Origin: Gemmatimonadaceae bacterium
GTDB lineage: Bacteria; Gemmatimonadota; Gemmatimonadetes; Gemmatimonadales; Gemmatimonadaceae
Direction of reading: 5' to 3'
Assembly (NCBI GenBank): GCA_019186945.1
Contig: JABAQJ010000005.1
Coordinates: forward strand, 124,001-188,000
Length of the DNA stretch: 64,000 nucleotides
In this document: one piece after another, positions 1 to 64,000 of the stretch
How the letters are laid out: each line of letters starts with the position of its first letter
Position numbering within the stretch: the stretch's first letter is position 1
Notes under the pieces: generated by a model
Database searches by the model: none
What the model saw: only the letters and a program-made list of their open reading frames with translations
What the model was told of the DNA's origin: nothing
Made by a program: the position numbers and the translations under genes

Positions 1-91
1 GCTCGGGGAGGGGGGTTGTGATTCGCAACGCCCCCACGGCGAGTAGCGCCACCGCCACCCACGCGATGGCGCGCGCTCCTGCGGTCTTCAA
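1..91 (-). CDS. 5' fragment of an unidentified membrane-anchored or secreted protein
   Basis: A reading frame opens at a TTG overlapping the last codons of ftsZ and runs off the window edge, leaving about 30 codons. The visible residues begin Met-Lys-Thr-Ala-Gly and continue into an Ala/Val/Leu-rich stretch ([13 protein letters not shown]), which looks like a signal peptide or N-terminal membrane anchor. It lies directly downstream of ftsZ on the same strand, so it would be the next gene of the division operon. A cell-wall enzyme would fit that position, but no domain is visible and the function cannot be assigned. The TTG start is inferred from the overlap and the hydrophobic stretch only. 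Confidence 0.4.
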
Positions 92-1299
92 TCCATCTGT
101 CTCCGGATGAACGTCGGGATATCCATATCCGTCAGTTCGCCTTGGTCGACCCTGCTCTGGCTCGTGCCAGGTGGTACGACCCGTCGCACTCCTTCCCCTG
201 GTGCCGGAGGCGGAACTGCTGGGCGGGTCGCGTTCTGATACGCGCGAGTAGTGGCGGTGCGTTGGCTGATGGGAATGACGTTGCGAGGCGCCGAGTTCGG
301 AATGCCTGCGCTGGCTACCGCCGCTGGGGTCTGGCCCAGCGCCCGATCGAACCCGGTTGCGATTACCGTCACCCGAATCTCACCCTGCATCGCCGGTTCG
401 TGGACCGCTCCGAAGATGATTTCGGCCTCATCGCCCGCAGCGTCGTGAACGATCTCCGAGATCTGGGTCACTTCGCCGAGGGACAGGTCGCCGCCCCCGG
501 TGATGTTGAGCAGCACACCGCTGGATCCGTTGATCGACACATTGTCCAGCAATGGGGACGAAATCGCCTGCTGTGCAGCCTCCATCGCTCGGTTCTCGCC
601 ACGCCCGATCCCCGTTCCCATCAGGGCAGACCCGCCGTTAGCCATCACCGTTCGCACATCCGCGAAGTCGACATTCACGAGGCCGGTTTTCGAGATCAGA
701 GTGGAAATGCCCTGTGTTGCGTGCAACAGCACCTCGTCCGCCTTCTTGAGTGCGTCGCCGAACGGTATTCCCTTGCCGACGACCGCCAAGAGGCGCTCGT
801 TAGGGACGACGATCATGGTGTCGACGTGGGCACGCATGTCGAGGATTCCCTGCTCTGCCTGGCGCATCCGCTTTTTGCCCTCGAACAGGAAGGGCTTCGT
901 CACGATGCCTACGGTGAGCGCGCCCGCCTCCTTGGCCAGTTGGGCGACGACCGGCGCGGCTCCGGTCCCGGTACCGCCACCCATGCCGCAGGTGACGAAA
1001 ACCAGATCGGCATTGAGCAACACGCGGCTCACTTCATCCCGGTTCTCGTCGATTGCCTGCCGGCCGATCTCCGGACGGGCACCGGCGCCGAGCCCGCGCG
1101 TCAGCTTCTTGCCGATCTGGATCTTCACATCGGACTTCGAAGCGAGGAGTGCTTGAGCATCTGTGTTGATCGAGATGAACTCGACTCCTTCCAGATGCTC
1201 CTCGATCATCCGATTGACCGCGTTCCCTCCCCCTCCTCCCACCCCGGCTACCTTCATCCGGGCGTTCTGCGACGTGCTCTCCTCAAATTCGAAGATCAT
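88..1299 (-). CDS. ftsZ: Cell division protein FtsZ
   Basis: Tubulin-like GTPase that polymerises into the cytokinetic Z-ring and recruits the divisome. From the chosen ATG the protein has 403 residues and begins MIFEFEES, matching the usual FtsZ N-terminus. An in-frame ATG at 1317 would add six residues and is the alternative start. The glycine-rich loop [13 protein letters not shown] follows near residue 20, the tubulin signature GGGTGTG is at 107-113, and the T7 catalytic loop NVDFADV is at 209-215. A Pro/Ala/Arg-rich linker leads to the conserved C-terminal peptide DIPTFIRRQ that binds FtsA. It is the last recognisable dcw gene, 277 bp downstream of ftsA. That gap contains a strong hairpin and a TATATT element at 1406-1411 that might be a -10 box without a good -35. 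Confidence 0.97.
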
Positions 1300-1458
1300 T
1301 GGGCGCGTCACCCCCATGCGACGTGAACGGTCTGACCATCGTCCAGCCGCCGAGTTATGAACACGGGCTCGAGCATAATCCGGCGGGGCATACGAAACCG
1401 CGGTCAATATAACTCGTTTCGTGCCACTGGCTACGTGCAACTAGGCAAGGCGCGCAAC

Positions 1459-1496
1459 GTGGAGAACCGCCAATTGTGGATTGGCGGGTTTTCCAC
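1459..1496 (-). promoter_or_regulatory. Long inverted repeat in the ftsA-ftsZ intergenic region
   Basis: Positions 1459-1474 pair with 1480-1496 to give a nearly perfect stem of about 16 bp with a five-base loop. The repeat units also contain three GTGGA/TCCAC words (1459-1463, 1476-1480, 1492-1496). The second and third can pair with each other instead, so two mutually exclusive hairpins are possible. On the ftsZ-coding strand no T-run follows, so this is not a clear intrinsic terminator. An attenuator, an RNA-processing or stability element, or a protein-binding site are all possible. The placement between ftsA and ftsZ suggests separate control of FtsZ levels. Confidence 0.5.
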
Positions 1497-1576
1497 AAAT
1501 CCGATCCTGCGATCCTTCGACCGGTCACTCCTGGCTTCAGCGAGCCGCCGCGGGGCCACCGACGGCGCACTCCGCT

Positions 1577-2839
1577 CTAGAAGAAATCCTGCAGCCAGGC
1601 TTTGACGCGTTGAGCCAGCTTGTCGACGCCAGGGGCATTGATCGGCAGCTTCTTCGCTCCGCTTCCCGTGGAGGCTCCGATCGCGTAGCGCGTTGCGCCG
1701 TACAGTGCCAGCCCCACGGCGGTGGAGAATCGCGGCGCTTCCACCGCATCGGCCAACCCCGAGATGTTTTCCTTCGGCGAGCCGATGCGGACCCCGGTAC
1801 CGAATACGTCGGCCGCCAGCTGCGACATCCCGGGCGAGGCGGCCGCTCCTCCCGTCAGCACAATCCCCGCGCTCAGCTTGCTCAAGTACCCGGATGCTTC
1901 GATATCCCGCATAACGAGGTCGAAGATCTCGTCCATGCGCTGGTGGATGATGTGGGCCAGGAGGTCGCGCGAAATCTGTCGATCACCCTGCGCCATCGTA
2001 CTTGGCAGGGTGATGATCTCTGAGCGATCGACCATCGGCTCGTAAGCGCACCCATAGCGTTCCTTCAGGCGTTCTGCATCCGCCTGCGTAACGCCAAGCC
2101 CATGCACGATGTCGCTCGTGACGTTGTTGCCGCCGTAGTTGATCGTGCCAAGGTGACGGATCTTCCCTTCATGGAAGACGGCGACATCGGTCGTGCCAGC
2201 ACCGACTTCGATCAGGGCGACTCCGAGTTCCTTCTCGTCCTCCGTCAGTGTAGCCAGTGCGCTGGCGAGCGGCTCGAGGACCAGTTCCTGCACCCTATAC
2301 CCGGCGCGCTCGACGGCCCGGCGCAAATTCGTCGCCGGAGAGCTGCCGATGGTCACGAGGTACATCTCGGTCTCCAGCCGCGTGCCGACCATCCCGACGG
2401 GATCCCGAATGCCCTGTTGCCGATCGACCGTGTACTCCTGCGGGATCGCGTGCAGCAGTTCGCGATCCTGCGGGACGTCCTGCGCGCGAGCTACGGCGTT
2501 CGCGCGATCCACGTCCGTCCTGGCGATCTCCTGGCCACTGACGACCACGATCCCCTTGGAGATCATCGCCTCCATGTGCTCGCCGGAGATCCCGGCATAC
2601 ACGGACTCCACCTTGGCGCCTGCCATGCGTTCGGCGTCGTTCACCGCCTTGCGAATTGACTGCGTCGTCTCCTCGATGTCGGCGACGACTCCGCGACGCA
2701 GTCCGGTGGTGCGCGTTTGGCCGACGCCCAGGATCTTGATTCCCGGATGGCGTGGAAGCTCGCCTACCACCTCCGCGATCACCGCGGTGGTCTTGGCAAA
2801 GCCGATATCGAGTCCAGCTACGAGTCGTTCGACGTTCAT
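1577..2839 (-). CDS. ftsA: Cell division protein FtsA
   Basis: Actin-like ATPase of 420 residues that tethers FtsZ to the membrane. The N-terminus holds the phosphate-1 motif GLDIGFAKTTAV. The adenosine-binding glycine motif VLTGGAAASPG lies near residue 325, and the SHS2 insertion follows the first subdomain. The extreme C-terminus, KLAQRVKAWLQDFF, is an amphipathic helix typical of the FtsA membrane-targeting sequence, after a Gly/Ala/Lys linker. The ATG overlaps the ftsQ stop in an ATGA arrangement, so translation is probably coupled to ftsQ. Confidence 0.96.
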   Translation of the reverse strand: MNVERLVAGLDIGFAKTTAVIAEVVGELPRHPGIKILGVGQTRTTGLRRGVVADIEETTQSIRKAVNDAERMAGAKVESVYAGISGEHMEAMISKGIVVVSGQEIARTDVDRANAVARAQDVPQDRELLHAIPQEYTVDRQQGIRDPVGMVGTRLETEMYLVTIGSSPATNLRRAVERAGYRVQELVLEPLASALATLTEDEKELGVALIEVGAGTTDVAVFHEGKIRHLGTINYGGNNVTSDIVHGLGVTQADAERLKERYGCAYEPMVDRSEIITLPSTMAQGDRQISRDLLAHIIHQRMDEIFDLVMRDIEASGYLSKLSAGIVLTGGAAASPGMSQLAADVFGTGVRIGSPKENISGLADAVEAPRFSTAVGLALYGATRYAIGASTGSGAKKLPINAPGVDKLAQRVKAWLQDFF

Positions 2840-3543
2840 TGGATTCGGGCGATGACCTGGTCTTTGAAGCGGAGATCGAGTTCCACTGGACGTGCGCGGC
2901 GCTTGGCTAGATCCTCCTCAACGGGCGCGATCTGCGCCAGTTGGCCCACGGTGACGTCTCCCATCGCGCGAACCGGAATCGTCACCAGCTGCATCACCAG
3001 CTCGTCCCGCCCGGAGCGGCGCAGTTCGCTGATGCGTGCGAAGAGAGAAGGATCGCTTGCACGCACCTCTCCGAGCAAGCGGAGCAGCGCCGTATCCCGC
3101 TTCGCGATGATCGGAAGGTCGACGGGCGTGCGGCTCGGATCGAGCGCGAGGGCACGTCCGTCCTCATCGTACGCGCGGAAACCGCTGCCGGATGGCACGA
3201 GCGCCACCGGGACGTTTTCCTCCACCGTTACCACCAGGGTAGATGGTATCCGTCGGGCGACCGAGGCGTCCCTGATGTGCGGCAGCGCCTTGACCCTGGT
3301 TTCCAGCACCCGGGTGTCATCCCACAGCGAGTACAGTGTGTCGATGGCGAGCGACCTCGCAATGTCCGCCGGCGATGCATAACGAGTCCCGCGCACATCG
3401 ACTTGCCTGACGCGGAAGAACGCCAGCGGTCGCAGCAACGGCGGCACCCACCACGGGGTGACCACGAGTGTCCCGACGAGGATGGCCAGCACGATGCTCC
3501 GCCACCGTCGACGGTGTTGCGGGGCTGGACGCTCGCCACTCAT
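2836..3543 (-). CDS. ftsQ: Cell division protein FtsQ/DivIB
   Basis: Bitopic divisome protein of 235 residues linking cytoplasmic and periplasmic division factors. It has a short basic cytoplasmic N-terminus (RRRWR), one transmembrane segment at about residues 15-35, then a POTRA domain starting FFRVRQVDVRGTRYASPADI and the FtsQ beta domain. Sequence similarity in this family is low, and the call rests on topology, the POTRA start and the position between murC and ftsA. It overlaps both neighbours by four bases. murB, often found here in other bacteria, is missing. Confidence 0.9.
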   Translation of the reverse strand: MSGERPAPQHRRRWRSIVLAILVGTLVVTPWWVPPLLRPLAFFRVRQVDVRGTRYASPADIARSLAIDTLYSLWDDTRVLETRVKALPHIRDASVARRIPSTLVVTVEENVPVALVPSGSGFRAYDEDGRALALDPSRTPVDLPIIAKRDTALLRLLGEVRASDPSLFARISELRRSGRDELVMQLVTIPVRAMGDVTVGQLAQIAPVEEDLAKRRARPVELDLRFKDQVIARIQ

Positions 3544-4922
3544 GTTCGGGACGCGAGGCGGTGGAGCAGTTCCGGACCAGTCCGCGTGATGTCTCCGGCC
3601 CCCGCAGTGATGACCACGTCACCGGCCCGGACGAAGCCCGCCAACGCTCCCGCAACCACGGACCGGTCCCCGCGCCACGTTATCGGCCGACCCGCGCCTC
3701 GGCAGCTTTCCTCGATCAGCGACGCCGTGACGCCAGGAATCGGCTGCTCGCGCGCCGCGTAGATCTCGGCCAGAAAGATCGCGTCCGCCTTCGCCAGCGC
3801 CTGTCCAAACTCCTCGGCGAAGTCGCGCGTGCGGGAAAAGAGGTGCGGCTGGAAGGCGACGACGAGCCGACGGCCGGGAAATGCGGTTCTCGCTGCATCG
3901 AGAGTAGCGGCGATCTCCGTCGGATGATGGGCATAGTCGTCGATCACCTCCACCCCTGCGCTCGTGCCCAATCGCTGGAACCGCCGCTCCACTCCGCTGA
4001 ACCCTTCGAGTCCGCTGCGCATCGCATCGAGCGTCGTTCCAAGCGCCAGCCCGCTGGCGATCGCCGCCAGTGCGTTGCGAACGTTATGCAATCCGGGAAC
4101 GCGGAGAGCCACGTCGCCGATCGCTTCCCCATCGAACACGACGGCGAAAGTCGTTTTCCCGTCCTCGTGACGGATGCGCGTCGCCGCGACGCGGGCGCGG
4201 TCGGTGATGCCGTAGCGGAAGACATCGGCGCCAGTCTCGAAGATGAGGTCATCCGCTCCCGGATCGTCCGCACAGGACACGATCGCGCGGGCAGGACGGA
4301 CGAACTGCTCGAAGGCGCGCTTGATCTCGTCCAGGTTCTGGTAGATGTCGAGGTGATCGGCTTCCACATTCGTGACGACTGCGACCGTCGGCTCGAGGGC
4401 GAGGAAGGAACGGTCGTACTCGTCGGCCTCGGCGACGAAAACCCGATCCGAGGCATACCGAAGGTTCCCATTCCATGCCGCCACGCGACCGCCGGCGATG
4501 CCCGTCGGCTCCAACCCGGCGGCCGCCAAGGCCTCGGTCGTCATCGCCGTCGTGGTCGTCTTGCCGTGCGTGCCGGCGATAGCAACCAGTTCGGCCCCAC
4601 GAACCGCCTCACCGAGCGCCTCGGCGCGACGCACCACCGGAATCGCCAGCTCGCGCGCTCTCGCCAGCTCGGGAAGATTGGCGTTGACCGCCGAGGTGAC
4701 GACCACCGCTCGAGCGCGTTCCACATGACCGGGATCGTGGCCCGCCCACACTGGGAGACCCAGGCGCGCAAGGTCGGTCGCGAATCCCGCCGATGGCGCA
4801 GAGTCACACCCAGTCACACGGACGCCTCGACGAAGGAACAACTCGGCCAGAGCACTCATGCCGGCCCCGGCGATGCCGATAAAGTGGATCGGGCGGGCAT
4901 CCGCGGGATCGATGAGCGTCAC
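3540..4922 (-). CDS. murC: UDP-N-acetylmuramate--L-alanine ligase
   Basis: Cytoplasmic ATP-dependent ligase adding L-Ala to UDP-MurNAc, the first step of stem-peptide synthesis. The 460-residue product has the N-terminal Rossmann motif HFIGIAGAGMSALAE, the ATP P-loop GTHGKTTTTAM and the Mur family central-domain motif EADEYDRSFL. The C-terminal domain carries DDYAHHPTEI, characteristic of MurC. The start is GTG at 4922, preceded by an AGGAGGG ribosome binding site about ten bases upstream. A 63-bp gap separates it from murG, one of the few real gaps in this cluster. Confidence 0.96.
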   Translation of the reverse strand: MTLIDPADARPIHFIGIAGAGMSALAELFLRRGVRVTGCDSAPSAGFATDLARLGLPVWAGHDPGHVERARAVVVTSAVNANLPELARARELAIPVVRRAEALGEAVRGAELVAIAGTHGKTTTTAMTTEALAAAGLEPTGIAGGRVAAWNGNLRYASDRVFVAEADEYDRSFLALEPTVAVVTNVEADHLDIYQNLDEIKRAFEQFVRPARAIVSCADDPGADDLIFETGADVFRYGITDRARVAATRIRHEDGKTTFAVVFDGEAIGDVALRVPGLHNVRNALAAIASGLALGTTLDAMRSGLEGFSGVERRFQRLGTSAGVEVIDDYAHHPTEIAATLDAARTAFPGRRLVVAFQPHLFSRTRDFAEEFGQALAKADAIFLAEIYAAREQPIPGVTASLIEESCRGAGRPITWRGDRSVVAGALAGFVRAGDVVITAGAGDITRTGPELLHRLASRT

Positions 4923-4985
4923 GGGCGGGTCGCCCTCCTCGCACGATCAGATCTTGCGGCCGGGTGCGCGCGATCGCGGCGTCCG

Positions 4986-6086
4986 TCAGGCATCGATCAA
5001 CCGATGCACGCGCTCGGCAATCTGCCTAGCCGAGTCCGGCCGCGCGCGGGCGCGCGCACCTGCCCCGAGTCGCTCAAGTGCGCCGCGGTCCTCGATCAGT
5101 TCGCGCACCATGCCGTCCAGGCGAACATCGGATGCATCGGACTGCGCGATCCAGCGTGCCGCGCCGCACGCTTCGAGCGCCCTGGCATTGGCCGTCTGAT
5201 GATCTCCGGCAGCAGTCGGCAGCGGGATGAGGATCATTGGTACGCCCCACGCGCAAAGTTCAGCCGTGGTCATTGCTCCTGCGCGCGTCAAGGCAAGGTC
5301 AGCGACGGCATAAGCATCGGCGATCGGCGCAAGGTAGTCTCGTACAACTACGCGGCCGGATGCACGCGGGGCGTACATCGCAAACTGTTCGCGGCCGGTA
5401 GCCCAGATGAGCGACAGACCGGCAGGCAGACCCCGGACCAGCCAAGAGTCAATCAGCCTGTTGATCGCCGCTGACCCCTGCGACCCGCCGAACACCAGGA
5501 GGACGAAGGTGGATGCGTCGAGTTCCCAGGCCCGGAGTCGTTCGGCGCGGCTAGGCGAGAATGACGTGGGCTGGGGCGGTGGCTCGATCGGGTTCCCCGT
5601 GTCGACGGCGCGAGCGCGGGCTGCCGCCGGCAACGACGCCGTGGCCTCGGGAAACCCGAGGTACAACTCTCGGGCGCTGGCGCTGAACCACCGCACGGTC
5701 ATTCCTGGGAAAGAGTTGGCCTCGTGCAACACATACGGCAGGCCGTGGAGGCGGCTATAGAGGAGCCCTGCAGCCGACGCGTAGCCGCCCGTCGCGAAGG
5801 TCAGGCGCGCCGGATCCGCGCGCATCAGGTCGCCGATAGCCGCGTGAGCGGACCAGAGGCCACGCACGGTGCGCCAGTTCCGCCACGGCGTCGTACGATA
5901 GAGCGGATGCAGATCGAGCAGCGTATACGGGAACTCCGCGTTAGGCAGGATGTGCCGTTCGATGCCACGGGTGGATCCGAGGAAGTGCGGGCGAACGGAT
6001 GGCGCCTGCCGCACCAATGCCCGTGCGACCGCGAGCGCCGGGTACAGATGGCCTCCCGTACCGCCACCGGCGAAGAACACGCGCAC
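4986..6086 (-). CDS. murG: Undecaprenyl-PP-MurNAc-pentapeptide GlcNAc transferase
   Basis: GT28 glycosyltransferase that converts lipid I to lipid II on the cytoplasmic face of the membrane. The product has 366 residues. The diagnostic glycine loop GGGTGGHLYPALA sits at the N-terminus, and the C-terminal donor domain contains FGGSQGS and LTRAGAMTTAEL, the UDP-GlcNAc site. The frame is open much further upstream, but that region is inside ftsW. I chose the GTG at 6086, whose G is the last base of the ftsW stop, because it places the glycine loop at the normal distance from the N-terminus. Confidence 0.95.
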   Translation of the reverse strand: MRVFFAGGGTGGHLYPALAVARALVRQAPSVRPHFLGSTRGIERHILPNAEFPYTLLDLHPLYRTTPWRNWRTVRGLWSAHAAIGDLMRADPARLTFATGGYASAAGLLYSRLHGLPYVLHEANSFPGMTVRWFSASARELYLGFPEATASLPAAARARAVDTGNPIEPPPQPTSFSPSRAERLRAWELDASTFVLLVFGGSQGSAAINRLIDSWLVRGLPAGLSLIWATGREQFAMYAPRASGRVVVRDYLAPIADAYAVADLALTRAGAMTTAELCAWGVPMILIPLPTAAGDHQTANARALEACGAARWIAQSDASDVRLDGMVRELIEDRGALERLGAGARARARPDSARQIAERVHRLIDA

Positions 6087-7255
6087 TAGGCCGTTGCCAT
6101 CAGTGGATCCGTCGCGGACGCGTTGAAGACGCGCTCGCGAACGCTTCCGATGTTCACCAGAATGCCCGTCATCGCCATGGAGACGAGGAGGTTGGTCCGC
6201 CCGTACGAGATGAAGGGAAGCGTCAGTCCCGTCGTCGGCAGCAGCCCGATGACCACGCCGATGTGGAGATACGCGGTGATCGCCGTCGTGGCCGTACACC
6301 CGATCGCAACCAGCTGCAGAAACGGCGTCCGGGCCTGCCGCGCTATTCTGACGCCAAGCCAGGTGTACACGGCGAACGCCAGCACGAGGGCCGTCAACCC
6401 CAGGAAACCCCACTCCTCACCGATGGTGGCGGCGATGAAATCGTTGAAGCCCATCGGCACGTATCCATACTGCTGGCGGCCGTTGCCGAATCCGCGGCCG
6501 AAGAAACCTCCCGACCCAACCGCGATGAGCGACTGGCGCAGCTGATAGCTCAACTCCTGCGGCGCCTTGTCCGCGTCCATGAACGAGAAGACACGCATGA
6601 TCGCGTATTGCAGCCGGAGCATGGAGTGCCACAGCACGGGGATCGCGATGGCGCCTATCGCGACGAAATGACCGATGCGGACACCGCCGGCGAACAGGAT
6701 GATAGCCATCACGAGCGTGTACATGACGGCCACAGAGAAATCCGGTTCGAGAATCGCCAGGACATCGAGAACGCCGATCACCGCAAGGAACGGCAACAGT
6801 CCCCGCGTCAGCCGACGCATCTGATCGCCCTTCTTCACGAGCAGCATGGCCGTCCAGACGATGACAGCGATCTTTCCGAACTCCGAAGGCTGCACCGCGG
6901 TACCGAGGACGAAACGGCGCGACCCATGGACTCTTGGAGAAATCGCTTCCGTGAACGGCAGGACCGTTATCAGCATCGAGACGATGGCCACCAGCATGAT
7001 CGGATATGCCAGCTTCTCCAGCCTCTGCGCGTCGATCTTGGCGGCCAGCGCGAAGACGACTATTGCCAGCAGGAGCCCCAGCGCCTGTCGCCCGGCATAG
7101 TACCACCCGGCATGACCCTCGTTCATCGCCACGAGGGCACTGGCGCTGTACAGGGTCGCCAGCCCAAACGCAAGCAGCGCGCTGGTCACCACCACCAGCA
7201 ATCGTGCCTCGTTTCCCATCACCCACCGGTCGCGCACACGAAGGGTATCGTTCAT
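6086..7255 (-). CDS. ftsW: Septal peptidoglycan polymerase FtsW
   Basis: SEDS-family membrane glycosyltransferase that polymerises lipid II at the septum with FtsI. The 389-residue protein has about ten hydrophobic segments. It carries the SEDS signatures QPSEFGKIAVIVW in the middle and GLTLPFISYGRTNLL near the C-terminus. Position among the division genes favours FtsW over its paralogue RodA. Its start overlaps the murD stop by four bases and its stop shares one base with the murG start. Confidence 0.95.
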   Translation of the reverse strand: MNDTLRVRDRWVMGNEARLLVVVTSALLAFGLATLYSASALVAMNEGHAGWYYAGRQALGLLLAIVVFALAAKIDAQRLEKLAYPIMLVAIVSMLITVLPFTEAISPRVHGSRRFVLGTAVQPSEFGKIAVIVWTAMLLVKKGDQMRRLTRGLLPFLAVIGVLDVLAILEPDFSVAVMYTLVMAIILFAGGVRIGHFVAIGAIAIPVLWHSMLRLQYAIMRVFSFMDADKAPQELSYQLRQSLIAVGSGGFFGRGFGNGRQQYGYVPMGFNDFIAATIGEEWGFLGLTALVLAFAVYTWLGVRIARQARTPFLQLVAIGCTATTAITAYLHIGVVIGLLPTTGLTLPFISYGRTNLLVSMAMTGILVNIGSVRERVFNASATDPLMATA

Positions 7256-8628
7256 CGGACGGTCCCGCGCGCCAGACGAGCAAACCGCTGGCCGCGAGCC
7301 TCGTAATTGGTGAACATGTCGAAGCTCGAACAGGCGGGCGACAGCAGCACCGCATCGCCCGGCCTGGCGAGTTGGCGTGCACGCTCCATCACACGTTCAA
7401 AATCGCCGCCGACGTGCTCGATCACTACATCCCGACCGAGGTCGTCCATGATGAGCGGTGCGGCCGCGCCGTACGCGATCACGCCGCGACAATGGGCCCG
7501 AATCGCATCGACGAGCGGCGTGTACGGTTCGCCTTTGTGTTTCCCTCCCAGAAGGAGGATCGTCGGCCGAACCATACTGGCGATACCGACGGCCGCCGAG
7601 GCGACATTCGTCGCTTTCGAATCGTCGATATAGGCAACGCCGCCGAAAACGCCGACGGTCTCCAGTCGATGATGGAGGGGTCGGACGGTCCGCAGTGCCG
7701 ATGCGACCCTCTGACGGCCGGCGATCGTGCGGAAATCGGGGGATGCCACCATGACAGCCAGGGCTGCCGCCAGTGCATTGCCGACGTTGTGATCGCCCAA
7801 CAAGGGCAGGTCGGCCCGCGACATCAACGGGGCATCGAGAACGACCAGTTCTCCGCCCTGCCGGTCGTAGAACGCATCCGACAGACGTCCTTGGGCACTG
7901 TAGCGTTGAACGACGCCACGGACTCCGCGCGTCATCTCCAGGACTCGCGCATCGTCGGCGTTGACTACCCAGCGGGACGCGTTCGATGCGTTTCTGAACA
8001 GCAATTCCTTATCGGCATAGTACGCATCGATCGACGGATACCTGTCGAGGTGATCGGGCGTCAGGTTCGTCAGCACGCCGACAACTGGAGCAATGCTCGG
8101 CGTATCATGGAGCTGGAAGGATGACAACTCGATGGCTGCCCAATCAGGCGGTGACGACTGCAACGCCAACCAGCTTACGGCAGCGCCGATGTTCCCCGCA
8201 GCCTCCGCGTGGACGCCCAAACCGCGCAGCACATGCGCCGCAATCGCCGTTACGGTCGACTTGCCGTTGGTTCCGGTGATCGCGAGGTACTGCATCGACG
8301 TCAGGAACGTCAGAGCGACCTCCACCTCGCTCACCACAGGCACCGGTCTCGCGCGGGCGACCGCGACAGGCTCGGCGTCAGGCGGCACACCGGGACTCAC
8401 GACCACCGTCGTGGCTCGGGCGATCCGCTCCAGATCATGGTGACCAAGATCCACGCTCGTACCGGTGGATCGCAGGGCATCCGCCTGCCGACGCAGATCG
8501 TCCGTATCCGCCGAGTCCGAGACATACACCGTAGCATGGTGCGCACGAAGCAAACGGGCGACGGCGTCGCCGCTCCGCCCGAGCCCAACAACCGCAACCT
8601 CGCCCGTTCGCCACTGACCGGGCATCAT
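7252..8628 (-). CDS. murD: UDP-N-acetylmuramoyl-L-alanine--D-glutamate ligase
   Basis: Adds D-Glu to UDP-MurNAc-L-Ala. The protein has 458 residues with an N-terminal domain starting EVAVVGLGRSGDAVARLL. The ATP-binding P-loop is GTNGKSTVTAI, the central motif is LTPDHLDRY, and the C-terminal domain contains YIDDSKATN and LLLGGKHKG, all typical of MurD. Two ATGs occur at 8628 and 8625; the first overlaps the mraY stop by four bases. It is coupled to ftsW on the other side. Confidence 0.96.
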   Translation of the reverse strand: MMPGQWRTGEVAVVGLGRSGDAVARLLRAHHATVYVSDSADTDDLRRQADALRSTGTSVDLGHHDLERIARATTVVVSPGVPPDAEPVAVARARPVPVVSEVEVALTFLTSMQYLAITGTNGKSTVTAIAAHVLRGLGVHAEAAGNIGAAVSWLALQSSPPDWAAIELSSFQLHDTPSIAPVVGVLTNLTPDHLDRYPSIDAYYADKELLFRNASNASRWVVNADDARVLEMTRGVRGVVQRYSAQGRLSDAFYDRQGGELVVLDAPLMSRADLPLLGDHNVGNALAAALAVMVASPDFRTIAGRQRVASALRTVRPLHHRLETVGVFGGVAYIDDSKATNVASAAVGIASMVRPTILLLGGKHKGEPYTPLVDAIRAHCRGVIAYGAAAPLIMDDLGRDVVIEHVGGDFERVMERARQLARPGDAVLLSPACSSFDMFTNYEARGQRFARLARGTVR

Positions 8629-9767
8629 CTCAGCTTCAGCGTCGTCAACGCCACGAATGCGCAGAGGATGCCAAGAATCCAGAATCGCACGACCACCTGG
8701 CTCTCCTTCCAGCCCGACAGTTCAAAGTGGTGATGCAGGGGCGCACGGCGAAACAGCCGGTGCTGCCGCGCGTACTCGACGCCATGCCGGCGCCGCCGAT
8801 ACTTGAAGACGCTGCGCTGAAGGATTACCGACACGGTCTCCGCCACGAACACTCCACCGACGAGCAGAAGGAGAAATTCGCTCTTGAGGAGAATGGCGAT
8901 CGCGCCGATCGCCCCACCTAACGCCAATGCCCCTGTGTCCCCCATGGTCACCTGCGCGGGGTGGGTGTTGAACCAGAGGAAGCCCACACAAGCCCCAACC
9001 AGCGCCATGCAATATACCGTCAACTCTCCCGCACCGGGCAGATAGAAGAGCTGCAGGTAGGCGCTGGCGTCCACGCGGCCCATGACGTACGCGAAGAATG
9101 CGAACGTGCTGACGGCGATCGCTGCAAGGCCAGCCGCCAGGCCGTCCAGGCCGTCGGCAAGATTGACCGCGTTGCTCGTCCCCGTCAGGATAAACGCCGC
9201 CCAGAAAACGTACAGGAACTCGAGCGCCGCCACGGCCGGAACCACGTAAACGTACTTCAGGAACGGGAGCGTCGTCGACGCGCCAGGCAGCGTCGCCAGC
9301 GGAAACTTCCACAGCAGGACGCCCACGAGCATCCCGATCGACACCTGGCCAACCAGCTTGTAACGCTCGACCAGACCCACGTTCTCCCTGCCTTCGCGCT
9401 TCTGCTTGAGCTTCAAGACGTCGTCCAGAAAGCCTATTCCGCCCATCCACACCGTCACGAGCAGGGCGATCAGCACGTACCGGTTGTCGAGACGTGTCCA
9501 GAGCAACGTCGGCACGATCGACGCCGCGAGGATGATCAGCCCGCCCATGGTCGGCGTCGTCGCCTTCAACAGGTGCGTCGCCGGCGTCCCCTCACGCACA
9601 ACCTGGCGCACCTTCATCGCCCTGAGCCGGCGGATGATCATCGGTCCGACGAGAAATGCCAGGAGCAGCGCAGTCACCGCAGCGGCCGCCGCACGAAACG
9701 AGATATAGTTGATGAGCCGGAGTGTCGGGAACTCGCGGATCAGTGGCGAAAGCAGATAATGGAGCAA
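8625..9767 (-). CDS. mraY: Phospho-MurNAc-pentapeptide transferase
   Basis: Integral membrane enzyme forming lipid I from UDP-MurNAc-pentapeptide and undecaprenyl phosphate. The 380-residue protein has about ten hydrophobic helices. It has the Asp-rich DDVLKLK motif, the catalytic loop NLADGLDGLAAGL and the C-terminal signature APLHHHFEL. The start is TTG at 9767, three bases after murF, with AGGTAG upstream. The stop overlaps the murD start. Confidence 0.97.
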   Translation of the reverse strand: MLHYLLSPLIREFPTLRLINYISFRAAAAAVTALLLAFLVGPMIIRRLRAMKVRQVVREGTPATHLLKATTPTMGGLIILAASIVPTLLWTRLDNRYVLIALLVTVWMGGIGFLDDVLKLKQKREGRENVGLVERYKLVGQVSIGMLVGVLLWKFPLATLPGASTTLPFLKYVYVVPAVAALEFLYVFWAAFILTGTSNAVNLADGLDGLAAGLAAIAVSTFAFFAYVMGRVDASAYLQLFYLPGAGELTVYCMALVGACVGFLWFNTHPAQVTMGDTGALALGGAIGAIAILLKSEFLLLLVGGVFVAETVSVILQRSVFKYRRRRHGVEYARQHRLFRRAPLHHHFELSGWKESQVVVRFWILGILCAFVALTTLKLR

Positions 9768-9770
9768 GGG

Positions 9771-11165
9771 CTACCTGAGATCCGAAGGACGTGGTGTCGG
9801 ACCAACTCCGGCAAACTCGCGCAACATCGGCAGGAGGCGCTCCAACCGGACGCCGCGCGAACCCTTCAGCAGCACGATCGCATTCAGGGGAAGCCGGGTT
9901 CGAAGCTGTGCCCAGAGAGCGTCGACGTCATCAGCTACAACCACTCGTGGGTCGGCATGTCCGGCTTCAGCCAGGGCCGGCGCGAATGCCCCCATACCGG
10001 CAACGATCGTCGCCGACGTCGCGAGCGCTCGCACCGCTACCTCGCGGTGCAAGGCCTCGGACTGGCGTCCCAGTTCCAGCATCGATCCCAGTACGATCAC
10101 GCGCGGGCGCCCTCCACCCAAGTCGAGTGCATCGAGCAACGAGAGGGCCTCGCGCGCAGAAGCCGGGTTGGCGTTGTACGCATCGTTGACCACGGTTAGG
10201 GTTCCAAACGACTCGAACGCGCCGCGCATCGGGAGTGGTGTAGCCTTCACCATCCCGTGGAGCGCGTCCGCATCGTCCATGCCGAGCGCGCGCGAGACCG
10301 CTACCGCCAGCATGGCGTTGCGAGCATGATGCACGCCACGGAACGGCAGAACCGCACGAGTCTCGCCAATCTGCAGGCATACCTGCCCGTCAACCTCAAG
10401 ACCCCACCGATCCGGGCGAACATCGCCCTCGTCCAGTCCGGCTTCCACTACGCGATCCGCCATGGTTCGTGCCGCAGCACCAACTTCCGCTTGCACCGCG
10501 GGAGCGATCGCAAGCGGCGCACCGTGGAACACAGCGGTTTCTTCCGCCAGCACACCGGCCAGGTCGCCGAGGCCCTCGAGATGCTCCTCACCGATCGACG
10601 TTACCACCGCGATATCCGGTTCCGCCACGGCGCGCAGCGTGGCAACCTCGCCTGGGCGGTTGGTGCCAATCTCGATAACTGCCACTTGAGCGCTGTCCGG
10701 GATCGCGAGGAGCGTAAGCGGCACGCCGACGAAGTTGTTGAGATTCCCCTCAGTAGCGTGCACGACATAGCGCGTGGCGAGCGCGGCACGCGTCATCTCC
10801 TTCGTGCTCGACTTCCCGTTGGAGCCGGCAATCGTTACCACTTGCCCACCCCATGCGCGCCGGCGGAACCGTCCGAGGGCCAAGAGCGCGGATGACGTGT
10901 CGCCAACGACGAAAACCGGGATGCCCACCGCCGCCGCTCGCCGGGGATCCCGAACCACGAGTGCCGACGCACCGGAACGTGCCGCCACCTCCAGGAAATC
11001 GTGCCCGTCGAACCGCTCTCCCTGAAGCGCGACGAACACATCGCCCGGCCGAAGGGTGCGTGTGTCGGTCGACACATCGCCTAACCACTGGCTTCCCAGT
11101 GGGCGCGCACCAACGATGTCCGATTGCAGCGCCCGATCCAGCCGGTCAAGCGTCCAGAAGTTCAT
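9771..11165 (-). CDS. murF: UDP-MurNAc-tripeptide--D-alanyl-D-alanine ligase
   Basis: Adds D-Ala-D-Ala to complete the UDP-MurNAc-pentapeptide. The product has 464 residues. The N-terminal domain carries SQWLGDVSTDTRTL, the P-loop is GSNGKSSTKEM, and the C-terminal half has NDAYNANPASAREAL, the MurF-specific motif. The ATG overlaps the murE stop by four bases. No ddl gene for the D-Ala-D-Ala substrate occurs in the window. Confidence 0.96.
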   Translation of the reverse strand: MNFWTLDRLDRALQSDIVGARPLGSQWLGDVSTDTRTLRPGDVFVALQGERFDGHDFLEVAARSGASALVVRDPRRAAAVGIPVFVVGDTSSALLALGRFRRRAWGGQVVTIAGSNGKSSTKEMTRAALATRYVVHATEGNLNNFVGVPLTLLAIPDSAQVAVIEIGTNRPGEVATLRAVAEPDIAVVTSIGEEHLEGLGDLAGVLAEETAVFHGAPLAIAPAVQAEVGAAARTMADRVVEAGLDEGDVRPDRWGLEVDGQVCLQIGETRAVLPFRGVHHARNAMLAVAVSRALGMDDADALHGMVKATPLPMRGAFESFGTLTVVNDAYNANPASAREALSLLDALDLGGGRPRVIVLGSMLELGRQSEALHREVAVRALATSATIVAGMGAFAPALAEAGHADPRVVVADDVDALWAQLRTRLPLNAIVLLKGSRGVRLERLLPMLREFAGVGPTPRPSDLR

Positions 11166-12634
11166 GGCACGACGCCCGCGAGTTCTCGCACGATCGATCG
11201 CTCGTCGAAGGGATACGACTCGCTGCCACGGACCTGATAGGTCTCATGACCCTTTCCGGCGAGGATCACCACATCGCCCTCTCGCGCGACGTCGAGGGCG
11301 CTCGCGATGGCTTCCCGTCGGTCCACGATACGCAGGTGCCTGCCGCTCGTCATCCCTGCTTCGATCTCATCGATGATGCGCTCCGGGTCCTCCGTCCGCG
11401 GGTTGTCGCTGGTCACGACAACCACATCTGCAACGGACTCGGCAATTGCCCCCATTTCCGGTCGCTTTCCACGGTCGCGGTCGCCGCCGCACCCGAATAC
11501 GACGATCAGGCGCTCGGCCACGAACGGGCGCACAGCAGCCAGCGCCCTCGCGAGCGCGTCGGGAGTGTGCGCGTAATCCCGCAGGACGACAGGACGATCG
11601 AGGATCCGCTCGAGCCTGCCGGGAATCTGCGGCATAGTCGTCAGGCGAGCGCCAATGAGATCGACCGGGATGCCTAACGCCCAAGCTGCCGCTGCCGCCG
11701 CGAGCGCGTTCATCACGTTGAAGTCGCCAATCAGCGGCAGCGATACCTCGGCGGCGCCGGCAGGAGTCTCCAGGACGAACCGACTCCCGCCGCTCCACGG
11801 TCGAACGTCACGCGCGCGCACGTCGCACACGGAGGACACCATCCCGAAACTCGCGCACAGCGGCGGCCGAACGAGCGTGCCCCACGCCGGGTCATCGGCA
11901 TTGAGCAGCGCCCATCCGTCAGTCGCGAGATAGTCCAGCAGTCGTCCCTTGGCGGCGATGTACGCCGCCATCGAGCCGTGATAGTCGAGATGGTCCCGCG
12001 TCACATTCGTGAATACCGCGGCCGCGAAGCGAAGTCCCTCGATGCGGCGTTGGTCCAGGCTATGCGACGATACCTCCATCGCCACCCAGCGTACGCCTCG
12101 GTCCAGCAGCGCACGCAGTGTGCGTTGCAGCTCCACCGGGCCGGGCGTGGTCAGTCCGCTCCCTCCAGCCAACCGCTCGCCCACGCTCCCCACGAGAGTG
12201 CCCAGCGTGCCGATGGACGCTGCGTCACCCGCGCCCGAGTCCAGGAGATGGCGCAGCATGCCCACGGTCGTCGTCTTCCCGTTGGTCCCGGTGACAGCCG
12301 CCAGCCGCAACCGTCGTCCCGGCTCGCCGAAGGCAACCGATGCCGCGATGCCGGCCGCGCGTCGGCCGTCTCGAACGACCAGCGTCGGCACGCGGTCGAA
12401 TCCCTCGCGCTCGACGATCGCTCCCGTCGCCCCACCGGCCACGGCAGCGTCCAGATAGTCATGCCCGTCCCGGTCATGACCACGAACGGCAATGAACAAC
12501 GCACCTTCAGTGACGCGTCGACTGTCGTCGGCCACGTCCGCGAACGCGCCCGGAAAGTCCGGCGCCACCCTTAGCAGCAGGCCGGCGTTGCGCAACGCGG
12601 ATATCACGCTGCCGGAGTGAACCGCTGACGTCAC
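11162..12634 (-). CDS. murE: UDP-MurNAc-L-Ala-D-Glu--2,6-diaminopimelate ligase
   Basis: Adds the third residue of the stem peptide. About 490 residues. The P-loop is GTNGKTTTVGM, and the specificity motif TSDNPRTEDPE near residue 410 contains DNPR, which in this family selects meso-diaminopimelate rather than lysine. HSLDQRRIEGL and NVTRDHLDYHG are further MurE marks. I favour the GTG at 12634, which overlaps the ftsI stop in a GTGA arrangement; a second in-frame GTG at 12643 would add three residues. Confidence 0.95.
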   Translation of the reverse strand: MTSAVHSGSVISALRNAGLLLRVAPDFPGAFADVADDSRRVTEGALFIAVRGHDRDGHDYLDAAVAGGATGAIVEREGFDRVPTLVVRDGRRAAGIAASVAFGEPGRRLRLAAVTGTNGKTTTVGMLRHLLDSGAGDAASIGTLGTLVGSVGERLAGGSGLTTPGPVELQRTLRALLDRGVRWVAMEVSSHSLDQRRIEGLRFAAAVFTNVTRDHLDYHGSMAAYIAAKGRLLDYLATDGWALLNADDPAWGTLVRPPLCASFGMVSSVCDVRARDVRPWSGGSRFVLETPAGAAEVSLPLIGDFNVMNALAAAAAAWALGIPVDLIGARLTTMPQIPGRLERILDRPVVLRDYAHTPDALARALAAVRPFVAERLIVVFGCGGDRDRGKRPEMGAIAESVADVVVVTSDNPRTEDPERIIDEIEAGMTSGRHLRIVDRREAIASALDVAREGDVVILAGKGHETYQVRGSESYPFDERSIVRELAGVVP

Positions 12635-14655
12635 GGCCGCCACAGACGCACGACGGTGCCGCTGCGAACCTGCGCGCCCGCCGCCGGCTGAGTCGCGCCA
12701 TCTCCGGATCCCGCCAGAACGACCTTCAGACCCGCGCGATGCAGCTCGCGCACCGCTACTCGAAGCGGCAATCCGGCCACCGGCGGTACGCTTACGAGCG
12801 AATCGGTGCGCGGGACGTCCCGCAACGGACGGCCGAGATCAAACCGGATTGGACCGCGCAGCGGCGGCTCCGGCATCGTGTCAACGAGAGACACGGGCGG
12901 CAGTGCAGGACCGCGCGGCGCCGAGTCCTCGACGACAGCCCCAGCATCCACGACCTGCTCCAGTGGCACTGGCGCCGGGTCGAATCGCGGTGCGGAACGG
13001 ATCTTCTGAGCAGCGAGTGTGCGACCGTCGAGATTCACGCTCCGCGAGGCGATCGCCGCCTCGATCACATTCCTGGCGACGGGCGCGGCCGCCTTGCCGC
13101 CGTAGTAAGTCTTGGCAGGGTTGTCGATCTTCACGAGCACCACGTACTGCGGGTCGTCCCCGGGGAAGATCCCGATGAAGGTCGACGTGTACATCCCCTG
13201 CCCATAGCGACCGCCCGACGTACGGCGCGCGGTCCCGCTCTTGCCAGCCAGATTGAACGTCGCCAGCTCGGCGTCCGTCGCCGTGCCGCTGTCCACGACA
13301 CTCTGGAGAATGCGCCGAAGGGTGGCACAAGTCTCCGGCGTCAGAACCTGCCGGACGACACGCGGCGAATGCGTGTAGATCGTTCGGCCATCCGCGTCCT
13401 GCACGGATTTCACGATCGCCGGCTGCATCAGCCGGCCGCCATTGGCGATGGCGCCGTAGGCGACTGCGAGCTGCAACGGCGTGACGCTGATCTCGTATCC
13501 GATCGCCAGCGACGCGTGCGACTGCGCCGTCCACTTGCGGACTTCGCGCAGCGTACCCGCCGCCTCCGACGGATAGGTCATGCCCGTCGGCGTACCGAAA
13601 CCGTAGTCGCGCAGGAGTTCGTATTGCTCGCGATCCGTCAGTCGTTCCGAGAAGCGCGCGATGCCTACGTTGCTGGAGAAGCGGATGACGTCGGCCAGTG
13701 ACAGCCGCTCGGCCTTGTGGACGTCGTTGATCGTGCGGCCGGCCACGGTATACCGGCCGTCGAAGGTCTCGATCATCTCGTCCACTCGGGCCAGCCCGCG
13801 TTCGACGAGGGCGCCTGCATAGAGCGGCTTGAGCGTGGAACCGGGCTCGAACGGTTCAGTGACGGCAGTGGCGGCGCCAACCCGCGAACCGGCTCGCCTG
13901 CTGGCAAGGCAGCGCACTTCGCCATCCCGAGGATCCAGGACGACAATGTCACCGCCCTCGGCGCCAAGGTGCGCTGCTGCCTCGGCGAGCGCGCGATCGC
14001 AGATGTCCTGCAGCGCGAGATGTATCGTCAACGTCACCGTACTCCCCGCCCGAGGCGGTTCGGTCAACAAATCCGGTGACTCATAACGTTCGCCATTCGC
14101 TCCGCGGAACGCAGCCGTTCGGCCGCGCACCCCGCGCAACAGAGAGTCGAGCGCCAGCTCCAACCCATCCACGGCCACACCGCCAGATCCGGTCCGGCCC
14201 ACGATACGGCGGACCCCGTCGCTCGCGACATACAAGCGCTCGCTCACCGACCTGGCATGGACGCCCGGCATGCGAGCGAGCACCACGACATCCGATGGCT
14301 GGAACGTCTCCGACAACTCCACCCATTTGTGCTTCCGGTCCGACACACGCCGAATGACCGAGCGCCCCACCCCCAGGCGTGACAGCGCCCTGGTCAATTC
14401 CCGCATATCGCGCACTTCCGGCGGCGCGATCGCGATGCGCACGCGCTCCTGGCTCCGGACCAGCGGCACGCCGGCCGCATCCCGAATCTCACCGCGTGGA
14501 GCGTCGAGCGACGTCTGCGCGAGATGCTGTTTCTCCGCGGCTCGCCCCCAGATCTTTCCGTCCAGTAGCTGCACCTTGGCGGCGCGCGCCGTGAGCGCCA
14601 GGGCAAACAACGCCAACGCGACATGAAGTACGGACAATCGGTTCACACGGACCAT
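12631..14655 (-). CDS. ftsI: Septal penicillin-binding protein FtsI with C-terminal PASTA domain
   Basis: Class B transpeptidase cross-linking septal peptidoglycan. The 674-residue protein starts with one transmembrane helix (about 8-25), followed by the pedestal domain and the transpeptidase domain. Catalytic motifs are S273-T-L-K276, S327-S-N329 and K472-S-G-T475. After a Pro-rich linker the last 60 residues form a PASTA domain (from VPPVAGLPLRVAVRELHRAG), a feature better known from Gram-positive PBP2x and SpoVD. It is followed by murE with overlap and preceded by ftsL with a two-base gap. Confidence 0.95.
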   Translation of the reverse strand: MVRVNRLSVLHVALALFALALTARAAKVQLLDGKIWGRAAEKQHLAQTSLDAPRGEIRDAAGVPLVRSQERVRIAIAPPEVRDMRELTRALSRLGVGRSVIRRVSDRKHKWVELSETFQPSDVVVLARMPGVHARSVSERLYVASDGVRRIVGRTGSGGVAVDGLELALDSLLRGVRGRTAAFRGANGERYESPDLLTEPPRAGSTVTLTIHLALQDICDRALAEAAAHLGAEGGDIVVLDPRDGEVRCLASRRAGSRVGAATAVTEPFEPGSTLKPLYAGALVERGLARVDEMIETFDGRYTVAGRTINDVHKAERLSLADVIRFSSNVGIARFSERLTDREQYELLRDYGFGTPTGMTYPSEAAGTLREVRKWTAQSHASLAIGYEISVTPLQLAVAYGAIANGGRLMQPAIVKSVQDADGRTIYTHSPRVVRQVLTPETCATLRRILQSVVDSGTATDAELATFNLAGKSGTARRTSGGRYGQGMYTSTFIGIFPGDDPQYVVLVKIDNPAKTYYGGKAAAPVARNVIEAAIASRSVNLDGRTLAAQKIRSAPRFDPAPVPLEQVVDAGAVVEDSAPRGPALPPVSLVDTMPEPPLRGPIRFDLGRPLRDVPRTDSLVSVPPVAGLPLRVAVRELHRAGLKVVLAGSGDGATQPAAGAQVRSGTVVRLWRP

Positions 14656-14657
14656 GC

Positions 14658-14978
14658 CTATCTTCCTCTCCGCGTTGCTGCTGCCGGCAGTGGCAGCAGG
14701 ATGACCTGACTGTCGTTAGGGACGTGCAGGCCGAGGCGCGACTCGACGCGGACGCCGAGCTTCCCACGACTGGCCAGCGTGACGATGTCACTCTCCAGCT
14801 GCAGCCGGCGCGACTCCAGCTCGGCCCGGCTGCTTGCCAGCGTCTGGAGGGAACGCGCGGCCGCCATTCCTCTGGTGCGACGCCACACCACACTGGTCGC
14901 TACCACGAGGAATATCAGGAGCGTCGTCGCGATCAGCCGACCGCGCGACGCAATCCCCCATCCGCCACCGCTCCTCAC
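14658..14978 (-). CDS. ftsL: FtsL-like cell division protein
   Basis: Small bitopic protein of about 106 residues. It has a basic N-terminus, one transmembrane helix (ATTLLIFLVVATSVVW), then a periplasmic coiled coil rich in Leu, Arg and Glu. It ends with LGLHVPNDSQVILLPLP, the usual closing pattern of FtsL. Position between rsmH and ftsI is diagnostic, since sequence conservation is poor in this family. I chose the GTG at 14978, which overlaps the rsmH stop as GTGA; longer reading would run through rsmH. It probably acts with FtsQ and an unlinked FtsB. Confidence 0.82.
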   Translation of the reverse strand: MRSGGGWGIASRGRLIATTLLIFLVVATSVVWRRTRGMAAARSLQTLASSRAELESRRLQLESDIVTLASRGKLGVRVESRLGLHVPNDSQVILLPLPAAATRRGR

Positions 14979-15910
14979 GCGGCGCGACGCCACGCTCGCA
15001 AGCGCGCGCTGCGCGCACGCACGTTTCGGGCTGTCTCCTCCTCCGAGGCCGTAACAGGGCGGCGCGTGATCGTGGAACCCAGCGAGTGCCCCCGGCACGT
15101 GCAGACTGGCTGCTTCGGTTGACACACACAATCCGCACTCCAGGAGCGAAACGCGTTCTTCACGATTCGATCTTCGCCAGAGTGGTAGGCGATCACGACC
15201 AGCGTGCCGCCCGCAACCAGCCGGTCGCGGAGTTCCGGGAGCGCTCGTTCCAGCCCTGCCAACTCGTCGTTGACCTCGATGCGTACTGCCTGGAAGAGCC
15301 GCGCGAAGTCGTGAGGACCGGCCGAACTGCCGAGCGCGGCGCGAATCGCATTGACCAGATCGTCGCTCAAGGCGAATGGCTTCGCGACGCGACGATGGAC
15401 GATTTCCCTGGCAAGACGGAGCGCACGGCGTTCGTCGGCATATTCCCTGAAGATAAAGGCGAGTGTCGACTCGTCCGCGTCGTTAAGCAGTCCTGCGGCG
15501 TCGCTCGCGCTCCCCACGCCCATGCGCATATCCAGGGGTGCCCCCGGCCGGAAGGAGAAGCCGCGAGTCGCATCATCGAGTTGATGCGACGACACTCCGA
15601 GGTCGAGCAGGATACCATCGAAGCTGCTATCCGTCAGCTCCGACTCGGCGATCTGAGCGTAGTTCGTCAGGTATGCGCGAAACCGACCGGTTGCAGCGTA
15701 GTCGACCAGCCGTGCCGTTGCCGCCCGAATCGCTTCGGGATCGCGGTCGACGCCAGTGACGTCCGCCCCGTTTTCGAGCAGGGCCTGCGCGTGGCCGCCA
15801 CCGCCAAGCGTACAGTCGAGAACGTGGCGTGCGTCGCGGAACATCTGCACGACTTCGCGCGCCAGCACGGGCGCATGAAACGAACTCTGGTACGTCAGAA
15901 GTACGGTCAC
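14975..15910 (-). CDS. rsmH: 16S rRNA (cytosine(1402)-N(4))-methyltransferase RsmH
   Basis: SAM-dependent methyltransferase (formerly MraW) modifying C1402 in the ribosomal P site, and the usual first or second gene of dcw clusters. The 311-residue protein begins with the family motif FHAPVLAREVV. The SAM-binding loop LDCTLGGGGHAQALL follows, then ILLDLGVSSHQLD and near the C-terminus VVIAYHSGEDRIVK. The start is GTG at 15910. A convincing -10 box ends nine bases upstream, so the transcript may be leaderless or nearly so. There is no mraZ ahead of it. Confidence 0.96.
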   Translation of the reverse strand: MTVLLTYQSSFHAPVLAREVVQMFRDARHVLDCTLGGGGHAQALLENGADVTGVDRDPEAIRAATARLVDYAATGRFRAYLTNYAQIAESELTDSSFDGILLDLGVSSHQLDDATRGFSFRPGAPLDMRMGVGSASDAAGLLNDADESTLAFIFREYADERRALRLAREIVHRRVAKPFALSDDLVNAIRAALGSSAGPHDFARLFQAVRIEVNDELAGLERALPELRDRLVAGGTLVVIAYHSGEDRIVKNAFRSWSADCVCQPKQPVCTCRGHSLGSTITRRPVTASEEETARNVRARSARLRAWRRAA

Positions 15911-15919
15911 TGAAACGTC

Positions 15920-15949
15920 ATTCTAGTGAAGCCTCGCGAGGTGCGTCAA
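15920..15949 (-). promoter_or_regulatory. Sigma70-type promoter of the dcw cluster
   Basis: On the minus strand TTGACG (15944-15949) and TAGAAT (15920-15925) are separated by 18 bases, each matching the sigma70 consensus at five of six positions. The spacer contains a perfect ten-base palindrome, CCTCGCGAGG (15932-15941), a plausible operator. Transcription would begin around 15911-15914, leaving zero to four bases before the rsmH GTG. Confidence 0.65.
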
Positions 15950-16024
15950 GCCGCGCCCGCCTCGCCGAATGTCCACAGCCCGCGCATTGCCCGGAACCAC
16001 GTTAGGCGGCAGATGCCATACGAA

Positions 16025-16059
16025 CGACGCCCGCCGAATCGAGGACTCGGCGGGCGTCG
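16025..16059 (-). terminator. Hairpin terminator downstream of the TPR gene
   Basis: A perfect 13-bp stem (16025-16037 with 16047-16059) and a nine-base loop lie 22 bases after the stop of the upstream minus-strand gene. The stem is almost entirely GC. The T-tract is poor (TTCGT), so it may terminate weakly or act as a 3' stability hairpin. It separates the TPR gene from the dcw promoter. Confidence 0.6.
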
Positions 16060-16080
16060 CATCGGGTCATGCCGATCTCC

Positions 16081-17793
16081 CTACTTGCAGATCGCCTTGC
16101 CCAACTGCTCCGCGTACGCATTGAGTTGCCCCAGCCCGTCCATCAGCTGCTTGGCCTGATCCGGGAATGCGCGTCCGCCCGCCGGCACATGGATTTGCGC
16201 ATTGCCAAGGTACACCTGCGCCTTCTTCAAGGCGTCGCAGTTCTTGTTCGGTGCCGCATCCTGCGTGAGGATAGTCTGGCTGATCGTCACTTCCGTCGCA
16301 CCCATCAGGAACTTCGCCGTCTCCGACGGGCTGATGGAATCGGCGGCCGCCAGCACACGAAGAGCCGCATCGCCGTCCGCCTGAGACTTCGAACCCTGCG
16401 AGAACGCCTTGAACAGCGCATTTCCCTTCGTCAGCGCCATTCCACCGGCGATCTTCGCGTCATCGCCAGCGGCGACCGCAGCCCGTAGCGCCGACAGCAT
16501 CTCCTCGGTCTTGTCCTGCTCCGAGTAGATCTGCGCGATCTGGAGGTTGACGCCGGGGTGCTTCGGATCGATCGCGATCACCTTGTTGAATGCCTCGAGT
16601 GCAACCGGTCCCTGGCCCGCCTGGCGGGCGAGCTGGCCCTGCGTCATCAGGAGTTCCGTGTTCTGCGGGAACTTGGCAACGGCACGAGACGCCGACTCGA
16701 ATGCCTTCGCCGTGTTGCTGTCAGCCACGTAGGCGGCGATCTGGCGCTGCCAGAAGGTCGTGTCCGCGAAAGCGGTGTCCGTCTTTACCAGTTCCTCACC
16801 GATCTGCGCCGCTCCCCTCCAGTCCTTCATGGCACGATATACGGTCCACTGCAGTCGGATGAGCGATGGGTCGCCAGGATTCTGCTTGACGGCTTCGTCG
16901 ATGATCGGCTTGGCGATTTCGGGCTTGCCGGCGGCGCCAAGGGCGTTCACGACTGTCTCCTGCAAGCGAGTGTTCGTCGGGTCCGCTGCCAGCAGCGTCG
17001 TCAGCGTCGTGATGTACTTGTCTTCCATCTTCGCCGCGTTGTAGGCGTCAGCGACCAGCGTCAGCGCGCGACGGTTCTGCGGATGAATCTTGAGGATGTC
17101 TTCCGAGAGCTTGATGATGGAATCCGGCGACGCCTTTTTCGTGTTGGCGATCTCCAAGGCACAAACGCGTGCAAAGACGCTGTTTGGGTAATCCTTGAGC
17201 GAGCGCTCGATATCCTTGGCGGCTTCGTCGAACTTGTTCTGGCGCCAGTTGAGCATGCACGACGCGCTTCCGGCAAGCTGCTTCCGCGACTTTTCGATTT
17301 CCGACGCGGCGGCCTTCGCGATGTCGTTGAGCTTCTCGCCCGTGAGTCTCGGGAGCGGCTGCACCATTCCGTCGCCGCGCACGAGCAAGTGGTATGCATC
17401 GGCTTGGTAGCCGCTGGCAACCTTCGTGACCGTCGCATCCATGTACTCCTCGGCACGGAGTAGCTGCGCCAGCGCCTTCAGGTCGTTGGCATTCAGCGCT
17501 TCGGTTTGTGAGTAACCGGAAGCCACGAGCGTGTTTTCGATATCCGACTTGGGAATGATCCACAGGGTCCGCAGCATGAACTGATCGCCCATGCGTTCGC
17601 GGACCATCTCACCAGCTTCCTTGCCCAGACCCGCTTCCGCGGAACGGAGAATCGGGACGAGGAAACGGGGACCGGGCGTTTGACCACGCTGGAGCGGGGC
17701 CTGCTGCTGCGCGCCGAGCATTCCCGTTGCACCGACGAAGAAAATCGCGGTGACTGAGGAGACTGTGCGCGCAAAGCGCTGCCATGCCTTCAC
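16081..17793 (-). CDS. Secreted tetratricopeptide-repeat protein
   Basis: A protein of about 570 residues with an N-terminal signal peptide (basic start, hydrophobic AIFFVGATGML, cleavage after GAQ). A domain of roughly 150 residues of unknown type is followed by a long run of helical TPR-like repeats, for example FARVCALEIANTKKASPDSI and VALEAFNKVIAIDPKHPG. The start is GTG at 17793, eight bases after a consensus GGAGG; the longer frame to 17832 has no such site. It is probably periplasmic. The closing region CDALKKAQVYLGNAQIHVP is not recognised. Function unknown; TPR proteins usually assemble protein complexes. The tRNA-Val gene is 75 bases upstream on the same strand. Confidence 0.85.
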   Translation of the reverse strand: MKAWQRFARTVSSVTAIFFVGATGMLGAQQQAPLQRGQTPGPRFLVPILRSAEAGLGKEAGEMVRERMGDQFMLRTLWIIPKSDIENTLVASGYSQTEALNANDLKALAQLLRAEEYMDATVTKVASGYQADAYHLLVRGDGMVQPLPRLTGEKLNDIAKAAASEIEKSRKQLAGSASCMLNWRQNKFDEAAKDIERSLKDYPNSVFARVCALEIANTKKASPDSIIKLSEDILKIHPQNRRALTLVADAYNAAKMEDKYITTLTTLLAADPTNTRLQETVVNALGAAGKPEIAKPIIDEAVKQNPGDPSLIRLQWTVYRAMKDWRGAAQIGEELVKTDTAFADTTFWQRQIAAYVADSNTAKAFESASRAVAKFPQNTELLMTQGQLARQAGQGPVALEAFNKVIAIDPKHPGVNLQIAQIYSEQDKTEEMLSALRAAVAAGDDAKIAGGMALTKGNALFKAFSQGSKSQADGDAALRVLAAADSISPSETAKFLMGATEVTISQTILTQDAAPNKNCDALKKAQVYLGNAQIHVPAGGRAFPDQAKQLMDGLGQLNAYAEQLGKAICK

Positions 17794-17867
17794 TTGACGT
17801 ACCTCCGAAACGTTGAGCGTGCGAACGGACAATTACACCCTGCTCCGGCGCTGGATCCAGCGCCCAG

Positions 17868-17941
17868 TGGGCGAAGAGGGACTCGAACCCCCGACTTCCT
17901 GCGTGTAAAGCAGGCGCTCTAACCAACTGAGCTATTCGCCC
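17868..17941 (-). tRNA. tRNA-Val (anticodon TAC)
   Basis: A full cloverleaf of 74 bases. The acceptor stem is GGGCGAA/TTCGCCC with discriminator A, the D-arm is GCTC...GAGC, and the anticodon stem CCTGC/GCAGG encloses the loop TTTACAC, giving anticodon TAC. The T-arm loop is TTCGAGT. The CCA end is not encoded. It may be co-transcribed with the TPR gene that follows. Confidence 0.96.
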
Positions 17942-18030
17942 GCTAGAACCCTGCTTCGCCGGCCTACCGAACCATATGCACGACAGCGGGTCGCGACCGA
18001 AGTTCGCGCCCCGCGCATTCCGCAATCAAC

Positions 18031-18201
18031 TTACTTCAGAATCGCAATCGGAATCAGTACGCAGTATCCGACCACCAGCAGGATCGGCGCTATCGTCTCT
18101 CCACCACGCGCGAGGTCAGCAAAGCCCAGGACGATCGCCGCGAGCGCGAGGCCCCAATAAAAAAGCGGCCGCGAGCGCGGCGGCGAGTTCGATTGTGCCA
18201 T
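18031..18201 (-). CDS. Small membrane protein, function unknown
   Basis: A 56-residue protein with a polar N-terminus (MAQSNSPPRSRP) and two hydrophobic segments (PLFYWGLALAAIVLGFADL and IAPILLVVGYCVLIPIAIL) joined by a short ARGGET turn. Codon use resembles neighbouring genes. No strong ribosome binding site is seen. It lies 65 bases downstream of the metallopeptidase-like gene and could share its transcript. No family is recognised. Confidence 0.7.
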   Translation of the reverse strand: MAQSNSPPRSRPLFYWGLALAAIVLGFADLARGGETIAPILLVVGYCVLIPIAILK

Positions 18202-18266
18202 AGGGGACGTAGTATGTCCAACCACGAAGTCCGGTGTCAAGAACGCGGGCCACAATCGCTTAGCAG

Positions 18267-19280
18267 CTATGGCTGCGTGGTCGCGTTCCCTGGTGAATCG
18301 CTCGCTGGCGGCAGACTCCGCAACAGCGCCTCGATTGCGGCATCTCTCTCCATTTTCTCCTGTTCGGCTTCTCGTGCGATCATCGTCGCAAGGCGGGTAC
18401 GGTCGCGCTGCCGGCGCACGAGATAGAGCGGCGTGATGACGAAGAGCAGAGCGAGGGTTGCCACCGTGAGATCGGCAAACACAGCAAGGGCGCCGTAGCG
18501 CCGTCGGGTCTGCGCCGCCCACCGCTTCTCGAAGTCGGCCAGCGTAATACCGTACGCGGCGCGAACCGCCTGATCGAGCGATCGCGTACGCGGCCAGTAG
18601 GCGAACAGCAAGGCAAGGCCATGCGTCCGGTCCAGTGCGGCCATGTCCGCGACGGCACGATAGGCAAGCGCGTACGTGGCGCCAGCCTGCGTTGCGCCTG
18701 CCGAGAAACCGGCGTCGAGCGTATCGAGCGACGGCGTACCGCGCAAGGCCAGCGCCACGTTGGTGGCCAGAACCTGGTCGCGACCCCACTCATTGGCGAC
18801 GAAGCTGGCGTATCCCTCGTCGAACCAGCGTGGCGGCAAGTCCCCGAGGAACTCGTGCAGGGCCAGATGAGCAAGTTCGTGGCGCAGCACGGCCTCCGGA
18901 TCGCCCGCATCCGAACCCGCGCTCGACCCCTGCATAACGATTCGGCCATCCGACGGGAAAGCGAATGCACTCCCCCACTCGGCGGCCACGTCGCCGACGT
19001 ACTCTCGAAATCGGCGCCAGTCGGATGCAATGACGATCAGGACAGGGCGCGTCGGGCGCGGCAAGCCACTGAATGTGTCGCGCGCCACGGCAGACGCGAG
19101 CAGCGATCGAGCCAGAAGCGCATCTCGCGGCTCAGCAACGATCGTGAAACGTCCGCTGTCCGTGCGTGTGCCCGCGTACTGCGCCGCCGCCGGCAGGAAC
19201 GCCAGCAGGCTCAGTCCGACCGCGACGGCGTGCCTCCACCATCGACGAGGCGCAGGATGTCGGCGCAGCGCGTGCCCCAT
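18267..19280 (-). CDS. Membrane-anchored peptidase MA-like metalloprotease
   Basis: Predicted zinc peptidase of about 337 residues. A signal sequence or anchor (about 17-34) is followed by a globular domain with H134-E-L-A-H138 and the downstream ligand Glu155 in WFDEGYASF, the gluzincin pattern seen in the peptidase MA-like family. A second hydrophobic segment, VATLALLFVITPLYLV, lies near the C-terminus with a charged cytoplasmic tail. The start at 19280 overlaps the upstream TPR gene by 70 bases. No shorter ATG, GTG or TTG start keeps the signal sequence. The family is structurally related to peptidases but often has no known substrate. It closes the che-cluster transcript. Confidence 0.75.
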   Translation of the reverse strand: MGHALRRHPAPRRWWRHAVAVGLSLLAFLPAAAQYAGTRTDSGRFTIVAEPRDALLARSLLASAVARDTFSGLPRPTRPVLIVIASDWRRFREYVGDVAAEWGSAFAFPSDGRIVMQGSSAGSDAGDPEAVLRHELAHLALHEFLGDLPPRWFDEGYASFVANEWGRDQVLATNVALALRGTPSLDTLDAGFSAGATQAGATYALAYRAVADMAALDRTHGLALLFAYWPRTRSLDQAVRAAYGITLADFEKRWAAQTRRRYGALAVFADLTVATLALLFVITPLYLVRRQRDRTRLATMIAREAEQEKMERDAAIEALLRSLPPASDSPGNATTQP

Positions 19281-20077
19281 GGATTGAACTTGTTCGCGTG
19301 CATCCCGTCGCGCCACGCATCCTTCGCTCCGTCGCCGTTTCCACCGAACCAGCGGGCCCGACCCAGGTGGTAGTACGCTTCCACCAGATTCGGACCCAGC
19401 GCCAGCGCCTTGCCGAAGAAGGTCTCCGCGTCTTCGAACATCTCCCGCTCGAAGTACAGCAGTCCCAGATAGTAGTGGGCATACAGCGTGGCCTTCCGAT
19501 CGTTGTCTAGCCGGATCACCCTTGCCAGGTGTTCGATCGCCTCGCCGAAGATCCCCTTCTTCAGGCAGATGTATCCCACGTTGACTCGCGCCAGCGCATT
19601 CGACGGCTCTCTGAGGAGCACGCGCTGGAAGTGCATGAGTGCCTCGTCGAAGCGGTCACGCAGCATCTGCGCCCATCCGAGCAGCGCTTCGGCCTGTGTG
19701 TCGTCGGGAACCAGATACAGCGCCCTAGTGAGCGCCGCCTCCGCAGCCTCGTAATCGCCAAGGGAGATCAGGCTCCAGCCCTTCTCGATGTACGTCGACG
19801 CGTTGAGATGATCCGCGCGAGCCGGAGGCGAAACGATGGCGGGTCCGGGGTCCGCGCCGACGAGTCGTTTCCACCGTTCGACCAGTTCCTTGATGTCGTC
19901 CTTGAGCCCCTGAAGACCGGCGAGATCGCGATCGACCGCGCGGTACAACGCGATGATCTCCCCCTTGAGTTCCTCGCGTCGGTCTGCGGCTCCAGGGCTG
20001 CCTAACGCGTCATCGATGCGTTGAAAGCGGCTTCGGAGCGCACCGCACGCGGCCTCAGCGGACAGCGGCGTACTCAC
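19211..20077 (-). CDS. Cytoplasmic TPR protein of the che cluster
   Basis: A 288-residue protein without signal peptide. Residues 1-75 are helical and charged, possibly a coiled coil (EELKGEIIALYRAVDRDLAG). From about residue 90 four to five TPR units follow, for example STYIEKGWSLISLGDYEAAE and AHYYLGLLYFEREMFEDAET. It overlaps the preceding cheW by 23 bases and the following peptidase gene by 70 bases, so it is almost certainly co-expressed with them. A scaffold role in the chemosensory complex is an inference from context. Confidence 0.85.
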   Translation of the reverse strand: MSTPLSAEAACGALRSRFQRIDDALGSPGAADRREELKGEIIALYRAVDRDLAGLQGLKDDIKELVERWKRLVGADPGPAIVSPPARADHLNASTYIEKGWSLISLGDYEAAEAALTRALYLVPDDTQAEALLGWAQMLRDRFDEALMHFQRVLLREPSNALARVNVGYICLKKGIFGEAIEHLARVIRLDNDRKATLYAHYYLGLLYFEREMFEDAETFFGKALALGPNLVEAYYHLGRARWFGGNGDGAKDAWRDGMHANKFNPWGTRCADILRLVDGGGTPSRSD

Positions 20078-20534
20078 GGCTCGGCTCCTGGTTCGGGAGG
20101 TCGCCGGAGGATGCCAGCAAGCGGCCGATGTCCAGCACGATCACGAGATCTCCGTCGCGGCGCGTGATCCCCTGCATCGCGTCCAGTGCCGCGGCACGGA
20201 GCGACCGCGGCGGCGGTTCCAGGTCGCCGAGCGACCGGACATCGAGCACAGAGTCGACCACGATCGCCATCCACTCGCCGACAGACGACAAGACGAGGAT
20301 CCGCGTCGAAATGCCGACTTCCCCATCGTCGAGACAGAGCCGCTGCGCGAGGTTGACGACGGGAACGACTCTCCCGGAGTATTCGACGACGCCTTCCACC
20401 CATGAAGGACCGCCCGGTATGCGCCGCGGCGGCTCGTATCGGAGCACGCGTTCGACCCCCTCGATCGGTGCCGCATACAGGTCGCGCCCGATGCGAAACG
20501 TCACCACCCGTGGCCGCTCAGCCTGGCTGGTCAC
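20055..20534 (-). CDS. cheW: CheW-like chemotaxis coupling protein (copy 1)
   Basis: Adaptor of 159 residues that links CheA to receptors. The CheW fold spans residues 7-140, with VTFRIGRDLYAAPIEGVERV at the start, the conserved VEGVVEYSGRVVPVVNL core and a closing LVIVLDIGRLL strand. It has no kinase or receiver domain. It overlaps the upstream cheW by four bases (ATGA) and the downstream TPR gene by 23 bases. Two adjacent CheW copies here and one beside CheA suggest distinct partners. Confidence 0.9.
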   Translation of the reverse strand: MTSQAERPRVVTFRIGRDLYAAPIEGVERVLRYEPPRRIPGGPSWVEGVVEYSGRVVPVVNLAQRLCLDDGEVGISTRILVLSSVGEWMAIVVDSVLDVRSLGDLEPPPRSLRAAALDAMQGITRRDGDLVIVLDIGRLLASSGDLPNQEPSREYAAVR

Positions 20535-21055
20535 AAGGCCTCGGGAATCGAGGGCGTTTGACAGGCACTGATGAGCGATCGCGCATCCACCAGCGCAACC
20601 AGCAATCCGTCTCGAACGAAGAGGCCCAGCAGCAACTCGTCATCCCAGACGCCATCGGGGACGTCACGCAGTAACGACAGATCCAGTTTCACCACGTCTT
20701 CCACGTCCCCAACAGCCAGTCCGATTCGACGGCCGCCGCCACGCATGACGAGCGCCGACAGCGGGCCAGCTGCTTCGCGTCGCATCCCAAGAACGCTCGC
20801 CGTATCGTACAGCGTGAGCAGCTGTGCGCCGTGCCGGAATACTCCCAGTATCGTTGGTGCCGTACCGCCAACCTCGTGAACCTCCGGCGCCTCGATGGTC
20901 TCGTCCACGGACTGCAGGTCAACGGCGAAACGTTCGGCACCCAACCGGAACACAAGCACGTCCGCCACCCCGGTGCGGGCGTTCGCACGCTCGCGGAAGC
21001 GCAGCGGCAGCGTCCCGGAGAGAGCATTGGATGCCATGTGGATGTGACTGGTCAT
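20531..21055 (-). CDS. cheW: CheW-like chemotaxis coupling protein (copy 2)
   Basis: A 174-residue CheW domain protein with an N-terminal extension of about 30 residues. The core starts VLVFRLGAERFAVDLQSVDE, continues with PTILGVFRHGAQLLTLYD and closes with LLVALVDARSL. An alternative ATG at 21037 would remove six residues. It is 54 bases downstream of cheB and overlaps the next cheW. It is more divergent than the other copies in the central loop (GVFRHGAQ in place of the usual Leu-Arg-Gly). Confidence 0.87.
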   Translation of the reverse strand: MTSHIHMASNALSGTLPLRFRERANARTGVADVLVFRLGAERFAVDLQSVDETIEAPEVHEVGGTAPTILGVFRHGAQLLTLYDTASVLGMRREAAGPLSALVMRGGGRRIGLAVGDVEDVVKLDLSLLRDVPDGVWDDELLLGLFVRDGLLVALVDARSLISACQTPSIPEAL

Positions 21056-21109
21056 GCGTGCGGGTGACTGGTCGGCGTCCCTACAATGACCGCGGGAGAG
21101 GGTATCGGG

Positions 21110-22183
21110 TCACAACCAGCGGCGACGCTCCATCGCGGCAGCGAGGCAGCTGGGTATCATTTCCAGCGAGGCAACATCGTCTGCTCCGGCCAGCGACAGT
21201 GCCGCCTGAGGCATCCCCCAGACAGTGGACGTCGCCTGATCCTGCACGATGGCGTAGCCACCAGCCAAGCGCAGCTCGCGCAGACCTTCGGCGCCGTCCC
21301 TGCCCATCCCGGTGAGCACAACTCCGACGCTGCGGTTGCCGCAGGCTTGCGCCACGGATTCGAAGAGCGGATCGGCAGCGGGCCGCATGCCGTGCCTGAG
21401 CGCGTCGTCTAGCACGGAGAGGACGAGGCCCGATGAACCACGGGCAACGCGCATCTGCTTCCCGCCCGGGGCAACATACGCGTGATCCGCCAGCAGACGC
21501 TCTCCGTCGCACCCTTCGCGTACTGTGAGATCAGAAACGGTATCCAGTCGGCGCGCTAGCGACTCCGTGAACCCCGCTGGCATGTGCTGGACGATCAGAT
21601 ACGCGGTGTCGCCTGTGCGCGGAATGGCCGAGAGAAGCCCGGCGAGCGCTCTGGGGCCTCCCGTGGATGCGGCGATCGCCACCACGCAGGCAGCCGGCAC
21701 ACCGGATTCCAGAACGGCATCCGCGCTTCGCGTGGCCCGCGGTTCGACTGACGTCGCGTGGCAGGCCGATACAGGCGGTCCGATGGTCCGCGCCACGCGG
21801 AGTGCGTTGAGCAAACGATCGCTAAGCGAGGCCGCGTCGAACAGGTCGACGCGACTGGGCTTATGCACGAAATCGACAGCGCCCAGTTCCAGCGCACGGA
21901 TGGTCAGATCGCCTCCCCGCGGGTCGTCCAGAGCGCTCAGCATGACGACGGCACGCGGCGTCTCGCGCATGATCCTGTCCAGCACCTCGAGGCCATGCAT
22001 CCCGGGCATTGCCACATCGAGGGTGACGATATCCGGTTCGAGCGCCCGGACCTTGGCGAGTGCGTCAGCTCCATCGCGCGCTACGCCCGCCAGCACAAAC
22101 TCGCCGCTCTCGGCGATCACGTCGGCCACGACCTGACGGACGAGAGCGCTGTCGTCAACCACGAGAACCCGATTTCCGGTCAC
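21110..22183 (-). CDS. cheB: Chemotaxis protein-glutamate methylesterase CheB
   Basis: Two-domain response regulator of 357 residues that removes methyl groups from, or deamidates, chemoreceptors. The receiver domain has Asp10-Asp11 and phospho-acceptor Asp56 in LDVAMPG, with Lys108 in HKPS. After a linker the esterase domain shows the triad Ser173 (AASTGG), His200 (VQHMPAG) and Asp296 (GMGRDG). All key residues are present. The start overlaps the cheD stop by four bases. No cheR methyltransferase is nearby, although CheB normally opposes it. Confidence 0.97.
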   Translation of the reverse strand: MTGNRVLVVDDSALVRQVVADVIAESGEFVLAGVARDGADALAKVRALEPDIVTLDVAMPGMHGLEVLDRIMRETPRAVVMLSALDDPRGGDLTIRALELGAVDFVHKPSRVDLFDAASLSDRLLNALRVARTIGPPVSACHATSVEPRATRSADAVLESGVPAACVVAIAASTGGPRALAGLLSAIPRTGDTAYLIVQHMPAGFTESLARRLDTVSDLTVREGCDGERLLADHAYVAPGGKQMRVARGSSGLVLSVLDDALRHGMRPAADPLFESVAQACGNRSVGVVLTGMGRDGAEGLRELRLAGGYAIVQDQATSTVWGMPQAALSLAGADDVASLEMIPSCLAAAMERRRWL

Positions 22184-22692
22184 AGCGTGCGATCCCCGCG
22201 TTTCAGCGAGCGAACGAGCATCGTCCCGGTGGACACGTCGAAGTAGACCGACCGTCCGTAGTCACCACCGACATCTTCGGCAACCAGCAATACGCCCGCA
22301 TCCTGGAGCGCGCGTCGCGTGGCCTTGATGTTGCGCTCGCCCATGTTGACGCCTCCCATCAGCAGCAGCGGGCCGAACATCGACGCCCCACCCGCCATCT
22401 TCGCTACCAATCGACGGCCCGCGCCCGCTGATCGCAGTTTCCGGAGCAGCAGCGGAACGGCATGCACGGCGCTTCTCGCCGGACGCGCGACCGGACCAGC
22501 GCGATCCTCACACGGGAGGAGGATGTGCGCGAGGACGGCGCAGCGTGTCTCTGCGTCATAGATCGCCAAGGCAATGCACGATCCCAGGCCGTGCGTGGAC
22601 AGTATCCCCGAGCCGCGAAGCAGCCTCGAGTCGGCAACGCCGACGCGCGATTCCGTGACTGCGAGCGGATCGCCCGGCATCGGCGTGGACAT
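22180..22692 (-). CDS. cheD: Chemoreceptor glutamine deamidase CheD
   Basis: A 170-residue deamidase acting on receptor glutamines, and in CheC-containing systems a partner of CheC. The catalytic Cys39 lies in THGLGSCIA with the adjacent Thr33, and His56 lies in AVLAHILLP. The conserved GGVNMGERNIKA loop is present. It sits three bases after the PATAN-TPR gene and overlaps cheB. Together with cheC at 32276-32896 it implies CheC/CheD-type adaptation. Confidence 0.94.
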   Translation of the reverse strand: MSTPMPGDPLAVTESRVGVADSRLLRGSGILSTHGLGSCIALAIYDAETRCAVLAHILLPCEDRAGPVARPARSAVHAVPLLLRKLRSAGAGRRLVAKMAGGASMFGPLLLMGGVNMGERNIKATRRALQDAGVLLVAEDVGGDYGRSVYFDVSTGTMLVRSLKRGDRTL

Positions 22693-22695
22693 GAC

Positions 22696-24312
22696 TCAAT
22701 CCAGCCGTCGCGAGGTATCGAGGTTGTTGCTTGCCATCGGATTGTCGGGAGCGAGAGCCAACGATCTCTCCCAGCACCGCCGGGCATCCTCTCGCTCTCC
22801 ACGCCGAAATCGGATGTTCCCCAGCTTGAGATAGACGTCGCCACCCAGATCCGGATCGAGGCGCAGCGCGCGCCGATATGCGTCGAACGCCTCGTCATAC
22901 CGGCCGACACGATACGAGAGATCGCCGCTGTTCTTCTGGAGCTGAGGCAGCGTCGCGTCGTCGCGCAGTCCCAGCTCGACCGCATTCGCCGCCTCTGCGT
23001 ATCGCCCGCGCCGCTCCAACGCCACGGCGAGGTTGTTCTGCAGCACGGCGGCGTGCGGGTGGACAGCGACTCCCTCGGTAAGGATCGCGATGGCCCGATC
23101 GCAATCGCCGCTCAGCGCGGCCGCCAGAGATGCGTAGTGAAAGAAAGTTGCCGGACGCACGCGCGACCCCCAGCGCGCCGCAGCATCGCGCAGGCTGGCG
23201 TCGGCCCTGGCGACCTCTCCGCGTTTCAGTGCCAGCACGCCTAACGCGAACCGCACCTCGGGCGCGTCCGGCGCCTGCTTTCCGGCCTCGCGCAGTGCCA
23301 CCCGTGCGTCTTCGAGTCTGCCGAGCCGCTCCAGCGCGTACGCGAGATTGACGTGCGCGCCCCAGGACGACCCCGGACGAGCCGCGAGGACACGGAAGAT
23401 CCTGACGGCTTCGTCGAACCGCCCCTGGCGGAGTCCGATGAGCCCGAGGAAGTGCATGGCCGTCGTCTCGCCCGGACGCAGCTCGGTGACGCGGCGGAAC
23501 TCGCGCTGTGCCTCGTCGAACATCGACGTCCGGTAAAACGCCACGCCGAGGTTCCGATGTTCGACAACCCTTGTTTCGTGCGACACGTGCTCGGGCACGT
23601 GTGAGCGTCCAACGCAGTGCAGATATCCGGCCGAAGCCAAGCCGAACAGGGCCTTGCCTACTTCGAAGTCGCCAAGACCCGACTCCTCTATCAGCGCGGA
23701 CACGTCGCGCATGCCGTCGATCAGCGGGATGAGCATATACTGTTCCTGCGACAGGACCGCGGCTTTCTCCGACAGCTTCTGCTCATCGAGCGCGAAAATG
23801 AGGTCGAAGCTGGTGATCTTCTTCTCGATCAGGCTCCATTCGTCCACGCGACGCGCTCCCTCGAGCATCAACGACTCAGGGTGGATGGAAACCGTGAAGT
23901 CCTGATACTCCGGCCTGACGTCGGGCTCGAACGTGAAAGTCCCCTGCGTCCAGGTGAACAGGTAGTAGATGTCCTCCTCGATCTGCTGCTTGATGTAACC
24001 GTGAAGCTGGTCGCGGTCGATCATGCCCTGTGCGACCAGAATCTCGCCAAGCCTGGTTTGCGGCTCCGCCGCCTGCGCGGCGATCGCGACCTCGAGCTGT
24101 TCGCGCGTCAGGCGACCTTGTTTGAGCAGCACGTCGCCCAAACGGTCTCGCCGATTTATGATCGAGGCGTAGCAGATCCTTCCCCGGTCGAAGTAAACGC
24201 TGCCGAAAGCATGCCGGTGCGCAACGCTCAGGCAGCCGGTCTTGTGTCCCATCGTCAGCAACTGAAGCACGTCCGGGAGCGAAGCCTCGGACAGCGAGCC
24301 GCGGATCGCCAT
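22696..24312 (-). CDS. PATAN (DUF4388) domain protein with TPR repeats
   Basis: A 538-residue soluble protein. The N-terminal DUF4388/PATAN module starts AIRGSLSEASLPDVLQLLTM and includes GSVYFDRGRICYAS. Its helical extension contains RLGEILVAQGMIDRDQLHGY and FTFEPDV. From about residue 250 at least seven TPR units follow. PATAN domains are known in other bacteria as partners of CheY-like, roadblock and MglA-type GTPase modules. The ATG shares a base with the stop of the DnaA-like gene (TGATG), giving tight translational coupling. A scaffold joining the GTPase and Che branches is the likely role, by inference. Confidence 0.88.
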   Translation of the reverse strand: MAIRGSLSEASLPDVLQLLTMGHKTGCLSVAHRHAFGSVYFDRGRICYASIINRRDRLGDVLLKQGRLTREQLEVAIAAQAAEPQTRLGEILVAQGMIDRDQLHGYIKQQIEEDIYYLFTWTQGTFTFEPDVRPEYQDFTVSIHPESLMLEGARRVDEWSLIEKKITSFDLIFALDEQKLSEKAAVLSQEQYMLIPLIDGMRDVSALIEESGLGDFEVGKALFGLASAGYLHCVGRSHVPEHVSHETRVVEHRNLGVAFYRTSMFDEAQREFRRVTELRPGETTAMHFLGLIGLRQGRFDEAVRIFRVLAARPGSSWGAHVNLAYALERLGRLEDARVALREAGKQAPDAPEVRFALGVLALKRGEVARADASLRDAAARWGSRVRPATFFHYASLAAALSGDCDRAIAILTEGVAVHPHAAVLQNNLAVALERRGRYAEAANAVELGLRDDATLPQLQKNSGDLSYRVGRYDEAFDAYRRALRLDPDLGGDVYLKLGNIRFRRGEREDARRCWERSLALAPDNPMASNNLDTSRRLD

Positions 24313-26108
24313 CAGGGCACCGTCTCGACGATGCGCCCATCGGGCCCGGGCCAGTCGGTCACGACCTTCTCGGGATCAAGGAAGAACTCGTCGACCAGAC
24401 CTTCGCTCGACGCAACCACGGACGCGCCAGGCAAGGGCCGGATGATCGGATCTGTGGCCGGCAAGTCGATCGTGGGAGCCGCGGCTTCATCGCCTGGCGA
24501 GACCGGCGTGTGCCGCGCGACGCGCTCCGCTTCCGGAACGCAGCCCACGTCAACGGTCAGGCCTCCGTCGAGGCGCGACCGGAGTCGCGCAGCGACGTCC
24601 GTCATCTTCGACGGCGAGAGGGCACTCGCGAACACCACCTGCTTTCCAGCATCGTGCATGGCGTTGAACAGGTGGAACAGCTCTTCCTGTGCGCGCTCCT
24701 TCCCAGACAGCAGGTGCAGGTCGTCGATCAGGAGCGCGTCGCAGGATCGATAGCGGGCACGCCAGCGATCGACTGTGTCCGTCTGCATGGCGGCGATCAA
24801 TTGCTGCGTCCAGCTTTCGACGTCGACACAAGCCACGGTCCACGATCTGGCAGGCGAACTCCTGGCTGCGAGCGCATTCCCGATCGCGTGCAACAGGTGT
24901 GTCTTGCCAGCACCGCCTGCCCCCGTCAGGACCAACGGATTATAGTCCGCACCAGGACGATCGATCACGGTTGCGGCGATACGCAGCGCGAGCAGATTCG
25001 TTGGCGCGCCGACGATGCGATCGATGGTGAACCGGGGATCGGGACACGGCGGCGGCTCGGCGGCAGCGTATGCGTGTAGGAGAAGCGCCTCGGCATCCGC
25101 GAGGCGGTCCGGATCCCGGAACGACGGATGGCCGGCGAGCGCCGGATTCAGGCGAACCGCATCCTCCTCGATCGCTCGCAGGCGCTCACATGCCGCAGCG
25201 AATCTGGCATCGAGTGCCTCGACGTCGGGCGCCACCGGCTGCGCAAGTACGCGCGCCAACATCGCGGTCCTGAATCCTGCCCGATCCCAGCGCTCGATGC
25301 ACTCGGTGAGCTGGACGCGCCAGGACTCCACGGATTCCGCGACTGCCGCGGCTACGTCCGACAGGAAACTCTCGAACTCGTCTTCGGATTGGGCAGGCAC
25401 GACCTGCGGTTCTCTACACGCACCGTCGACCGGCGGCCCCGTGACATCCCCGATTGCCTGCTGGGCGACGACCCGGTTCAATGCTCCCTGCAGTTCGCGA
25501 ACGTTGGTCCAGGGCGGACGAGCGATCTCGTCCAGTACCGTCGCCGGCAGCTCCAACTGACGTTCGGCGCACTTGTGCCGGAGAATGGCAACGCGCATCT
25601 CGAAATCTGGCACGCCGATATCGACGGTCAGTCCGCCGGCAAGACGCGAGAGGAGCCGCGCATCGGCGTCGTCAATCTCCCTCGGCGGGCGATCGGACGT
25701 CATCACGATCTGGCGGCCCGCGCGCTGCAGCGCGTTCAGCATGCGCAGCAGTTCGCTTTGTGTCTCCGCACGACCGGTCAGGAACTGCACGTCGTCCAGC
25801 AGCAGCGCACCGGCGGACTGCCATCGCCGCTTGACTGCATCGGCATGACCGGCCGCCACGGCGGCATTCAGTTGGTCGACGAGGTCGTCGAGCGACAGCA
25901 ACTCCACCTCGAGTCCCGGGTGCTGCGCCCGCAGGCCGTTGCCGATAGCTGCCATGAGGTGCGTCTTGCCGAGCCCGGAGCCGGAGCAGATGAAGAGCGG
26001 GTTGTAGACGGCGCCCGGCGACTCCACGACGGCACGCGCGGCCGAGACCGCGAGTCGGTTAGCGGGACCGACAGCGTAGTTGTCGAAGCGAAGACGTCCG
26101 TCGATCAC
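24312..26108 (-). CDS. Tandem DnaA/Hda-type AAA+ ATPase without DNA-binding domain
   Basis: A 598-residue protein with two DnaA domain III-like modules. Module 1 (1-220) has VGPANRLA, Walker A GSGLGKT 43-49, Walker B LLLDD 102-106, sensor I TSD 137-139, Arg-finger box RLLSR 151-155 and sensor II NVRELQGALNR 202-212. Residues 240-350 form a helical linker of unknown type. Module 2 (358-530) has Walker A GAGGAGKT 396-403, Walker B LLIDD 459-463 and RLRSR 508-512, but lacks sensor II and the lid. There is no DnaA domain IV helix-turn-helix, so this is not the replication initiator. It overlaps mglA by four bases and touches the PATAN gene. A nucleotide-driven assembly switch acting with MglA is an inference. 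Confidence 0.88.
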   Translation of the reverse strand: MIDGRLRFDNYAVGPANRLAVSAARAVVESPGAVYNPLFICSGSGLGKTHLMAAIGNGLRAQHPGLEVELLSLDDLVDQLNAAVAAGHADAVKRRWQSAGALLLDDVQFLTGRAETQSELLRMLNALQRAGRQIVMTSDRPPREIDDADARLLSRLAGGLTVDIGVPDFEMRVAILRHKCAERQLELPATVLDEIARPPWTNVRELQGALNRVVAQQAIGDVTGPPVDGACREPQVVPAQSEDEFESFLSDVAAAVAESVESWRVQLTECIERWDRAGFRTAMLARVLAQPVAPDVEALDARFAAACERLRAIEEDAVRLNPALAGHPSFRDPDRLADAEALLLHAYAAAEPPPCPDPRFTIDRIVGAPTNLLALRIAATVIDRPGADYNPLVLTGAGGAGKTHLLHAIGNALAARSSPARSWTVACVDVESWTQQLIAAMQTDTVDRWRARYRSCDALLIDDLHLLSGKERAQEELFHLFNAMHDAGKQVVFASALSPSKMTDVAARLRSRLDGGLTVDVGCVPEAERVARHTPVSPGDEAAAPTIDLPATDPIIRPLPGASVVASSEGLVDEFFLDPEKVVTDWPGPDGRIVETVP

Positions 26109-26716
26109 GTGCGGGCTCCGGCATGCGATGTTGCATTCAGGCGGCGGAGGACGAGCTCCGAGATGCTCCGCAGGGTTTCGAAGACCCCCGCACCGGTGAG
26201 TGCGTCGGCAGCATGGCTCGGCACGCCTCGGAAGTTCAGTTCCTCTTCCATCAGATGCGGGGGAGAAATCAGATCGCGCGGGAGGTCCTGCTTGTTGTAT
26301 TGGAGGACGAGCGGGAGCGTGCGTGGGTCAACGTGCTGGTCCGCGAGCGCCTCATGGAGATCGCGAAGGCTCTCGATGTTCTCTTCCTGCTGGCGTCGCT
26401 GGCTGTCGGCGACGAACACGACGCCATCTGCTCCCTGCAACACGAGTTTCCGCGTGTTGCGGTAGTACGCCTGGCCCGGTACGGTATAGAGCTGGAAACG
26501 CGTCGTGAAGCCGGAAATCGTCCCCAGTTCGAGCGGGAGAAAGTCGAAGAAAAGGGTTCGCTCGTTGTGCGTTGCCAACGACACCATGGCGCCTCGCCGC
26601 TCGGCCGGGACCCGCTCGTAGATGTACTGCAGGTTGCTGGTCTTCCCGGACCTTCCCGGTCCGTAGTAGACGATCTTGCAGGTGATTTCGCGGCCAGGAT
26701 AATCGACGACAGGCAT
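26105..26716 (-). CDS. mglA: MglA-type Ras-like GTPase
   Basis: A 203-residue small GTPase of the bacterial MglA family, which sets cell polarity and controls gliding or pilus motility in Myxococcus. G1 is GPGRSGKTS at 19-27, G3 has the MglA-type form TVPGQ at 78-82, and G4 is NKQD at 141-144. The G3 Asp of eukaryotic Ras is replaced as usual for MglA. The cognate GAP would be a roadblock protein, and three roadblock modules lie directly upstream. It overlaps the DnaA-like ATPase gene by four bases. Confidence 0.94.
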   Translation of the reverse strand: MPVVDYPGREITCKIVYYGPGRSGKTSNLQYIYERVPAERRGAMVSLATHNERTLFFDFLPLELGTISGFTTRFQLYTVPGQAYYRNTRKLVLQGADGVVFVADSQRRQQEENIESLRDLHEALADQHVDPRTLPLVLQYNKQDLPRDLISPPHLMEEELNFRGVPSHAADALTGAGVFETLRSISELVLRRLNATSHAGART

Positions 26717-26719
26717 GGC

Positions 26720-27169
26720 TCAGAGCCCTCCGAGCAGTGCAGTCAGGCTCTCCTGCAGCTCACGCTCGAAATCCTCGTCAGACGGAGCCTGTGCCGTTGC
26801 TTCTCGCCTGAGCGCGTTACGGAGATCTTCCCAAAACACGCGAACCAGGCCCAATGACGTTCGAGCATCGAATACCGTGAGGAGGAGCCTCGCCGGAGCA
26901 CGTTCGGGAAGCGGCGCAAGAAAGAGCTGCACATCGCCGCCACCGTGATGAATCGGCCCCAAAGTCCCGTCGCCGAGGAAGAGTCCGAGTTCTCGCGTGG
27001 TAGCGCCTATGGCCGCGGCCAGCGTGCTCGCCGTGGCGACATCGATGCGACGCACGAAGCCGTGCTGGGCAATGACGCGTCCATCCGCTTCCAGGAGCAG
27101 GGCGAGCTGGACGCCGGCTTCGCGAACGAAGCGCGCCAGCGCAAGGCCGGTCATCGCGACTTCGTTCAT
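26720..27169 (-). CDS. Roadblock/LC7 domain protein, MglB-like
   Basis: A 149-residue protein beginning MNEVAMTGLALARFVREAG, with a roadblock fold including QLALLLEADGRVIAQHGF and LGPIHHGGGDVQLFLAPL. It carries an acidic helical tail (DEDFERELQESL). Roadblock proteins dimerise and act as GAPs or partners of MglA-type GTPases. It is three bases upstream of mglA and overlaps the previous gene as ATGA, so it is the best MglB candidate here. The reading frame is open further upstream, but that part lies over other genes. Confidence 0.85.
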   Translation of the reverse strand: MNEVAMTGLALARFVREAGVQLALLLEADGRVIAQHGFVRRIDVATASTLAAAIGATTRELGLFLGDGTLGPIHHGGGDVQLFLAPLPERAPARLLLTVFDARTSLGLVRVFWEDLRNALRREATAQAPSDEDFERELQESLTALLGGL

Positions 27170-27504
27170 GTCAGTGCACCAACCGCGTCGCGCACGGCGA
27201 GTCGGAGTCGGCCGATCGGCGCGTGACGATCGGCGAGCAGCACGACGATCATGTCTCTGGAATCCGCCAGACACAACCGACCGGCTTCGGCGTCTATCAC
27301 GACACACCGCGGCTCGGCTCGGAGGACGGATCTGGCAACGTCGCGGGCCCGCTCCAGCACCGCGGAACCGAACGCCGCCAGCACGTCCGCACGAACATCG
27401 ACATGCACGATGCCATCGACGACGACGCCATCGCGAAGGGCGACGACCGCGCCACGCACGCCGGACTGCGCCGACAGTTCCATGACGGCACGGTGAGCGG
27501 ACAT
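27166..27504 (-). CDS. Short roadblock/LC7-like protein
   Basis: A 112-residue protein starting MSAHRAVMELSAQSGVRGAV, followed by VALRDGVVVDG and VVIDAEAGRLCLADSRDMIVVLLADRHAP, which fits a minimal roadblock fold. The ATG shares a base with the stop of the upstream gene (TGATG), and the stop overlaps the next start. Second of three consecutive roadblock-type modules. The assignment rests on size, secondary-structure pattern and context, so it is less certain than its neighbour. Confidence 0.75.
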   Translation of the reverse strand: MSAHRAVMELSAQSGVRGAVVALRDGVVVDGIVHVDVRADVLAAFGSAVLERARDVARSVLRAEPRCVVIDAEAGRLCLADSRDMIVVLLADRHAPIGRLRLAVRDAVGALT

Positions 27505-28391
27505 CACGGCCCCACTCGCAGGTGGTTCGTCGCGCGTCCGACGGCGCTGGGAAGCTTCGCGAGCACCCGGCCCGCCGCTGCCTCGCCACGTACCTCCGTC
27601 AACACCAGCATCGACGGCCCAATTCGGCCAATCGCGCACGCGCTGTCCTCCCCGTCGAGCAGGCACAGTTGCCATTCGCCCAGCGACAGATGCTGGCTGG
27701 CCCGAGCGATGCTGGTGGCCAGCGCGCCAACCTCGCAGGCCGTTTTCGTCTGGGCATCGCCGTCGTCAGCTCCACCGAGCCTGCCCGCCAGCAGGAGTCC
27801 TTCGCAATCGCATACCAAAGTCGCCTCGGCACCGTCCGCACCCAGCTCCGTATCGCCGTCTTCAAGAGCCGCCACGACGCGCGCGGGTGAGTCCGGATGG
27901 CGCTGTACGACACGATCGGCGGGCACCTCCAGCGCGCTCGCGAACTGCACGATGGCATCCTGATCACGCGGCTGCGCGTACGCGTGTGTCAGGGACTCAT
28001 CCGATATCGCTCGGCGAACCCGGGCGAGCGCTGCCAGGATGCCGGGATCGTCCCGGGCGGTCGCAGCCGCCGCCGCGAGGCGGCGTTCGGCGCCACGCAG
28101 GTTCCCGTCGCGAAACGCGAGGAACCCGAGTCCCTTCAGAGCGCCAATCCGTCCCGGTTCGATGGCGAGCGCCTTCTCCCAGGCGTCGCCCGCCAGTCGC
28201 AACTCGTTGGCGTCCGCCAGCACGCGCGCGTATGCATCGTAGAGTTCTGCGATGTCGGGATCGTCACGCAGGGCAGCCTCGGCAAGGCGTCGCGCCTCCC
28301 AAAGGGCTCCACGCCGTCGATGCGCTTCGATGTCGGCAGTGCGATGGAGCTGATACGACAGGTCCGGGGTGAGCATGCGCGCGTCAGGCAT
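27504..28391 (-). CDS. TPR protein with C-terminal roadblock-like domain
   Basis: About 295 residues. The first 130 residues contain helical TPR-like units (IAELYDAYARVLADANELRL, IGALKGLGFLAFRDGNLRGA). The C-terminal half, from about residue 170, has ATLVCDCEGLLLAGRLGG and CEVGALATSIARASQHL followed by SMLVLTEVRGE, typical of roadblock domains. The ATG at 28391 overlaps the upstream gene by eight bases; an ATG at 28376 is possible. It probably links TPR scaffolding to the GTPase module. Confidence 0.82.
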   Translation of the reverse strand: MPDARMLTPDLSYQLHRTADIEAHRRRGALWEARRLAEAALRDDPDIAELYDAYARVLADANELRLAGDAWEKALAIEPGRIGALKGLGFLAFRDGNLRGAERRLAAAAATARDDPGILAALARVRRAISDESLTHAYAQPRDQDAIVQFASALEVPADRVVQRHPDSPARVVAALEDGDTELGADGAEATLVCDCEGLLLAGRLGGADDGDAQTKTACEVGALATSIARASQHLSLGEWQLCLLDGEDSACAIGRIGPSMLVLTEVRGEAAAGRVLAKLPSAVGRATNHLRVGP

Positions 28392-29526
28392 GGAGCGGCT
28401 CCAGCAGCGCAGACAGGCGTCCCAGATGGGCCAGCGCCTCACGAGCGCGTTCGGCATCGGCGTTGAACGGTGCAACCTCGATGACCCGTCGCCAACACCG
28501 GCCAGCTTCCTCGGCATCGCCGCGCTGAAACGCGAGAGTTGCCCCCAGCATTAGCGCGCTCACGGAATCGGGATCGAGTTCGAGAGCCTGGGCAAGGGTG
28601 GCACGCGCCTCGACGGAGCGTTCCAGCGCCATGAGGGCGCGTACGACTTCCGTGATCGGATCGGGGCTGTTGGGAGCGATCGCCGACGCCCGCTGTGCGA
28701 GACGGAGAGCGTCTTCGGCCCGACCGTCATGGAGAGCCGCGCGGGCATCCGACAACAGAACGACCGGGTCGTCGTCGAGTTCGGGCTCCCCACGCGTGAC
28801 GCCAGCTGGGATCAGGCTCAGCACGCCCGTCGACACCAGACCATAGACGACCTTGGCGACATCGAAGTCGGTTCGTTCGAGCATTGCAGCGATCGTGCGG
28901 ACCGTCGTACGTCCATCCACTGCAACGAGCACCTCCCATTCGCCGGGGAGGAGTTCCAGCCGGGAAGGCCGTTCGGCGTCGACGTCGGCGTATTCGGGCA
29001 CCAGGCTCAAGTCGGGGATCAGATCGGCGACGCGTCCCCATTCGTCAATGCGGCGCGCACTCTCCATCAGCAGGGCCTCGGTCGCGACGCCGCGGACGCG
29101 CTCCAGCGGCAGATCGTCCGCGGGAGATTCGACGAACGAGAAATACCCTTCCTGCCATGACAGCAGCTCAAACACCACTGCTTCTATCTGGCGCTGGACG
29201 TACCGTTCGAGTTCGCGAGGAGTCAGGGCGCCCAGACTCACGAGAATGTCGCCAATACGCCGACGATCACCGGGCTGACGCTGCACGGCCAGCGCCTCGG
29301 CCAGCTGGTCCTCGGAGATGCGAGCTGTGCGGACGAGGAACTTGCCCAGGGCGTGCGGATTGCTGCGGATCGTCGCGGCGACAACGCGGCCGTTGTGGAA
29401 GTGCACGATGCCTTCGTTGTCGCGCAGCGTCGATGTCACGCGCAACGCGCCTGTCTTGCGACTCAGATCGAGCAGCTGGAAGACATCGTGGATGCCGAGT
29501 TCGCGGAGCGGGCCTTCGATCGCCAT
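28384..29526 (-). CDS. PATAN (DUF4388) domain protein with short TPR tail
   Basis: A 380-residue protein, paralogous in layout to the PATAN-TPR protein at 22696-24312. The PATAN module begins AIEGPLRELGIHDVFQLLDL and has GIVHFHNGRVVAATI. The helical extension has RIGDILVSLGALTPRELERY and a region YFSFVES. Two or three TPR units close the protein. It shares one base with the upstream 903-residue TPR gene and overlaps the downstream gene by eight bases. Two PATAN proteins bracket the roadblock-MglA-ATPase block. Confidence 0.87.
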   Translation of the reverse strand: MAIEGPLRELGIHDVFQLLDLSRKTGALRVTSTLRDNEGIVHFHNGRVVAATIRSNPHALGKFLVRTARISEDQLAEALAVQRQPGDRRRIGDILVSLGALTPRELERYVQRQIEAVVFELLSWQEGYFSFVESPADDLPLERVRGVATEALLMESARRIDEWGRVADLIPDLSLVPEYADVDAERPSRLELLPGEWEVLVAVDGRTTVRTIAAMLERTDFDVAKVVYGLVSTGVLSLIPAGVTRGEPELDDDPVVLLSDARAALHDGRAEDALRLAQRASAIAPNSPDPITEVVRALMALERSVEARATLAQALELDPDSVSALMLGATLAFQRGDAEEAGRCWRRVIEVAPFNADAERAREALAHLGRLSALLEPLHA

Positions 29527-32237
29527 CAGGCGGCTCCCTTGCGCGGCCGGAAAATGTGCTCGAGATCGAGCGCAGTCCTGGTATCGCGGCGCGCGCGACG
29601 AGAGTACTCGCTCGCCGGCTCCAGCATCTGGACGCGCTGCCAGCGCACCACCGCATCCGCGAAACGCCTGGCCTCAGCCAGGAGGACGCCATCGAAGTAG
29701 AGGGCGGCAACGTGGTCCGGATCGAAACGCAGCACCCTGGTAAACGCCTGCAGTGCGTCAGCTCGACGACCGGCAAGGAACAGTGACTCGCCCAGCGAGG
29801 CGAGCGCATCAAGATGACAGGGATTGTGCTGCAACAGCGTCACCAGGCGTTCGATGCCTTCGGCGGGCCGACCGCTCATGCGCTGCAGCCTGGCGAGACG
29901 CAGCACTGCTTCTTCGTGCGCCGGGTCGACCGCCAGCACTGCGAGCAGTTCCTCCTCCGCTGCCTCTGCCTCACCCTGTTCCGCGAGCAGGTGCGCCAGT
30001 TCCAGCCGTGGCGGCAACAGGGTCGGGTCGAGCACCAAAGCATGTCGATAGGCATCGGCGGCACGGACTGCGTCGCCAGCCGCTCGAAACGCGTCGCCTG
30101 TCAGCTGTGCGATGTCAGCACGGAGTGGGGCGAGTCGGCGGGCTACTTCGAGCGCTGGGAACGCTCGCTCTGGTTCTCCACAGGACATTGCCACCCGCGC
30201 GGAGAGAACGTGCGCGTCGACATCGCGGGGGAGTCGCTCCGCCAGGAGGCTGGCGAGCGGCACCGCATCGCCGCCTCGTCCCATCTGGATGAGCGAGCGC
30301 ACCTCGCCGGCAAGGGCTGCAACGGACTCGGGGTCGAGATCCCGTGCCTGGCGAAAGCGGTCGAGCGCTTCTCCATGCGTTCCGACGCGCTCGTACAATT
30401 CGCCGAGCAGCACGAGACCATCTGTGCGCGGCGCGCCGGCGGCGATGGCACGATGCAACGCGGCAATCGCTCGATCGACGTCACCCGCGGCGGCGAGTTC
30501 ACGCACCGTAGTGAAGGCATCAGCGCCAACCGCCGCGGCCGGTCGCGACTCGAAGGTGCGGAACAGTGCCTGCAGCTCTCCGGCATCGAAGCGGAAGTCG
30601 GGGACGGCGTCGTCCCGCCGGTCCGTTCCGAACTCAGGTGCAACACCGACTTGCGGATCCTCCCATACGAAGTCTACAGAGAGCTCGAACTTCTGCGGAG
30701 TGTAGTACGGATCGAGTTCGAGGGCGCGCTTCGTCTCTCGCAGGGCTCCGGCGAAGTCCCCGAGGTTACTGAGAGCGAAACTCAGGTTATAGCGTGCCTC
30801 GGCATAGTCGGGACGCGCGTCGATCGCCCGGGCGAAGGCATTGCGGGCGTCCTCGAACTTGCGCCACGCGCTGAAGACGAGGCCAACACCGTTCCATGCG
30901 ACCGGGTGCTCGGGCGCCACGTTCAACGTCTGTCGGTACGCATCCAGGCAGACAGCGTAGGCCCGCTGCTTGAACAGCAGCAGCGCCAGGTTCAACCGCG
31001 CGCGCACCAGCGATGGCGCCGTCGCCAGCGCGTGCCGCAGCGCTTCGAAGGCGCCTTCCACATTTCCGGCGTGAAAGTGCGCCACCGCCAGGTTGTTCCA
31101 GCCGACACCGTACGACGGGTCACTCGTGATCGCGGCTTCGTAGGAGACCAAAGCATCCGACAGCCGTCCATCCTGATGCAGCGCCACGCCTCGCTCGTTC
31201 CAGTATTTCGCCCGCTCCGGGCTGTCGCTCAACAGCGCATCGTAGAGCGCGATCGCCTGGCTGCTTTCCCGCTGCAGGAGGTGCAACTCGGCCATCGCCT
31301 CGAGCACGGTGCTCCGCGGTTCGCCCGCTTCGATAGCCTTGCGATACTCGCGCATCGCGTCGCGCCAATATCCCTTCTGGCGGAGCGCCAACCCGAGGCT
31401 CGAGTGAATTGCGGCATGAGACGCATGGACGGGGCGTGGTGCGGCGGCGGCGCGGCGCGGGTCGGCGCCCCTGAAGCGCTCCAGCGACAGATTGGAGTGT
31501 GCCTTGCTCAACGATGGATTCAGTCGCGCGGCCCGCGCATTCGCGTCGCGCGCCTTCTCCGGCTCGCCGCTGTCACCGAGGATGAAGGCCCGCAGCAGGT
31601 GCGCATCGGCAGAGTCGGGATCGGCGCTCAACGCCCGGTCCACGTGATCGAGCGCCTGGTCATTCAAGCCGCGATGGTAGGCGATCTCTGCGGCGAGCCG
31701 AAGCAGGCCGGCGTCCGCCGGCTTCAGGCACAAGGCACGTTCGGCTGCTGCAGCGGCGGTTTCCATTCGCCCACACCGCCGCTCGGCTTGCGCCAGCCCC
31801 GCCAAGGCTCGCGTATCGCGCTCGTCCGCGGCCAGCAGCGCCGTGAACTGCTCTATCGCTCTTTCAGGCTGGCTCAACAACAGATGCCATGAGCCTAACG
31901 CGCGCCGTGCGCCGGGCGTGTCCGCTCCCGCGGCGATCCGCGCCTCCAACGCCGCTGCGCGGCGCTCGTATGCGCCGGTTGCGCCACAGGCATCTTCGAG
32001 GTTCCGCTGCGCCACTGTCATCTTTGGGTCGAGTTCGAGCGCCCGCACGAACTCGTCGATGGCATCGTCCACCATGCCCTTGGTGAAGTAGAGCACCCCC
32101 AGGTTGTTGTGCGCCCCTGCGTCATCCGCCTCGATTCGCGATGCAAAGCTGCACAGAGCCGCTGCCTCGCGCGCGCCGAGCGGCCCCCGCACCTTCGCGA
32201 GAACTGCTGCCGCTCCTTCATCCACGCGCTCCTCCAT
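29526..32237 (-). CDS. Large cytoplasmic TPR protein
   Basis: A 903-residue protein with no signal peptide or membrane segment, made of roughly twenty TPR units over its whole length. Examples are HNNLGVLYFTKGMVDDAIDE, WNNLAVAHFHAGNVEGAFEA and RYNLSFALSNLGDFAGALRE. A less regular insertion lies near residues 525-560 (FVWEDPQVGVAPEFG). It follows cheC by 38 bases and is coupled to the PATAN gene. Solenoids of this size usually organise multi-protein complexes; a scaffold for the Che/MglA system is inferred from position only. Confidence 0.9.
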   Translation of the reverse strand: MEERVDEGAAAVLAKVRGPLGAREAAALCSFASRIEADDAGAHNNLGVLYFTKGMVDDAIDEFVRALELDPKMTVAQRNLEDACGATGAYERRAAALEARIAAGADTPGARRALGSWHLLLSQPERAIEQFTALLAADERDTRALAGLAQAERRCGRMETAAAAAERALCLKPADAGLLRLAAEIAYHRGLNDQALDHVDRALSADPDSADAHLLRAFILGDSGEPEKARDANARAARLNPSLSKAHSNLSLERFRGADPRRAAAAPRPVHASHAAIHSSLGLALRQKGYWRDAMREYRKAIEAGEPRSTVLEAMAELHLLQRESSQAIALYDALLSDSPERAKYWNERGVALHQDGRLSDALVSYEAAITSDPSYGVGWNNLAVAHFHAGNVEGAFEALRHALATAPSLVRARLNLALLLFKQRAYAVCLDAYRQTLNVAPEHPVAWNGVGLVFSAWRKFEDARNAFARAIDARPDYAEARYNLSFALSNLGDFAGALRETKRALELDPYYTPQKFELSVDFVWEDPQVGVAPEFGTDRRDDAVPDFRFDAGELQALFRTFESRPAAAVGADAFTTVRELAAAGDVDRAIAALHRAIAAGAPRTDGLVLLGELYERVGTHGEALDRFRQARDLDPESVAALAGEVRSLIQMGRGGDAVPLASLLAERLPRDVDAHVLSARVAMSCGEPERAFPALEVARRLAPLRADIAQLTGDAFRAAGDAVRAADAYRHALVLDPTLLPPRLELAHLLAEQGEAEAAEEELLAVLAVDPAHEEAVLRLARLQRMSGRPAEGIERLVTLLQHNPCHLDALASLGESLFLAGRRADALQAFTRVLRFDPDHVAALYFDGVLLAEARRFADAVVRWQRVQMLEPASEYSRRARRDTRTALDLEHIFRPRKGAA

Positions 32238-32275
32238 GCTCGGCGACCGTTCTCTCGCGAAGTGCGCGGCGGGCG

Positions 32276-32896
32276 TCAGGCCAGTCTTACCGCGCGAAGT
32301 ATCGCGCGCAGCGACGGCACGTCCGGGAGCAACAGAAAGAAGCCGCGAAGCGACTCGCCGGTGTCCTGCATGAAGAACTCCGTCTCCACGCAGAAGACAT
32401 AGTCGCGGTCGGATCCGAACTGGAGGTATGCCGTCGTCAGCACGGCGCGCGCCATGTCGATCGCAAAGCTCGGCGGCGACGGCAGCAGCATCAGTCCCAT
32501 GAACTCGCTCAGCGCGTTCATGTACGCACCGCTCAGGATGTTCCCGGCTTCCTTGAGCGCGGATTGCTCCAGGTCCGATAATTCCGTGCCTGGCGCGTGA
32601 GCGCGCCGCAACAGCAGCTCGGCGAGGCGAGTCGCCGTGTCCGTGGGGAACACCAGCAGCGTGCGACCCGTCAGATCGCCCAGCATGCTCATGAGCACCG
32701 CTGCAACAGGCTCGTCAGGTGCAACAATACTCGGTGGGACTTCTTCCAGCGCCGCGACGTTGATCGTCGGGACGGTGATCATGATCGTCTGACCCGTCAT
32801 GTGGGAGAGCGCCGTCGCGGCATGCCCAGCGCCGATGTTCGCCACCTCACGTATGGCGTCCAGCTGCATCGGTCTCAGGCTCGTGAGCTCACTCAT
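32276..32896 (-). CDS. cheC: CheY-P phosphatase CheC
   Basis: CheC/CheX/FliY family protein of 206 residues. Both active-site signatures are present: E17-x-x-N20 in IREVANIGAGHAATALS and E116-x-x-N119 in KEAGNILSGAYMNALS. CheC dephosphorylates CheY-P and binds CheD. It lies nine bases after cheA. The presence of both cheC and cheD in one cluster matches Bacillus/Thermotoga-type adaptation rather than the enteric CheZ type. Confidence 0.94.
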   Translation of the reverse strand: MSELTSLRPMQLDAIREVANIGAGHAATALSHMTGQTIMITVPTINVAALEEVPPSIVAPDEPVAAVLMSMLGDLTGRTLLVFPTDTATRLAELLLRRAHAPGTELSDLEQSALKEAGNILSGAYMNALSEFMGLMLLPSPPSFAIDMARAVLTTAYLQFGSDRDYVFCVETEFFMQDTGESLRGFFLLLPDVPSLRAILRAVRLA

Positions 32897-32905
32897 TCGC
32901 GTCTC

Positions 32906-34810
32906 CTAGATCAGGCTGCTGACTTCGACGATCAGCGCAGGACGACCGTCCGCGAGGATGGTCGCCCCGCTGAAGCAGGCCGAGGCTCCGCGCACCGGAT
33001 CGAATGGCTTGACGACGATCTCCTGCTGGCCAAGGATCTGATCCACGATCAGCCCGGTTCGGCGCTCCGCCCCCTCCAGTACGACGACTTGCCCCCCTGC
33101 TTCGTCCCGGGCAGGCAACCCGACGACCTCCCTAAGCGCACGTAGCGTCAACACCTCGTCTCGCAACAGGAGCACACGACGTCCGCGCACCGTGCTGCAC
33201 ACGTCCTCCCGCAGCTTGATCGTCTCCCGGATGTGCGTCAGGGGAAGCGCGTATGTCTCCGGTCCAACCAGTGCGAGAAGCGCGGGAATCACTGCCAGCG
33301 TGACCGGAAGGCGCAACGACACGGTCGTGCCCTCGCCCGATCTGGTCCTGAGCTCGAGAGCGCCTCCGAGCGCCCGCACACGCGTGATCACCGCATCTAT
33401 CCCGACGCCGCGTCCCGAGAGGGCGCTCACCTCCCGCGCCGTCGAAAACCCGGGACGTGCGATATGGCGCAGGAGTTCATCGTCGCTCAACGTCTCGCGG
33501 TCCGCGTCGACCAGGTTCATGGCCTTGGCCCGCATCAGCACGGCAGCACGATCGACGCCCCGCCCATCGTCGACGACTCGTATAACCACGGCCGACGACT
33601 CACGTACCGCGGAAAGTATCAGGCGACCGGCCGGTGGTTTTCCCGCGGCCACTCGCTCTTCCGGTGACTCCAGGCCGTGGCCAACCGCGTTCCGGAGGAG
33701 GTGCACGATAGGATCCCCGATCTGTTCGAGCAGCGAACGATCCAGTTCGATCTCTCTCCCGACGATCTCGAAGACCACCTCCCTGCCGGCATCGCGCGCG
33801 GCATCGCGGACCATGCGGGGGAAACGATCGAAAACCTGCCAGACCGGGACCATTCGAGTGGACAGGATACTGGCCTGCAGGTCGCCGATCAGCCGAGATG
33901 CCTGATCCATCGTGTCCTGCAATTCGGCATCGCGGTATGGCGAAGCCAGTTGCGCGAGCCGGCTTCGTGCAATGACGAGTTCACCCGCCAGGTTCATCAT
34001 CGCATCCAGCCGTCGCAGGTCGATGCGCACGAAACGTTCCAGCGGCGCATGAGCATGACCGGCATCCCAGGCATCGACACCACGGGCACTGGCCTCTGGC
34101 GTGGCGACCTCGCGGGGACTGGATCTCCGCCGCAGCGCAACGCGGTCCACATGCCCGGCCGCACGCACGGAACGCTCCACATCGGCATCGCGGGCCTCTG
34201 TCGTCAAGCGGAAAGAGAACGTGCCGGCGAATCCGGGCTCGAGGAACGCCGTTTCCGGCGGCGCCACGGCCACGATGTCGCCCAACGAGCGCGCTCGCTG
34301 CAACACGAGCAGCGCGCGAGCGCCAGGGAGCGACGTGTCAGCGAGCAGGCAAACATCGACGTCCAGCGCCTCCGCCGCCATCGACTCCGGAAGGGATTGC
34401 CTGGGCAAGCCCGCGGCCGAGGACGCCGGCGCGCACGCACCGACGAGCCCTCGCAGCCTCGCGAGAACTTCGTTGGTCCATGGCGTGGCGTCGGACCCGG
34501 TGACGGACGCCGCGATGGCGCGCTCCAGTGCGTCTGTCGCGTCGAACAGAACCGCAAGCGTGTCCGCGTCCAGCCGGGTCGCCCCGTCGCGTATCGCAGC
34601 CAGCACCGATTCCATCTGGTGCGACAGTTCTCCGACGGGACCGAATCCCATGACACCGCTCATCCCTTTCACCGTGTGGACAGCGCGAAACAGCGCCTCG
34701 AGCGGTCCAGTGGCGTTCGGACTTCGCTCCAGCTCCAACAGCGCCGCATTGGCGGCGTTCAGATGATCTCGACTTTCGGTGAGATACAGGTCAGCGTAGC
34801 GGCTGGACAT
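32906..34810 (-). CDS. cheA: Chemotaxis histidine kinase CheA
   Basis: Hybrid-free CheA of 634 residues. The HPt domain has phospho-His45 in FRAVHTVKG. A poorly conserved P2-like region (about 140-270) follows, then the dimerisation helices beginning FVRIDLRRLDAMMNLAGELV. The ATPase domain has the N-box VHLLRNAVGHGLE, the G1 box DDGRGVD and the G2 box GRGVGIDAV. A C-terminal CheW-like domain follows (ETYALPLTHIRETI). The ATG at 34810 gives a normal HPt start. The frame upstream has no homology. It passes phosphate to CheY and CheB. Confidence 0.95.
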   Translation of the reverse strand: MSSRYADLYLTESRDHLNAANAALLELERSPNATGPLEALFRAVHTVKGMSGVMGFGPVGELSHQMESVLAAIRDGATRLDADTLAVLFDATDALERAIAASVTGSDATPWTNEVLARLRGLVGACAPASSAAGLPRQSLPESMAAEALDVDVCLLADTSLPGARALLVLQRARSLGDIVAVAPPETAFLEPGFAGTFSFRLTTEARDADVERSVRAAGHVDRVALRRRSSPREVATPEASARGVDAWDAGHAHAPLERFVRIDLRRLDAMMNLAGELVIARSRLAQLASPYRDAELQDTMDQASRLIGDLQASILSTRMVPVWQVFDRFPRMVRDAARDAGREVVFEIVGREIELDRSLLEQIGDPIVHLLRNAVGHGLESPEERVAAGKPPAGRLILSAVRESSAVVIRVVDDGRGVDRAAVLMRAKAMNLVDADRETLSDDELLRHIARPGFSTAREVSALSGRGVGIDAVITRVRALGGALELRTRSGEGTTVSLRLPVTLAVIPALLALVGPETYALPLTHIRETIKLREDVCSTVRGRRVLLLRDEVLTLRALREVVGLPARDEAGGQVVVLEGAERRTGLIVDQILGQQEIVVKPFDPVRGASACFSGATILADGRPALIVEVSSLI

Positions 34811-34880
34811 CGTCGACACGGTGAGCGAGGCCGTCCCGGCGCGAGACCGGCAACTCCCTGAACGGCACCGCGCTGCCTCG

Positions 34881-35249
34881 TCAGCCCAGTACGCGCTGCA
34901 CAGCCTCCAGAACGCGCGATGGCTGGAAGGGCTTGACCACGAAGTCCTTGGCGCCCGCCTGAATCGCCTCGACAACCAGTGCCTGCTGTCCCATTGCGGA
35001 ACACATCAGCACGCGCGCCGCGGGATCCTTCCGCGTGATTTCGCGAACCGCATCGATTCCACCCATGTCTGGCATCACTATGTCCATCGTGACCAGATCA
35101 GGGTGAAGTTCCTGATACCGTTCGACGGCCTGTGCACCGGTTTCGGCTTCACCCACGATTTCGAAGCCCGCCTGCTGCAGGATGTCTCCAAGCATCGTGC
35201 GCATGAACACTGCATCGTCGCAGATCAAGACTTTTTGGCTCACCGTCAT
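34881..35249 (-). CDS. cheY: Chemotaxis response regulator CheY
   Basis: Single receiver domain of 122 residues: acidic pair Asp11-Asp12, phospho-acceptor Asp56 in TMDIVMPDMGG, Ser in LMCSAMG and Lys in VVKPFQP. It closely resembles CheY proteins of CheC-type systems. It lies 70 bases upstream of cheA and 33 bases downstream of a cheW. The output target (flagellar motor, pili or MglA pathway) cannot be read from this window. Confidence 0.94.
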   Translation of the reverse strand: MTVSQKVLICDDAVFMRTMLGDILQQAGFEIVGEAETGAQAVERYQELHPDLVTMDIVMPDMGGIDAVREITRKDPAARVLMCSAMGQQALVVEAIQAGAKDFVVKPFQPSRVLEAVQRVLG

Positions 35250-35282
35250 CTCCCGAGCGGAGTCCTGCCGAAAGAGGGCAAC

Positions 35283-35741
35283 CTAGGCAAGCGCCTGGCG
35301 CACCAACTCGTTCGCGTCAATGACAATGACGACCCGACCGCCGAAATGTCCCAAGCCCCGTGCGAGCGGTCCGACAGCAGACTGCGGGACAGGCTCCAGC
35401 TCCGCACCACCGGTGTCCACCACGTCCAGCACATCATCCACCGCCACTCCGAGTACCCGACCGCTCGACTGAATCACTACGACAGAGGCGGACTCGGAAC
35501 GGAGCGGCTCGCCACGCATCCGCCGCGACAGGTCGATTACGCACAGCATCGTTCCCCGCACGTTCATGAGCCCGTGCACGAAGTCCGGCGCTCCCGGCAA
35601 CCGCGTCACCGCGCCAAGCGGTACGATCTCGTGAAGTGCATCCCCGGGAAAACCGTACATGGCGCCGCCAGCCTCCACGATCAGAAGGCGATCCAGGATT
35701 CTGTCAGGTGGTGGCAGCGAGCTGGTAGAAGTCGAAAACAT
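35283..35741 (-). CDS. cheW: CheW-like chemotaxis coupling protein (copy 3)
   Basis: A 152-residue CheW domain with RLLIVEAGGAMYGFPGDALH, the canonical VHGLMNVRGTMLCVIDL core and RVVIVIDANELV. It is the most typical of the three CheW proteins and sits beside cheY-cheA, so it is the likely partner of this CheA. The ATG at 35741 overlaps rluD by 38 bases; no later start retains the first strand. The overlap joins the che genes to the housekeeping operon. Confidence 0.9.
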   Translation of the reverse strand: MFSTSTSSLPPPDRILDRLLIVEAGGAMYGFPGDALHEIVPLGAVTRLPGAPDFVHGLMNVRGTMLCVIDLSRRMRGEPLRSESASVVVIQSSGRVLGVAVDDVLDVVDTGGAELEPVPQSAVGPLARGLGHFGGRVVIVIDANELVRQALA

Positions 35742-36693
35742 CGAGCGGATCCAGATGCGCGATCAACGATGGAGTATTCGCTACATGGGCAAGCGACGCC
35801 CGAAGATCCTCAGGTAGCGGAGACCGCACGTCGATCTGCTGACCGGTTTCCGGATGAAGGAACCGCATCCATGCTGCATGCAGGAACTGGCGCCTGGTCG
35901 GCAGATGCACCGCACGTCGACCTCCGCCCCCTCCATAAGTATCGTCACCAACCACGGGATGCCCCAGCGATGCGAGATGCACGCGAATCTGGTGAGTTCG
36001 GCCGGTATGGAGGTGCGCGCGCAGCAGGTCGACCGAATCGAACCGGGCAAGGCGAACGAACGTCGTTCTTGCAGCTTTACCCGTTTGGACTACGGCCATG
36101 CGCGTACGATCCCGCGGGTCGCGCGCTAGCGGTCGGTCGACGATGACACGATCCTGATCCAGATGACCCCACGAGAGCGCACCGTACACGCGTGTGATCC
36201 GTCTTGCAGCCAAGGCGGCAGAGAGGAGGCGGTGCGATCGATCCGACTTCGCAACCAGCAGCAGCCCTGAAGTGTCCTTGTCGAGTCGGTGGACGATCCC
36301 CGCCCGCTCAGGCGGTCCCACGCGCTCCAGTGACTCGGTGCGACCGATAAGGGCGTTGACGAGAGTGCCCGTCCAGTTCCCCGGTGCCGGGTGGACCACC
36401 ATTCCCGCTGGCTTGTCGACGATAAGGAGGCAGTCGTCTTCGAAGACGATGTGCAGCGGAATGGATTCGCCAAGGACGGGACGTGACTCCTGTCGCTGCA
36501 GCACCGCCAGCACATGATCGCCCGCCTCTGGTCGATAGCTCGCCTTCTGGCGGCGTCCGTCGACCAGGACGCAGCCGGTGGCTATCAGCGTGGCGGCCTG
36601 CGTCCTCGAGAGTCCCAGCCACCTAGCCACAAACAAGTCGAGGCGGACGTCGCTGTCAGCCTCCACCGTGACTTCGTGGTGTGCTTCCGGCAC
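35704..36693 (-). CDS. rluD: 23S rRNA pseudouridine synthase RluD-type
   Basis: RluA-family enzyme of about 329 residues. An N-terminal S4 domain (RLDLFVARWLGLSRTQA) is followed by the catalytic domain with the active-site Asp in RAGIVHRLDKDTSGLLLVAK and the motif HTGRTHQIRVHL. RluD forms the pseudouridines of 23S rRNA helix 69. The GTG at 36693 starts one base after lspA; a GTG at 36666 is an alternative. The pair lspA-rluD is common in bacteria. Confidence 0.93.
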   Translation of the reverse strand: MPEAHHEVTVEADSDVRLDLFVARWLGLSRTQAATLIATGCVLVDGRRQKASYRPEAGDHVLAVLQRQESRPVLGESIPLHIVFEDDCLLIVDKPAGMVVHPAPGNWTGTLVNALIGRTESLERVGPPERAGIVHRLDKDTSGLLLVAKSDRSHRLLSAALAARRITRVYGALSWGHLDQDRVIVDRPLARDPRDRTRMAVVQTGKAARTTFVRLARFDSVDLLRAHLHTGRTHQIRVHLASLGHPVVGDDTYGGGGGRRAVHLPTRRQFLHAAWMRFLHPETGQQIDVRSPLPEDLRASLAHVANTPSLIAHLDPLDVFDFYQLAATT

Positions 36694-36694
36694 C

Positions 36695-37228
36695 CTATCC
36701 CGTTGTACCTGGCGTCGGTTGTTCCGCGTCCTGCACAAGGGCACTGGCTCTGGCAGCGGCTCGATCCTCACCCCAGAGCACCCACGCCAGCAGGAACGCG
36801 CCGGTGCTGACTGCCATGTCCGCCACATTGAAGGTCGGCCATCGCGCCATCCCGATGCCGACGTCGATGAAATCGACGACTCCCATAGGCGATCGAATGC
36901 GGTCGATCAGGTTCCCGACGGCGCCGCCGGTCACCAGCGATACCGCGACCAAGCGCAGCCACGCGCCACTCGGCGTCTGACGGTACAGACGCCAGAGGAT
37001 CACCAGCGCACCCAACGTCAGCACAAGGAAGATCCAGCGAGAATACGGGCCCAAGTGAAGGCCGAAGGCCGCACCCGGGTTGTATACAAGCGTCCACCGA
37101 AACGCATTGCCGAAGACCTCACGCGGAATCCCGCGCGGCATCAATGCCGTTGCCGCGATCGCCTTGGTGATCTGATCTACGACCACTACGAAGACCGCGA
37201 GCGGGAAGTACAGCGCCGATGTGGGCAT
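36695..37228 (-). CDS. lspA: Lipoprotein signal peptidase LspA
   Basis: Aspartyl membrane peptidase cleaving the signal peptide of diacylglyceryl-prolipoproteins. 177 residues with four membrane helices. The catalytic aspartates lie in GAVGNLIDRI and TFNVADMAV, and YNPGAAFG is the conserved loop. The ATG at 37228 follows the upstream stop by one base; an ATG at 37243 preceded by GAGGAAG would add five residues. Its product would process the lipoprotein serpin at 55623-56879. Confidence 0.93.
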   Translation of the reverse strand: MPTSALYFPLAVFVVVVDQITKAIAATALMPRGIPREVFGNAFRWTLVYNPGAAFGLHLGPYSRWIFLVLTLGALVILWRLYRQTPSGAWLRLVAVSLVTGGAVGNLIDRIRSPMGVVDFIDVGIGMARWPTFNVADMAVSTGAFLLAWVLWGEDRAAARASALVQDAEQPTPGTTG

Positions 37229-37229
37229 G

Positions 37230-37646
37230 TCACTTCTTGCCATCTTCCTCGCGCTGTTTGCAGGCGATGCAGTACCGCGCGTGCGGAAGCGCATCGAGCC
37301 TGTCGAATGCAATCTCCTCCCCACATCCGTGACACTTGCCGAAAAGCTCCGGCGTCTTGTACAGTCGGCGCAGGGCCTGGTCGATGTGCCAGAGGAAACG
37401 GCCCTCCTGACTGGCGAAAAGGAACGCCTTCTCTCGCTCCATGGCGTCCGTACCCTGATCGGCCATGTGGAAGGAGTACGAACTGAGATCACCATCGGCC
37501 GACTGGGGGGTCGCGCCAAAGACGTCGTCGTAGTGACCGAGTTCCTTGAGAACCCGCGCGCGCTCTTCGAGAAGCCGCTTCTCGAAGTGCTGCAGGTTCT
37601 TCCTGGTCATCGGCTTGGACTTCTTCGCGCCGCTGGTCGTAGGCAT
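37230..37646 (-). CDS. DksA/TraR-family zinc-finger protein
   Basis: A 138-residue protein with an N-terminal coiled-coil region (NLQHFEKRLLEERARVLKEL) and a C-terminal zinc finger with Cys105, Cys108, Cys126 and Cys129. The family binds the RNA polymerase secondary channel; DksA acts with ppGpp. The acidic coiled-coil tip is not clearly of the classic DksA form, so I leave the symbol open. It lies between ileS and lspA with one-base gaps on both sides. Confidence 0.9.
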   Translation of the reverse strand: MPTTSGAKKSKPMTRKNLQHFEKRLLEERARVLKELGHYDDVFGATPQSADGDLSSYSFHMADQGTDAMEREKAFLFASQEGRFLWHIDQALRRLYKTPELFGKCHGCGEEIAFDRLDALPHARYCIACKQREEDGKK

Positions 37647-37647
37647 T

Positions 37648-40600
37648 TCAGTAATCCGGTGTAAGGGCGAATCTGACGGTCAGACCGTCGATATCCGCCG
37701 TGTGCGAAATCGGGAAACTGTCCGTTCGCCCCTCGCTCCCGATCGAAATATCGATCGCCAGAACCTCTCCGGCGATCCATTGTCTGTACTTCTCAACAGC
37801 TTGCGTGAGTTCCTCCGGTCCGTCCACGGCGAGGCGAATGCGGTCACTGACCGCCAGGGCCGCATCCTTTCGCGAACGTTGAACGCGGCTCACGAACTCA
37901 CGCGCGAGGCCCTCCTGTCGCAACTCGGGTGTGACTACCGGATCGATCGCGGCAAATCTACCTAGTGTCTCTTTGACAACCAGCTCACCGGTGGCTCGCC
38001 GGACAATCGTAAGATCCTCGCCGTCCAGTTGACGTGTCTCACCGTCTACTGTTATCGACAACGGTTCGCCGCGTTCGAAAACACGAAGACTGTCTCCACC
38101 AATCGCCTCTACGGCCTTGGCTGCCTCGGGGGTGCGCTTTCCGAACTTCTTTCCCAGCGACCGGAAGTTGGGTTTCGCCTCGAGCGTGACGAGGTCATTG
38201 GCTGAGGTAAGGAGAACCACCTCCTTGACGTTCAGCTCGCTGCTCAGCAAGGGGAGCAGCGCCCGGACTTCAAGCATGCGTTCGGGAGGTACGACACAGA
38301 GTACGCGGGACAGCGGCCGGCGGACGTTGATACCTGCATCCTCGCGGGCAGCGCGACCAAGCCGAGCCAGCACACGGATCTCCTCCATGGCATCCTCGAT
38401 GGCCGTCAGAGCCGGCCCGGGCTCGGACCGCACGAAATCCGCGAGATGGACGGAGGAGCCTTGCAGCTGCCGGTGAATCCAGTCTGACAGGAACGGCGCG
38501 AACGGCGCGAGGAGCCGCGTTGTAACCGTAAGTGCAGTGTGCAGCGTTGCGAACGCGGCGCGGTTATCGGGCCGATCCACATCGAAGAACCGTGCGCGGC
38601 TAAGGCGCACGTACCAGTTCGAGAGATCATCTACCACGAACGTCATGATGGCACGTAGCGCGGCCGTCGCATCGAATGCCTCAAGAAGTGCGTCGACATT
38701 ACGCTCCAGCGACGCCGCGCGTGACAGCACCCAGCGATCGATCATGGGCCGGTCTGCCACTGGCGGATCGAGCTCCGATGGATTCCAGCCGAAGTTCGCG
38801 TACTGCGCGAAAATGCCGGAATACACGTTCTTGAGCGTCAGCAGGAAGCGCGCCGCCGTGTCCCGAATCGCCGTCGGATCAAACAGCTTCGGCGTCCCCA
38901 ACTGGCTCGATGACACGAGGTAGATCCGAACGGCGTCCGCGCCGAACTCGTCGATGACGTCCCACGGATCGATCACGTTGCCGCGCGACTTCGACATCTT
39001 CACGCCTGTGGCGTCCAGCACCAGGTCGTTCACGACCACAGCGCCGTATGGCGCTACCTTGCCGGTTGCGACGGAATTGTTCGGCAGCGCATCGCCAAGT
39101 CCTGTTGCGATGGCCAGCAGTGAGTAGAACCATCCACGCGTCTGATCGAGACCTTCGGCGATGAAGTCCGCCGGAAACTGCGTCGCAACCGTGTCCCTGT
39201 TCTCGAACGGGAAATGCCATTGCGCGAACGGCATCGAACCGGAATCGAACCACGCGTCGATGACCTCGCTGACGCGTACCATCGCCGGCGCGGGCTGCAC
39301 ACCGGCGCACTGCGGACAGGGCCACCGACACGCATCGACGAACGGCTTGTGAGGATCGAAGTCGTCAGGCAGAGCAGCGCCGGTGCGCGTGGCAAGCTCC
39401 GCGTATGAACCGACGACGACCACGTGCGATTCGTCTTTCTCGCACACCCATATCGGGAGTGGCGTGCCCCAGAACCGGTCGCGCGAGATCGCCCAATCGA
39501 CGTTGTTCTTGAGCCACTCTCCGAAGCGCCCTTCTCCAACCTCCGGCGGGAACCAGGACATTCGCGCGTTGCGCGCCAGCATCTCGTCCTTGTAGCTGGA
39601 AGTACGCACGAACCACGACACACGAGCCATATACAGGAGTGGCGTCTTGCATCGCCAGCAGTGCGGATAGGAGTGCGTCAGCGTCCCAGCTTTCCATAGT
39701 AAGTCGCGCGAACGCAGCGCGTCGATGATCTTCGCGTCGGCGTCCTTTACCCAGCACCCCGCGACGACCGGGATCTCGTCGGCAAAGGTTCCGCGCGCCG
39801 TCACCGGTTGCAACATCGCCAGGCCGTGCTGCTTCCCCATGGCGTAGTCGTCCGCCCCGAACGCGGGCGCGAGATGCACGATGCCGCTGCCATCCTCGGC
39901 AGACACGAACTCACCAGGCACGATCACTTCGTGCCGCCCGGCATCGGCAGGAATACCAACCCAGTCCAGCGGGCGCTGGTACGCTCGACCGACCAGATCG
40001 GCGCCAGACAGCCGCAATACGGTTTCCCATCGCTCGGTGTAGCCAACGCCGAGCACCGCCTCGGCACGTGCCTCGGCGAGGATGATCGTCCATGCGTCCG
40101 CTGCGGCATTGCGCTTGCGCAATTCCACATATGCCAGATCGGGATGAACCGCCAGCGCAACGTTCGACACCAGCGTCCACGGCGTAGTGGTCCAGACGAT
40201 GAGCCGGCGCCGACTCGCCGCAGTCCTCGTATCGCCATCCGGGACGAGATTCAGCGCGACATAGACGCTCGGATCCTCCACATCTTCGTACCCCTGTGCG
40301 ACCTCGTGCGACGAAAGCGCGGTCCCGCAGCGCGCGCAGTACGGAAGGATCTTGTGGCCACGGTAGAGGAGCCCACGCGCATGGAGCGTCTGCAACGCCC
40401 ACCACTCGCTCTCGATATAGTCGTTCGTGTACGTGACGTACGGGTGCGCATAATCCATCCAGTGCGCGATGCGCTCGACCATGCGCTCCCACTCGGCACG
40501 ATAGGTCCAGACACTCTCCCGACACCGGCGGTTGAAGTTCTCCACGCCGAACGCCTCGATGTCCGGTTTTCCGCTGATGCCCAGCTCGCGCTCCACTTCG

Positions 40601-40884
40601 ATCTCGACCGGGAGGCCATGCGTGTCCCATCCGGCCTTTCGGGCAACGAAGAACCCCTTCATCGCACGATATCGGCAGAACAGATCCTTCATCGTGCGCG
40701 CGAAAACGTGGTGCACGCCCGGCCGACCGTTGGCCGTTGGCGGACCATCGTAGAATACCCACGGTGGAGCGCCGGCCCGCGCCGCGAGCGTCTGTTCGAA
40801 CAGCCGCTCCGATCGCCAGGACTCCAGCAGTTGCTCCTCGACGGCGCTCGCGGGCCGGTCAGTATCCAGCAGCTCGAAGCTCAC
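37648..40884 (-). CDS. ileS: Isoleucyl-tRNA synthetase, IleS2 type with GXHH motif
   Basis: Class I synthetase of 1078 residues charging tRNA-Ile. The N-terminal active-site element reads GPPTANGRPGVHHV, so the signature normally written HIGH is G56-V-H-H59. The KMSKS loop is VKMSKSRGN near residue 630. The editing CP1 domain (near 200-390, with WTTTPWTLVSN) and the anticodon-binding domain are present. The length and the PGVHHV pattern place it in the IleS2 (eukaryote-like) group, known for mupirocin resistance. It overlaps pnp by four bases and precedes the DksA-like gene by one base. Confidence 0.96.
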   Translation of the reverse strand: MSFELLDTDRPASAVEEQLLESWRSERLFEQTLAARAGAPPWVFYDGPPTANGRPGVHHVFARTMKDLFCRYRAMKGFFVARKAGWDTHGLPVEIEVERELGISGKPDIEAFGVENFNRRCRESVWTYRAEWERMVERIAHWMDYAHPYVTYTNDYIESEWWALQTLHARGLLYRGHKILPYCARCGTALSSHEVAQGYEDVEDPSVYVALNLVPDGDTRTAASRRRLIVWTTTPWTLVSNVALAVHPDLAYVELRKRNAAADAWTIILAEARAEAVLGVGYTERWETVLRLSGADLVGRAYQRPLDWVGIPADAGRHEVIVPGEFVSAEDGSGIVHLAPAFGADDYAMGKQHGLAMLQPVTARGTFADEIPVVAGCWVKDADAKIIDALRSRDLLWKAGTLTHSYPHCWRCKTPLLYMARVSWFVRTSSYKDEMLARNARMSWFPPEVGEGRFGEWLKNNVDWAISRDRFWGTPLPIWVCEKDESHVVVVGSYAELATRTGAALPDDFDPHKPFVDACRWPCPQCAGVQPAPAMVRVSEVIDAWFDSGSMPFAQWHFPFENRDTVATQFPADFIAEGLDQTRGWFYSLLAIATGLGDALPNNSVATGKVAPYGAVVVNDLVLDATGVKMSKSRGNVIDPWDVIDEFGADAVRIYLVSSSQLGTPKLFDPTAIRDTAARFLLTLKNVYSGIFAQYANFGWNPSELDPPVADRPMIDRWVLSRAASLERNVDALLEAFDATAALRAIMTFVVDDLSNWYVRLSRARFFDVDRPDNRAAFATLHTALTVTTRLLAPFAPFLSDWIHRQLQGSSVHLADFVRSEPGPALTAIEDAMEEIRVLARLGRAAREDAGINVRRPLSRVLCVVPPERMLEVRALLPLLSSELNVKEVVLLTSANDLVTLEAKPNFRSLGKKFGKRTPEAAKAVEAIGGDSLRVFERGEPLSITVDGETRQLDGEDLTIVRRATGELVVKETLGRFAAIDPVVTPELRQEGLAREFVSRVQRSRKDAALAVSDRIRLAVDGPEELTQAVEKYRQWIAGEVLAIDISIGSEGRTDSFPISHTADIDGLTVRFALTPDY

Positions 40885-41729
40885 GGCATCCGCTCCAGCA
40901 CGCCGACGATGAGCGCAGTAAGGTCAGGCTCGGCGGCGGCCGCGACAGCGATGATCCTGTCCACGCTCGCCGGCTCCAAGTGATCGGGAAGGCACATATC
41001 GGTTACGATCGAGACACCCAAGACGCGCATGCCACCGTGGACGCCGACGAGTACCTCTGGTACCGTCGACATTCCGACGACGTCTGCACCGAGGGCGCGC
41101 AGCATGCGATACTCTGCACGTGTCTCGAGGTTCGGGCCCGTTACGGCAACGTAGACGCCTTCGCGCAGCATGATGCGCAGGTCGCTCGCGGCAGTCCTCG
41201 CGAGCGCCCGGAGATCGGGATCGTACGGCTGCGACATGTCCGGGAATCGCGGTCCAAGGCGGTCGTCGTTCGGCCCGATCAGCGGATTGTCGCCAAGCAG
41301 GTTGATATGATCGGCGATCAGCATCAGATCGCCAGCGTTCCACAGCGGATGCATCCCGCCGCAGGCGTTCGAGACCACGAGTACTGTCGCTCCCAGTGCA
41401 CGCAGCACTCGAACCGGAAACGCGACTTGCTGCAGCGAGTAGCCTTCGTAGCGGTGGAACCGGCCCTGCATGGCGATGACCGTCTTGCCGGCCAGTGTTC
41501 CACACAGCAGGCGGCCCGCATGAGACTCCACAGTCGACAGCGGGAAACCCGGGACATCGCCATACTCGATCGTGACCGGCGATTCGATCCGCTGCGCCAG
41601 TCCACCCAAACCCGTGCCGAGGACGATGGCGACATCAGGGACGCGGGCGAAGCGCGCACGAATGACCTCCGTCGCCTGGGTGACGCGCTCCAGGGTATGC
41701 AGGCCGCCCTGCAGCCGCTCGTCTCTCAT
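40881..41729 (-). CDS. Purine nucleoside phosphorylase
   Basis: A 282-residue enzyme of the trimeric PNP (PNP/MTAP) family, which splits inosine or guanosine with phosphate into free base and ribose-1-phosphate. Key segments are VAIVLGTGLGGLA (phosphate site), GRFHRYEGYSLQQV, VVSNACGGMHP and EVLVGVHGGMRVLGVSIVTD. The ATG at 41729 follows divIVA by 11 bases. The bases released could be salvaged by the Hpt encoded at 47002-47511. Confidence 0.93.
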   Translation of the reverse strand: MRDERLQGGLHTLERVTQATEVIRARFARVPDVAIVLGTGLGGLAQRIESPVTIEYGDVPGFPLSTVESHAGRLLCGTLAGKTVIAMQGRFHRYEGYSLQQVAFPVRVLRALGATVLVVSNACGGMHPLWNAGDLMLIADHINLLGDNPLIGPNDDRLGPRFPDMSQPYDPDLRALARTAASDLRIMLREGVYVAVTGPNLETRAEYRMLRALGADVVGMSTVPEVLVGVHGGMRVLGVSIVTDMCLPDHLEPASVDRIIAVAAAAEPDLTALIVGVLERMP

Positions 41730-41740
41730 GATGAGTCGCC

Positions 41741-42292
41741 TTACTCGCTCGCCAGCGAATCCAGCCACTCGGGCGTCGTCGGTTTGACTGCCGGCTCGCG
41801 CGCTTCCACCGCTGGCATTGTGGAACCGGGTGCTGCTTCGGCAGCTTCAACATCGGCCAACTGACGTTCGATCAGGGTGCGCAGCTGTGCCAGATAGCTG
41901 CGCCGCTGCCGGACTATCTGCTCCAGGTCACCGTATGCGCGACGCGCCTCCGAACGCGCTCCCTCGAGGATCTTGTCGGCCTCCGCGCGAGCTTCGCGGA
42001 CAATCAACTGCGCTTCGCGGTCCGCCTGCTCACGCATCTCCGCACGGAGCTGTTGAGCGGACACCAGCGCCTCGTTGATCGCCTTGTCGCGCTCCCGGAA
42101 CGCACGCAGCTGCTCGTGAAAGCCGCGAGCCTTGCTCTCCAGATCCTGACATTGTTTCACCAGGCGCTCGACTTCGCGGCCGACTTCGTCCCGGAATTGG
42201 TCCACCCGCGCCTTGTCGTATCCGCGGAGCGCAGTGCCGAAATCGAATCGCCGAATGTCTAGCGGCGTCAGCGTGAAGACTTCGTCGGTCAT
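41741..42292 (-). CDS. divIVA: DivIVA-domain protein
   Basis: A 183-residue coiled-coil protein. The N-terminal membrane-binding DivIVA motif is TPLDIRRFDFGTALRGYDKARVD (quoted in parts: LTPLDIRRFDF, LRGYDKARVDQF). A long charged coiled coil follows to about residue 145 and a disordered tail ends WLDSLASE. DivIVA binds negatively curved membrane at septa and poles and places division or growth factors. It is less common outside Gram-positives. It overlaps yggS by four bases. Confidence 0.92.
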   Translation of the reverse strand: MTDEVFTLTPLDIRRFDFGTALRGYDKARVDQFRDEVGREVERLVKQCQDLESKARGFHEQLRAFRERDKAINEALVSAQQLRAEMREQADREAQLIVREARAEADKILEGARSEARRAYGDLEQIVRQRRSYLAQLRTLIERQLADVEAAEAAPGSTMPAVEAREPAVKPTTPEWLDSLASE

Positions 42293-42972
42293 TGCGGTCT
42301 CGCTCCGAACAGAAGGGTTCCCAACCGCACCATTGTCGCCCCCTCCTCGACTGCCACTTCGAAATCGCCGGACATCCCCATGGACAGCTCGGTAGCTGGC
42401 AGCCCCGCGTCGCGCAGGATGTCGCGCGCGGCGCGCGCACCGCCAAACGTGGCACGCAGCGTCCGTTCGTCGGCGTCCAAAGGGGCCATCGTCATCGCCC
42501 CGCGAACGTCCAGGCCATCCAGATCGCGCAGCCGAGCCGCCTCTCTCGCCAGCTCCAACAACGTAAACCCTCCCTTGGATGCTTCCCCCGATGCGTTGAC
42601 CTGAACCAGAACCCGATGCCGGCGCCCGTTCGCACGGGCGTCGGCATCCACTGCCTGCGCCAGACGGCTGCTATCCAGCGAATGCAACATGGCAAAGCGG
42701 TCAAGGTGCCTGACCTTGTTGCGCTGGAGGTGACCGATGAGATGCCAAGCCACGGGTACCGTTACCTTCGGCATCTTGTCGAGGGCCTCCTGCACGCGAT
42801 TTTCACCCACATCCTGGAGCCCGCAGCTGAACGCCGCCTCGATAGCGTCCGGGCCGTACGTCTTCGTTACGGCCACGATTCGAACGTTCTGCCCATGCCC
42901 GCCTGCGCGGACGCGCGCCGCGATGCGCTCGCGCACTTCGGCAACGCGCTCGTCGAGCCCGGGAAATGGCAT
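42289..42972 (-). CDS. yggS: Pyridoxal phosphate homeostasis protein (YggS/PROSC)
   Basis: A 227-residue alanine-racemase-like barrel that binds PLP and buffers its cellular level. The PLP lysine lies in VRIVAVTKTYGPDAI. Other family motifs are DVGENRVQEAL, WHLIGHLQRNKV, VNASGEASKGG and ELSMGMSGDFEVAVEEG. The yggS-divIVA neighbourhood is a familiar one in division-related loci. The ATG lies 11 bases after the DUF2723 gene. Confidence 0.94.
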   Translation of the reverse strand: MPFPGLDERVAEVRERIAARVRAGGHGQNVRIVAVTKTYGPDAIEAAFSCGLQDVGENRVQEALDKMPKVTVPVAWHLIGHLQRNKVRHLDRFAMLHSLDSSRLAQAVDADARANGRRHRVLVQVNASGEASKGGFTLLELAREAARLRDLDGLDVRGAMTMAPLDADERTLRATFGGARAARDILRDAGLPATELSMGMSGDFEVAVEEGATMVRLGTLLFGARPQ

Positions 42973-42983
42973 AACATCACATT

Positions 42984-44915
42984 TTATCGGAGGTTACATA
43001 CTGAATCAAGCGACGCCGAGCGAACCGAATCTATCGCCTCCATCTCAACGGAGGCCGGACACTTCAAGAGCCGCTGGACGTAGCGCGCGGTCGCATCGTG
43101 CGCTGGCGACTGTCCCGAACTGCCGGCAATTCGGTTGGCGATCCCCTGGTGATCGGGCGCGACGCGAATACCCGACACGGCAGAGTCCGCGACGAGCACG
43201 AGACCGCGCAGCCTCCAGCCCGCTTCCAGCCGGCGTCGGGTGTCGGAACTGACGGAGAGAGCCACCGCGAACGGTCGATGCGCCGAGCCGGCGCCTGAGC
43301 GGAGCGCCCGGAGCGTGGCGTCTCCTCCCTGCCATTCGCCTATGGACTCACGATCGAGCAAGCCATACCTCCTGCCCAATTCGGCCCGGTACCAGTCCGC
43401 ACCCAGCAGCGGAAGCGTGACCGGAACCAGGTCGCGACGCAGCCCGCGCACCTGCTGCCCCTGCCATACGGCGTACGTGTCGTTGTCCCCCGCCAGGAGG
43501 AGTACCGCGTTAGGCGGAGCAGATGCGAACAAGGCATCGGCGAGCGCCACGGGGAGCCGTGCGTCCGGCTGGCGTCGTCGGTTCGTCGCCGCAAGGTTAC
43601 CGCCGAACAGCAGGATGGCGATGGCCAAAGGTGCGTATCGGCCCAGCGAGGCGCTCGTGCGTCGAGCGAGCACGGCAATACCCGTCGCTGACCATGCGGC
43701 AACACCGACAAACGCGCCGGTAAAGAAGTAGTCGCGTTCCCTTGCCTCATGGCCCGCATCCGGAGGAAGCAGGCCCCAGCCGATCGACGGTCCGGCCTTC
43801 AGATTCAACACGACCATCGCTCCGACGGCAGCGACGAGAACGAACGTCAGCCAGGCGCGGGCCGTGCGCACGTCGCGCTTCCAGTGCTCTCGCGCCCCGA
43901 CCCACGCCAGCGCAAGATATCCGGCGGTAACGGCGGCCCGCCCGGGAGAGAAGCCACGGCCTCCGATGCCGAAGGCGAACTGCCAATCGAGATACTGGAT
44001 CACGTTTGCTGCCTGAAGCCAGAGCGGTGCCCGACGTGGCCACAGTCCAGGCACATCGTATTGATCTCTGGCGAGCACGCCCAGAAATCGACTCCACGTC
44101 GACGGATCGCCCTGGTTGATGCCCGGGTCGTGTCCTGCGCGCACCAGGAGGTAGAGCGCACTACTGGCACCCAACGCGACGAGTAACAAGCGCAACGCAT
44201 CCTCGCGACGACTTCTGTCGGGAAGCGGGATGAGCATCAGGCCGACGGACACAGCAAGCGCCGCAAGAACCGCGTATCGCGACGCCTGCGCCAAGCCAAG
44301 GGCGAGGAGCACGGGTCCGGCCCATCTCGCGATCGCGCGCAGGCACAACGCGCGCTCTCCAGTGACACTCGTTGCCAGCAGGATCGCGGCCGGTGCGGCC
44401 AGTAGCGCATCCAGGTGAAGCGCTCCGGCCAGCCCGAGCAAGTATGACAGAAGCAGCGTCCAGCGCACGTCCGCCGATTCTCCCGCACGATCCGCGACGG
44501 CGACGAGCAGGACGGCAGCGCAGAGCGACAGCGCGTACACCTCGGTTTCGGTCGCGTTCTGCCATACGGAGAACGTCAAGCCAGCGGCAAGTCCGGCCGC
44601 CACGCCGGTCGTGGCAGAGCTTGACCAGCGCGCAAAGAGCGACGCTACAACACCACCCATCATGACCGAAGCCAGCGCCGAAAGCGCGTTCGTCGCGACT
44701 GCGAACCACGGTGACGGCCACAGTCGCGTCCAGACACGCCCCAGGAGAACGTACAGCGGCGCTCCAGGGGGATGTGGGATACCTAACGAGCCAATTGCCG
44801 CCTGGAACTCGCCAGCATCCCAGAAGGTCAGGCCGGGGGCCAGCGTGGCCGCATAGGCCAGCGCCAGCAGCACAGCGGTCGTGCGAAACGGGTACGGGAG
44901 TTGAGAGCGCAGCAC
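42984..44915 (-). CDS. DUF2723 multi-pass membrane protein, putative glycosyltransferase
   Basis: A 643-residue integral membrane protein with about ten to twelve helices and a soluble C-terminal part. The N-terminal motif LTFWDAGEFQAAIGSLGIPH with PPGAPLYVLLGR matches the DUF2723 family, related to the GT-C fold protein O-mannosyltransferases and to eukaryotic TMEM260. The acidic DAGE loop is the expected catalytic site. The start is GTG at 44915. Substrate unknown; protein O-glycosylation is the family-based guess. It lies 104 bases after ftsH behind a hairpin. Confidence 0.85.
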   Translation of the reverse strand: MLRSQLPYPFRTTAVLLALAYAATLAPGLTFWDAGEFQAAIGSLGIPHPPGAPLYVLLGRVWTRLWPSPWFAVATNALSALASVMMGGVVASLFARWSSSATTGVAAGLAAGLTFSVWQNATETEVYALSLCAAVLLVAVADRAGESADVRWTLLLSYLLGLAGALHLDALLAAPAAILLATSVTGERALCLRAIARWAGPVLLALGLAQASRYAVLAALAVSVGLMLIPLPDRSRREDALRLLLVALGASSALYLLVRAGHDPGINQGDPSTWSRFLGVLARDQYDVPGLWPRRAPLWLQAANVIQYLDWQFAFGIGGRGFSPGRAAVTAGYLALAWVGAREHWKRDVRTARAWLTFVLVAAVGAMVVLNLKAGPSIGWGLLPPDAGHEARERDYFFTGAFVGVAAWSATGIAVLARRTSASLGRYAPLAIAILLFGGNLAATNRRRQPDARLPVALADALFASAPPNAVLLLAGDNDTYAVWQGQQVRGLRRDLVPVTLPLLGADWYRAELGRRYGLLDRESIGEWQGGDATLRALRSGAGSAHRPFAVALSVSSDTRRRLEAGWRLRGLVLVADSAVSGIRVAPDHQGIANRIAGSSGQSPAHDATARYVQRLLKCPASVEMEAIDSVRSASLDSVCNLR

Positions 44916-44933
44916 AGTGCCTGGGCGAAACCG

Positions 44934-44967
44934 ACGGGGAGATCGCTCATCCGAACGACCTCCCCGT
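44934..44967 (-). terminator. Stem-loop between ftsH and the DUF2723 gene
   Basis: An 8-bp stem (44934-44941 with 44960-44967, ACGGGGAG/CTCCCCGT) with an 18-base loop follows ftsH by about 50 bases. No T-run is present on the minus strand. It may reduce read-through or mark an RNA end rather than terminate fully. Confidence 0.35.
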
Positions 44968-45019
44968 TAGCAACCGTATCCTGTCGAGGCGCTCGGCACC
45001 TCGCCAGTGCGTGCCTGGT

Positions 45020-46996
45020 TTACGCCGGCGATACCTCCGGTCCGCCCAGCAGCGGCGGAACCGCCGCCTTCGGCGGAACGTGGCCAAGCGGCGTTGAGGC
45101 TGGCGACGCCGGCGGCAAAGGCGGACGCGGCGGCAGTTCTTCGCCGCGCATCAGCACCGCTATGTCCTCGCGAGCCAGTGTCTCCCGCTCCAGTAGCGCC
45201 TTCGCTACCCGATGCAGCAAGTCGAAATGCTCCGTCAGCGTTGCCCTGGCTTTCTCGAACGCCCGGTCGATGACGTTCTTCACTTCAGCGTCCACCATCT
45301 GTGCCGTCTTCTCCGACACCTCGCGACGACTCATGATCTGCTGCCCCAGGAACACCTCCTGCTCGTTGTCCCCGACCAGAATCGGACCGATCGCGTCCGA
45401 CAAACCCCACTGCGTGACATAGCGACGAGCGATGCCGGTAGCCTGCTGAATGTCGCTGGCAGCCCCCGTAGTAACGCGGTCTCGGCCGAAGATCAGCTCC
45501 TCTGCCACACGACCACCATACGCCATCGCCAAGCGGGCCTCGATCTGCTCCCGGGTCACGGATACCCGATCGTCCTCGGGAAGGGTGAACGCCAGACCCA
45601 GCGCACGTCCGCGCGGGACGATAGTCACCTTGTGCAAGGGGTCGTTGCCCTTAACCATGATCGCGCACACGGCATGGCCTGCTTCGTGGTACGCCGTCAG
45701 CCGCCGTTCTTCTTCCTTCATGACGAGGGACTTCCGCTCCGCCCCAAGCATGACCTTGTCCTTCGCGTCCTCCAGATCGGCCATGTAGATCTTGTCATGA
45801 TTGCGACGAGCCGCGAGGAGTGCGCCCTCGTTGACCATGTTGGCCAAGTCCGCCCCTGCCATACCCGGTGTGCCGCGGGCAAGCGACGTGATGTTGACGT
45901 CTTCGGCGATTGGCTTGTTCCGCAGGTGAACACGCAGGATGCCCTCGCGACCGCGAAGGTCCGGCGAATCGACCACAATCTGTCGGTCGAAACGGCCTGG
46001 CCGCAACAGGGCCGGATCGAGGACGTCAGGCCGGTTCGTTGCCGCAATCAGGATGACGCCATCGTTGGATTCGAAGCCGTCCATCTCCACCAGCAACTGG
46101 TTGAGCGTCTGTTCGCGCTCGTCGTGTCCGCCACCCAGTCCCGCACCACGATGACGACCGACGGCATCGATCTCATCAATGAAGATGATGCACGGCGCGT
46201 GTGCCTTCCCCTGCTCAAACAGATCCCGGACACGTGACGCTCCGACTCCCACGAACATCTCGACGAAGTCCGAACCCGACATCGAGAAAAACGGCCGCGC
46301 GGCCTCTCCCGCCACCGCTTTCGCCAGGAGTGTCTTCCCCGTTCCCGGTGGCCCCACCAGCAACGCACCCTTCGGCAGACGACCGCCAAGCTTGGTGAAC
46401 TTCTGCGGATCCTTCAGGAACTCGATGACCTCTTCCAACTCCTGCTTCGCTTCGTCGCACCCCGCGACATCCGCGAACGTCACCTTCGGCGTATCGCCCG
46501 TCAGCAGCTTGGCCTTCGACTTGCCGAACGAAAAGGCCTTGGCTCCGCCCGCTTGCATCTGACGGAAAAGGAAGATCCAGAAGCCGATCAGCAGGAGGTA
46601 CGGGAGGAAGTTCAGAATGTAGGCGCCAATCGACGGACGCGACGCCTGCGCGGTCACCCGTACGCCCTTTTCCTTCAGAGCATCGAGTTCCTTCTCGGAG
46701 TCCGCGATCGGATAGCGCACGGTGAACCGCTTCACCTCGCGCCCCGAAATCACGATCCGCTGCTTGAAGTCGCCGGTGGCCTCGCGTCCGTCCTGAATCG
46801 TGACTTTCGAGACGTTATCGCGCGCGAGCTGTTCGCGGAAATCGGTATAGTCGATCTCCACAGCCTGCTCGGTCCGACCACCGGAGAACTGGATGACGGC
46901 GACAGGAATGAGAATGACGAGAATCCAGAACGAGAGCGTCTTGGAGATTCGTCCCCAACCGGGCTTCTTAGGCGATGTGGGAGGCATTGAGTCCAT
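45020..46996 (-). CDS. ftsH: ATP-dependent zinc metalloprotease FtsH
   Basis: Membrane-bound AAA+ protease of 658 residues that degrades misfolded membrane and short-lived cytoplasmic proteins. Two transmembrane helices (about 21-37 and 126-144) flank a periplasmic domain. Walker A GPPGTGKT is at 215-222, the second region of homology ends [20 protein letters not shown] (split for length), and the zinc site H437-E-A-G-H441 is complete. The Pro-rich tail is typical. It follows hpt by five bases; the tilS-hpt-ftsH order is widely conserved. Confidence 0.97.
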
Positions 46997-47001
46997 CCGC
47001 G

Positions 47002-47511
47002 TTACTGCAAGCCAGCAATGTAAGGCAAGTGGCGGTAATTCTCCGCGTGATCGAGACCATATCCAACCAGGAACTCGTTCGGCGCGTCGAAGCCAACAAA
47101 CCTCGGTGGATACTTCAAGTGTGTTGCGACGTGCTTGTGCAGCAGCGCACAGACCTCGATGGATCTCGGATCCCTCGCCGCCAGCACCTCCATGACCTTG
47201 CCAAGCGTTCGACCCGAATCCACGATGTCCTCGACGAGAAGGATGTGCTTACCCTCGAGAGTCGTTTCCGGATCGTACACAAGACGCACCTCACCGCTCG
47301 ATACCATCTCGCTGCCATAGCTCGCCGCCACCAGGAAATCGACTTGCAGCGGTCGTTGAATGCTCCGCACCAGATCGCTGACGAAGATGAAGCTTCCCTT
47401 GAGCAGCCCGAGGATCAGCAGGGGACCGTCCGGATACGCATCGGTGATGTCACGGCCCAGGGCATGTACCCGAGCCGAGAGCTCCTCCGCCGTGTAGACG
47501 ATCCTTTTCAC
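47002..47511 (-). CDS. hpt: Hypoxanthine phosphoribosyltransferase
   Basis: Salvages hypoxanthine (and guanine) with PRPP to give IMP or GMP. The PRPP motif is LLVEDIVDSGRTLG, preceded by LLKGSFIFVSDLVR and DFLVAASYGS, and the C-terminus has FVGFDAPNEFLVGYGLD. I chose the GTG at 47511, which gives the normal N-terminus (M)KRIVYTAEEL and has GAGGGA seven to eight bases upstream. An earlier GTG at 47553 would overlap tilS and add 14 residues. Confidence 0.95.
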   Translation of the reverse strand: MKRIVYTAEELSARVHALGRDITDAYPDGPLLILGLLKGSFIFVSDLVRSIQRPLQVDFLVAASYGSEMVSSGEVRLVYDPETTLEGKHILLVEDIVDSGRTLGKVMEVLAARDPRSIEVCALLHKHVATHLKYPPRFVGFDAPNEFLVGYGLDHAENYRHLPYIAGLQ

Positions 47512-47533
47512 GGCGCGTCCCTCGAGCCGCGGA

Positions 47534-48862
47534 TCAGCTGACGTCGTACTCACACCTGTAGATCAGAAGAGGCCCACCGGGCCATACGGTTGCCGCACGT
47601 CCGCGGCGCACACCTGGAATCCACACCACGTCCCCACCCTCCGTCATGACCACGGGCCACCCTTCGCGTTCCGGCCCCCCAATGCGTTCATCCTCGAAGA
47701 AGCGAGCTACGCGCCGCGGACCTACGGCAAGATCGCTCTCCATGCGATCGCCTGGACGCCACGCCCGCACCGCATACGAACTACCGGCATCGAGCGCCGC
47801 CAGCCACGGATTCGACATCAACTCCAGTTCCCTAATATTAGTCAATTCAACGGGATAAAACCTCCATCCTCCAACCGATGTCACGCCCGATGGAGCCAGC
47901 GCGCGATTCCCCGGGAACAGCGTCCTGACTCGACGCATCATGAACCGATCCCGAAGGCGCAGCACCTCGAAACCGCCGCTGACCTGGATGCGACCACCGG
48001 AACGAGCTCCAGGCGTCCACTCGGTCAGTCTGACGATACCGCGTCGATCGGCCACGGCACCGCACCGCGCAAGCAGGGCCGGCCACATGAGAGCCAGTTG
48101 CTCGCTACTCATCGAGTCCAGCAGCTCAGCCCGTACAGTCACGGCGCCACCAATGGACGTTCGCTCGGCAAGCTCGATCGCCATCGCTTCCACACGACGA
48201 CGCAACCGGGCAGCACGAACCGACAGACGCAGAAGTTGACGTCGAAGCTGGGGATTGGCATCTGTCAGCGCCGGCAGGATTTCGTGTCTGACCCTATTTC
48301 GGGAGAAACGAAGGTCCGAATTGGCGGGATCCTCGATCCAGGGAACCAGCCGGCAGCTCGCGTACTCGCGCAACTGCTCGCGCGTGAAGCACAGGAGCGG
48401 CCGAGCGACGTCCGAGTCGGCGAGAAGCGCCGCAAGACCACGTGCCTCGGCGCCGCGAAGAAGCCGCATGACCACGGTCTCCACATGGTCATCCTGCGTG
48501 TGCGCGGTCACGATCCGTGCACTGTCGGCCGCGGCGACGCTTCTCAGGAACTCCCATCGAGCCCTTCGCCAGCTCGTTTCGTTGTGCGGGATCGTATCCG
48601 TTGACCGCCCGTTCCGCACCGGAAAGCCAAGAGCGCGGGCCGTCTGCGTTACCAGCTGCAGTGCGTCCTTCGCGTGCTGCCCGGTCCCATGGTCAAAGGT
48701 CGCAACTACGACCTCGGCTCGGGGGCGCCTGACCTTGGCAGCTGCATGCATGAGCGACATCGAATCCAGTCCACCCGAGACAGCGAGTACGACGTGCGAC
48801 TCTCCATCCAGTGTAACGGCGACCTTTCGCTCCAGCACGGAAACAATGCGGCAACCTCGCAT
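47534..48862 (-). CDS. tilS: tRNA(Ile)-lysidine synthetase TilS
   Basis: Modifies the wobble cytidine of the CAU-anticodon tRNA-Ile to lysidine so that it reads AUA. The PP-loop is VLAVSGGLDSMSLMHAA, followed by TFDHGTGQHAKDALQ, VTAHTQDDHVETVVMRLLRG and PWIEDPANSDLRFSRNRVR. All are TilS hallmarks. The C-terminal substrate-binding domain ends with VWIPGVRRG. About 442 residues from the ATG at 48862; a GTG at 48838 would give 434. The ATG lies on the same bases as the ATG of a plus-strand gene, so one of the two starts may be wrong. Confidence 0.94.
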   Translation of the reverse strand: MRGCRIVSVLERKVAVTLDGESHVVLAVSGGLDSMSLMHAAAKVRRPRAEVVVATFDHGTGQHAKDALQLVTQTARALGFPVRNGRSTDTIPHNETSWRRARWEFLRSVAAADSARIVTAHTQDDHVETVVMRLLRGAEARGLAALLADSDVARPLLCFTREQLREYASCRLVPWIEDPANSDLRFSRNRVRHEILPALTDANPQLRRQLLRLSVRAARLRRRVEAMAIELAERTSIGGAVTVRAELLDSMSSEQLALMWPALLARCGAVADRRGIVRLTEWTPGARSGGRIQVSGGFEVLRLRDRFMMRRVRTLFPGNRALAPSGVTSVGGWRFYPVELTNIRELELMSNPWLAALDAGSSYAVRAWRPGDRMESDLAVGPRRVARFFEDERIGGPEREGWPVVMTEGGDVVWIPGVRRGRAATVWPGGPLLIYRCEYDVS

Positions 48863-49154
48863 GGCGAAACTTACGCGATCGACTCGCGGAAGCGGATACG
48901 ACAGGCACTGGCTGCACGCAGGCGCAGTGACCATATTCTTCGGCGCACATACGCTCACGCTGGCAGCGAGGACTGTCGTGGAAACTCACGGACCATTCGG
49001 GACCCTGATCGCAGGCTTGGGCTTGGGCGCTTTCTACCTGGCGCTGATCTGGATCAACCTGCTCCTCGGTCATATGCTCGTACCGCTTTTTCTGATTCCC
49101 CTGACGTGGATTCAGGACGCCTTCCAGCGACGCAAGGCCACATCCACTTCCTGA
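48861..49154 (+). CDS. Small membrane protein, function unknown
   Basis: A 97-residue protein with a basic N-terminus (MAKLTRSTRGSGYDRHWLH). Two hydrophobic stretches follow, AGAVTIFFGAHTLTLAA and FGTLIAGLGLGAFYLALIW, and a further apolar stretch LGHMLVPLFLIPLTW. It ends in a basic tail. High GC at third codon positions supports coding. The start overlaps that of tilS on the other strand; an in-frame ATG at 48846 is the alternative and would lie inside tilS. No family is recognised. Confidence 0.6.
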   Translation: MAKLTRSTRGSGYDRHWLHAGAVTIFFGAHTLTLAARTVVETHGPFGTLIAGLGLGAFYLALIWINLLLGHMLVPLFLIPLTWIQDAFQRRKATSTS

Positions 49155-49218
49155 CGCCCGACTGCACTTGGCTAGACAACTGGGACGTGGCAATCGCCAT
49201 CGTCCCTTTTTGTTAGGC

Positions 49219-52140
49219 ATGATGCACCATCGAGCGCGCGCCCGCTACGCAACCGTGCGGCGAATTGTCGTGGCGTGCGTTGCCGTAGGGGGCCTGGTGG
49301 CGACGCCGGCGAACGCACAATCGCTGCCTAGGCCCGAGCGTGCATGGGAGTCGATCGCTACCGCGCACTTCGACATCCATTTCCCCAGGGAAATGCGGAA
49401 CTGGGCGGAGCCGGTCGCCCAACGCATGGAGAGCGTCGCTGCGGCCGTCAACGCACTCGTCGGCAACGCTCCCGCCGCTCGAGTCACGGTGGTCGTCGAA
49501 GACCCGTCCAACGTTGCCAACGGATTTGCGCTGCCATTCCTGGAGGGACCAGTCGTGTTCTTCTGGCCGACACCGCCCTCGCCCGGCCTGACCTTCGGAG
49601 ACAATCGTGGCTGGGGAGAGATGCTGGCGGTGCACGAGTACGGCCACATCGCGCACCTGACGATTCCAACACGAAACCCCTTCGAATCGTTCGTGTGGCG
49701 ATTTCTTCCCACGCGAATCGGTCCGGTCGCCAGACGCTCACCGGCTTGGGTAGTCGAAGGCTATGCAACGTGGATCGAGGGACGGCTGACGGGAAGCGGT
49801 CGCCCGGCAAGCGCAGGACGCGCGGCCGTTCTGCGCACCTGGGCACTGGACGGAAAGCTTCCAACGTACGAGCAAGTCAACAATACTGGGCCGTTCCTGA
49901 GTGGATCGATGCGGTACCTGGTCGGTTCCGCGTTCATCGAGTGGCTGGTCGAGCAGAAAGGCGATTCCAGCCTGCCGCAACTCTGGCGACGGATGAGCGC
50001 GCGCCAAGGCCGCTCTTTCGGTGAGGCGTTCCGCGGCGTGTTCGGCGCCTACCCGGATGAACTGTACGGCCGCTTCGCCGTGCACGTCATGGCGCAGTCG
50101 CTGGACGTCGCCCGTCAGCTTGGAAACCTGGGCATCCATGCCGGCGATCTGGTTCAGCATTATCGCTGGGCCGTCGGAGGACCAGCGGTCTCGCGCGACG
50201 GGAAGCTGGTCGCGCTTTCGATCGGCGCTCGTGGCAAGCCTTCGCGCATCGAGGTCTGGCAGGCAGACCCGGCACCAGACTCGGCGGTAGCACACCGACG
50301 CGCCCTGCTCCTCGCGCGCGACTCGCTCGACGTGCCGGCAATCGACTCTTTCCCTCCGGCGCGTCATCCCATCGCCACGCTCCGCGCCACTCTCGGGCGC
50401 TCACCAGAGTCTCCCCGGTTCTTCGCAGACGGAAAGCGGTTGCTCGTTGTCCGGGATGTGCCCACGGGTGACGGCGCGGTCCGTCCCGATCTTTTCGTGT
50501 GGAACTACGCCACGGGCCGTATGAGCCGTATCACCAGCGGTGCCGCGATTCGGAGCGCGGATCCAAGTCCCGACGGCAGGTCGGCCGTCGGAATCCAGTG
50601 CCTGAATGGCGTCTGCAGCGTGGTTGTCGTCGACGTTTCGAACGGCGCCGTTCGCACGCTCGTCTCGGGCTCTCCAGACGTCGTCTGGAATCGGCCGCGG
50701 GTCTCGCCGGACGGCCGCAGCGTTGCTGCCAGCGTACAGCGCGAAGGACGCTGGGCCATCGCAATCATATCGATGGACAGCGGGACCGTGCATCCAATCG
50801 CTCCGGCGGACGGCGCCGATCGGCACTCGCCGGTATTCACGCCCGACGGACGTGGCCTGATCGTGATCTCGGAACGAGGCGGAATCCCCAACATCGAGCT
50901 GCTGTCCGTTGACGGCGGCGCTCCCCGCACCTTGACGCGCCTGACGGGCGCCGCGCTTGCTCCAGAGGTGAGTCCGGCAGATGGACGCGTGTACTTCCTG
51001 ACGGTGCACGCTCGCGGTTACGACCTCAGACGGTTGTCGATCGATCCAGTCTCCGACTATGCCCCAGCAGTACTGGATGCACGGCATGCGCCGGTTGTGC
51101 CTCCTGCCGCCGAAGATCGACCGACATTCGCATCCGGATCGGTGAATGGCCCATTCGCATACGGTGTCGGGCCACGGAGGTGGCGGATCCTTCCCGGCGT
51201 GATCGCCGATGCGGACGGCGCCACGGCGACACTCAACGCCACCAATACCGACCCAATCGGTCGCCTTGGAGTAGTCGCGGTGGGAGGGATCGGTACGGAG
51301 CGTGCATGGCGCGGCGCCTCGATGGCCGCGACCTTCCGTGGGCTCGACGTGCACCTGTCGGGATCGGCCTGGAGTACCCAGCGTCTTGCGTCGTCCAACG
51401 CCGCATGGCTGGACTCGGCCGATTCCGTGGACGCCGCATCGACGGGAGCTGGCGTCGCAGTCTCGTATGCGCGCGACAATGCGTACTGGGGTATCCGCCT
51501 GTCTGCCGGCGGTGCTGCGAGCCGAATCGATGGCGGACGGCCCGACGGTGCGAAGCGACAGCTGGTTCTGGGCGATGTCGCAGTTCGCCTCACCCGAGCT
51601 CTGGGGACGACGACGTTGAATCTGACGGCAGCGCAGAGTTTGGGTGGCGGCCGCACGGCCGGCAGTGCGTGGACATCGGGTATGACACAAGCGACGGCCA
51701 CCTGGATGCTGCCGGGCGTGTCAGTGCGCATCGGCGGCCTCAGCGGACATGTGACGCCGCCTGCCGCGCCGACCGATGGCCGATCGTTCGAGCGGTTCCT
51801 GGTTGGCGGGTCGTCGTCTCCCTTCGCCGATGCACCGTATGCAACGTCGCAGATTCCGCTTCCTGGCGTCCCGATCGGGTACGCATCGGGCCAGCGCGTG
51901 GCGCTCATTCGCGCGACGCTGGCGGGGCAGGTCGTCGAGCCGACGATGACATGGCTTTCGGCTGGCGATGTTCGATCGGCGTGGACCCGTATCGCGAGCA
52001 TCGAGCGCGAGCTCTCCGTTCCGTCACTGGGATACGCGAGCTTGCCAGCAGTGCGGGCACGCGCGGGCCTCAGCTACGCACTCGACGTGCCATACGAGCA
52101 CCGCGTTCGCGCGTTCCTCAGCGTTCTGTATCGGCCGTAG
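49219..52140 (+). CDS. Secreted metallopeptidase with TolB-like propeller and predicted C-terminal barrel
   Basis: A 973-residue protein with a signal peptide (cleavage after ATPANAQ). A zinc peptidase-like domain has H139-E-Y-G-H143 and the likely third ligand Glu180 in WVVEGYATW. Residues of about 330-640 form TolB/WD40-like blades (VSPDGRSVAAS, PVFTPDGRGLIVIS, DPSPDGRSAVG). The last 300 residues are Gly/Ala/Thr-rich alternating strands ending in an aromatic-flanked LSVLYRP, which resembles an outer-membrane barrel. The start is ATG at 49219 (or 49222). Outer-membrane placement is inferred; no substrate can be named. Confidence 0.82.
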   Translation: MMHHRARARYATVRRIVVACVAVGGLVATPANAQSLPRPERAWESIATAHFDIHFPREMRNWAEPVAQRMESVAAAVNALVGNAPAARVTVVVEDPSNVANGFALPFLEGPVVFFWPTPPSPGLTFGDNRGWGEMLAVHEYGHIAHLTIPTRNPFESFVWRFLPTRIGPVARRSPAWVVEGYATWIEGRLTGSGRPASAGRAAVLRTWALDGKLPTYEQVNNTGPFLSGSMRYLVGSAFIEWLVEQKGDSSLPQLWRRMSARQGRSFGEAFRGVFGAYPDELYGRFAVHVMAQSLDVARQLGNLGIHAGDLVQHYRWAVGGPAVSRDGKLVALSIGARGKPSRIEVWQADPAPDSAVAHRRALLLARDSLDVPAIDSFPPARHPIATLRATLGRSPESPRFFADGKRLLVVRDVPTGDGAVRPDLFVWNYATGRMSRITSGAAIRSADPSPDGRSAVGIQCLNGVCSVVVVDVSNGAVRTLVSGSPDVVWNRPRVSPDGRSVAASVQREGRWAIAIISMDSGTVHPIAPADGADRHSPVFTPDGRGLIVISERGGIPNIELLSVDGGAPRTLTRLTGAALAPEVSPADGRVYFLTVHARGYDLRRLSIDPVSDYAPAVLDARHAPVVPPAAEDRPTFASGSVNGPFAYGVGPRRWRILPGVIADADGATATLNATNTDPIGRLGVVAVGGIGTERAWRGASMAATFRGLDVHLSGSAWSTQRLASSNAAWLDSADSVDAASTGAGVAVSYARDNAYWGIRLSAGGAASRIDGGRPDGAKRQLVLGDVAVRLTRALGTTTLNLTAAQSLGGGRTAGSAWTSGMTQATATWMLPGVSVRIGGLSGHVTPPAAPTDGRSFERFLVGGSSSPFADAPYATSQIPLPGVPIGYASGQRVALIRATLAGQVVEPTMTWLSAGDVRSAWTRIASIERELSVPSLGYASLPAVRARAGLSYALDVPYEHRVRAFLSVLYRP

Positions 52141-52414
52141 GGGCAGATCCGGCAGACGGACAAGAACGGCGGCACTTTTCCGAAGTCACGTGTGCTGCCT
52201 CAGGGATGGAGGAAGCACGGAATCCCGACAGGTCCCTTTGGGGCGTCACGGGAACACCTAACGCGAGGTTGGCCCATGCCTCGGCGACGTGCGAGGAAAT
52301 CGACAGCGCCTCGGTTTCGCTCGTCGCAGCGGCCATGCCGAGCGCCGAAAAGGGATCCTCGATCACGCGGCACGCGCAGGTCGGTCGTTCGGGACGAGAA
52401 TCGCGCAGTGTCAT
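52118..52414 (-). CDS. Doubtful small protein opposite the end of the metallopeptidase gene
   Basis: A 98-codon minus-strand frame beginning MTLRDSRPERPTCACRVIED, with a helical middle (ATSETEALSISSHVAEAW). Its first half shows coding-like GC at third positions; the second half does not. Its ATG overlaps the stop of a 39-codon frame (52413-52530) in an ATGA arrangement. No family is recognised and no ribosome binding site is evident. It overlaps the last 23 bases of the plus-strand gene in antisense. Confidence 0.25.
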   Translation of the reverse strand: MTLRDSRPERPTCACRVIEDPFSALGMAAATSETEALSISSHVAEAWANLALGVPVTPQRDLSGFRASSIPEAAHVTSEKCRRSCPSAGSAPTADTER

Positions 52415-52655
52415 GCACGTCCGGTGCCGTGCCTGCCACGATCCGTGTCGCCTTCCGAAGTTGTGGCCGAGCGCATCCGTTGCCGGCTCACGATTGCCAG
52501 TTCAAGCTCTTTCGCTGTGATCGTCACCATGAAAGGTCGTGCAACTTCCCGGGAATGTGCACGCTCGGCGTACAGGCAGAGAGGGATTTCTCCCTTGCCA
52601 CAAGTCGTGCATCACGACAAACTCCTGCCGGATTTTCTCCCCGCGCCCATTCGTC
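52141..52655. other. 515-bp stretch without a convincing gene
   Basis: This is the only gap above 300 bp in the window. It holds the doubtful minus-strand frames described at 52118-52530, a short GAGGGA/TCCCTT inverted repeat near 52590, and presumably the promoter of pntAA. A TTGCCA at about 52602 followed 17 bases later by CAAACT is a weak promoter candidate. Nothing else is visible. Confidence 0.5.
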
Positions 52656-53753
52656 ATGCGTATTGGAGTTCCCAAGGAATCGGTCGCCGGCGAGCGCCGC
52701 GTGGCGTTGTCGCCTGATGTCGCAGCACGCCTGGTCAAGGCCGGACACGAACTGCTGGTGGAGCGCGGAGCTGGACAGGCCGCGTACATGCCTGACGCGA
52801 CGTACGAGGCGGCGGGGGCGACGCTGACGGATACCACCGGCGCTTTCGGTGCGGAGATCGTCACCAAGGTTCAGACGCCGACACTTGGCGAAGCATCGCT
52901 GCTGGGCGACGGGGGGCTCCTGATATCGTTGCTGCAGCCTGGCGAGCAGGCGGCGCTGCTGGAGGCGCTTTCGTCACGCGGTATTCGGGCGCTGAGCCTG
53001 GAGCGTGTACCGCGCATCACGCGGGCGCAGTCGATGGACATTTTGTCGTCCCAGGCGACCATCGCCGGCTACAAGGCGGTGCTGCTGGCGGCGGCCCAAT
53101 CTCCACGGCTCTTTCCGATGCTGACGACAGCGGCAGGAAACATCCCCCCGGCGAAAGCGTTCGTGCTTGGCGCCGGTGTAGCCGGGCTCCAGGCGATCGC
53201 CACGGCACGCCGGCTTGGTGCAATCGTTTCCGGGTTCGACATCCGTGCCGCAGCGGCGGAACAGGTGCTCTCGTTAGGTGCGACGTTCGTGGGTCCCAAG
53301 CCGTCGAGCGACGCCGAGGTCAAGGGAGGCTACGCGCGCGAACAGACGGAGGACGAACGCAGGGCGACCACCGAGGCAATGGCCGCCCACCTCAAGGATC
53401 AGGACGTGGTCATCACCACGGCACAGATCCCGGGTCGGGCGGCACCGCGCCTGGTCACGCGCGCGATGGTCGAGTCGATGCGTCCCGGTGCCGTGATCGT
53501 CGATCTTGCCGCCGATTCGGGCGGCAACTGCGAGCTGACGAAGCCGGGTGACACGATCGACCACCGCGGTGTAGCGATCATCGGCGCGTCGAATCTGCCG
53601 TCGTCGATGCCCTATCACGCCAGTCTGATGTTCTCGAAGAACGTCTTCACTCTCCTGTCGCACCTCATCAGCAAGGAGGGCGTGCTCGCCGTCGACCCGA
53701 AGGACGAGATCACCGGGGCGATGCTGGTCACGACTGCGCCTGTCGCCGCCTAG
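52656..53753 (+). CDS. pntAA: NAD(P) transhydrogenase subunit alpha part 1 (NAD-binding)
   Basis: Soluble NAD(H)-binding dI subunit, 365 residues. It starts MRIGVPKESVAGERRVALSP, typical of the alanine dehydrogenase/PNT family, with SSQATIAGYKAV, the Rossmann loop VLGAGVAGLQAIATARRLGA, and TTAQIPGRAAPRLVT. The closing region GDTIDHRGVAIIGASNLPSS is PNT-specific. The ATG at 52656 was chosen because upstream sequence in frame has no homology. With the next two genes it forms the proton-pumping transhydrogenase that links NADH to NADPH. Confidence 0.95.
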   Translation: MRIGVPKESVAGERRVALSPDVAARLVKAGHELLVERGAGQAAYMPDATYEAAGATLTDTTGAFGAEIVTKVQTPTLGEASLLGDGGLLISLLQPGEQAALLEALSSRGIRALSLERVPRITRAQSMDILSSQATIAGYKAVLLAAAQSPRLFPMLTTAAGNIPPAKAFVLGAGVAGLQAIATARRLGAIVSGFDIRAAAAEQVLSLGATFVGPKPSSDAEVKGGYAREQTEDERRATTEAMAAHLKDQDVVITTAQIPGRAAPRLVTRAMVESMRPGAVIVDLAADSGGNCELTKPGDTIDHRGVAIIGASNLPSSMPYHASLMFSKNVFTLLSHLISKEGVLAVDPKDEITGAMLVTTAPVAA

Positions 53754-53817
53754 CGCGGCCATTCTCCCGCCAGGCCCACCGCGGCCCATCCCACCCTCCC
53801 TTCAGCCTCTCCTCTCC

Positions 53818-54132
53818 GTGGATCTCACGACGATCTTCCAGCTCTACGTGTTCATCCTCGCGGGATTCGTCGGGTTCATCATCATCCTGCGCGTCCCGTC
53901 GCTGCTGCACACGCCGCTGATGTCGGCGACCAACGCCATCTCGGGGATCTCGCTCGTGGGTGCGATCGTCGCCGCTGGCGGGCAGTACGGCCGACTATCC
54001 ACGATACTCGGCTTCATTGCCGTGATCTGCGCTGCGACGAACGTCGTCGCGGGATTCCTGATCACGGACCGCATGCTGGCGATGTTCGGGAAGAAGAAGC
54101 CCGCTGACGCTGCCACGAAGGGAGGAGCGTGA
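53818..54132 (+). CDS. pntAB: NAD(P) transhydrogenase subunit alpha part 2 (membrane)
   Basis: The split dIIa membrane piece of PntA, 104 residues. It carries three to four hydrophobic helices (LYVFILAGFVGFIIILRVPS, GISLVGAIVAAGG, GFIAVICAATNVVAGFLI). The conserved TPLMSATNAISG lies in the centre and FGKKKP near the end. The start is GTG at 53818, 64 bases after pntAA. The stop overlaps the pntB start by one base. In E. coli the same parts are fused into one PntA. Confidence 0.93.
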   Translation: MDLTTIFQLYVFILAGFVGFIIILRVPSLLHTPLMSATNAISGISLVGAIVAAGGQYGRLSTILGFIAVICAATNVVAGFLITDRMLAMFGKKKPADAATKGGA

Positions 54133-55595
54133 TGAGCGAGGGATTGCTACCGGCTCTCGCCCTCCTCCAGGAAGGATCTGCGGGGACGACGTCGGGTCGC
54201 GAACTGATCGTGCAGTTGAGCTACCTTGCTGCGTCCGTCCTGTTCATCCTCGGATTGCGAGCGCTTACCAGACCCGACCAGGCCCGCTTGGGCATGCAGC
54301 AGGCGGCTGCTGGGATGCTGCTCGCCGTCGTCGGCGCTCTGCTGCACCAGGGGATTCTGACGTACTCGTGGATCCTGGCCGGCCTCGCGATCGGCGCCGC
54401 GTTCGGCTATCCGATGGCGATGAAGGTGCCGATGACGGCGATGCCCCAGTTCATCGCGTTCTCGCACGCTTTCGGCGCTATCGCGGCCACACTCGTCGGC
54501 GTAGTGGAATACCAGCACCTCACCGGCGCATCCGATGGGTCCGCGCCAACCATCACACGCGCGTTGGGAGCCGCTCTGGGATTCGAGGTGCTTTTCGGTG
54601 CCCTGACGATCACGGGATCGTTCATGGCCTTCGGGAAGCTGCAGGAGTTGATTACCGGACGCCCGATCACGTTCAAGGGTCAGAACGTTTTCAACGGTCT
54701 CATCGCACTCGGCGCCATCGGCGCCTTCGTCGTGCTGATCGTCGCCCCGGAAACGAGTTGGGCATTCTATACGATCGTCGGGCTTGCGCTCTTCCTGGGT
54801 ATTTCGTTGGTGCTGCCGATCGGTGGCGGCGATATGCCGGTCGTCATCTCCCTGCTCAATTCGTACGCCGGACTGGCTGCCAGCGCCACCGGGTTTGCCA
54901 TCGGCAACAACGTCCTGATCATTGCGGGCGCCCTGGAAGGCGCTGGCGGTTTCATCCTCTCGATCCTCATGTCGAAAGCGATGAACCGATCGTTCGCCAA
55001 CGTGTTGTTCGGCGCCTTCGGTTCGGCTCAAACCGCATCCGCGGGCCGCTCGTCCGAGGGCCTGACAGTCAAGAGCATCACCGCGGAAGACGCGGCAGTG
55101 CAACTGGCGTTCGCGAAGCTCGTTATCGTCATTCCCGGATATGGCTTGGCCGTAGCACAAGCGCAGCATCAGGTTCGCGAACTCGCGGAACTGATCGAGA
55201 AGAAGGGTGGCGAGGTCAAGTTCGCGATCCATCCGGTGGCCGGACGCATGCCGGGACATATGAACGTCCTGCTCGCGGAAGCCAATCTGCCGTATGAGAA
55301 GTTGCTGGACATGGAGGAGATCAACCACGAGTTCCCGAACGCCGATGTCGCGCTCGTCATTGGCGCCAACGATGTGGTGAATCCCGCCGCGCGCCACGAT
55401 ACGGCGAGCCCGATCTACGGAATGCCAATCCTCGACGCGGACAGAGCGAAAAGCGTCATCGTCATGAAGCGCAGCATGGCGGCCGGCTTCGCCGGCATCG
55501 AGAACGAATTGTTCTACGACGCGCGATGCTCGATGCTGTTCGGCGACGCCAAGAAGAGCCTGTCGACGCTGATCACGGAGGTGAAGGCGTTGTAG
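54132..55595 (+). CDS. pntB: NAD(P) transhydrogenase subunit beta
   Basis: Membrane dIIb plus NADP(H)-binding dIII subunit, 487 residues. About eight helices in the first 280 residues include KVPMTAMPQFIAFSHAFGAI and NSYAGLAASATGFAIGNN. The dIII domain starts near VKSITAEDAAVQLAFA and carries VIVIPGYGLAVAQAQH, HPVAGRMPGHMNVLLAEA and ANDVVNPAARHD. The ATG at 54132 has GGAGG about six bases upstream; a GTG at 54129 is in frame. Confidence 0.96.
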   Translation: MSEGLLPALALLQEGSAGTTSGRELIVQLSYLAASVLFILGLRALTRPDQARLGMQQAAAGMLLAVVGALLHQGILTYSWILAGLAIGAAFGYPMAMKVPMTAMPQFIAFSHAFGAIAATLVGVVEYQHLTGASDGSAPTITRALGAALGFEVLFGALTITGSFMAFGKLQELITGRPITFKGQNVFNGLIALGAIGAFVVLIVAPETSWAFYTIVGLALFLGISLVLPIGGGDMPVVISLLNSYAGLAASATGFAIGNNVLIIAGALEGAGGFILSILMSKAMNRSFANVLFGAFGSAQTASAGRSSEGLTVKSITAEDAAVQLAFAKLVIVIPGYGLAVAQAQHQVRELAELIEKKGGEVKFAIHPVAGRMPGHMNVLLAEANLPYEKLLDMEEINHEFPNADVALVIGANDVVNPAARHDTASPIYGMPILDADRAKSVIVMKRSMAAGFAGIENELFYDARCSMLFGDAKKSLSTLITEVKAL

Positions 55596-55600
55596 CCGAT

Positions 55601-55621
55601 GGCGCCGCGGACGCGGGCGCC
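55601..55621. terminator. Short GC inverted repeat between convergent genes
   Basis: GGCGCC at 55601-55606 and 55616-55621 form a 6-bp stem with a nine-base loop in the 27-bp space between the pntB and serpin stops. It could serve both strands as a weak terminator. There is no T-run. Confidence 0.3.
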
Positions 55622-55622
55622 G

Positions 55623-56879
55623 CTACGCTTTTCCCGGCTGCACGATCTTCCCGATGAACAGAACGGAGCCGGACAGCCGTTCGCGGATCGCGAAGACGAA
55701 AGGGCGATCGAGTCGTATCGACGGCGGCAGCGAGGTTATGCCAACGCCGACGGAGGTAACCGCTGCCGCCTCCGTGCCCTCTTCGTTCACGTCGACATAC
55801 GTCTTCTGTCGCACGGCGTTGATGTAGAGCTGACGGCCGAGACTGGGCGAGAGGCGCGTGAAGTCCGCGCCTTCCGGAACAAAGGCCTGGCGCATACCGA
55901 GTGCCTTGAGAGGCGAGATCATCTCCGCGGATCGCTCCAGCTTGAACTTCGGGAGATACAGATCGAACGACGACTCGGCCAGGCCCGTCGTCGCCGCGGT
56001 CCAGCGGCTCGCCGTCAGGTCCCCGACAAATGCATTGATGTCGACTCCTTCCGCCGGCAGGAGGATCGTCATCACGAAAGCATCGCCTCCGTAGGACAAC
56101 TCCACTGTCAGGCCGTCCGAATCGGACCGAGACCGGAATCCACCCTGTCGCGTCATCATCGGTACCCGCACCAGCGTCCCCCGATGCGTCGTGAACGTGG
56201 CGTCGGCGGTCTTCCGCGGGTCGAACGGGACGCGCCATGCGCCCTTGAAGTAGATCGCGTTCATGAGAAACATCATGTCATCCGGCGAAATCTCGTCGAG
56301 GATCTTCGCGATCTTTCCTCCCGTACTCTCCTTGACCCACGCGTTGATCGTGCCGAGCGCTTCCGGCCCAGCGAAGTCGAGCCCCGCCGCCCGCGCATCG
56401 AAGAACGTCTTCGTGTCTGCCAGAAAAGTTGGTGCAACGGATGGCCCGAACGTGTCGCGATACCACACCGCGTTCGCGATGCGGAAGTCCACAGTCGCAT
56501 CCAGGCCGCGCAGCAAGGCAATCAGCGCCCGGTACCCCGCATTCAGATCGGCCAACGGCCGCGGCTCCAGACCCAACGTCGAGCGCATCTCATCGTAGGT
56601 CCCGCCGTTGGCTCCGTTCATCGCCATGGCAAGCGCCATCGAGGCACTCAGAGGGGAGATGAAGACGTTGCTGTCCGGCATCGTGGCATTGACCGCGCGC
56701 AACAGGGAAAACGCGAAGCCATTGCTCGACGCGGCGATCGCCTGTTCGGACGGCGTCAGCTGCCGTGGGAGCGAGTTGATGACCGGCGGCGGGCCCTGGG
56801 ACGACGTGGGATCGGAACAGCCGACCGCCAGTACGCAGAAACCGAGCACGACGTGTGTTCGACGCAGCAAAGTGTTCAT
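55623..56879 (-). CDS. Lipoprotein serpin (serine protease inhibitor)
   Basis: About 418 residues. The N-terminus is a lipoprotein signal (MNTLLRRTHVVLGFCVLAVGC, lipid Cys21), so it should be anchored to a membrane. The serpin fold follows (NVFISPLSASMALAMAMNGA; LMNAIYFKGAW). The reactive-loop hinge, VDVNEEGTEAAAVTS, fits the consensus of inhibitory serpins. By standard spacing P1-P1' is Thr-Ser, in GVGITSLPP, suggesting an elastase- or subtilisin-like target. It closes with RPFVFAIRE and LFIGKIVQP. The ATG at 56879 was chosen because it gives the lipobox. Bacterial serpins are sporadic and often thought to be acquired. Confidence 0.93.
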   Translation of the reverse strand: MNTLLRRTHVVLGFCVLAVGCSDPTSSQGPPPVINSLPRQLTPSEQAIAASSNGFAFSLLRAVNATMPDSNVFISPLSASMALAMAMNGANGGTYDEMRSTLGLEPRPLADLNAGYRALIALLRGLDATVDFRIANAVWYRDTFGPSVAPTFLADTKTFFDARAAGLDFAGPEALGTINAWVKESTGGKIAKILDEISPDDMMFLMNAIYFKGAWRVPFDPRKTADATFTTHRGTLVRVPMMTRQGGFRSRSDSDGLTVELSYGGDAFVMTILLPAEGVDINAFVGDLTASRWTAATTGLAESSFDLYLPKFKLERSAEMISPLKALGMRQAFVPEGADFTRLSPSLGRQLYINAVRQKTYVDVNEEGTEAAAVTSVGVGITSLPPSIRLDRPFVFAIRERLSGSVLFIGKIVQPGKA

Positions 56880-57017
56880 GCCGGCGACATTCGATACGAG
56901 TGAGTGCACCGTTCGCATCCCTTTGCCCGGCTACCACGCCGAGGATTGACTGGAGCGCATGGTGCGGCGTCCGTTGACAATCCACTGGACACTCCTGCAC
57001 GCGGCTCTCCCTGACTG

Positions 57018-58163
57018 CTACGTGCTGTACGTCCGACCGCGCCACTGCCGCGGTCGTCTGAGGCTGGACAGGACCAACCGAACGGCCGCCAGCGGATCGC
57101 TGAGGGGGGATAGCCAGAATGCCGCTCCACGCCTTGCGAACGTTCCGGCAATCGCGAAGGACAGCAGCAACCGGACGACGAGCAATGCGAGATTGAGCCA
57201 GATCCAGGCGCCGAACACACCGGCAGCCGCCGTCCCGCCCGTCAGTAGCAACCATGCCGACAGGACCGGGACCGGAAGCCCCTGGGTGAGGACGATCAGC
57301 AATACATCCCACAGCTGACTACCAGCCCGCGCAGCATCCGTCAGATCGAACGAACGGCCCCATTCACGCCACATCTCACGAGCGGATTCGTATGACCGCA
57401 CACGATAGAGCCGGCGTCCGTCGAGAAAGCCGACGCGTTCTCCACGCAATGCCAGCGCCCGCGCCAGCGACACGTCGTCTGCGAACGATCGCCTCGCCAG
57501 CTCGTACCCCCCGTGCCTGAGCAGCACGGCTCGACGGGCGAGGAAGCACTGTCCATTGGCCATGACGCGATCCGCACGGGCATGCTCGTCAGGTGCACCG
57601 AAGCGGTAAACGAGCGTAATCAACATCGAGGGCTGCAACCACCGCTCGCCGTTCGACTGCCCGTCGAAGAGCGGCGAGAACGAAACGACATCCAGCCCGC
57701 GCGATCGCGCCGCGTTCACGACCGCGGCAACCAACCCCGGCTCCGCCTCGGTGTCCGCATCCATGCCCAACACCCACTCACCGGTCGCCAGCGACAACCC
57801 GTATTGCAGCGCCCAGACCTTCCCCACCCACCCATCCGGGAGTGGCAGGTCGGTTGCCAGGCGGATGCGCGAGTCACGGGCGGCGTATGCGGAAACGATC
57901 GCCTGGGTACCATCTGTCGAGCGGCTGTCGACGACGATCGCCTCGGTCATGGGCAGGCCCTGCCTGACCAGGCCATCGAGACACTTGCCAATGCGCCGTG
58001 CCTCGTCGAGTGACGGCACCAAAACCGTCACCGACGTATCCGCTATACCGTCAGGCAGCGGCGCTACCGGAGGCGTGCGACGATAGCCCGGAAGCAGCCG
58101 CGCCAGGAGCACGAGCAAGGCCGTCGACTGCGCGACCAGCAGCGCGACGACGACACCGCTCAC
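57018..58163 (-). CDS. Membrane glycosyltransferase family 2 (HpnB/CruC-like)
   Basis: A 381-residue GT2 enzyme with an N-terminal hydrophobic segment and three to four C-terminal helices. The GT-A domain shows SVTVLVPSLDEARRIG, the nucleotide-sugar DADTEAEPG (DxD) motif, GWVGKVWALQYG, MANGQCFLARR and FADDVSLARAL with RSYESAREMWREWGR. This pattern is shared by hopanoid-associated HpnB and carotenoid glucosyl/acyl pathway enzymes (CruC, CrtQ). The acceptor is therefore probably a terpenoid lipid, but this is not certain. The start is GTG at 58163, 22 bases after the S9 peptidase. Confidence 0.85.
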   Translation of the reverse strand: MSGVVVALLVAQSTALLVLLARLLPGYRRTPPVAPLPDGIADTSVTVLVPSLDEARRIGKCLDGLVRQGLPMTEAIVVDSRSTDGTQAIVSAYAARDSRIRLATDLPLPDGWVGKVWALQYGLSLATGEWVLGMDADTEAEPGLVAAVVNAARSRGLDVVSFSPLFDGQSNGERWLQPSMLITLVYRFGAPDEHARADRVMANGQCFLARRAVLLRHGGYELARRSFADDVSLARALALRGERVGFLDGRRLYRVRSYESAREMWREWGRSFDLTDAARAGSQLWDVLLIVLTQGLPVPVLSAWLLLTGGTAAAGVFGAWIWLNLALLVVRLLLSFAIAGTFARRGAAFWLSPLSDPLAAVRLVLSSLRRPRQWRGRTYST

Positions 58164-58185
58164 GATCGATCAGCGAAGCGACCCG

Positions 58186-60345
58186 TCAGCGCGCGCTCCC
58201 GCTGCTGCTCGTGGCCGCACGTCCGTCAGCCTTGAGCCAATGATCGAACCACTGGCGCAATCGTCCCAGCCGGTCCACGAGCAGCCAGGGTTCGCCAGTA
58301 CGCGAAAGGTCGTGCGTCGATCGCGGATACCGCACCAGCTCCACAGGCGTGCCCTGCTTCTTGAGGCCGATGAACCACTGCTCGGCGTCCGTCATTGGCG
58401 TGCGGAAGTCCTCCTCGGATTGCACCATGAGGGTAGGAGTCCGGACACGACGGATGTATCGAATGGGGGAGAGCGAATCGTACATCGCGGGGTTGTCCCA
58501 CGGCTTCCCGAAAAACTCGAACTCTGTGAGACCCTGGGCGTCGCTCGATCCGTACCAGGACCACCAGTTCGAGATCATGCGGTCCGTCTGCGCGGCCTTG
58601 AATCGATTGGTCTTGGCGGTCACCCAAGCCGTCATCACTCCACCGTACGAACCGCCGGTTACGCCCATTCGTGTGGAGTCGACGTCCGGTCGCCGCGCGA
58701 CGATGTCCACGCCTTTCATCAGATCCTGGTAATCCTCGGCAAACCAGCGTCCTCGCGTTGCGTAAGTGAACGCGCCGCCGTAGCCCGACGATCCTCGCGG
58801 GTTCGTGAACAACACCCACATACCAGCGCTGGCAAGGTTCTGGAACTCGTCGAACCAGTTCTCGCCATACGCGCTGTGCGGTCCGCCGTGGATGTAGAGC
58901 ACCATTGGGTACTTCTTGCCCGCCTCGTAGCCGAATGGCTTCATGAGCCAGGCTTCGATCTCCAACCCGCCAACGCTCTTGTACGTGAAACGCTCGGCGT
59001 CAGACCACGCGATCTCCTTGTTCAAGGCATCGTTGAATCCCGTCAGCTTCACCTCGCCGCTCCCGTCGATGTTGGCTGCGAATAGCTCCGTGGGCTGAGT
59101 CATGCTGGTCGAGACATACGCGACGCGACGTGCTGCCTCGTCGAACGAGAAACCGCGTGCCTGACGCCGACCACCGATCGCTTCGCGCACCTGCTTCATT
59201 CCCGGATCCAGTCGTAGCCAGGCCGATCGGCCACCGATCGATGCGGAGAAGGCGATCGTTCCGTCCGGAAGCCAGTCCATGTTGTCAGGTTCGTACGGCC
59301 AAGCGCCGAGGATGTTCTCCGGAGCGCCGCCATTGGCGTCGATCGAGTAAATCCGTGTCGACGCGACTCGCGTCGGAGCGCTCAGGTATGCGATACGCGC
59401 GCCATCCGGCGACCATACGATGTCGCGCTCGCTCCCATTCGCGCTCGTGAGACGCCGCGGTGATCCTCCAGTCGCCGCCACGACGAAGATGTCCACGTCG
59501 TTCCGTGGTTGCTCATCCCGTTTCGCGTCATACGGCAGCTTGGCGATCGAGTCGCGTTCCGCCTCGACCACCGAGTCCGGGCGCAGCGATGCGTCGGCAA
59601 CGAATGCAATCCACTTCCCATCAGGTGAAACGACTGGAGATCGCCGCGAATACGCGGTGGAATCCAGCAGGCGCTTTTCCGAGCCGTCGAATGCTCGCAT
59701 CCAGAGCTGCGCTGGCCGGTATACCCGTCGTTCCCGAGGCGAAGGGATGTAACCCGGACCATTCGCCTTGAAACGCATGTCCGTGATGTGGCGACCGTCG
59801 AATCGTTTGGGGTCCAGCGGCTGCGTGATCGCTCCGAATGGTGGGCGCGCCATTACCGGCATGGCGGCGAACCGGTCGGCACCCTTCTGCGTTGTGTCCG
59901 GTGTGACAGTGTCACTCCACACCACGAAGCGCTTGTCCGCCGGCATCGATCCCGCGGGATACGCATCGACCTCCTCAGCCTCTCCCCCGGGTTCGTCCAT
60001 GCGCACACCCCATGTACGCGCACGCGATCCCGGCCGCGTCGAACTGAAGAGGAGGTACTTCCCGTCAGGCGACCAGCGGGGGTTGGAGCTTTCGACACCG
60101 GGTGACGTGAAGCGCCGCGGCGTACCGCCACTGGCATTCACCACCCATACCTCCGAGTGTCGCTTGTTCTCGGATTCCCGAACCGTCGTCACCGTGAAGG
60201 CAACCTGCTTTCCGTCGGGCGACATGGCCGGATTGCCCACAGTCGTGATGCGATACCAGTCAGCGGGGGTGAACGCGCGTCCCTGCGCCATCAGGGTTCC
60301 AAGCGGCGCGAACGCGGCGGCGAATACGACCTTCCTGCAGATCAT
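58186..60345 (-). CDS. Secreted S9-family prolyl oligopeptidase-like peptidase
   Basis: A 719-residue serine peptidase with a signal peptide (MICRKVVFAAAFAPLGTLMA). An N-terminal beta-propeller has repeated SPDGK blades (AMSPDGKQVAFTV, RWSPDGKYLLFSS, VVSPDGKWIAFVA). The alpha/beta-hydrolase domain has the nucleophile in VTGGSYGGVMTAW near residue 565, the acid in SEEDFRTP near 650 and His in RSTHDLSRTG near 680. It is acylaminoacyl- or dipeptidyl-peptidase-like (S9C/S9B) and probably periplasmic, cleaving short peptides. The start codons of this gene and of the divergent ATPase gene are about 40 bases apart. Confidence 0.92.
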   Translation of the reverse strand: MICRKVVFAAAFAPLGTLMAQGRAFTPADWYRITTVGNPAMSPDGKQVAFTVTTVRESENKRHSEVWVVNASGGTPRRFTSPGVESSNPRWSPDGKYLLFSSTRPGSRARTWGVRMDEPGGEAEEVDAYPAGSMPADKRFVVWSDTVTPDTTQKGADRFAAMPVMARPPFGAITQPLDPKRFDGRHITDMRFKANGPGYIPSPRERRVYRPAQLWMRAFDGSEKRLLDSTAYSRRSPVVSPDGKWIAFVADASLRPDSVVEAERDSIAKLPYDAKRDEQPRNDVDIFVVAATGGSPRRLTSANGSERDIVWSPDGARIAYLSAPTRVASTRIYSIDANGGAPENILGAWPYEPDNMDWLPDGTIAFSASIGGRSAWLRLDPGMKQVREAIGGRRQARGFSFDEAARRVAYVSTSMTQPTELFAANIDGSGEVKLTGFNDALNKEIAWSDAERFTYKSVGGLEIEAWLMKPFGYEAGKKYPMVLYIHGGPHSAYGENWFDEFQNLASAGMWVLFTNPRGSSGYGGAFTYATRGRWFAEDYQDLMKGVDIVARRPDVDSTRMGVTGGSYGGVMTAWVTAKTNRFKAAQTDRMISNWWSWYGSSDAQGLTEFEFFGKPWDNPAMYDSLSPIRYIRRVRTPTLMVQSEEDFRTPMTDAEQWFIGLKKQGTPVELVRYPRSTHDLSRTGEPWLLVDRLGRLRQWFDHWLKADGRAATSSSGSAR

Positions 60346-60384
60346 GGGGGGTCAAGGCTGACAGTGGATACGTCCTGCGCGACA

Positions 60385-61281
60385 ATGTCAAATTACGCAG
60401 CATCTGTGGTGCTTCGGGAAGCCCCTTCATCGCCGCAGCTATGTCCCAAGGACGACCTTCTCCCCCGTGATCGCGTGATCCACCTCCGCACGCTCGGCTA
60501 CAAGGCGCCACCTGCGGCGGAGGATGTCGCGTTTCCCTTCTCCGTACCATCCATCCGGCAGTTGAAGACGCTCGAGTTCGCGACGCCGGTGACGTTCTTC
60601 GTCGGTGAGAACGGATCAGGAAAGTCGACGTTGCTCGAGTCGATCGCACTGGCGGCCGCGCTGCCCGCAATAGGCTCGGCATCACTCGACAGCGACGCGA
60701 CGCTGGAGGCACAGCGAACGTTCGCCAGACGGCTGCGCTTGAGTTGGACGCACCGCACGCGGAAGGGCTTCTTCCTTCGTGCCGAGGACTTCTTCGGTTT
60801 CGCGAAGGAACTCTCCCGGGCTCGCGTCGAGTTCGAGCGACGGTTGCGAGAAATCGACGTCGAGTACGCAGACCGGTCGGCGTGGGCCAGAGGTCTTGCG
60901 TCGGGGCCTGCGGCGGCCTCGCTGGCAGACATGGAGCGTCGCTATGGCGTCGACCTCGACACGAACTCCCATGGGCAGAGCTTTCTCCGGCTTTTCCAGT
61001 CGCGTTTCGTGCCGGGCGGCCTTTATCTGCTCGACGAACCGGAGGCGCCACTGTCGCCGCAAAGTCAGTTGGCCCTCATTTCCCTGCTAAATGACATGGT
61101 CGCGCAGCAGTCGCAGTTCATCATCGCCACGCATTCTCCTCTACTGTTGGCGTATCCCAGGGCCACGATCGTTTCATTCGACCGGCAGCCAGCCGCCTTG
61201 GTCGACTACGGCGACCTGGAGCACGTGAACCTAACGAGGGACTTCCTCGCGGACCCGCAGCGGTTTCTGCGACACCTGTGA
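60385..61281 (+). CDS. Small AAA/ABC-type ATPase of unknown function
   Basis: A 298-residue stand-alone ATPase. Walker A is FFVGENGSGKSTLLESIA, Walker B is LYLLDEPEAPLSPQSQLAL, and the switch His lies in FIIATHSPLLLAYP. It lacks membrane segments and the long coiled coil of SMC/RecF proteins. It resembles the group of predicted ATPases that occur singly in many genomes. No partner nuclease or toxin is adjacent, so an OLD-type defence role is not supported. The ATG at 60385 is the first in the homologous region. Confidence 0.82.
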   Translation: MSNYAASVVLREAPSSPQLCPKDDLLPRDRVIHLRTLGYKAPPAAEDVAFPFSVPSIRQLKTLEFATPVTFFVGENGSGKSTLLESIALAAALPAIGSASLDSDATLEAQRTFARRLRLSWTHRTRKGFFLRAEDFFGFAKELSRARVEFERRLREIDVEYADRSAWARGLASGPAAASLADMERRYGVDLDTNSHGQSFLRLFQSRFVPGGLYLLDEPEAPLSPQSQLALISLLNDMVAQQSQFIIATHSPLLLAYPRATIVSFDRQPAALVDYGDLEHVNLTRDFLADPQRFLRHL

Positions 61282-61347
61282 GCGGGATGCTCGCGCCCGC
61301 GTGCCCCGGGGGATAGCTTCAACGGCGTTCCCTCCGACTCCGACGTC

Positions 61348-61863
61348 ATGGCCAACGCAACGGGTCCACGTCTGCTTTCCCTGTGGGCGGCGCTCGCCGG
61401 CAAGCCCGGCGGGAAGTGGCTTTTCAGCCGTCTGCTGGGCCGCATGGTTCCGTATACGGGGTCGATCGGCGCGCTGATCGAAGATCTTCGGCCGGGCTAC
61501 GCCCGGTCGTCGCTTCGCGATCGTCGCAAGGTGCGCAACCACCTGGACTCGATTCACGCCGTGGCGCTGGCGAACCTGGCCGAACTCGTGAGCGGCCTGG
61601 CGATGCTGACGGCACTCCCGAAGGGCGTGCGCGGCATCGTGACCGGCCTGACGATCCAGTACGTGAAGAAGGCGCGCGGTCGGCTCATTGCCGAATCCAC
61701 CGTGTCGCTTCCGCCTGTCGACGAGTCGTTCGAGCTGGAACTGCACGCCGCGGTCCGTGACGGATCGGGAGACGTCGTCGCGACTGCAACCGTCTGTTGG
61801 CGCATCGGCCCGGAGCACACTGCGCCATCCGTCGAGATGCTAACGGAGGGAAGGCATGTCTGA
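61348..61863 (+). CDS. DUF4442 hotdog-fold protein, putative thioesterase
   Basis: A 171-residue protein with a helical N-terminus and a hotdog core: DLRPGYARSSLRDRRKVRNH, then HLDSIHAVALANLAELVSGL and TIQYVKKARGRLIAES. The asparagine/histidine-rich RNHLDSIHA segment matches the DUF4442/YiiD-type acyl-CoA thioesterase family. It probably hydrolyses acyl thioesters; the substrate is unknown. It overlaps the next gene by eight bases and is 66 bases after the ATPase gene. Confidence 0.86.
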   Translation: MANATGPRLLSLWAALAGKPGGKWLFSRLLGRMVPYTGSIGALIEDLRPGYARSSLRDRRKVRNHLDSIHAVALANLAELVSGLAMLTALPKGVRGIVTGLTIQYVKKARGRLIAESTVSLPPVDESFELELHAAVRDGSGDVVATATVCWRIGPEHTAPSVEMLTEGRHV

Positions 61864-62905
61864 CAGCGCCAGTGGCCACGATGGCGTAATTTCCTCTGCG
61901 CTCACTCGTGACGCCGGTATTCGCGTCCCGATCCTTTGCGGCGCCATGTATCCGTGCAGCAATCCGGAACTTGTCGGCGCCGTTTCGGCCGCTGGTGCGC
62001 TGGGCATCGTCCAGCCAGTAACGCTCACTTACGTCCACGGTCGCGATTTCCGGGAAGGCATCCGAGCCGTCAGGGCGATCACCGGCGACGCGCCGATCGG
62101 CATGAATGCATTGATCGAATCCAGTTCGCGCGTCTACCACCAGCGCATGGTGCGATGGGTCGAGATCGCAGTCGAAGAGGGCATCAGATTCTTCGTCACG
62201 TCGCTTGGGAACCCGCGGTGGGTGGTCGATCTGGTTTCGCCGTCCGGAGGCGTCGTCTATCACGACGTCACGGAGGCCAAGTGGGCACGAAAGGCCGCCG
62301 ATGCCGGGGTGAAGGGCCTGATCGCCGTGAACGCGCGTGCAGGCGGGCACGCGGGACAGCGATCAGCAGAGGCGCTACTGGACGAACTGGCGCCGTTCGA
62401 ACTGCCATTGGTTTGTGCTGGCGGAGTGGGTACTGCCCACGACTTCGCGGTTGCGATCGCAATGGGCTACGCAGGCGTCCAGATGGGCACGCGATTCATC
62501 GCCACGACCGAGTGCGACGCCCACGCGCAATACAAGCAGGCCATTGTCGATGCGGCGGAAGAGGATATCGTGATGACCGAGCGACTCACCGGAGTTCCGA
62601 TCGCCGTCATTCGGACTCCGCTCGTCGAGCGGATCGGCACCCGAATTGGTCCGATCTCACGGTGGCTGTTCCGTGGTCGTCGAACCCGGAAGCTGATGCG
62701 GACATGGTACGGCGTGCGATCGCTCGCATCGCTCCGCCTATCACTCCATGGCGGCGACGCGTCACGTGGCTACTGGCAGGCCGGGCGGTCCGTTTCAGGC
62801 ATTTCCTCCATAATGTCCGCGCGCGACGTCGTGATCGACTTCGAGCGGTTGGCGGTCGAAGCCCTCCAGTTCATCCCCCCTCCACACGCTGAAACAGTCT
62901 CATGA
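61856..62905 (+). CDS. Nitronate monooxygenase-family flavoprotein
   Basis: FMN-dependent TIM-barrel enzyme of 349 residues. Family motifs are VPILCGAMYPCSNPELVGAV, GLIAVNARAGGHAGQ (FMN phosphate region), LPLVCAGGVGTAHDFAVAIA and GYAGVQMGTRFIATTEC. The group includes nitronate monooxygenases and 2-nitropropane dioxygenases as well as FabK-like enoyl reductases. The thioesterase neighbour makes a lipid-related role possible. Its stop overlaps the amidohydrolase start (ATGA). Confidence 0.88.
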   Translation: MSDSASGHDGVISSALTRDAGIRVPILCGAMYPCSNPELVGAVSAAGALGIVQPVTLTYVHGRDFREGIRAVRAITGDAPIGMNALIESSSRVYHQRMVRWVEIAVEEGIRFFVTSLGNPRWVVDLVSPSGGVVYHDVTEAKWARKAADAGVKGLIAVNARAGGHAGQRSAEALLDELAPFELPLVCAGGVGTAHDFAVAIAMGYAGVQMGTRFIATTECDAHAQYKQAIVDAAEEDIVMTERLTGVPIAVIRTPLVERIGTRIGPISRWLFRGRRTRKLMRTWYGVRSLASLRLSLHGGDASRGYWQAGRSVSGISSIMSARDVVIDFERLAVEALQFIPPPHAETVS

Positions 62906-64000
62906 CACGACGGTCGCTTCTGCTGGGCATTCTGCTCGCACTTGGACCCACCGGACTTCGCGCTCAGGGCGCGCGGCCCACGATGGCGATTGTCGGCGGG
63001 CGCATCGTCGACGGATATGGCGGCGTGCCGATCGACAACGGGGTCATCCTCGTCTCAGGCGATCGGATCGTTGCAGTCGGGCGCGAGAAGGAGGTCGCTG
63101 TACCAGCTGGCACACCGGTCGTCGACGCCAATGGCATGACGGTCATGCCCGGGCTCATCGACATGCACGTGCACCTGCACATCCTCGGACACGGCGACTA
63201 CAAGCGATGGGACGATCTCTATGGGAAGCGCGATGCCGATCTCGTCATGCCTATCGCGGCTCGCCAACTCCTCATGGCCGGCGTCACCAGCGCACGAGAC
63301 CTTGGTTCGCGCCTCGACGACATCCTGTCGGTGAAGCGCCGGATAGCCGAGGGTGCGATCCCGGGGCCGCGCCTCTTCGTGTCCGGACCGTTCATTCAGC
63401 ATGCGCCGTACGAGGAGTACGAGCGTGACTTCCGCTGGGGCGTGAACGGAGCCGACGACGCGCGCCAGAAGGTGCAACGACTCGTCGATGCCGGCGTGGA
63501 TGTCATCAAGCTGATCGATCAGGATCAAATGACGGACGCCGAGGTCGCGGCGGTAGTCGAAACTGCGCACCGGAACGGAAAGTCTGTCGTAGCCCATGCA
63601 CATCGCATGGACGAGATTCGCGCAGGCCTGAAACACGGCGTGGACGATTTCGAGCACACGGGACTGGGCACCGCGCCAGGATATGCCGAAGACGTGCTCC
63701 AGAAGCTACGCGAGCGGAACTCGGCCCTGTTCTGGACGCCGACCGTGTCACCGCTCTTTACTCTCTACGAATCGGGAACGGTGTTCCCCGAACGCCTCGA
63801 CGATCCGGCGTGGCAGGAAGGCATGCCGGCCGAGATGGCCAGCGAAATACGGACGTCGCTCGCTCACATACCGCAGTTGCCGTACTATGCCCTCTTTCCA
63901 TCGCGGATCCCGCTGCTCCCAAAGAAGTTCCGTGAACTGCGGGAGACGGGGGTCCGCTTGATTATCGGCACCGATGCCGGCATTCCTGCGATGTTCCACA
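62902..64000 (+). CDS. Secreted amidohydrolase, imidazolonepropionase-like (3' end outside window)
   Basis: The first 366 codons of a metal-dependent hydrolase. A signal peptide (MTRRSLLLGILLALGPTGLR) is followed by the beta-sandwich start AIVGGRIVDGYGGVPIDNGV, the metal-binding HxH in LIDMHVHLH, a Lys in DVIKLIDQDQ (candidate carbamylated ligand), and the ligand His in VVAHAHRMDEI. RLIIGTDAGIPAMFH carries the catalytic Asp just before the window end. Exported members of this family are often annotated as prolidase or imidazolonepropionase-like; the substrate is not predictable. Last gene of the DUF4442-flavoprotein operon. Confidence 0.92.
   Translation, partial: MTRRSLLLGILLALGPTGLRAQGARPTMAIVGGRIVDGYGGVPIDNGVILVSGDRIVAVGREKEVAVPAGTPVVDANGMTVMPGLIDMHVHLHILGHGDYKRWDDLYGKRDADLVMPIAARQLLMAGVTSARDLGSRLDDILSVKRRIAEGAIPGPRLFVSGPFIQHAPYEEYERDFRWGVNGADDARQKVQRLVDAGVDVIKLIDQDQMTDAEVAAVVETAHRNGKSVVAHAHRMDEIRAGLKHGVDDFEHTGLGTAPGYAEDVLQKLRERNSALFWTPTVSPLFTLYESGTVFPERLDDPAWQEGMPAEMASEIRTSLAHIPQLPYYALFPSRIPLLPKKFRELRETGVRLIIGTDAGIPAMFH

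Follow-up and report, generated by a model that had tools for sequence, protein, structure and literature searches.

Organisation of the rsmH locus

The DNA analysed here, referred to as the window, is a stretch of 64,000 nucleotides from a member of the Gemmatimonadaceae and carries a dcw cluster whose first gene is rsmH (mraW). Downstream of rsmH are genes for a PBP/transpeptidase and then a Mur ligase, and far downstream two genes which we take from their sequences to be ftsA and ftsZ, ftsZ being also backed by a sequence search. Relatives are referred to below by locus (L), genome (G) and genus (g). The features around the start of rsmH, in the direction of transcription, are:

16081..17832, minus strand: open reading frame for a TPR-repeat protein, the upstream neighbour of rsmH, in the place of mraZ
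16023..16060, minus strand: strong hairpin in the interval separating rsmH from the TPR gene (56-nt fold, -37.6 kcal/mol, z -6.0)
15969..15989, minus strand: conserved upstream element CAATGCGCGGGCTGTGGACAT, 20-40 bases upstream of the -35 (profile rank and alignment)
15944..15949, minus strand: -35 hexamer TTGACG (sequence reading and related promoters)
15943-15926, minus strand: 18-base spacer CACCTCGCGAGGCTTCAC (sequence reading)
15932..15941, no strand: perfect 10-bp palindrome CCTCGCGAGG inside the spacer, judged a chance occurrence (sequence reading and chance tests)
15920..15925, minus strand: -10 hexamer TAGAAT, 18 bases past the -35
15919-15911, minus strand: nine-base stretch GACGTTTCA between the -10 and the GTG (sequence reading)
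15908..15910, minus strand: GTG start of rsmH, with the transcript predicted to start at about 15915-15911
15896..15898, minus strand: in-frame CTG, an alternative start of rsmH
14975..15910, minus strand: rsmH (Pfam Methyltransf_5, 4.6e-85)

The hairpin, judged by its computed fold, is the probable terminator of the upstream gene, though it has no clear T-run. A tRNA-Val (tac) at 17867-17941 precedes the TPR-repeat reading frame in the window. The TPR gene is the upstream neighbour of rsmH in most of the relatives examined, and in some it stops within a few bases of rsmH. No regulator gene was found beside rsmH in 12 upstream regions of relatives, 11 of them covering 1.5-3 kb.

The promoter in front of rsmH is conserved in relatives

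The promoter reads as the original prediction described it: TTGACG and TAGAAT are 18 bases apart and the latter ends nine bases before the rsmH GTG. Ten of the 12 hexamer positions match the sigma-70-type consensus (TTGACA/TATAAT-like, 16-18 bp). It is the single match between positions 13000 and 18000, where shuffled sequence gave 0.6 (sd 0.7), and taken alone it is no better than chance. It is regarded as real because the layout recurs in relatives. Searching with a -35 matching at least 5/6, a spacing of 16-19 and a TAnnnT matching at least 4/6, the layout was detected in 32 of 129 non-identical Gemmatimonadota regions upstream of rsmH; in the control, 30 rounds of dinucleotide shuffling, the average was 0.37 and no round exceeded 3. 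The spacer is exactly 18 bases in all 32, and TTGACG is present in 27. In the other 97 regions the layout was not detected at the same thresholds, and in some of these, read by eye, the upstream gene stops within a few bases of rsmH. The counts point to a sigma-70-type dcw entry promoter, TTGAC-18-TAnnAT, that recurs in this group of Gemmatimonadota.

The upstream set began as 195 sequences, made up of 80 named loci, L081 and L086-L114, four mraZ loci, the window, and 80 stretches taken in list order from, and thus covering part of, the 172 genomes with an RsmH match. It was reduced to 129 as the N-terminal motif was missed in three, two were too short, and identical sequences were removed. 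Eight loci of genus g4 (L017, L018, L029, L042, L044, L045, L059 and L114) carry a conserved dyad in the spacer, GGTGC-ACTCA-GCAC(C/T), and farther upstream the blocks TAATGCACAT and ATCACATCCGTG.

The rsmH message may be nearly leaderless

Transcription would be expected to begin about 5-9 bases after the -10, which would put the 5' end of the mRNA about 0-5 bases before the rsmH GTG, and the mRNA would then be translated with next to no leader. The leaderless mRNA claimed originally is plausible to this extent, the predicted leader being very short. In L037 and L106 the sequence GTG-ACC lies 11 bases past the -10 and offers the only start codon; L106 belongs to genus g19 and L037, from its matching position on the contig, is taken to be the g19 genome G211. 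Across the group, an in-frame rsmH start follows the end of a TANNNT at 6 nt in 14 of 129 regions (2.0 expected) and at 7 nt in five (1.1 expected), giving 19 of 129 for the two spacings together, and these recurrent leaderless-type starts mostly use other -10 sequences. The spacing in the window is 9 nt, compared with the 6-7 nt typical of leaderless genes. A simple gene caller, run over 464 kb of the genome to which the window belongs, gave 339 genes, 14 of which have a TANNNT ending 6-9 nt before the longest-frame start, against about 3.3 expected from internal codons, so the leaderless type is a minority mode in this genome.

Seven relatives of genera g10 and g13 have an ATG that aligns codon for codon with the window CTG at 15898-15896, 12 bases past the GTG, and the true start could therefore be this CTG, with a leader of about 14 nt. 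Many relatives with the same promoter start rsmH 21-39 bases after the -10, which also fits an ordinary short leader, whether through use of the CTG or through a transcription start elsewhere. Against this, CTG start codons are rare, and the g19 relatives share the GTG-ACC near the -10 with no other start. An ordinary short leader is considered rather unlikely, and a near-leaderless message starting at the GTG is tentatively preferred.

In many relatives, as read by eye, the -10 closes with bases that make up an ATG (TAnnATG). In the window (15922-15908), L009, L010, L014, L018, L031, L033 and L041 the tiny frame that it opens ends in a TGA overlapping the rsmH start (GTGA/ATGA), and in the window this frame reads ATG ACG TTT CAG TGA. 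In the Gemmatimonas-type loci L010, L014, L027, L036 and L058, also read by eye, a frame ATGACGCGCC...GCGTGA is kept though the -10 is lost. A conserved short upstream reading frame at TAnnATG was nonetheless set aside, the frames having been read by eye, because the predicted transcript would begin past this ATG and the ATG is in different frames with respect to rsmH from one lineage to another. In L127, L133, L154 and L021 the sole in-frame start ahead of the HxPV motif conserved in rsmH shares bases with the -10 (TAGnATG); the transcript should lack this codon, so another promoter or another start codon would be used there.

The spacer palindrome is best explained by chance

The palindrome CCTCGCGAGG had been described as filling the spacer and as the operator of a repressor. 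It is perfect, but is 10 bases long in a spacer of 18 and so does not fill it. A palindrome of this kind is expected by chance: perfect ones of 10 bp number 108 in the window, 1.5% of the window's 18-mers hold one, and shuffling the spacer produced one in 182 of 20,000 trials. Sites within one mismatch of CCTCGCGAGG number nine in the window where 8.72 are expected. The comparison with relatives proposed together with the operator, a search for the palindrome in front of their rsmH genes, found it in one of 129 upstream regions, and this is the lack of conservation by which the original prediction had asked to be judged. It is absent from the other 31 promoters, where no contiguous palindrome in the spacer exceeds 6 bp, and the only site elsewhere among the 129 that is within one mismatch is in L010, which has two such sites and no such promoter. 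The idea that a repressor binds CCTCGCGAGG draws on the position of the palindrome between the -35 and -10 and on the missing mraZ; given its rarity in relatives and its chance-level frequency in the window, it is highly improbable. The operator was rejected, and the palindrome would play no part in control.

mraZ is missing from almost the whole family

MraZ is a widely conserved regulator of dcw clusters. Its absence from the usual position, as originally stated, was borne out and extends further: the Pfam MraZ family (PF02381) has no match before rsmH or anywhere in the window's genome, so the arrangement of an MraZ-regulated cluster, with mraZ first and rsmH next, is not found in the window. 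mraZ is absent from 176 of 179 genomes of the family, with matches in three (one of the 105 good-quality genomes). In a sample of the phylum MraZ was matched in 60 of 150 genomes, all 60 from other families. Of four sister-family loci collected, the three inspected for gene order, all but L083, have mraZ directly before rsmH. The mraZ of G213 lies just before a divergent rsmH in a genome with four rsmH matches, and that of G211 has no rsmH motif within the 1.8 kb read around it; both copies are suspected contamination. The match in G191 is weak and 25 residues long. Together these results indicate that mraZ has been lost across nearly the whole of the Gemmatimonadaceae.

A conserved element lies upstream of the -35

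In the g10/g13 relatives, sequences similar to GGCAATGCAC-N4-TGTGCATAACTCC precede the -35 at a fixed distance, and the element CAATGCGCGGGCTGTGGACAT occupies the corresponding place in the window. A weighted profile of the seven g10/g13 sequences, with the window excluded, was scored on all window positions on both strands. The window site at 15989-15969 (-40..-19) ranked 3 of 127,958 and a longer block (-46..-8) ranked 5 of 127,924, with the edges chosen post hoc after the similarity had been noticed and the offset fixed by the -35. Scored separately, the two halves are less striking (ranks 703 and 145). One half, at 15977-15969, resembles a DnaA box with two mismatches, and the left half, GGCAATGC, is kept in the window at least as well.

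A long pattern allowing up to three mismatches had 12 matches in eight genomes, against none for a reversed control. Seven of the 12 are at rsmH in the seven g10/g13 genomes; the window's rsmH site is not among the matches because it differs at 5 of 19 positions. G259 and G090 each have an apparent second copy some 14 kb downstream, which turned out to encode the FtsA C-terminus and was dropped, leaving three other extra matches. In L238 and L239 the codons for the FtsA C-terminus (NVDKL) contain the DnaA-box-like TGTGGATAA and mimic the element, which makes them a trap for motif counts. One pattern drawn partly from the window's own letters has zero mismatches by construction and is no evidence. 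A LexA-type reading of the dyad in this element, which rested on a Fibrobacter motif, found no support, the dyad being not clearly enriched and no usable literature being found.

These data suggest that the regulatory site is likely to be the conserved upstream element rather than the palindrome. The earlier suggestion that another regulator has replaced MraZ thus fails at the palindrome but keeps some life at this element.

DnaA-like boxes accompany the rsmH promoter in several relatives

The DnaA box has the consensus TTATNCACA. In the g10/g13 relatives, two genera other than the window's, the right half of the element is TGTG[CT]ATAA, a perfect DnaA box. Over the 129 upstream regions of 300 bases, TTWTNCACA is present exactly in eight (shuffles 0.42) and within one mismatch in 37 (shuffles 13.5). 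The boxes were then counted in the 70 bases ahead of the -35 for 35 promoters, namely the 32 above together with L127, L187 and L190, which are below threshold and were added by eye. Exact boxes were present in 8 of 35 promoters and 2 of 11 promoter clusters, with none of 400 permuted patterns reaching two; boxes within one mismatch were present in 22 of 35 and 5 of 11 clusters, a cluster count that one of 400 permuted patterns reached. The 94 upstream regions without the promoter had no exact box and three within one mismatch.

The window's half-site has two mismatches to TTWTNCACA, six of the 11 promoter clusters have no box within one mismatch, and the place and orientation of the box vary between lineages. 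The dnaA locus of the window's genome has two copies of TTTTCCACA, 37 nt apart, and domain IV is conserved in the DnaA proteins of the family that were examined. On this evidence DnaA is the leading candidate for the protein that would bind the upstream element.

The element might instead be an operator at which a regulator specific to rsmH, and not DnaA, recognises the dyad ATGCAC-N5-GTGCAT of the g10/g13 relatives. In favour of this, conservation of the left half GGCAATGC in the window is no lower than that of the DnaA-like half, few matches to the long pattern lie anywhere but at rsmH, and the free position of the box is mostly G (or A/T) in front of rsmH but mostly C in the boxes of the family's dnaA loci. 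However, the window's site lacks the dyad symmetry and differs from the long pattern at 5 of 19 positions, the bare dyad has 100 matches over eight genomes against 74 for its control and is not clearly enriched, and the gene adjoining rsmH is mostly the TPR gene and in none of the 12 upstream regions a regulator. Such a regulator is rather unlikely. It is also conceivable that no specific regulator is involved and that the block, as DNA close to the promoter, has been kept by descent or through contact with RNA polymerase, as the genera sharing it form one cluster with the window. The RsmH proteins of those seven genomes are just 61-66% identical to that of the window, a divergence at which unconstrained intergenic DNA should be largely randomised, and the block is not A+T-rich and is held at a fixed offset; this explanation is quite unlikely. 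Binding by DnaA is the reading tentatively retained for the element.

DnaA boxes between ftsA and ftsZ

A further pair of boxes is found in the ftsA-ftsZ gap of the window (1300-1576), so that a DnaA box is present upstream of ftsZ:

1489..1497, plus strand: exact DnaA box TTTTCCACA, the only exact TTWTNCACA in the 64-kb window
1475..1483, minus strand: inverted, degenerate partner CAATCCACA of this box (read from the sequence)

A 400-kb sample of the window's genome has four exact TTWTNCACA boxes. In the family, 69 ftsZ loci were sampled out of 167 genomes with a match and 26 gaps were kept, the other 43 being dropped as the ftsA stop was not located by pattern. An exact box is present in 7 of these 26 gaps and in 7 of 11 genera, where 300 permuted patterns gave a mean of 0.12 gaps, with none exceeding 4 gaps or 2 genera; a few gaps among the 26 are long enough, at up to 466 bases, to raise the suspicion of a misplaced ftsA stop. 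Within one mismatch the count is 22 of 26 (permuted mean 4.0), a figure that one of the permuted patterns matched, so that discrimination is limited to the exact count. A looser count, an exact box in 31 of 69 loci, was replaced by 7 of 26 because several genus g4 matches appeared to fall inside ftsA. The boxes (window 1475-1497, and gaps among L256-L324) are mostly TGTGGAnAA in the direction of transcription and in most clean cases sit about 35-120 bases past the ftsA stop. The ftsZ boxes are the firmest part of the proposed link between DnaA and the cluster.

Comparison with known systems

Leaderless genes have been described with a TANNNT -10 box beside the start codon (PMC3160421, PMC12340547). 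The window resembles these in that its -10 is a few bases before the start and the gap has no Shine-Dalgarno sequence, but differs in having a full -35 at 18 bases and a nine-base gap. Counted from its first T, the leaderless TANNNT lies about 12 bp upstream of the start according to PMC3160421; in the window this distance is 15, and a leader of a few or of about 14 bases is possible.

In MraZ-controlled dcw clusters, the E. coli promoter mraZ1p gives a 38-nt 5' UTR and in R. sphaeroides the 5' UTR is 268 nt (PMC5089854). Such clusters and that of the window share a single promoter ahead of the first gene; unlike them, the window has no mraZ, begins with rsmH and has almost no predicted leader. 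The DnaA-controlled promoters of Caulobacter include that of ftsZ, with two DnaA boxes (PMC3193534). The window is similar in having DnaA-type boxes before ftsZ, one exact and one inverted and degenerate. It differs in belonging to another phylum and in that several relatives also have DnaA-like boxes before the dcw entry promoter.

The titles and abstract openings surveyed, with part of PMC10783764, included no study of a leaderless or DnaA-box dcw arrangement in Gemmatimonadota, and no paper on transcription start sites in Gemmatimonas was found.

A model for dcw control without MraZ

The promoter, the upstream element and the boxes are present and conserved, and mraZ is absent; the transcription start, the binding of DnaA and the sign of regulation are what we infer from them. 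The model preferred, tentatively and at a little short of an even chance, is a near-leaderless entry promoter with an idle palindrome, on which DnaA acts through 15969-15989 and also at the ftsZ box. The promoter would be of a constitutive type, adjusted from upstream: control would act through the element 20-40 bases before the -35, where bound DnaA would modulate rsmH transcription, and DnaA would probably act likewise through the exact box of the ftsA-ftsZ gap. The supply of division genes would in this way be tied to replication initiation in a family largely without MraZ.

The control of dcw clusters after the loss of MraZ has, to our knowledge, been little explored. The more general proposal, that in the Gemmatimonadaceae, with MraZ largely lost, DnaA now regulates both ends of the cluster, the rsmH promoter through the element and ftsZ through its boxes, is speculative, with the chances clearly against it. 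Were it true, transcription of the division genes would directly track replication initiation, and the first message would be nearly leaderless. Should the boxes not be DnaA sites, the element would still mark a different dcw regulator. The near family-wide loss of mraZ, the conserved boxes before ftsZ and the DnaA-like elements before rsmH in several genera together offer a testable link between replication initiation and the supply of division genes.
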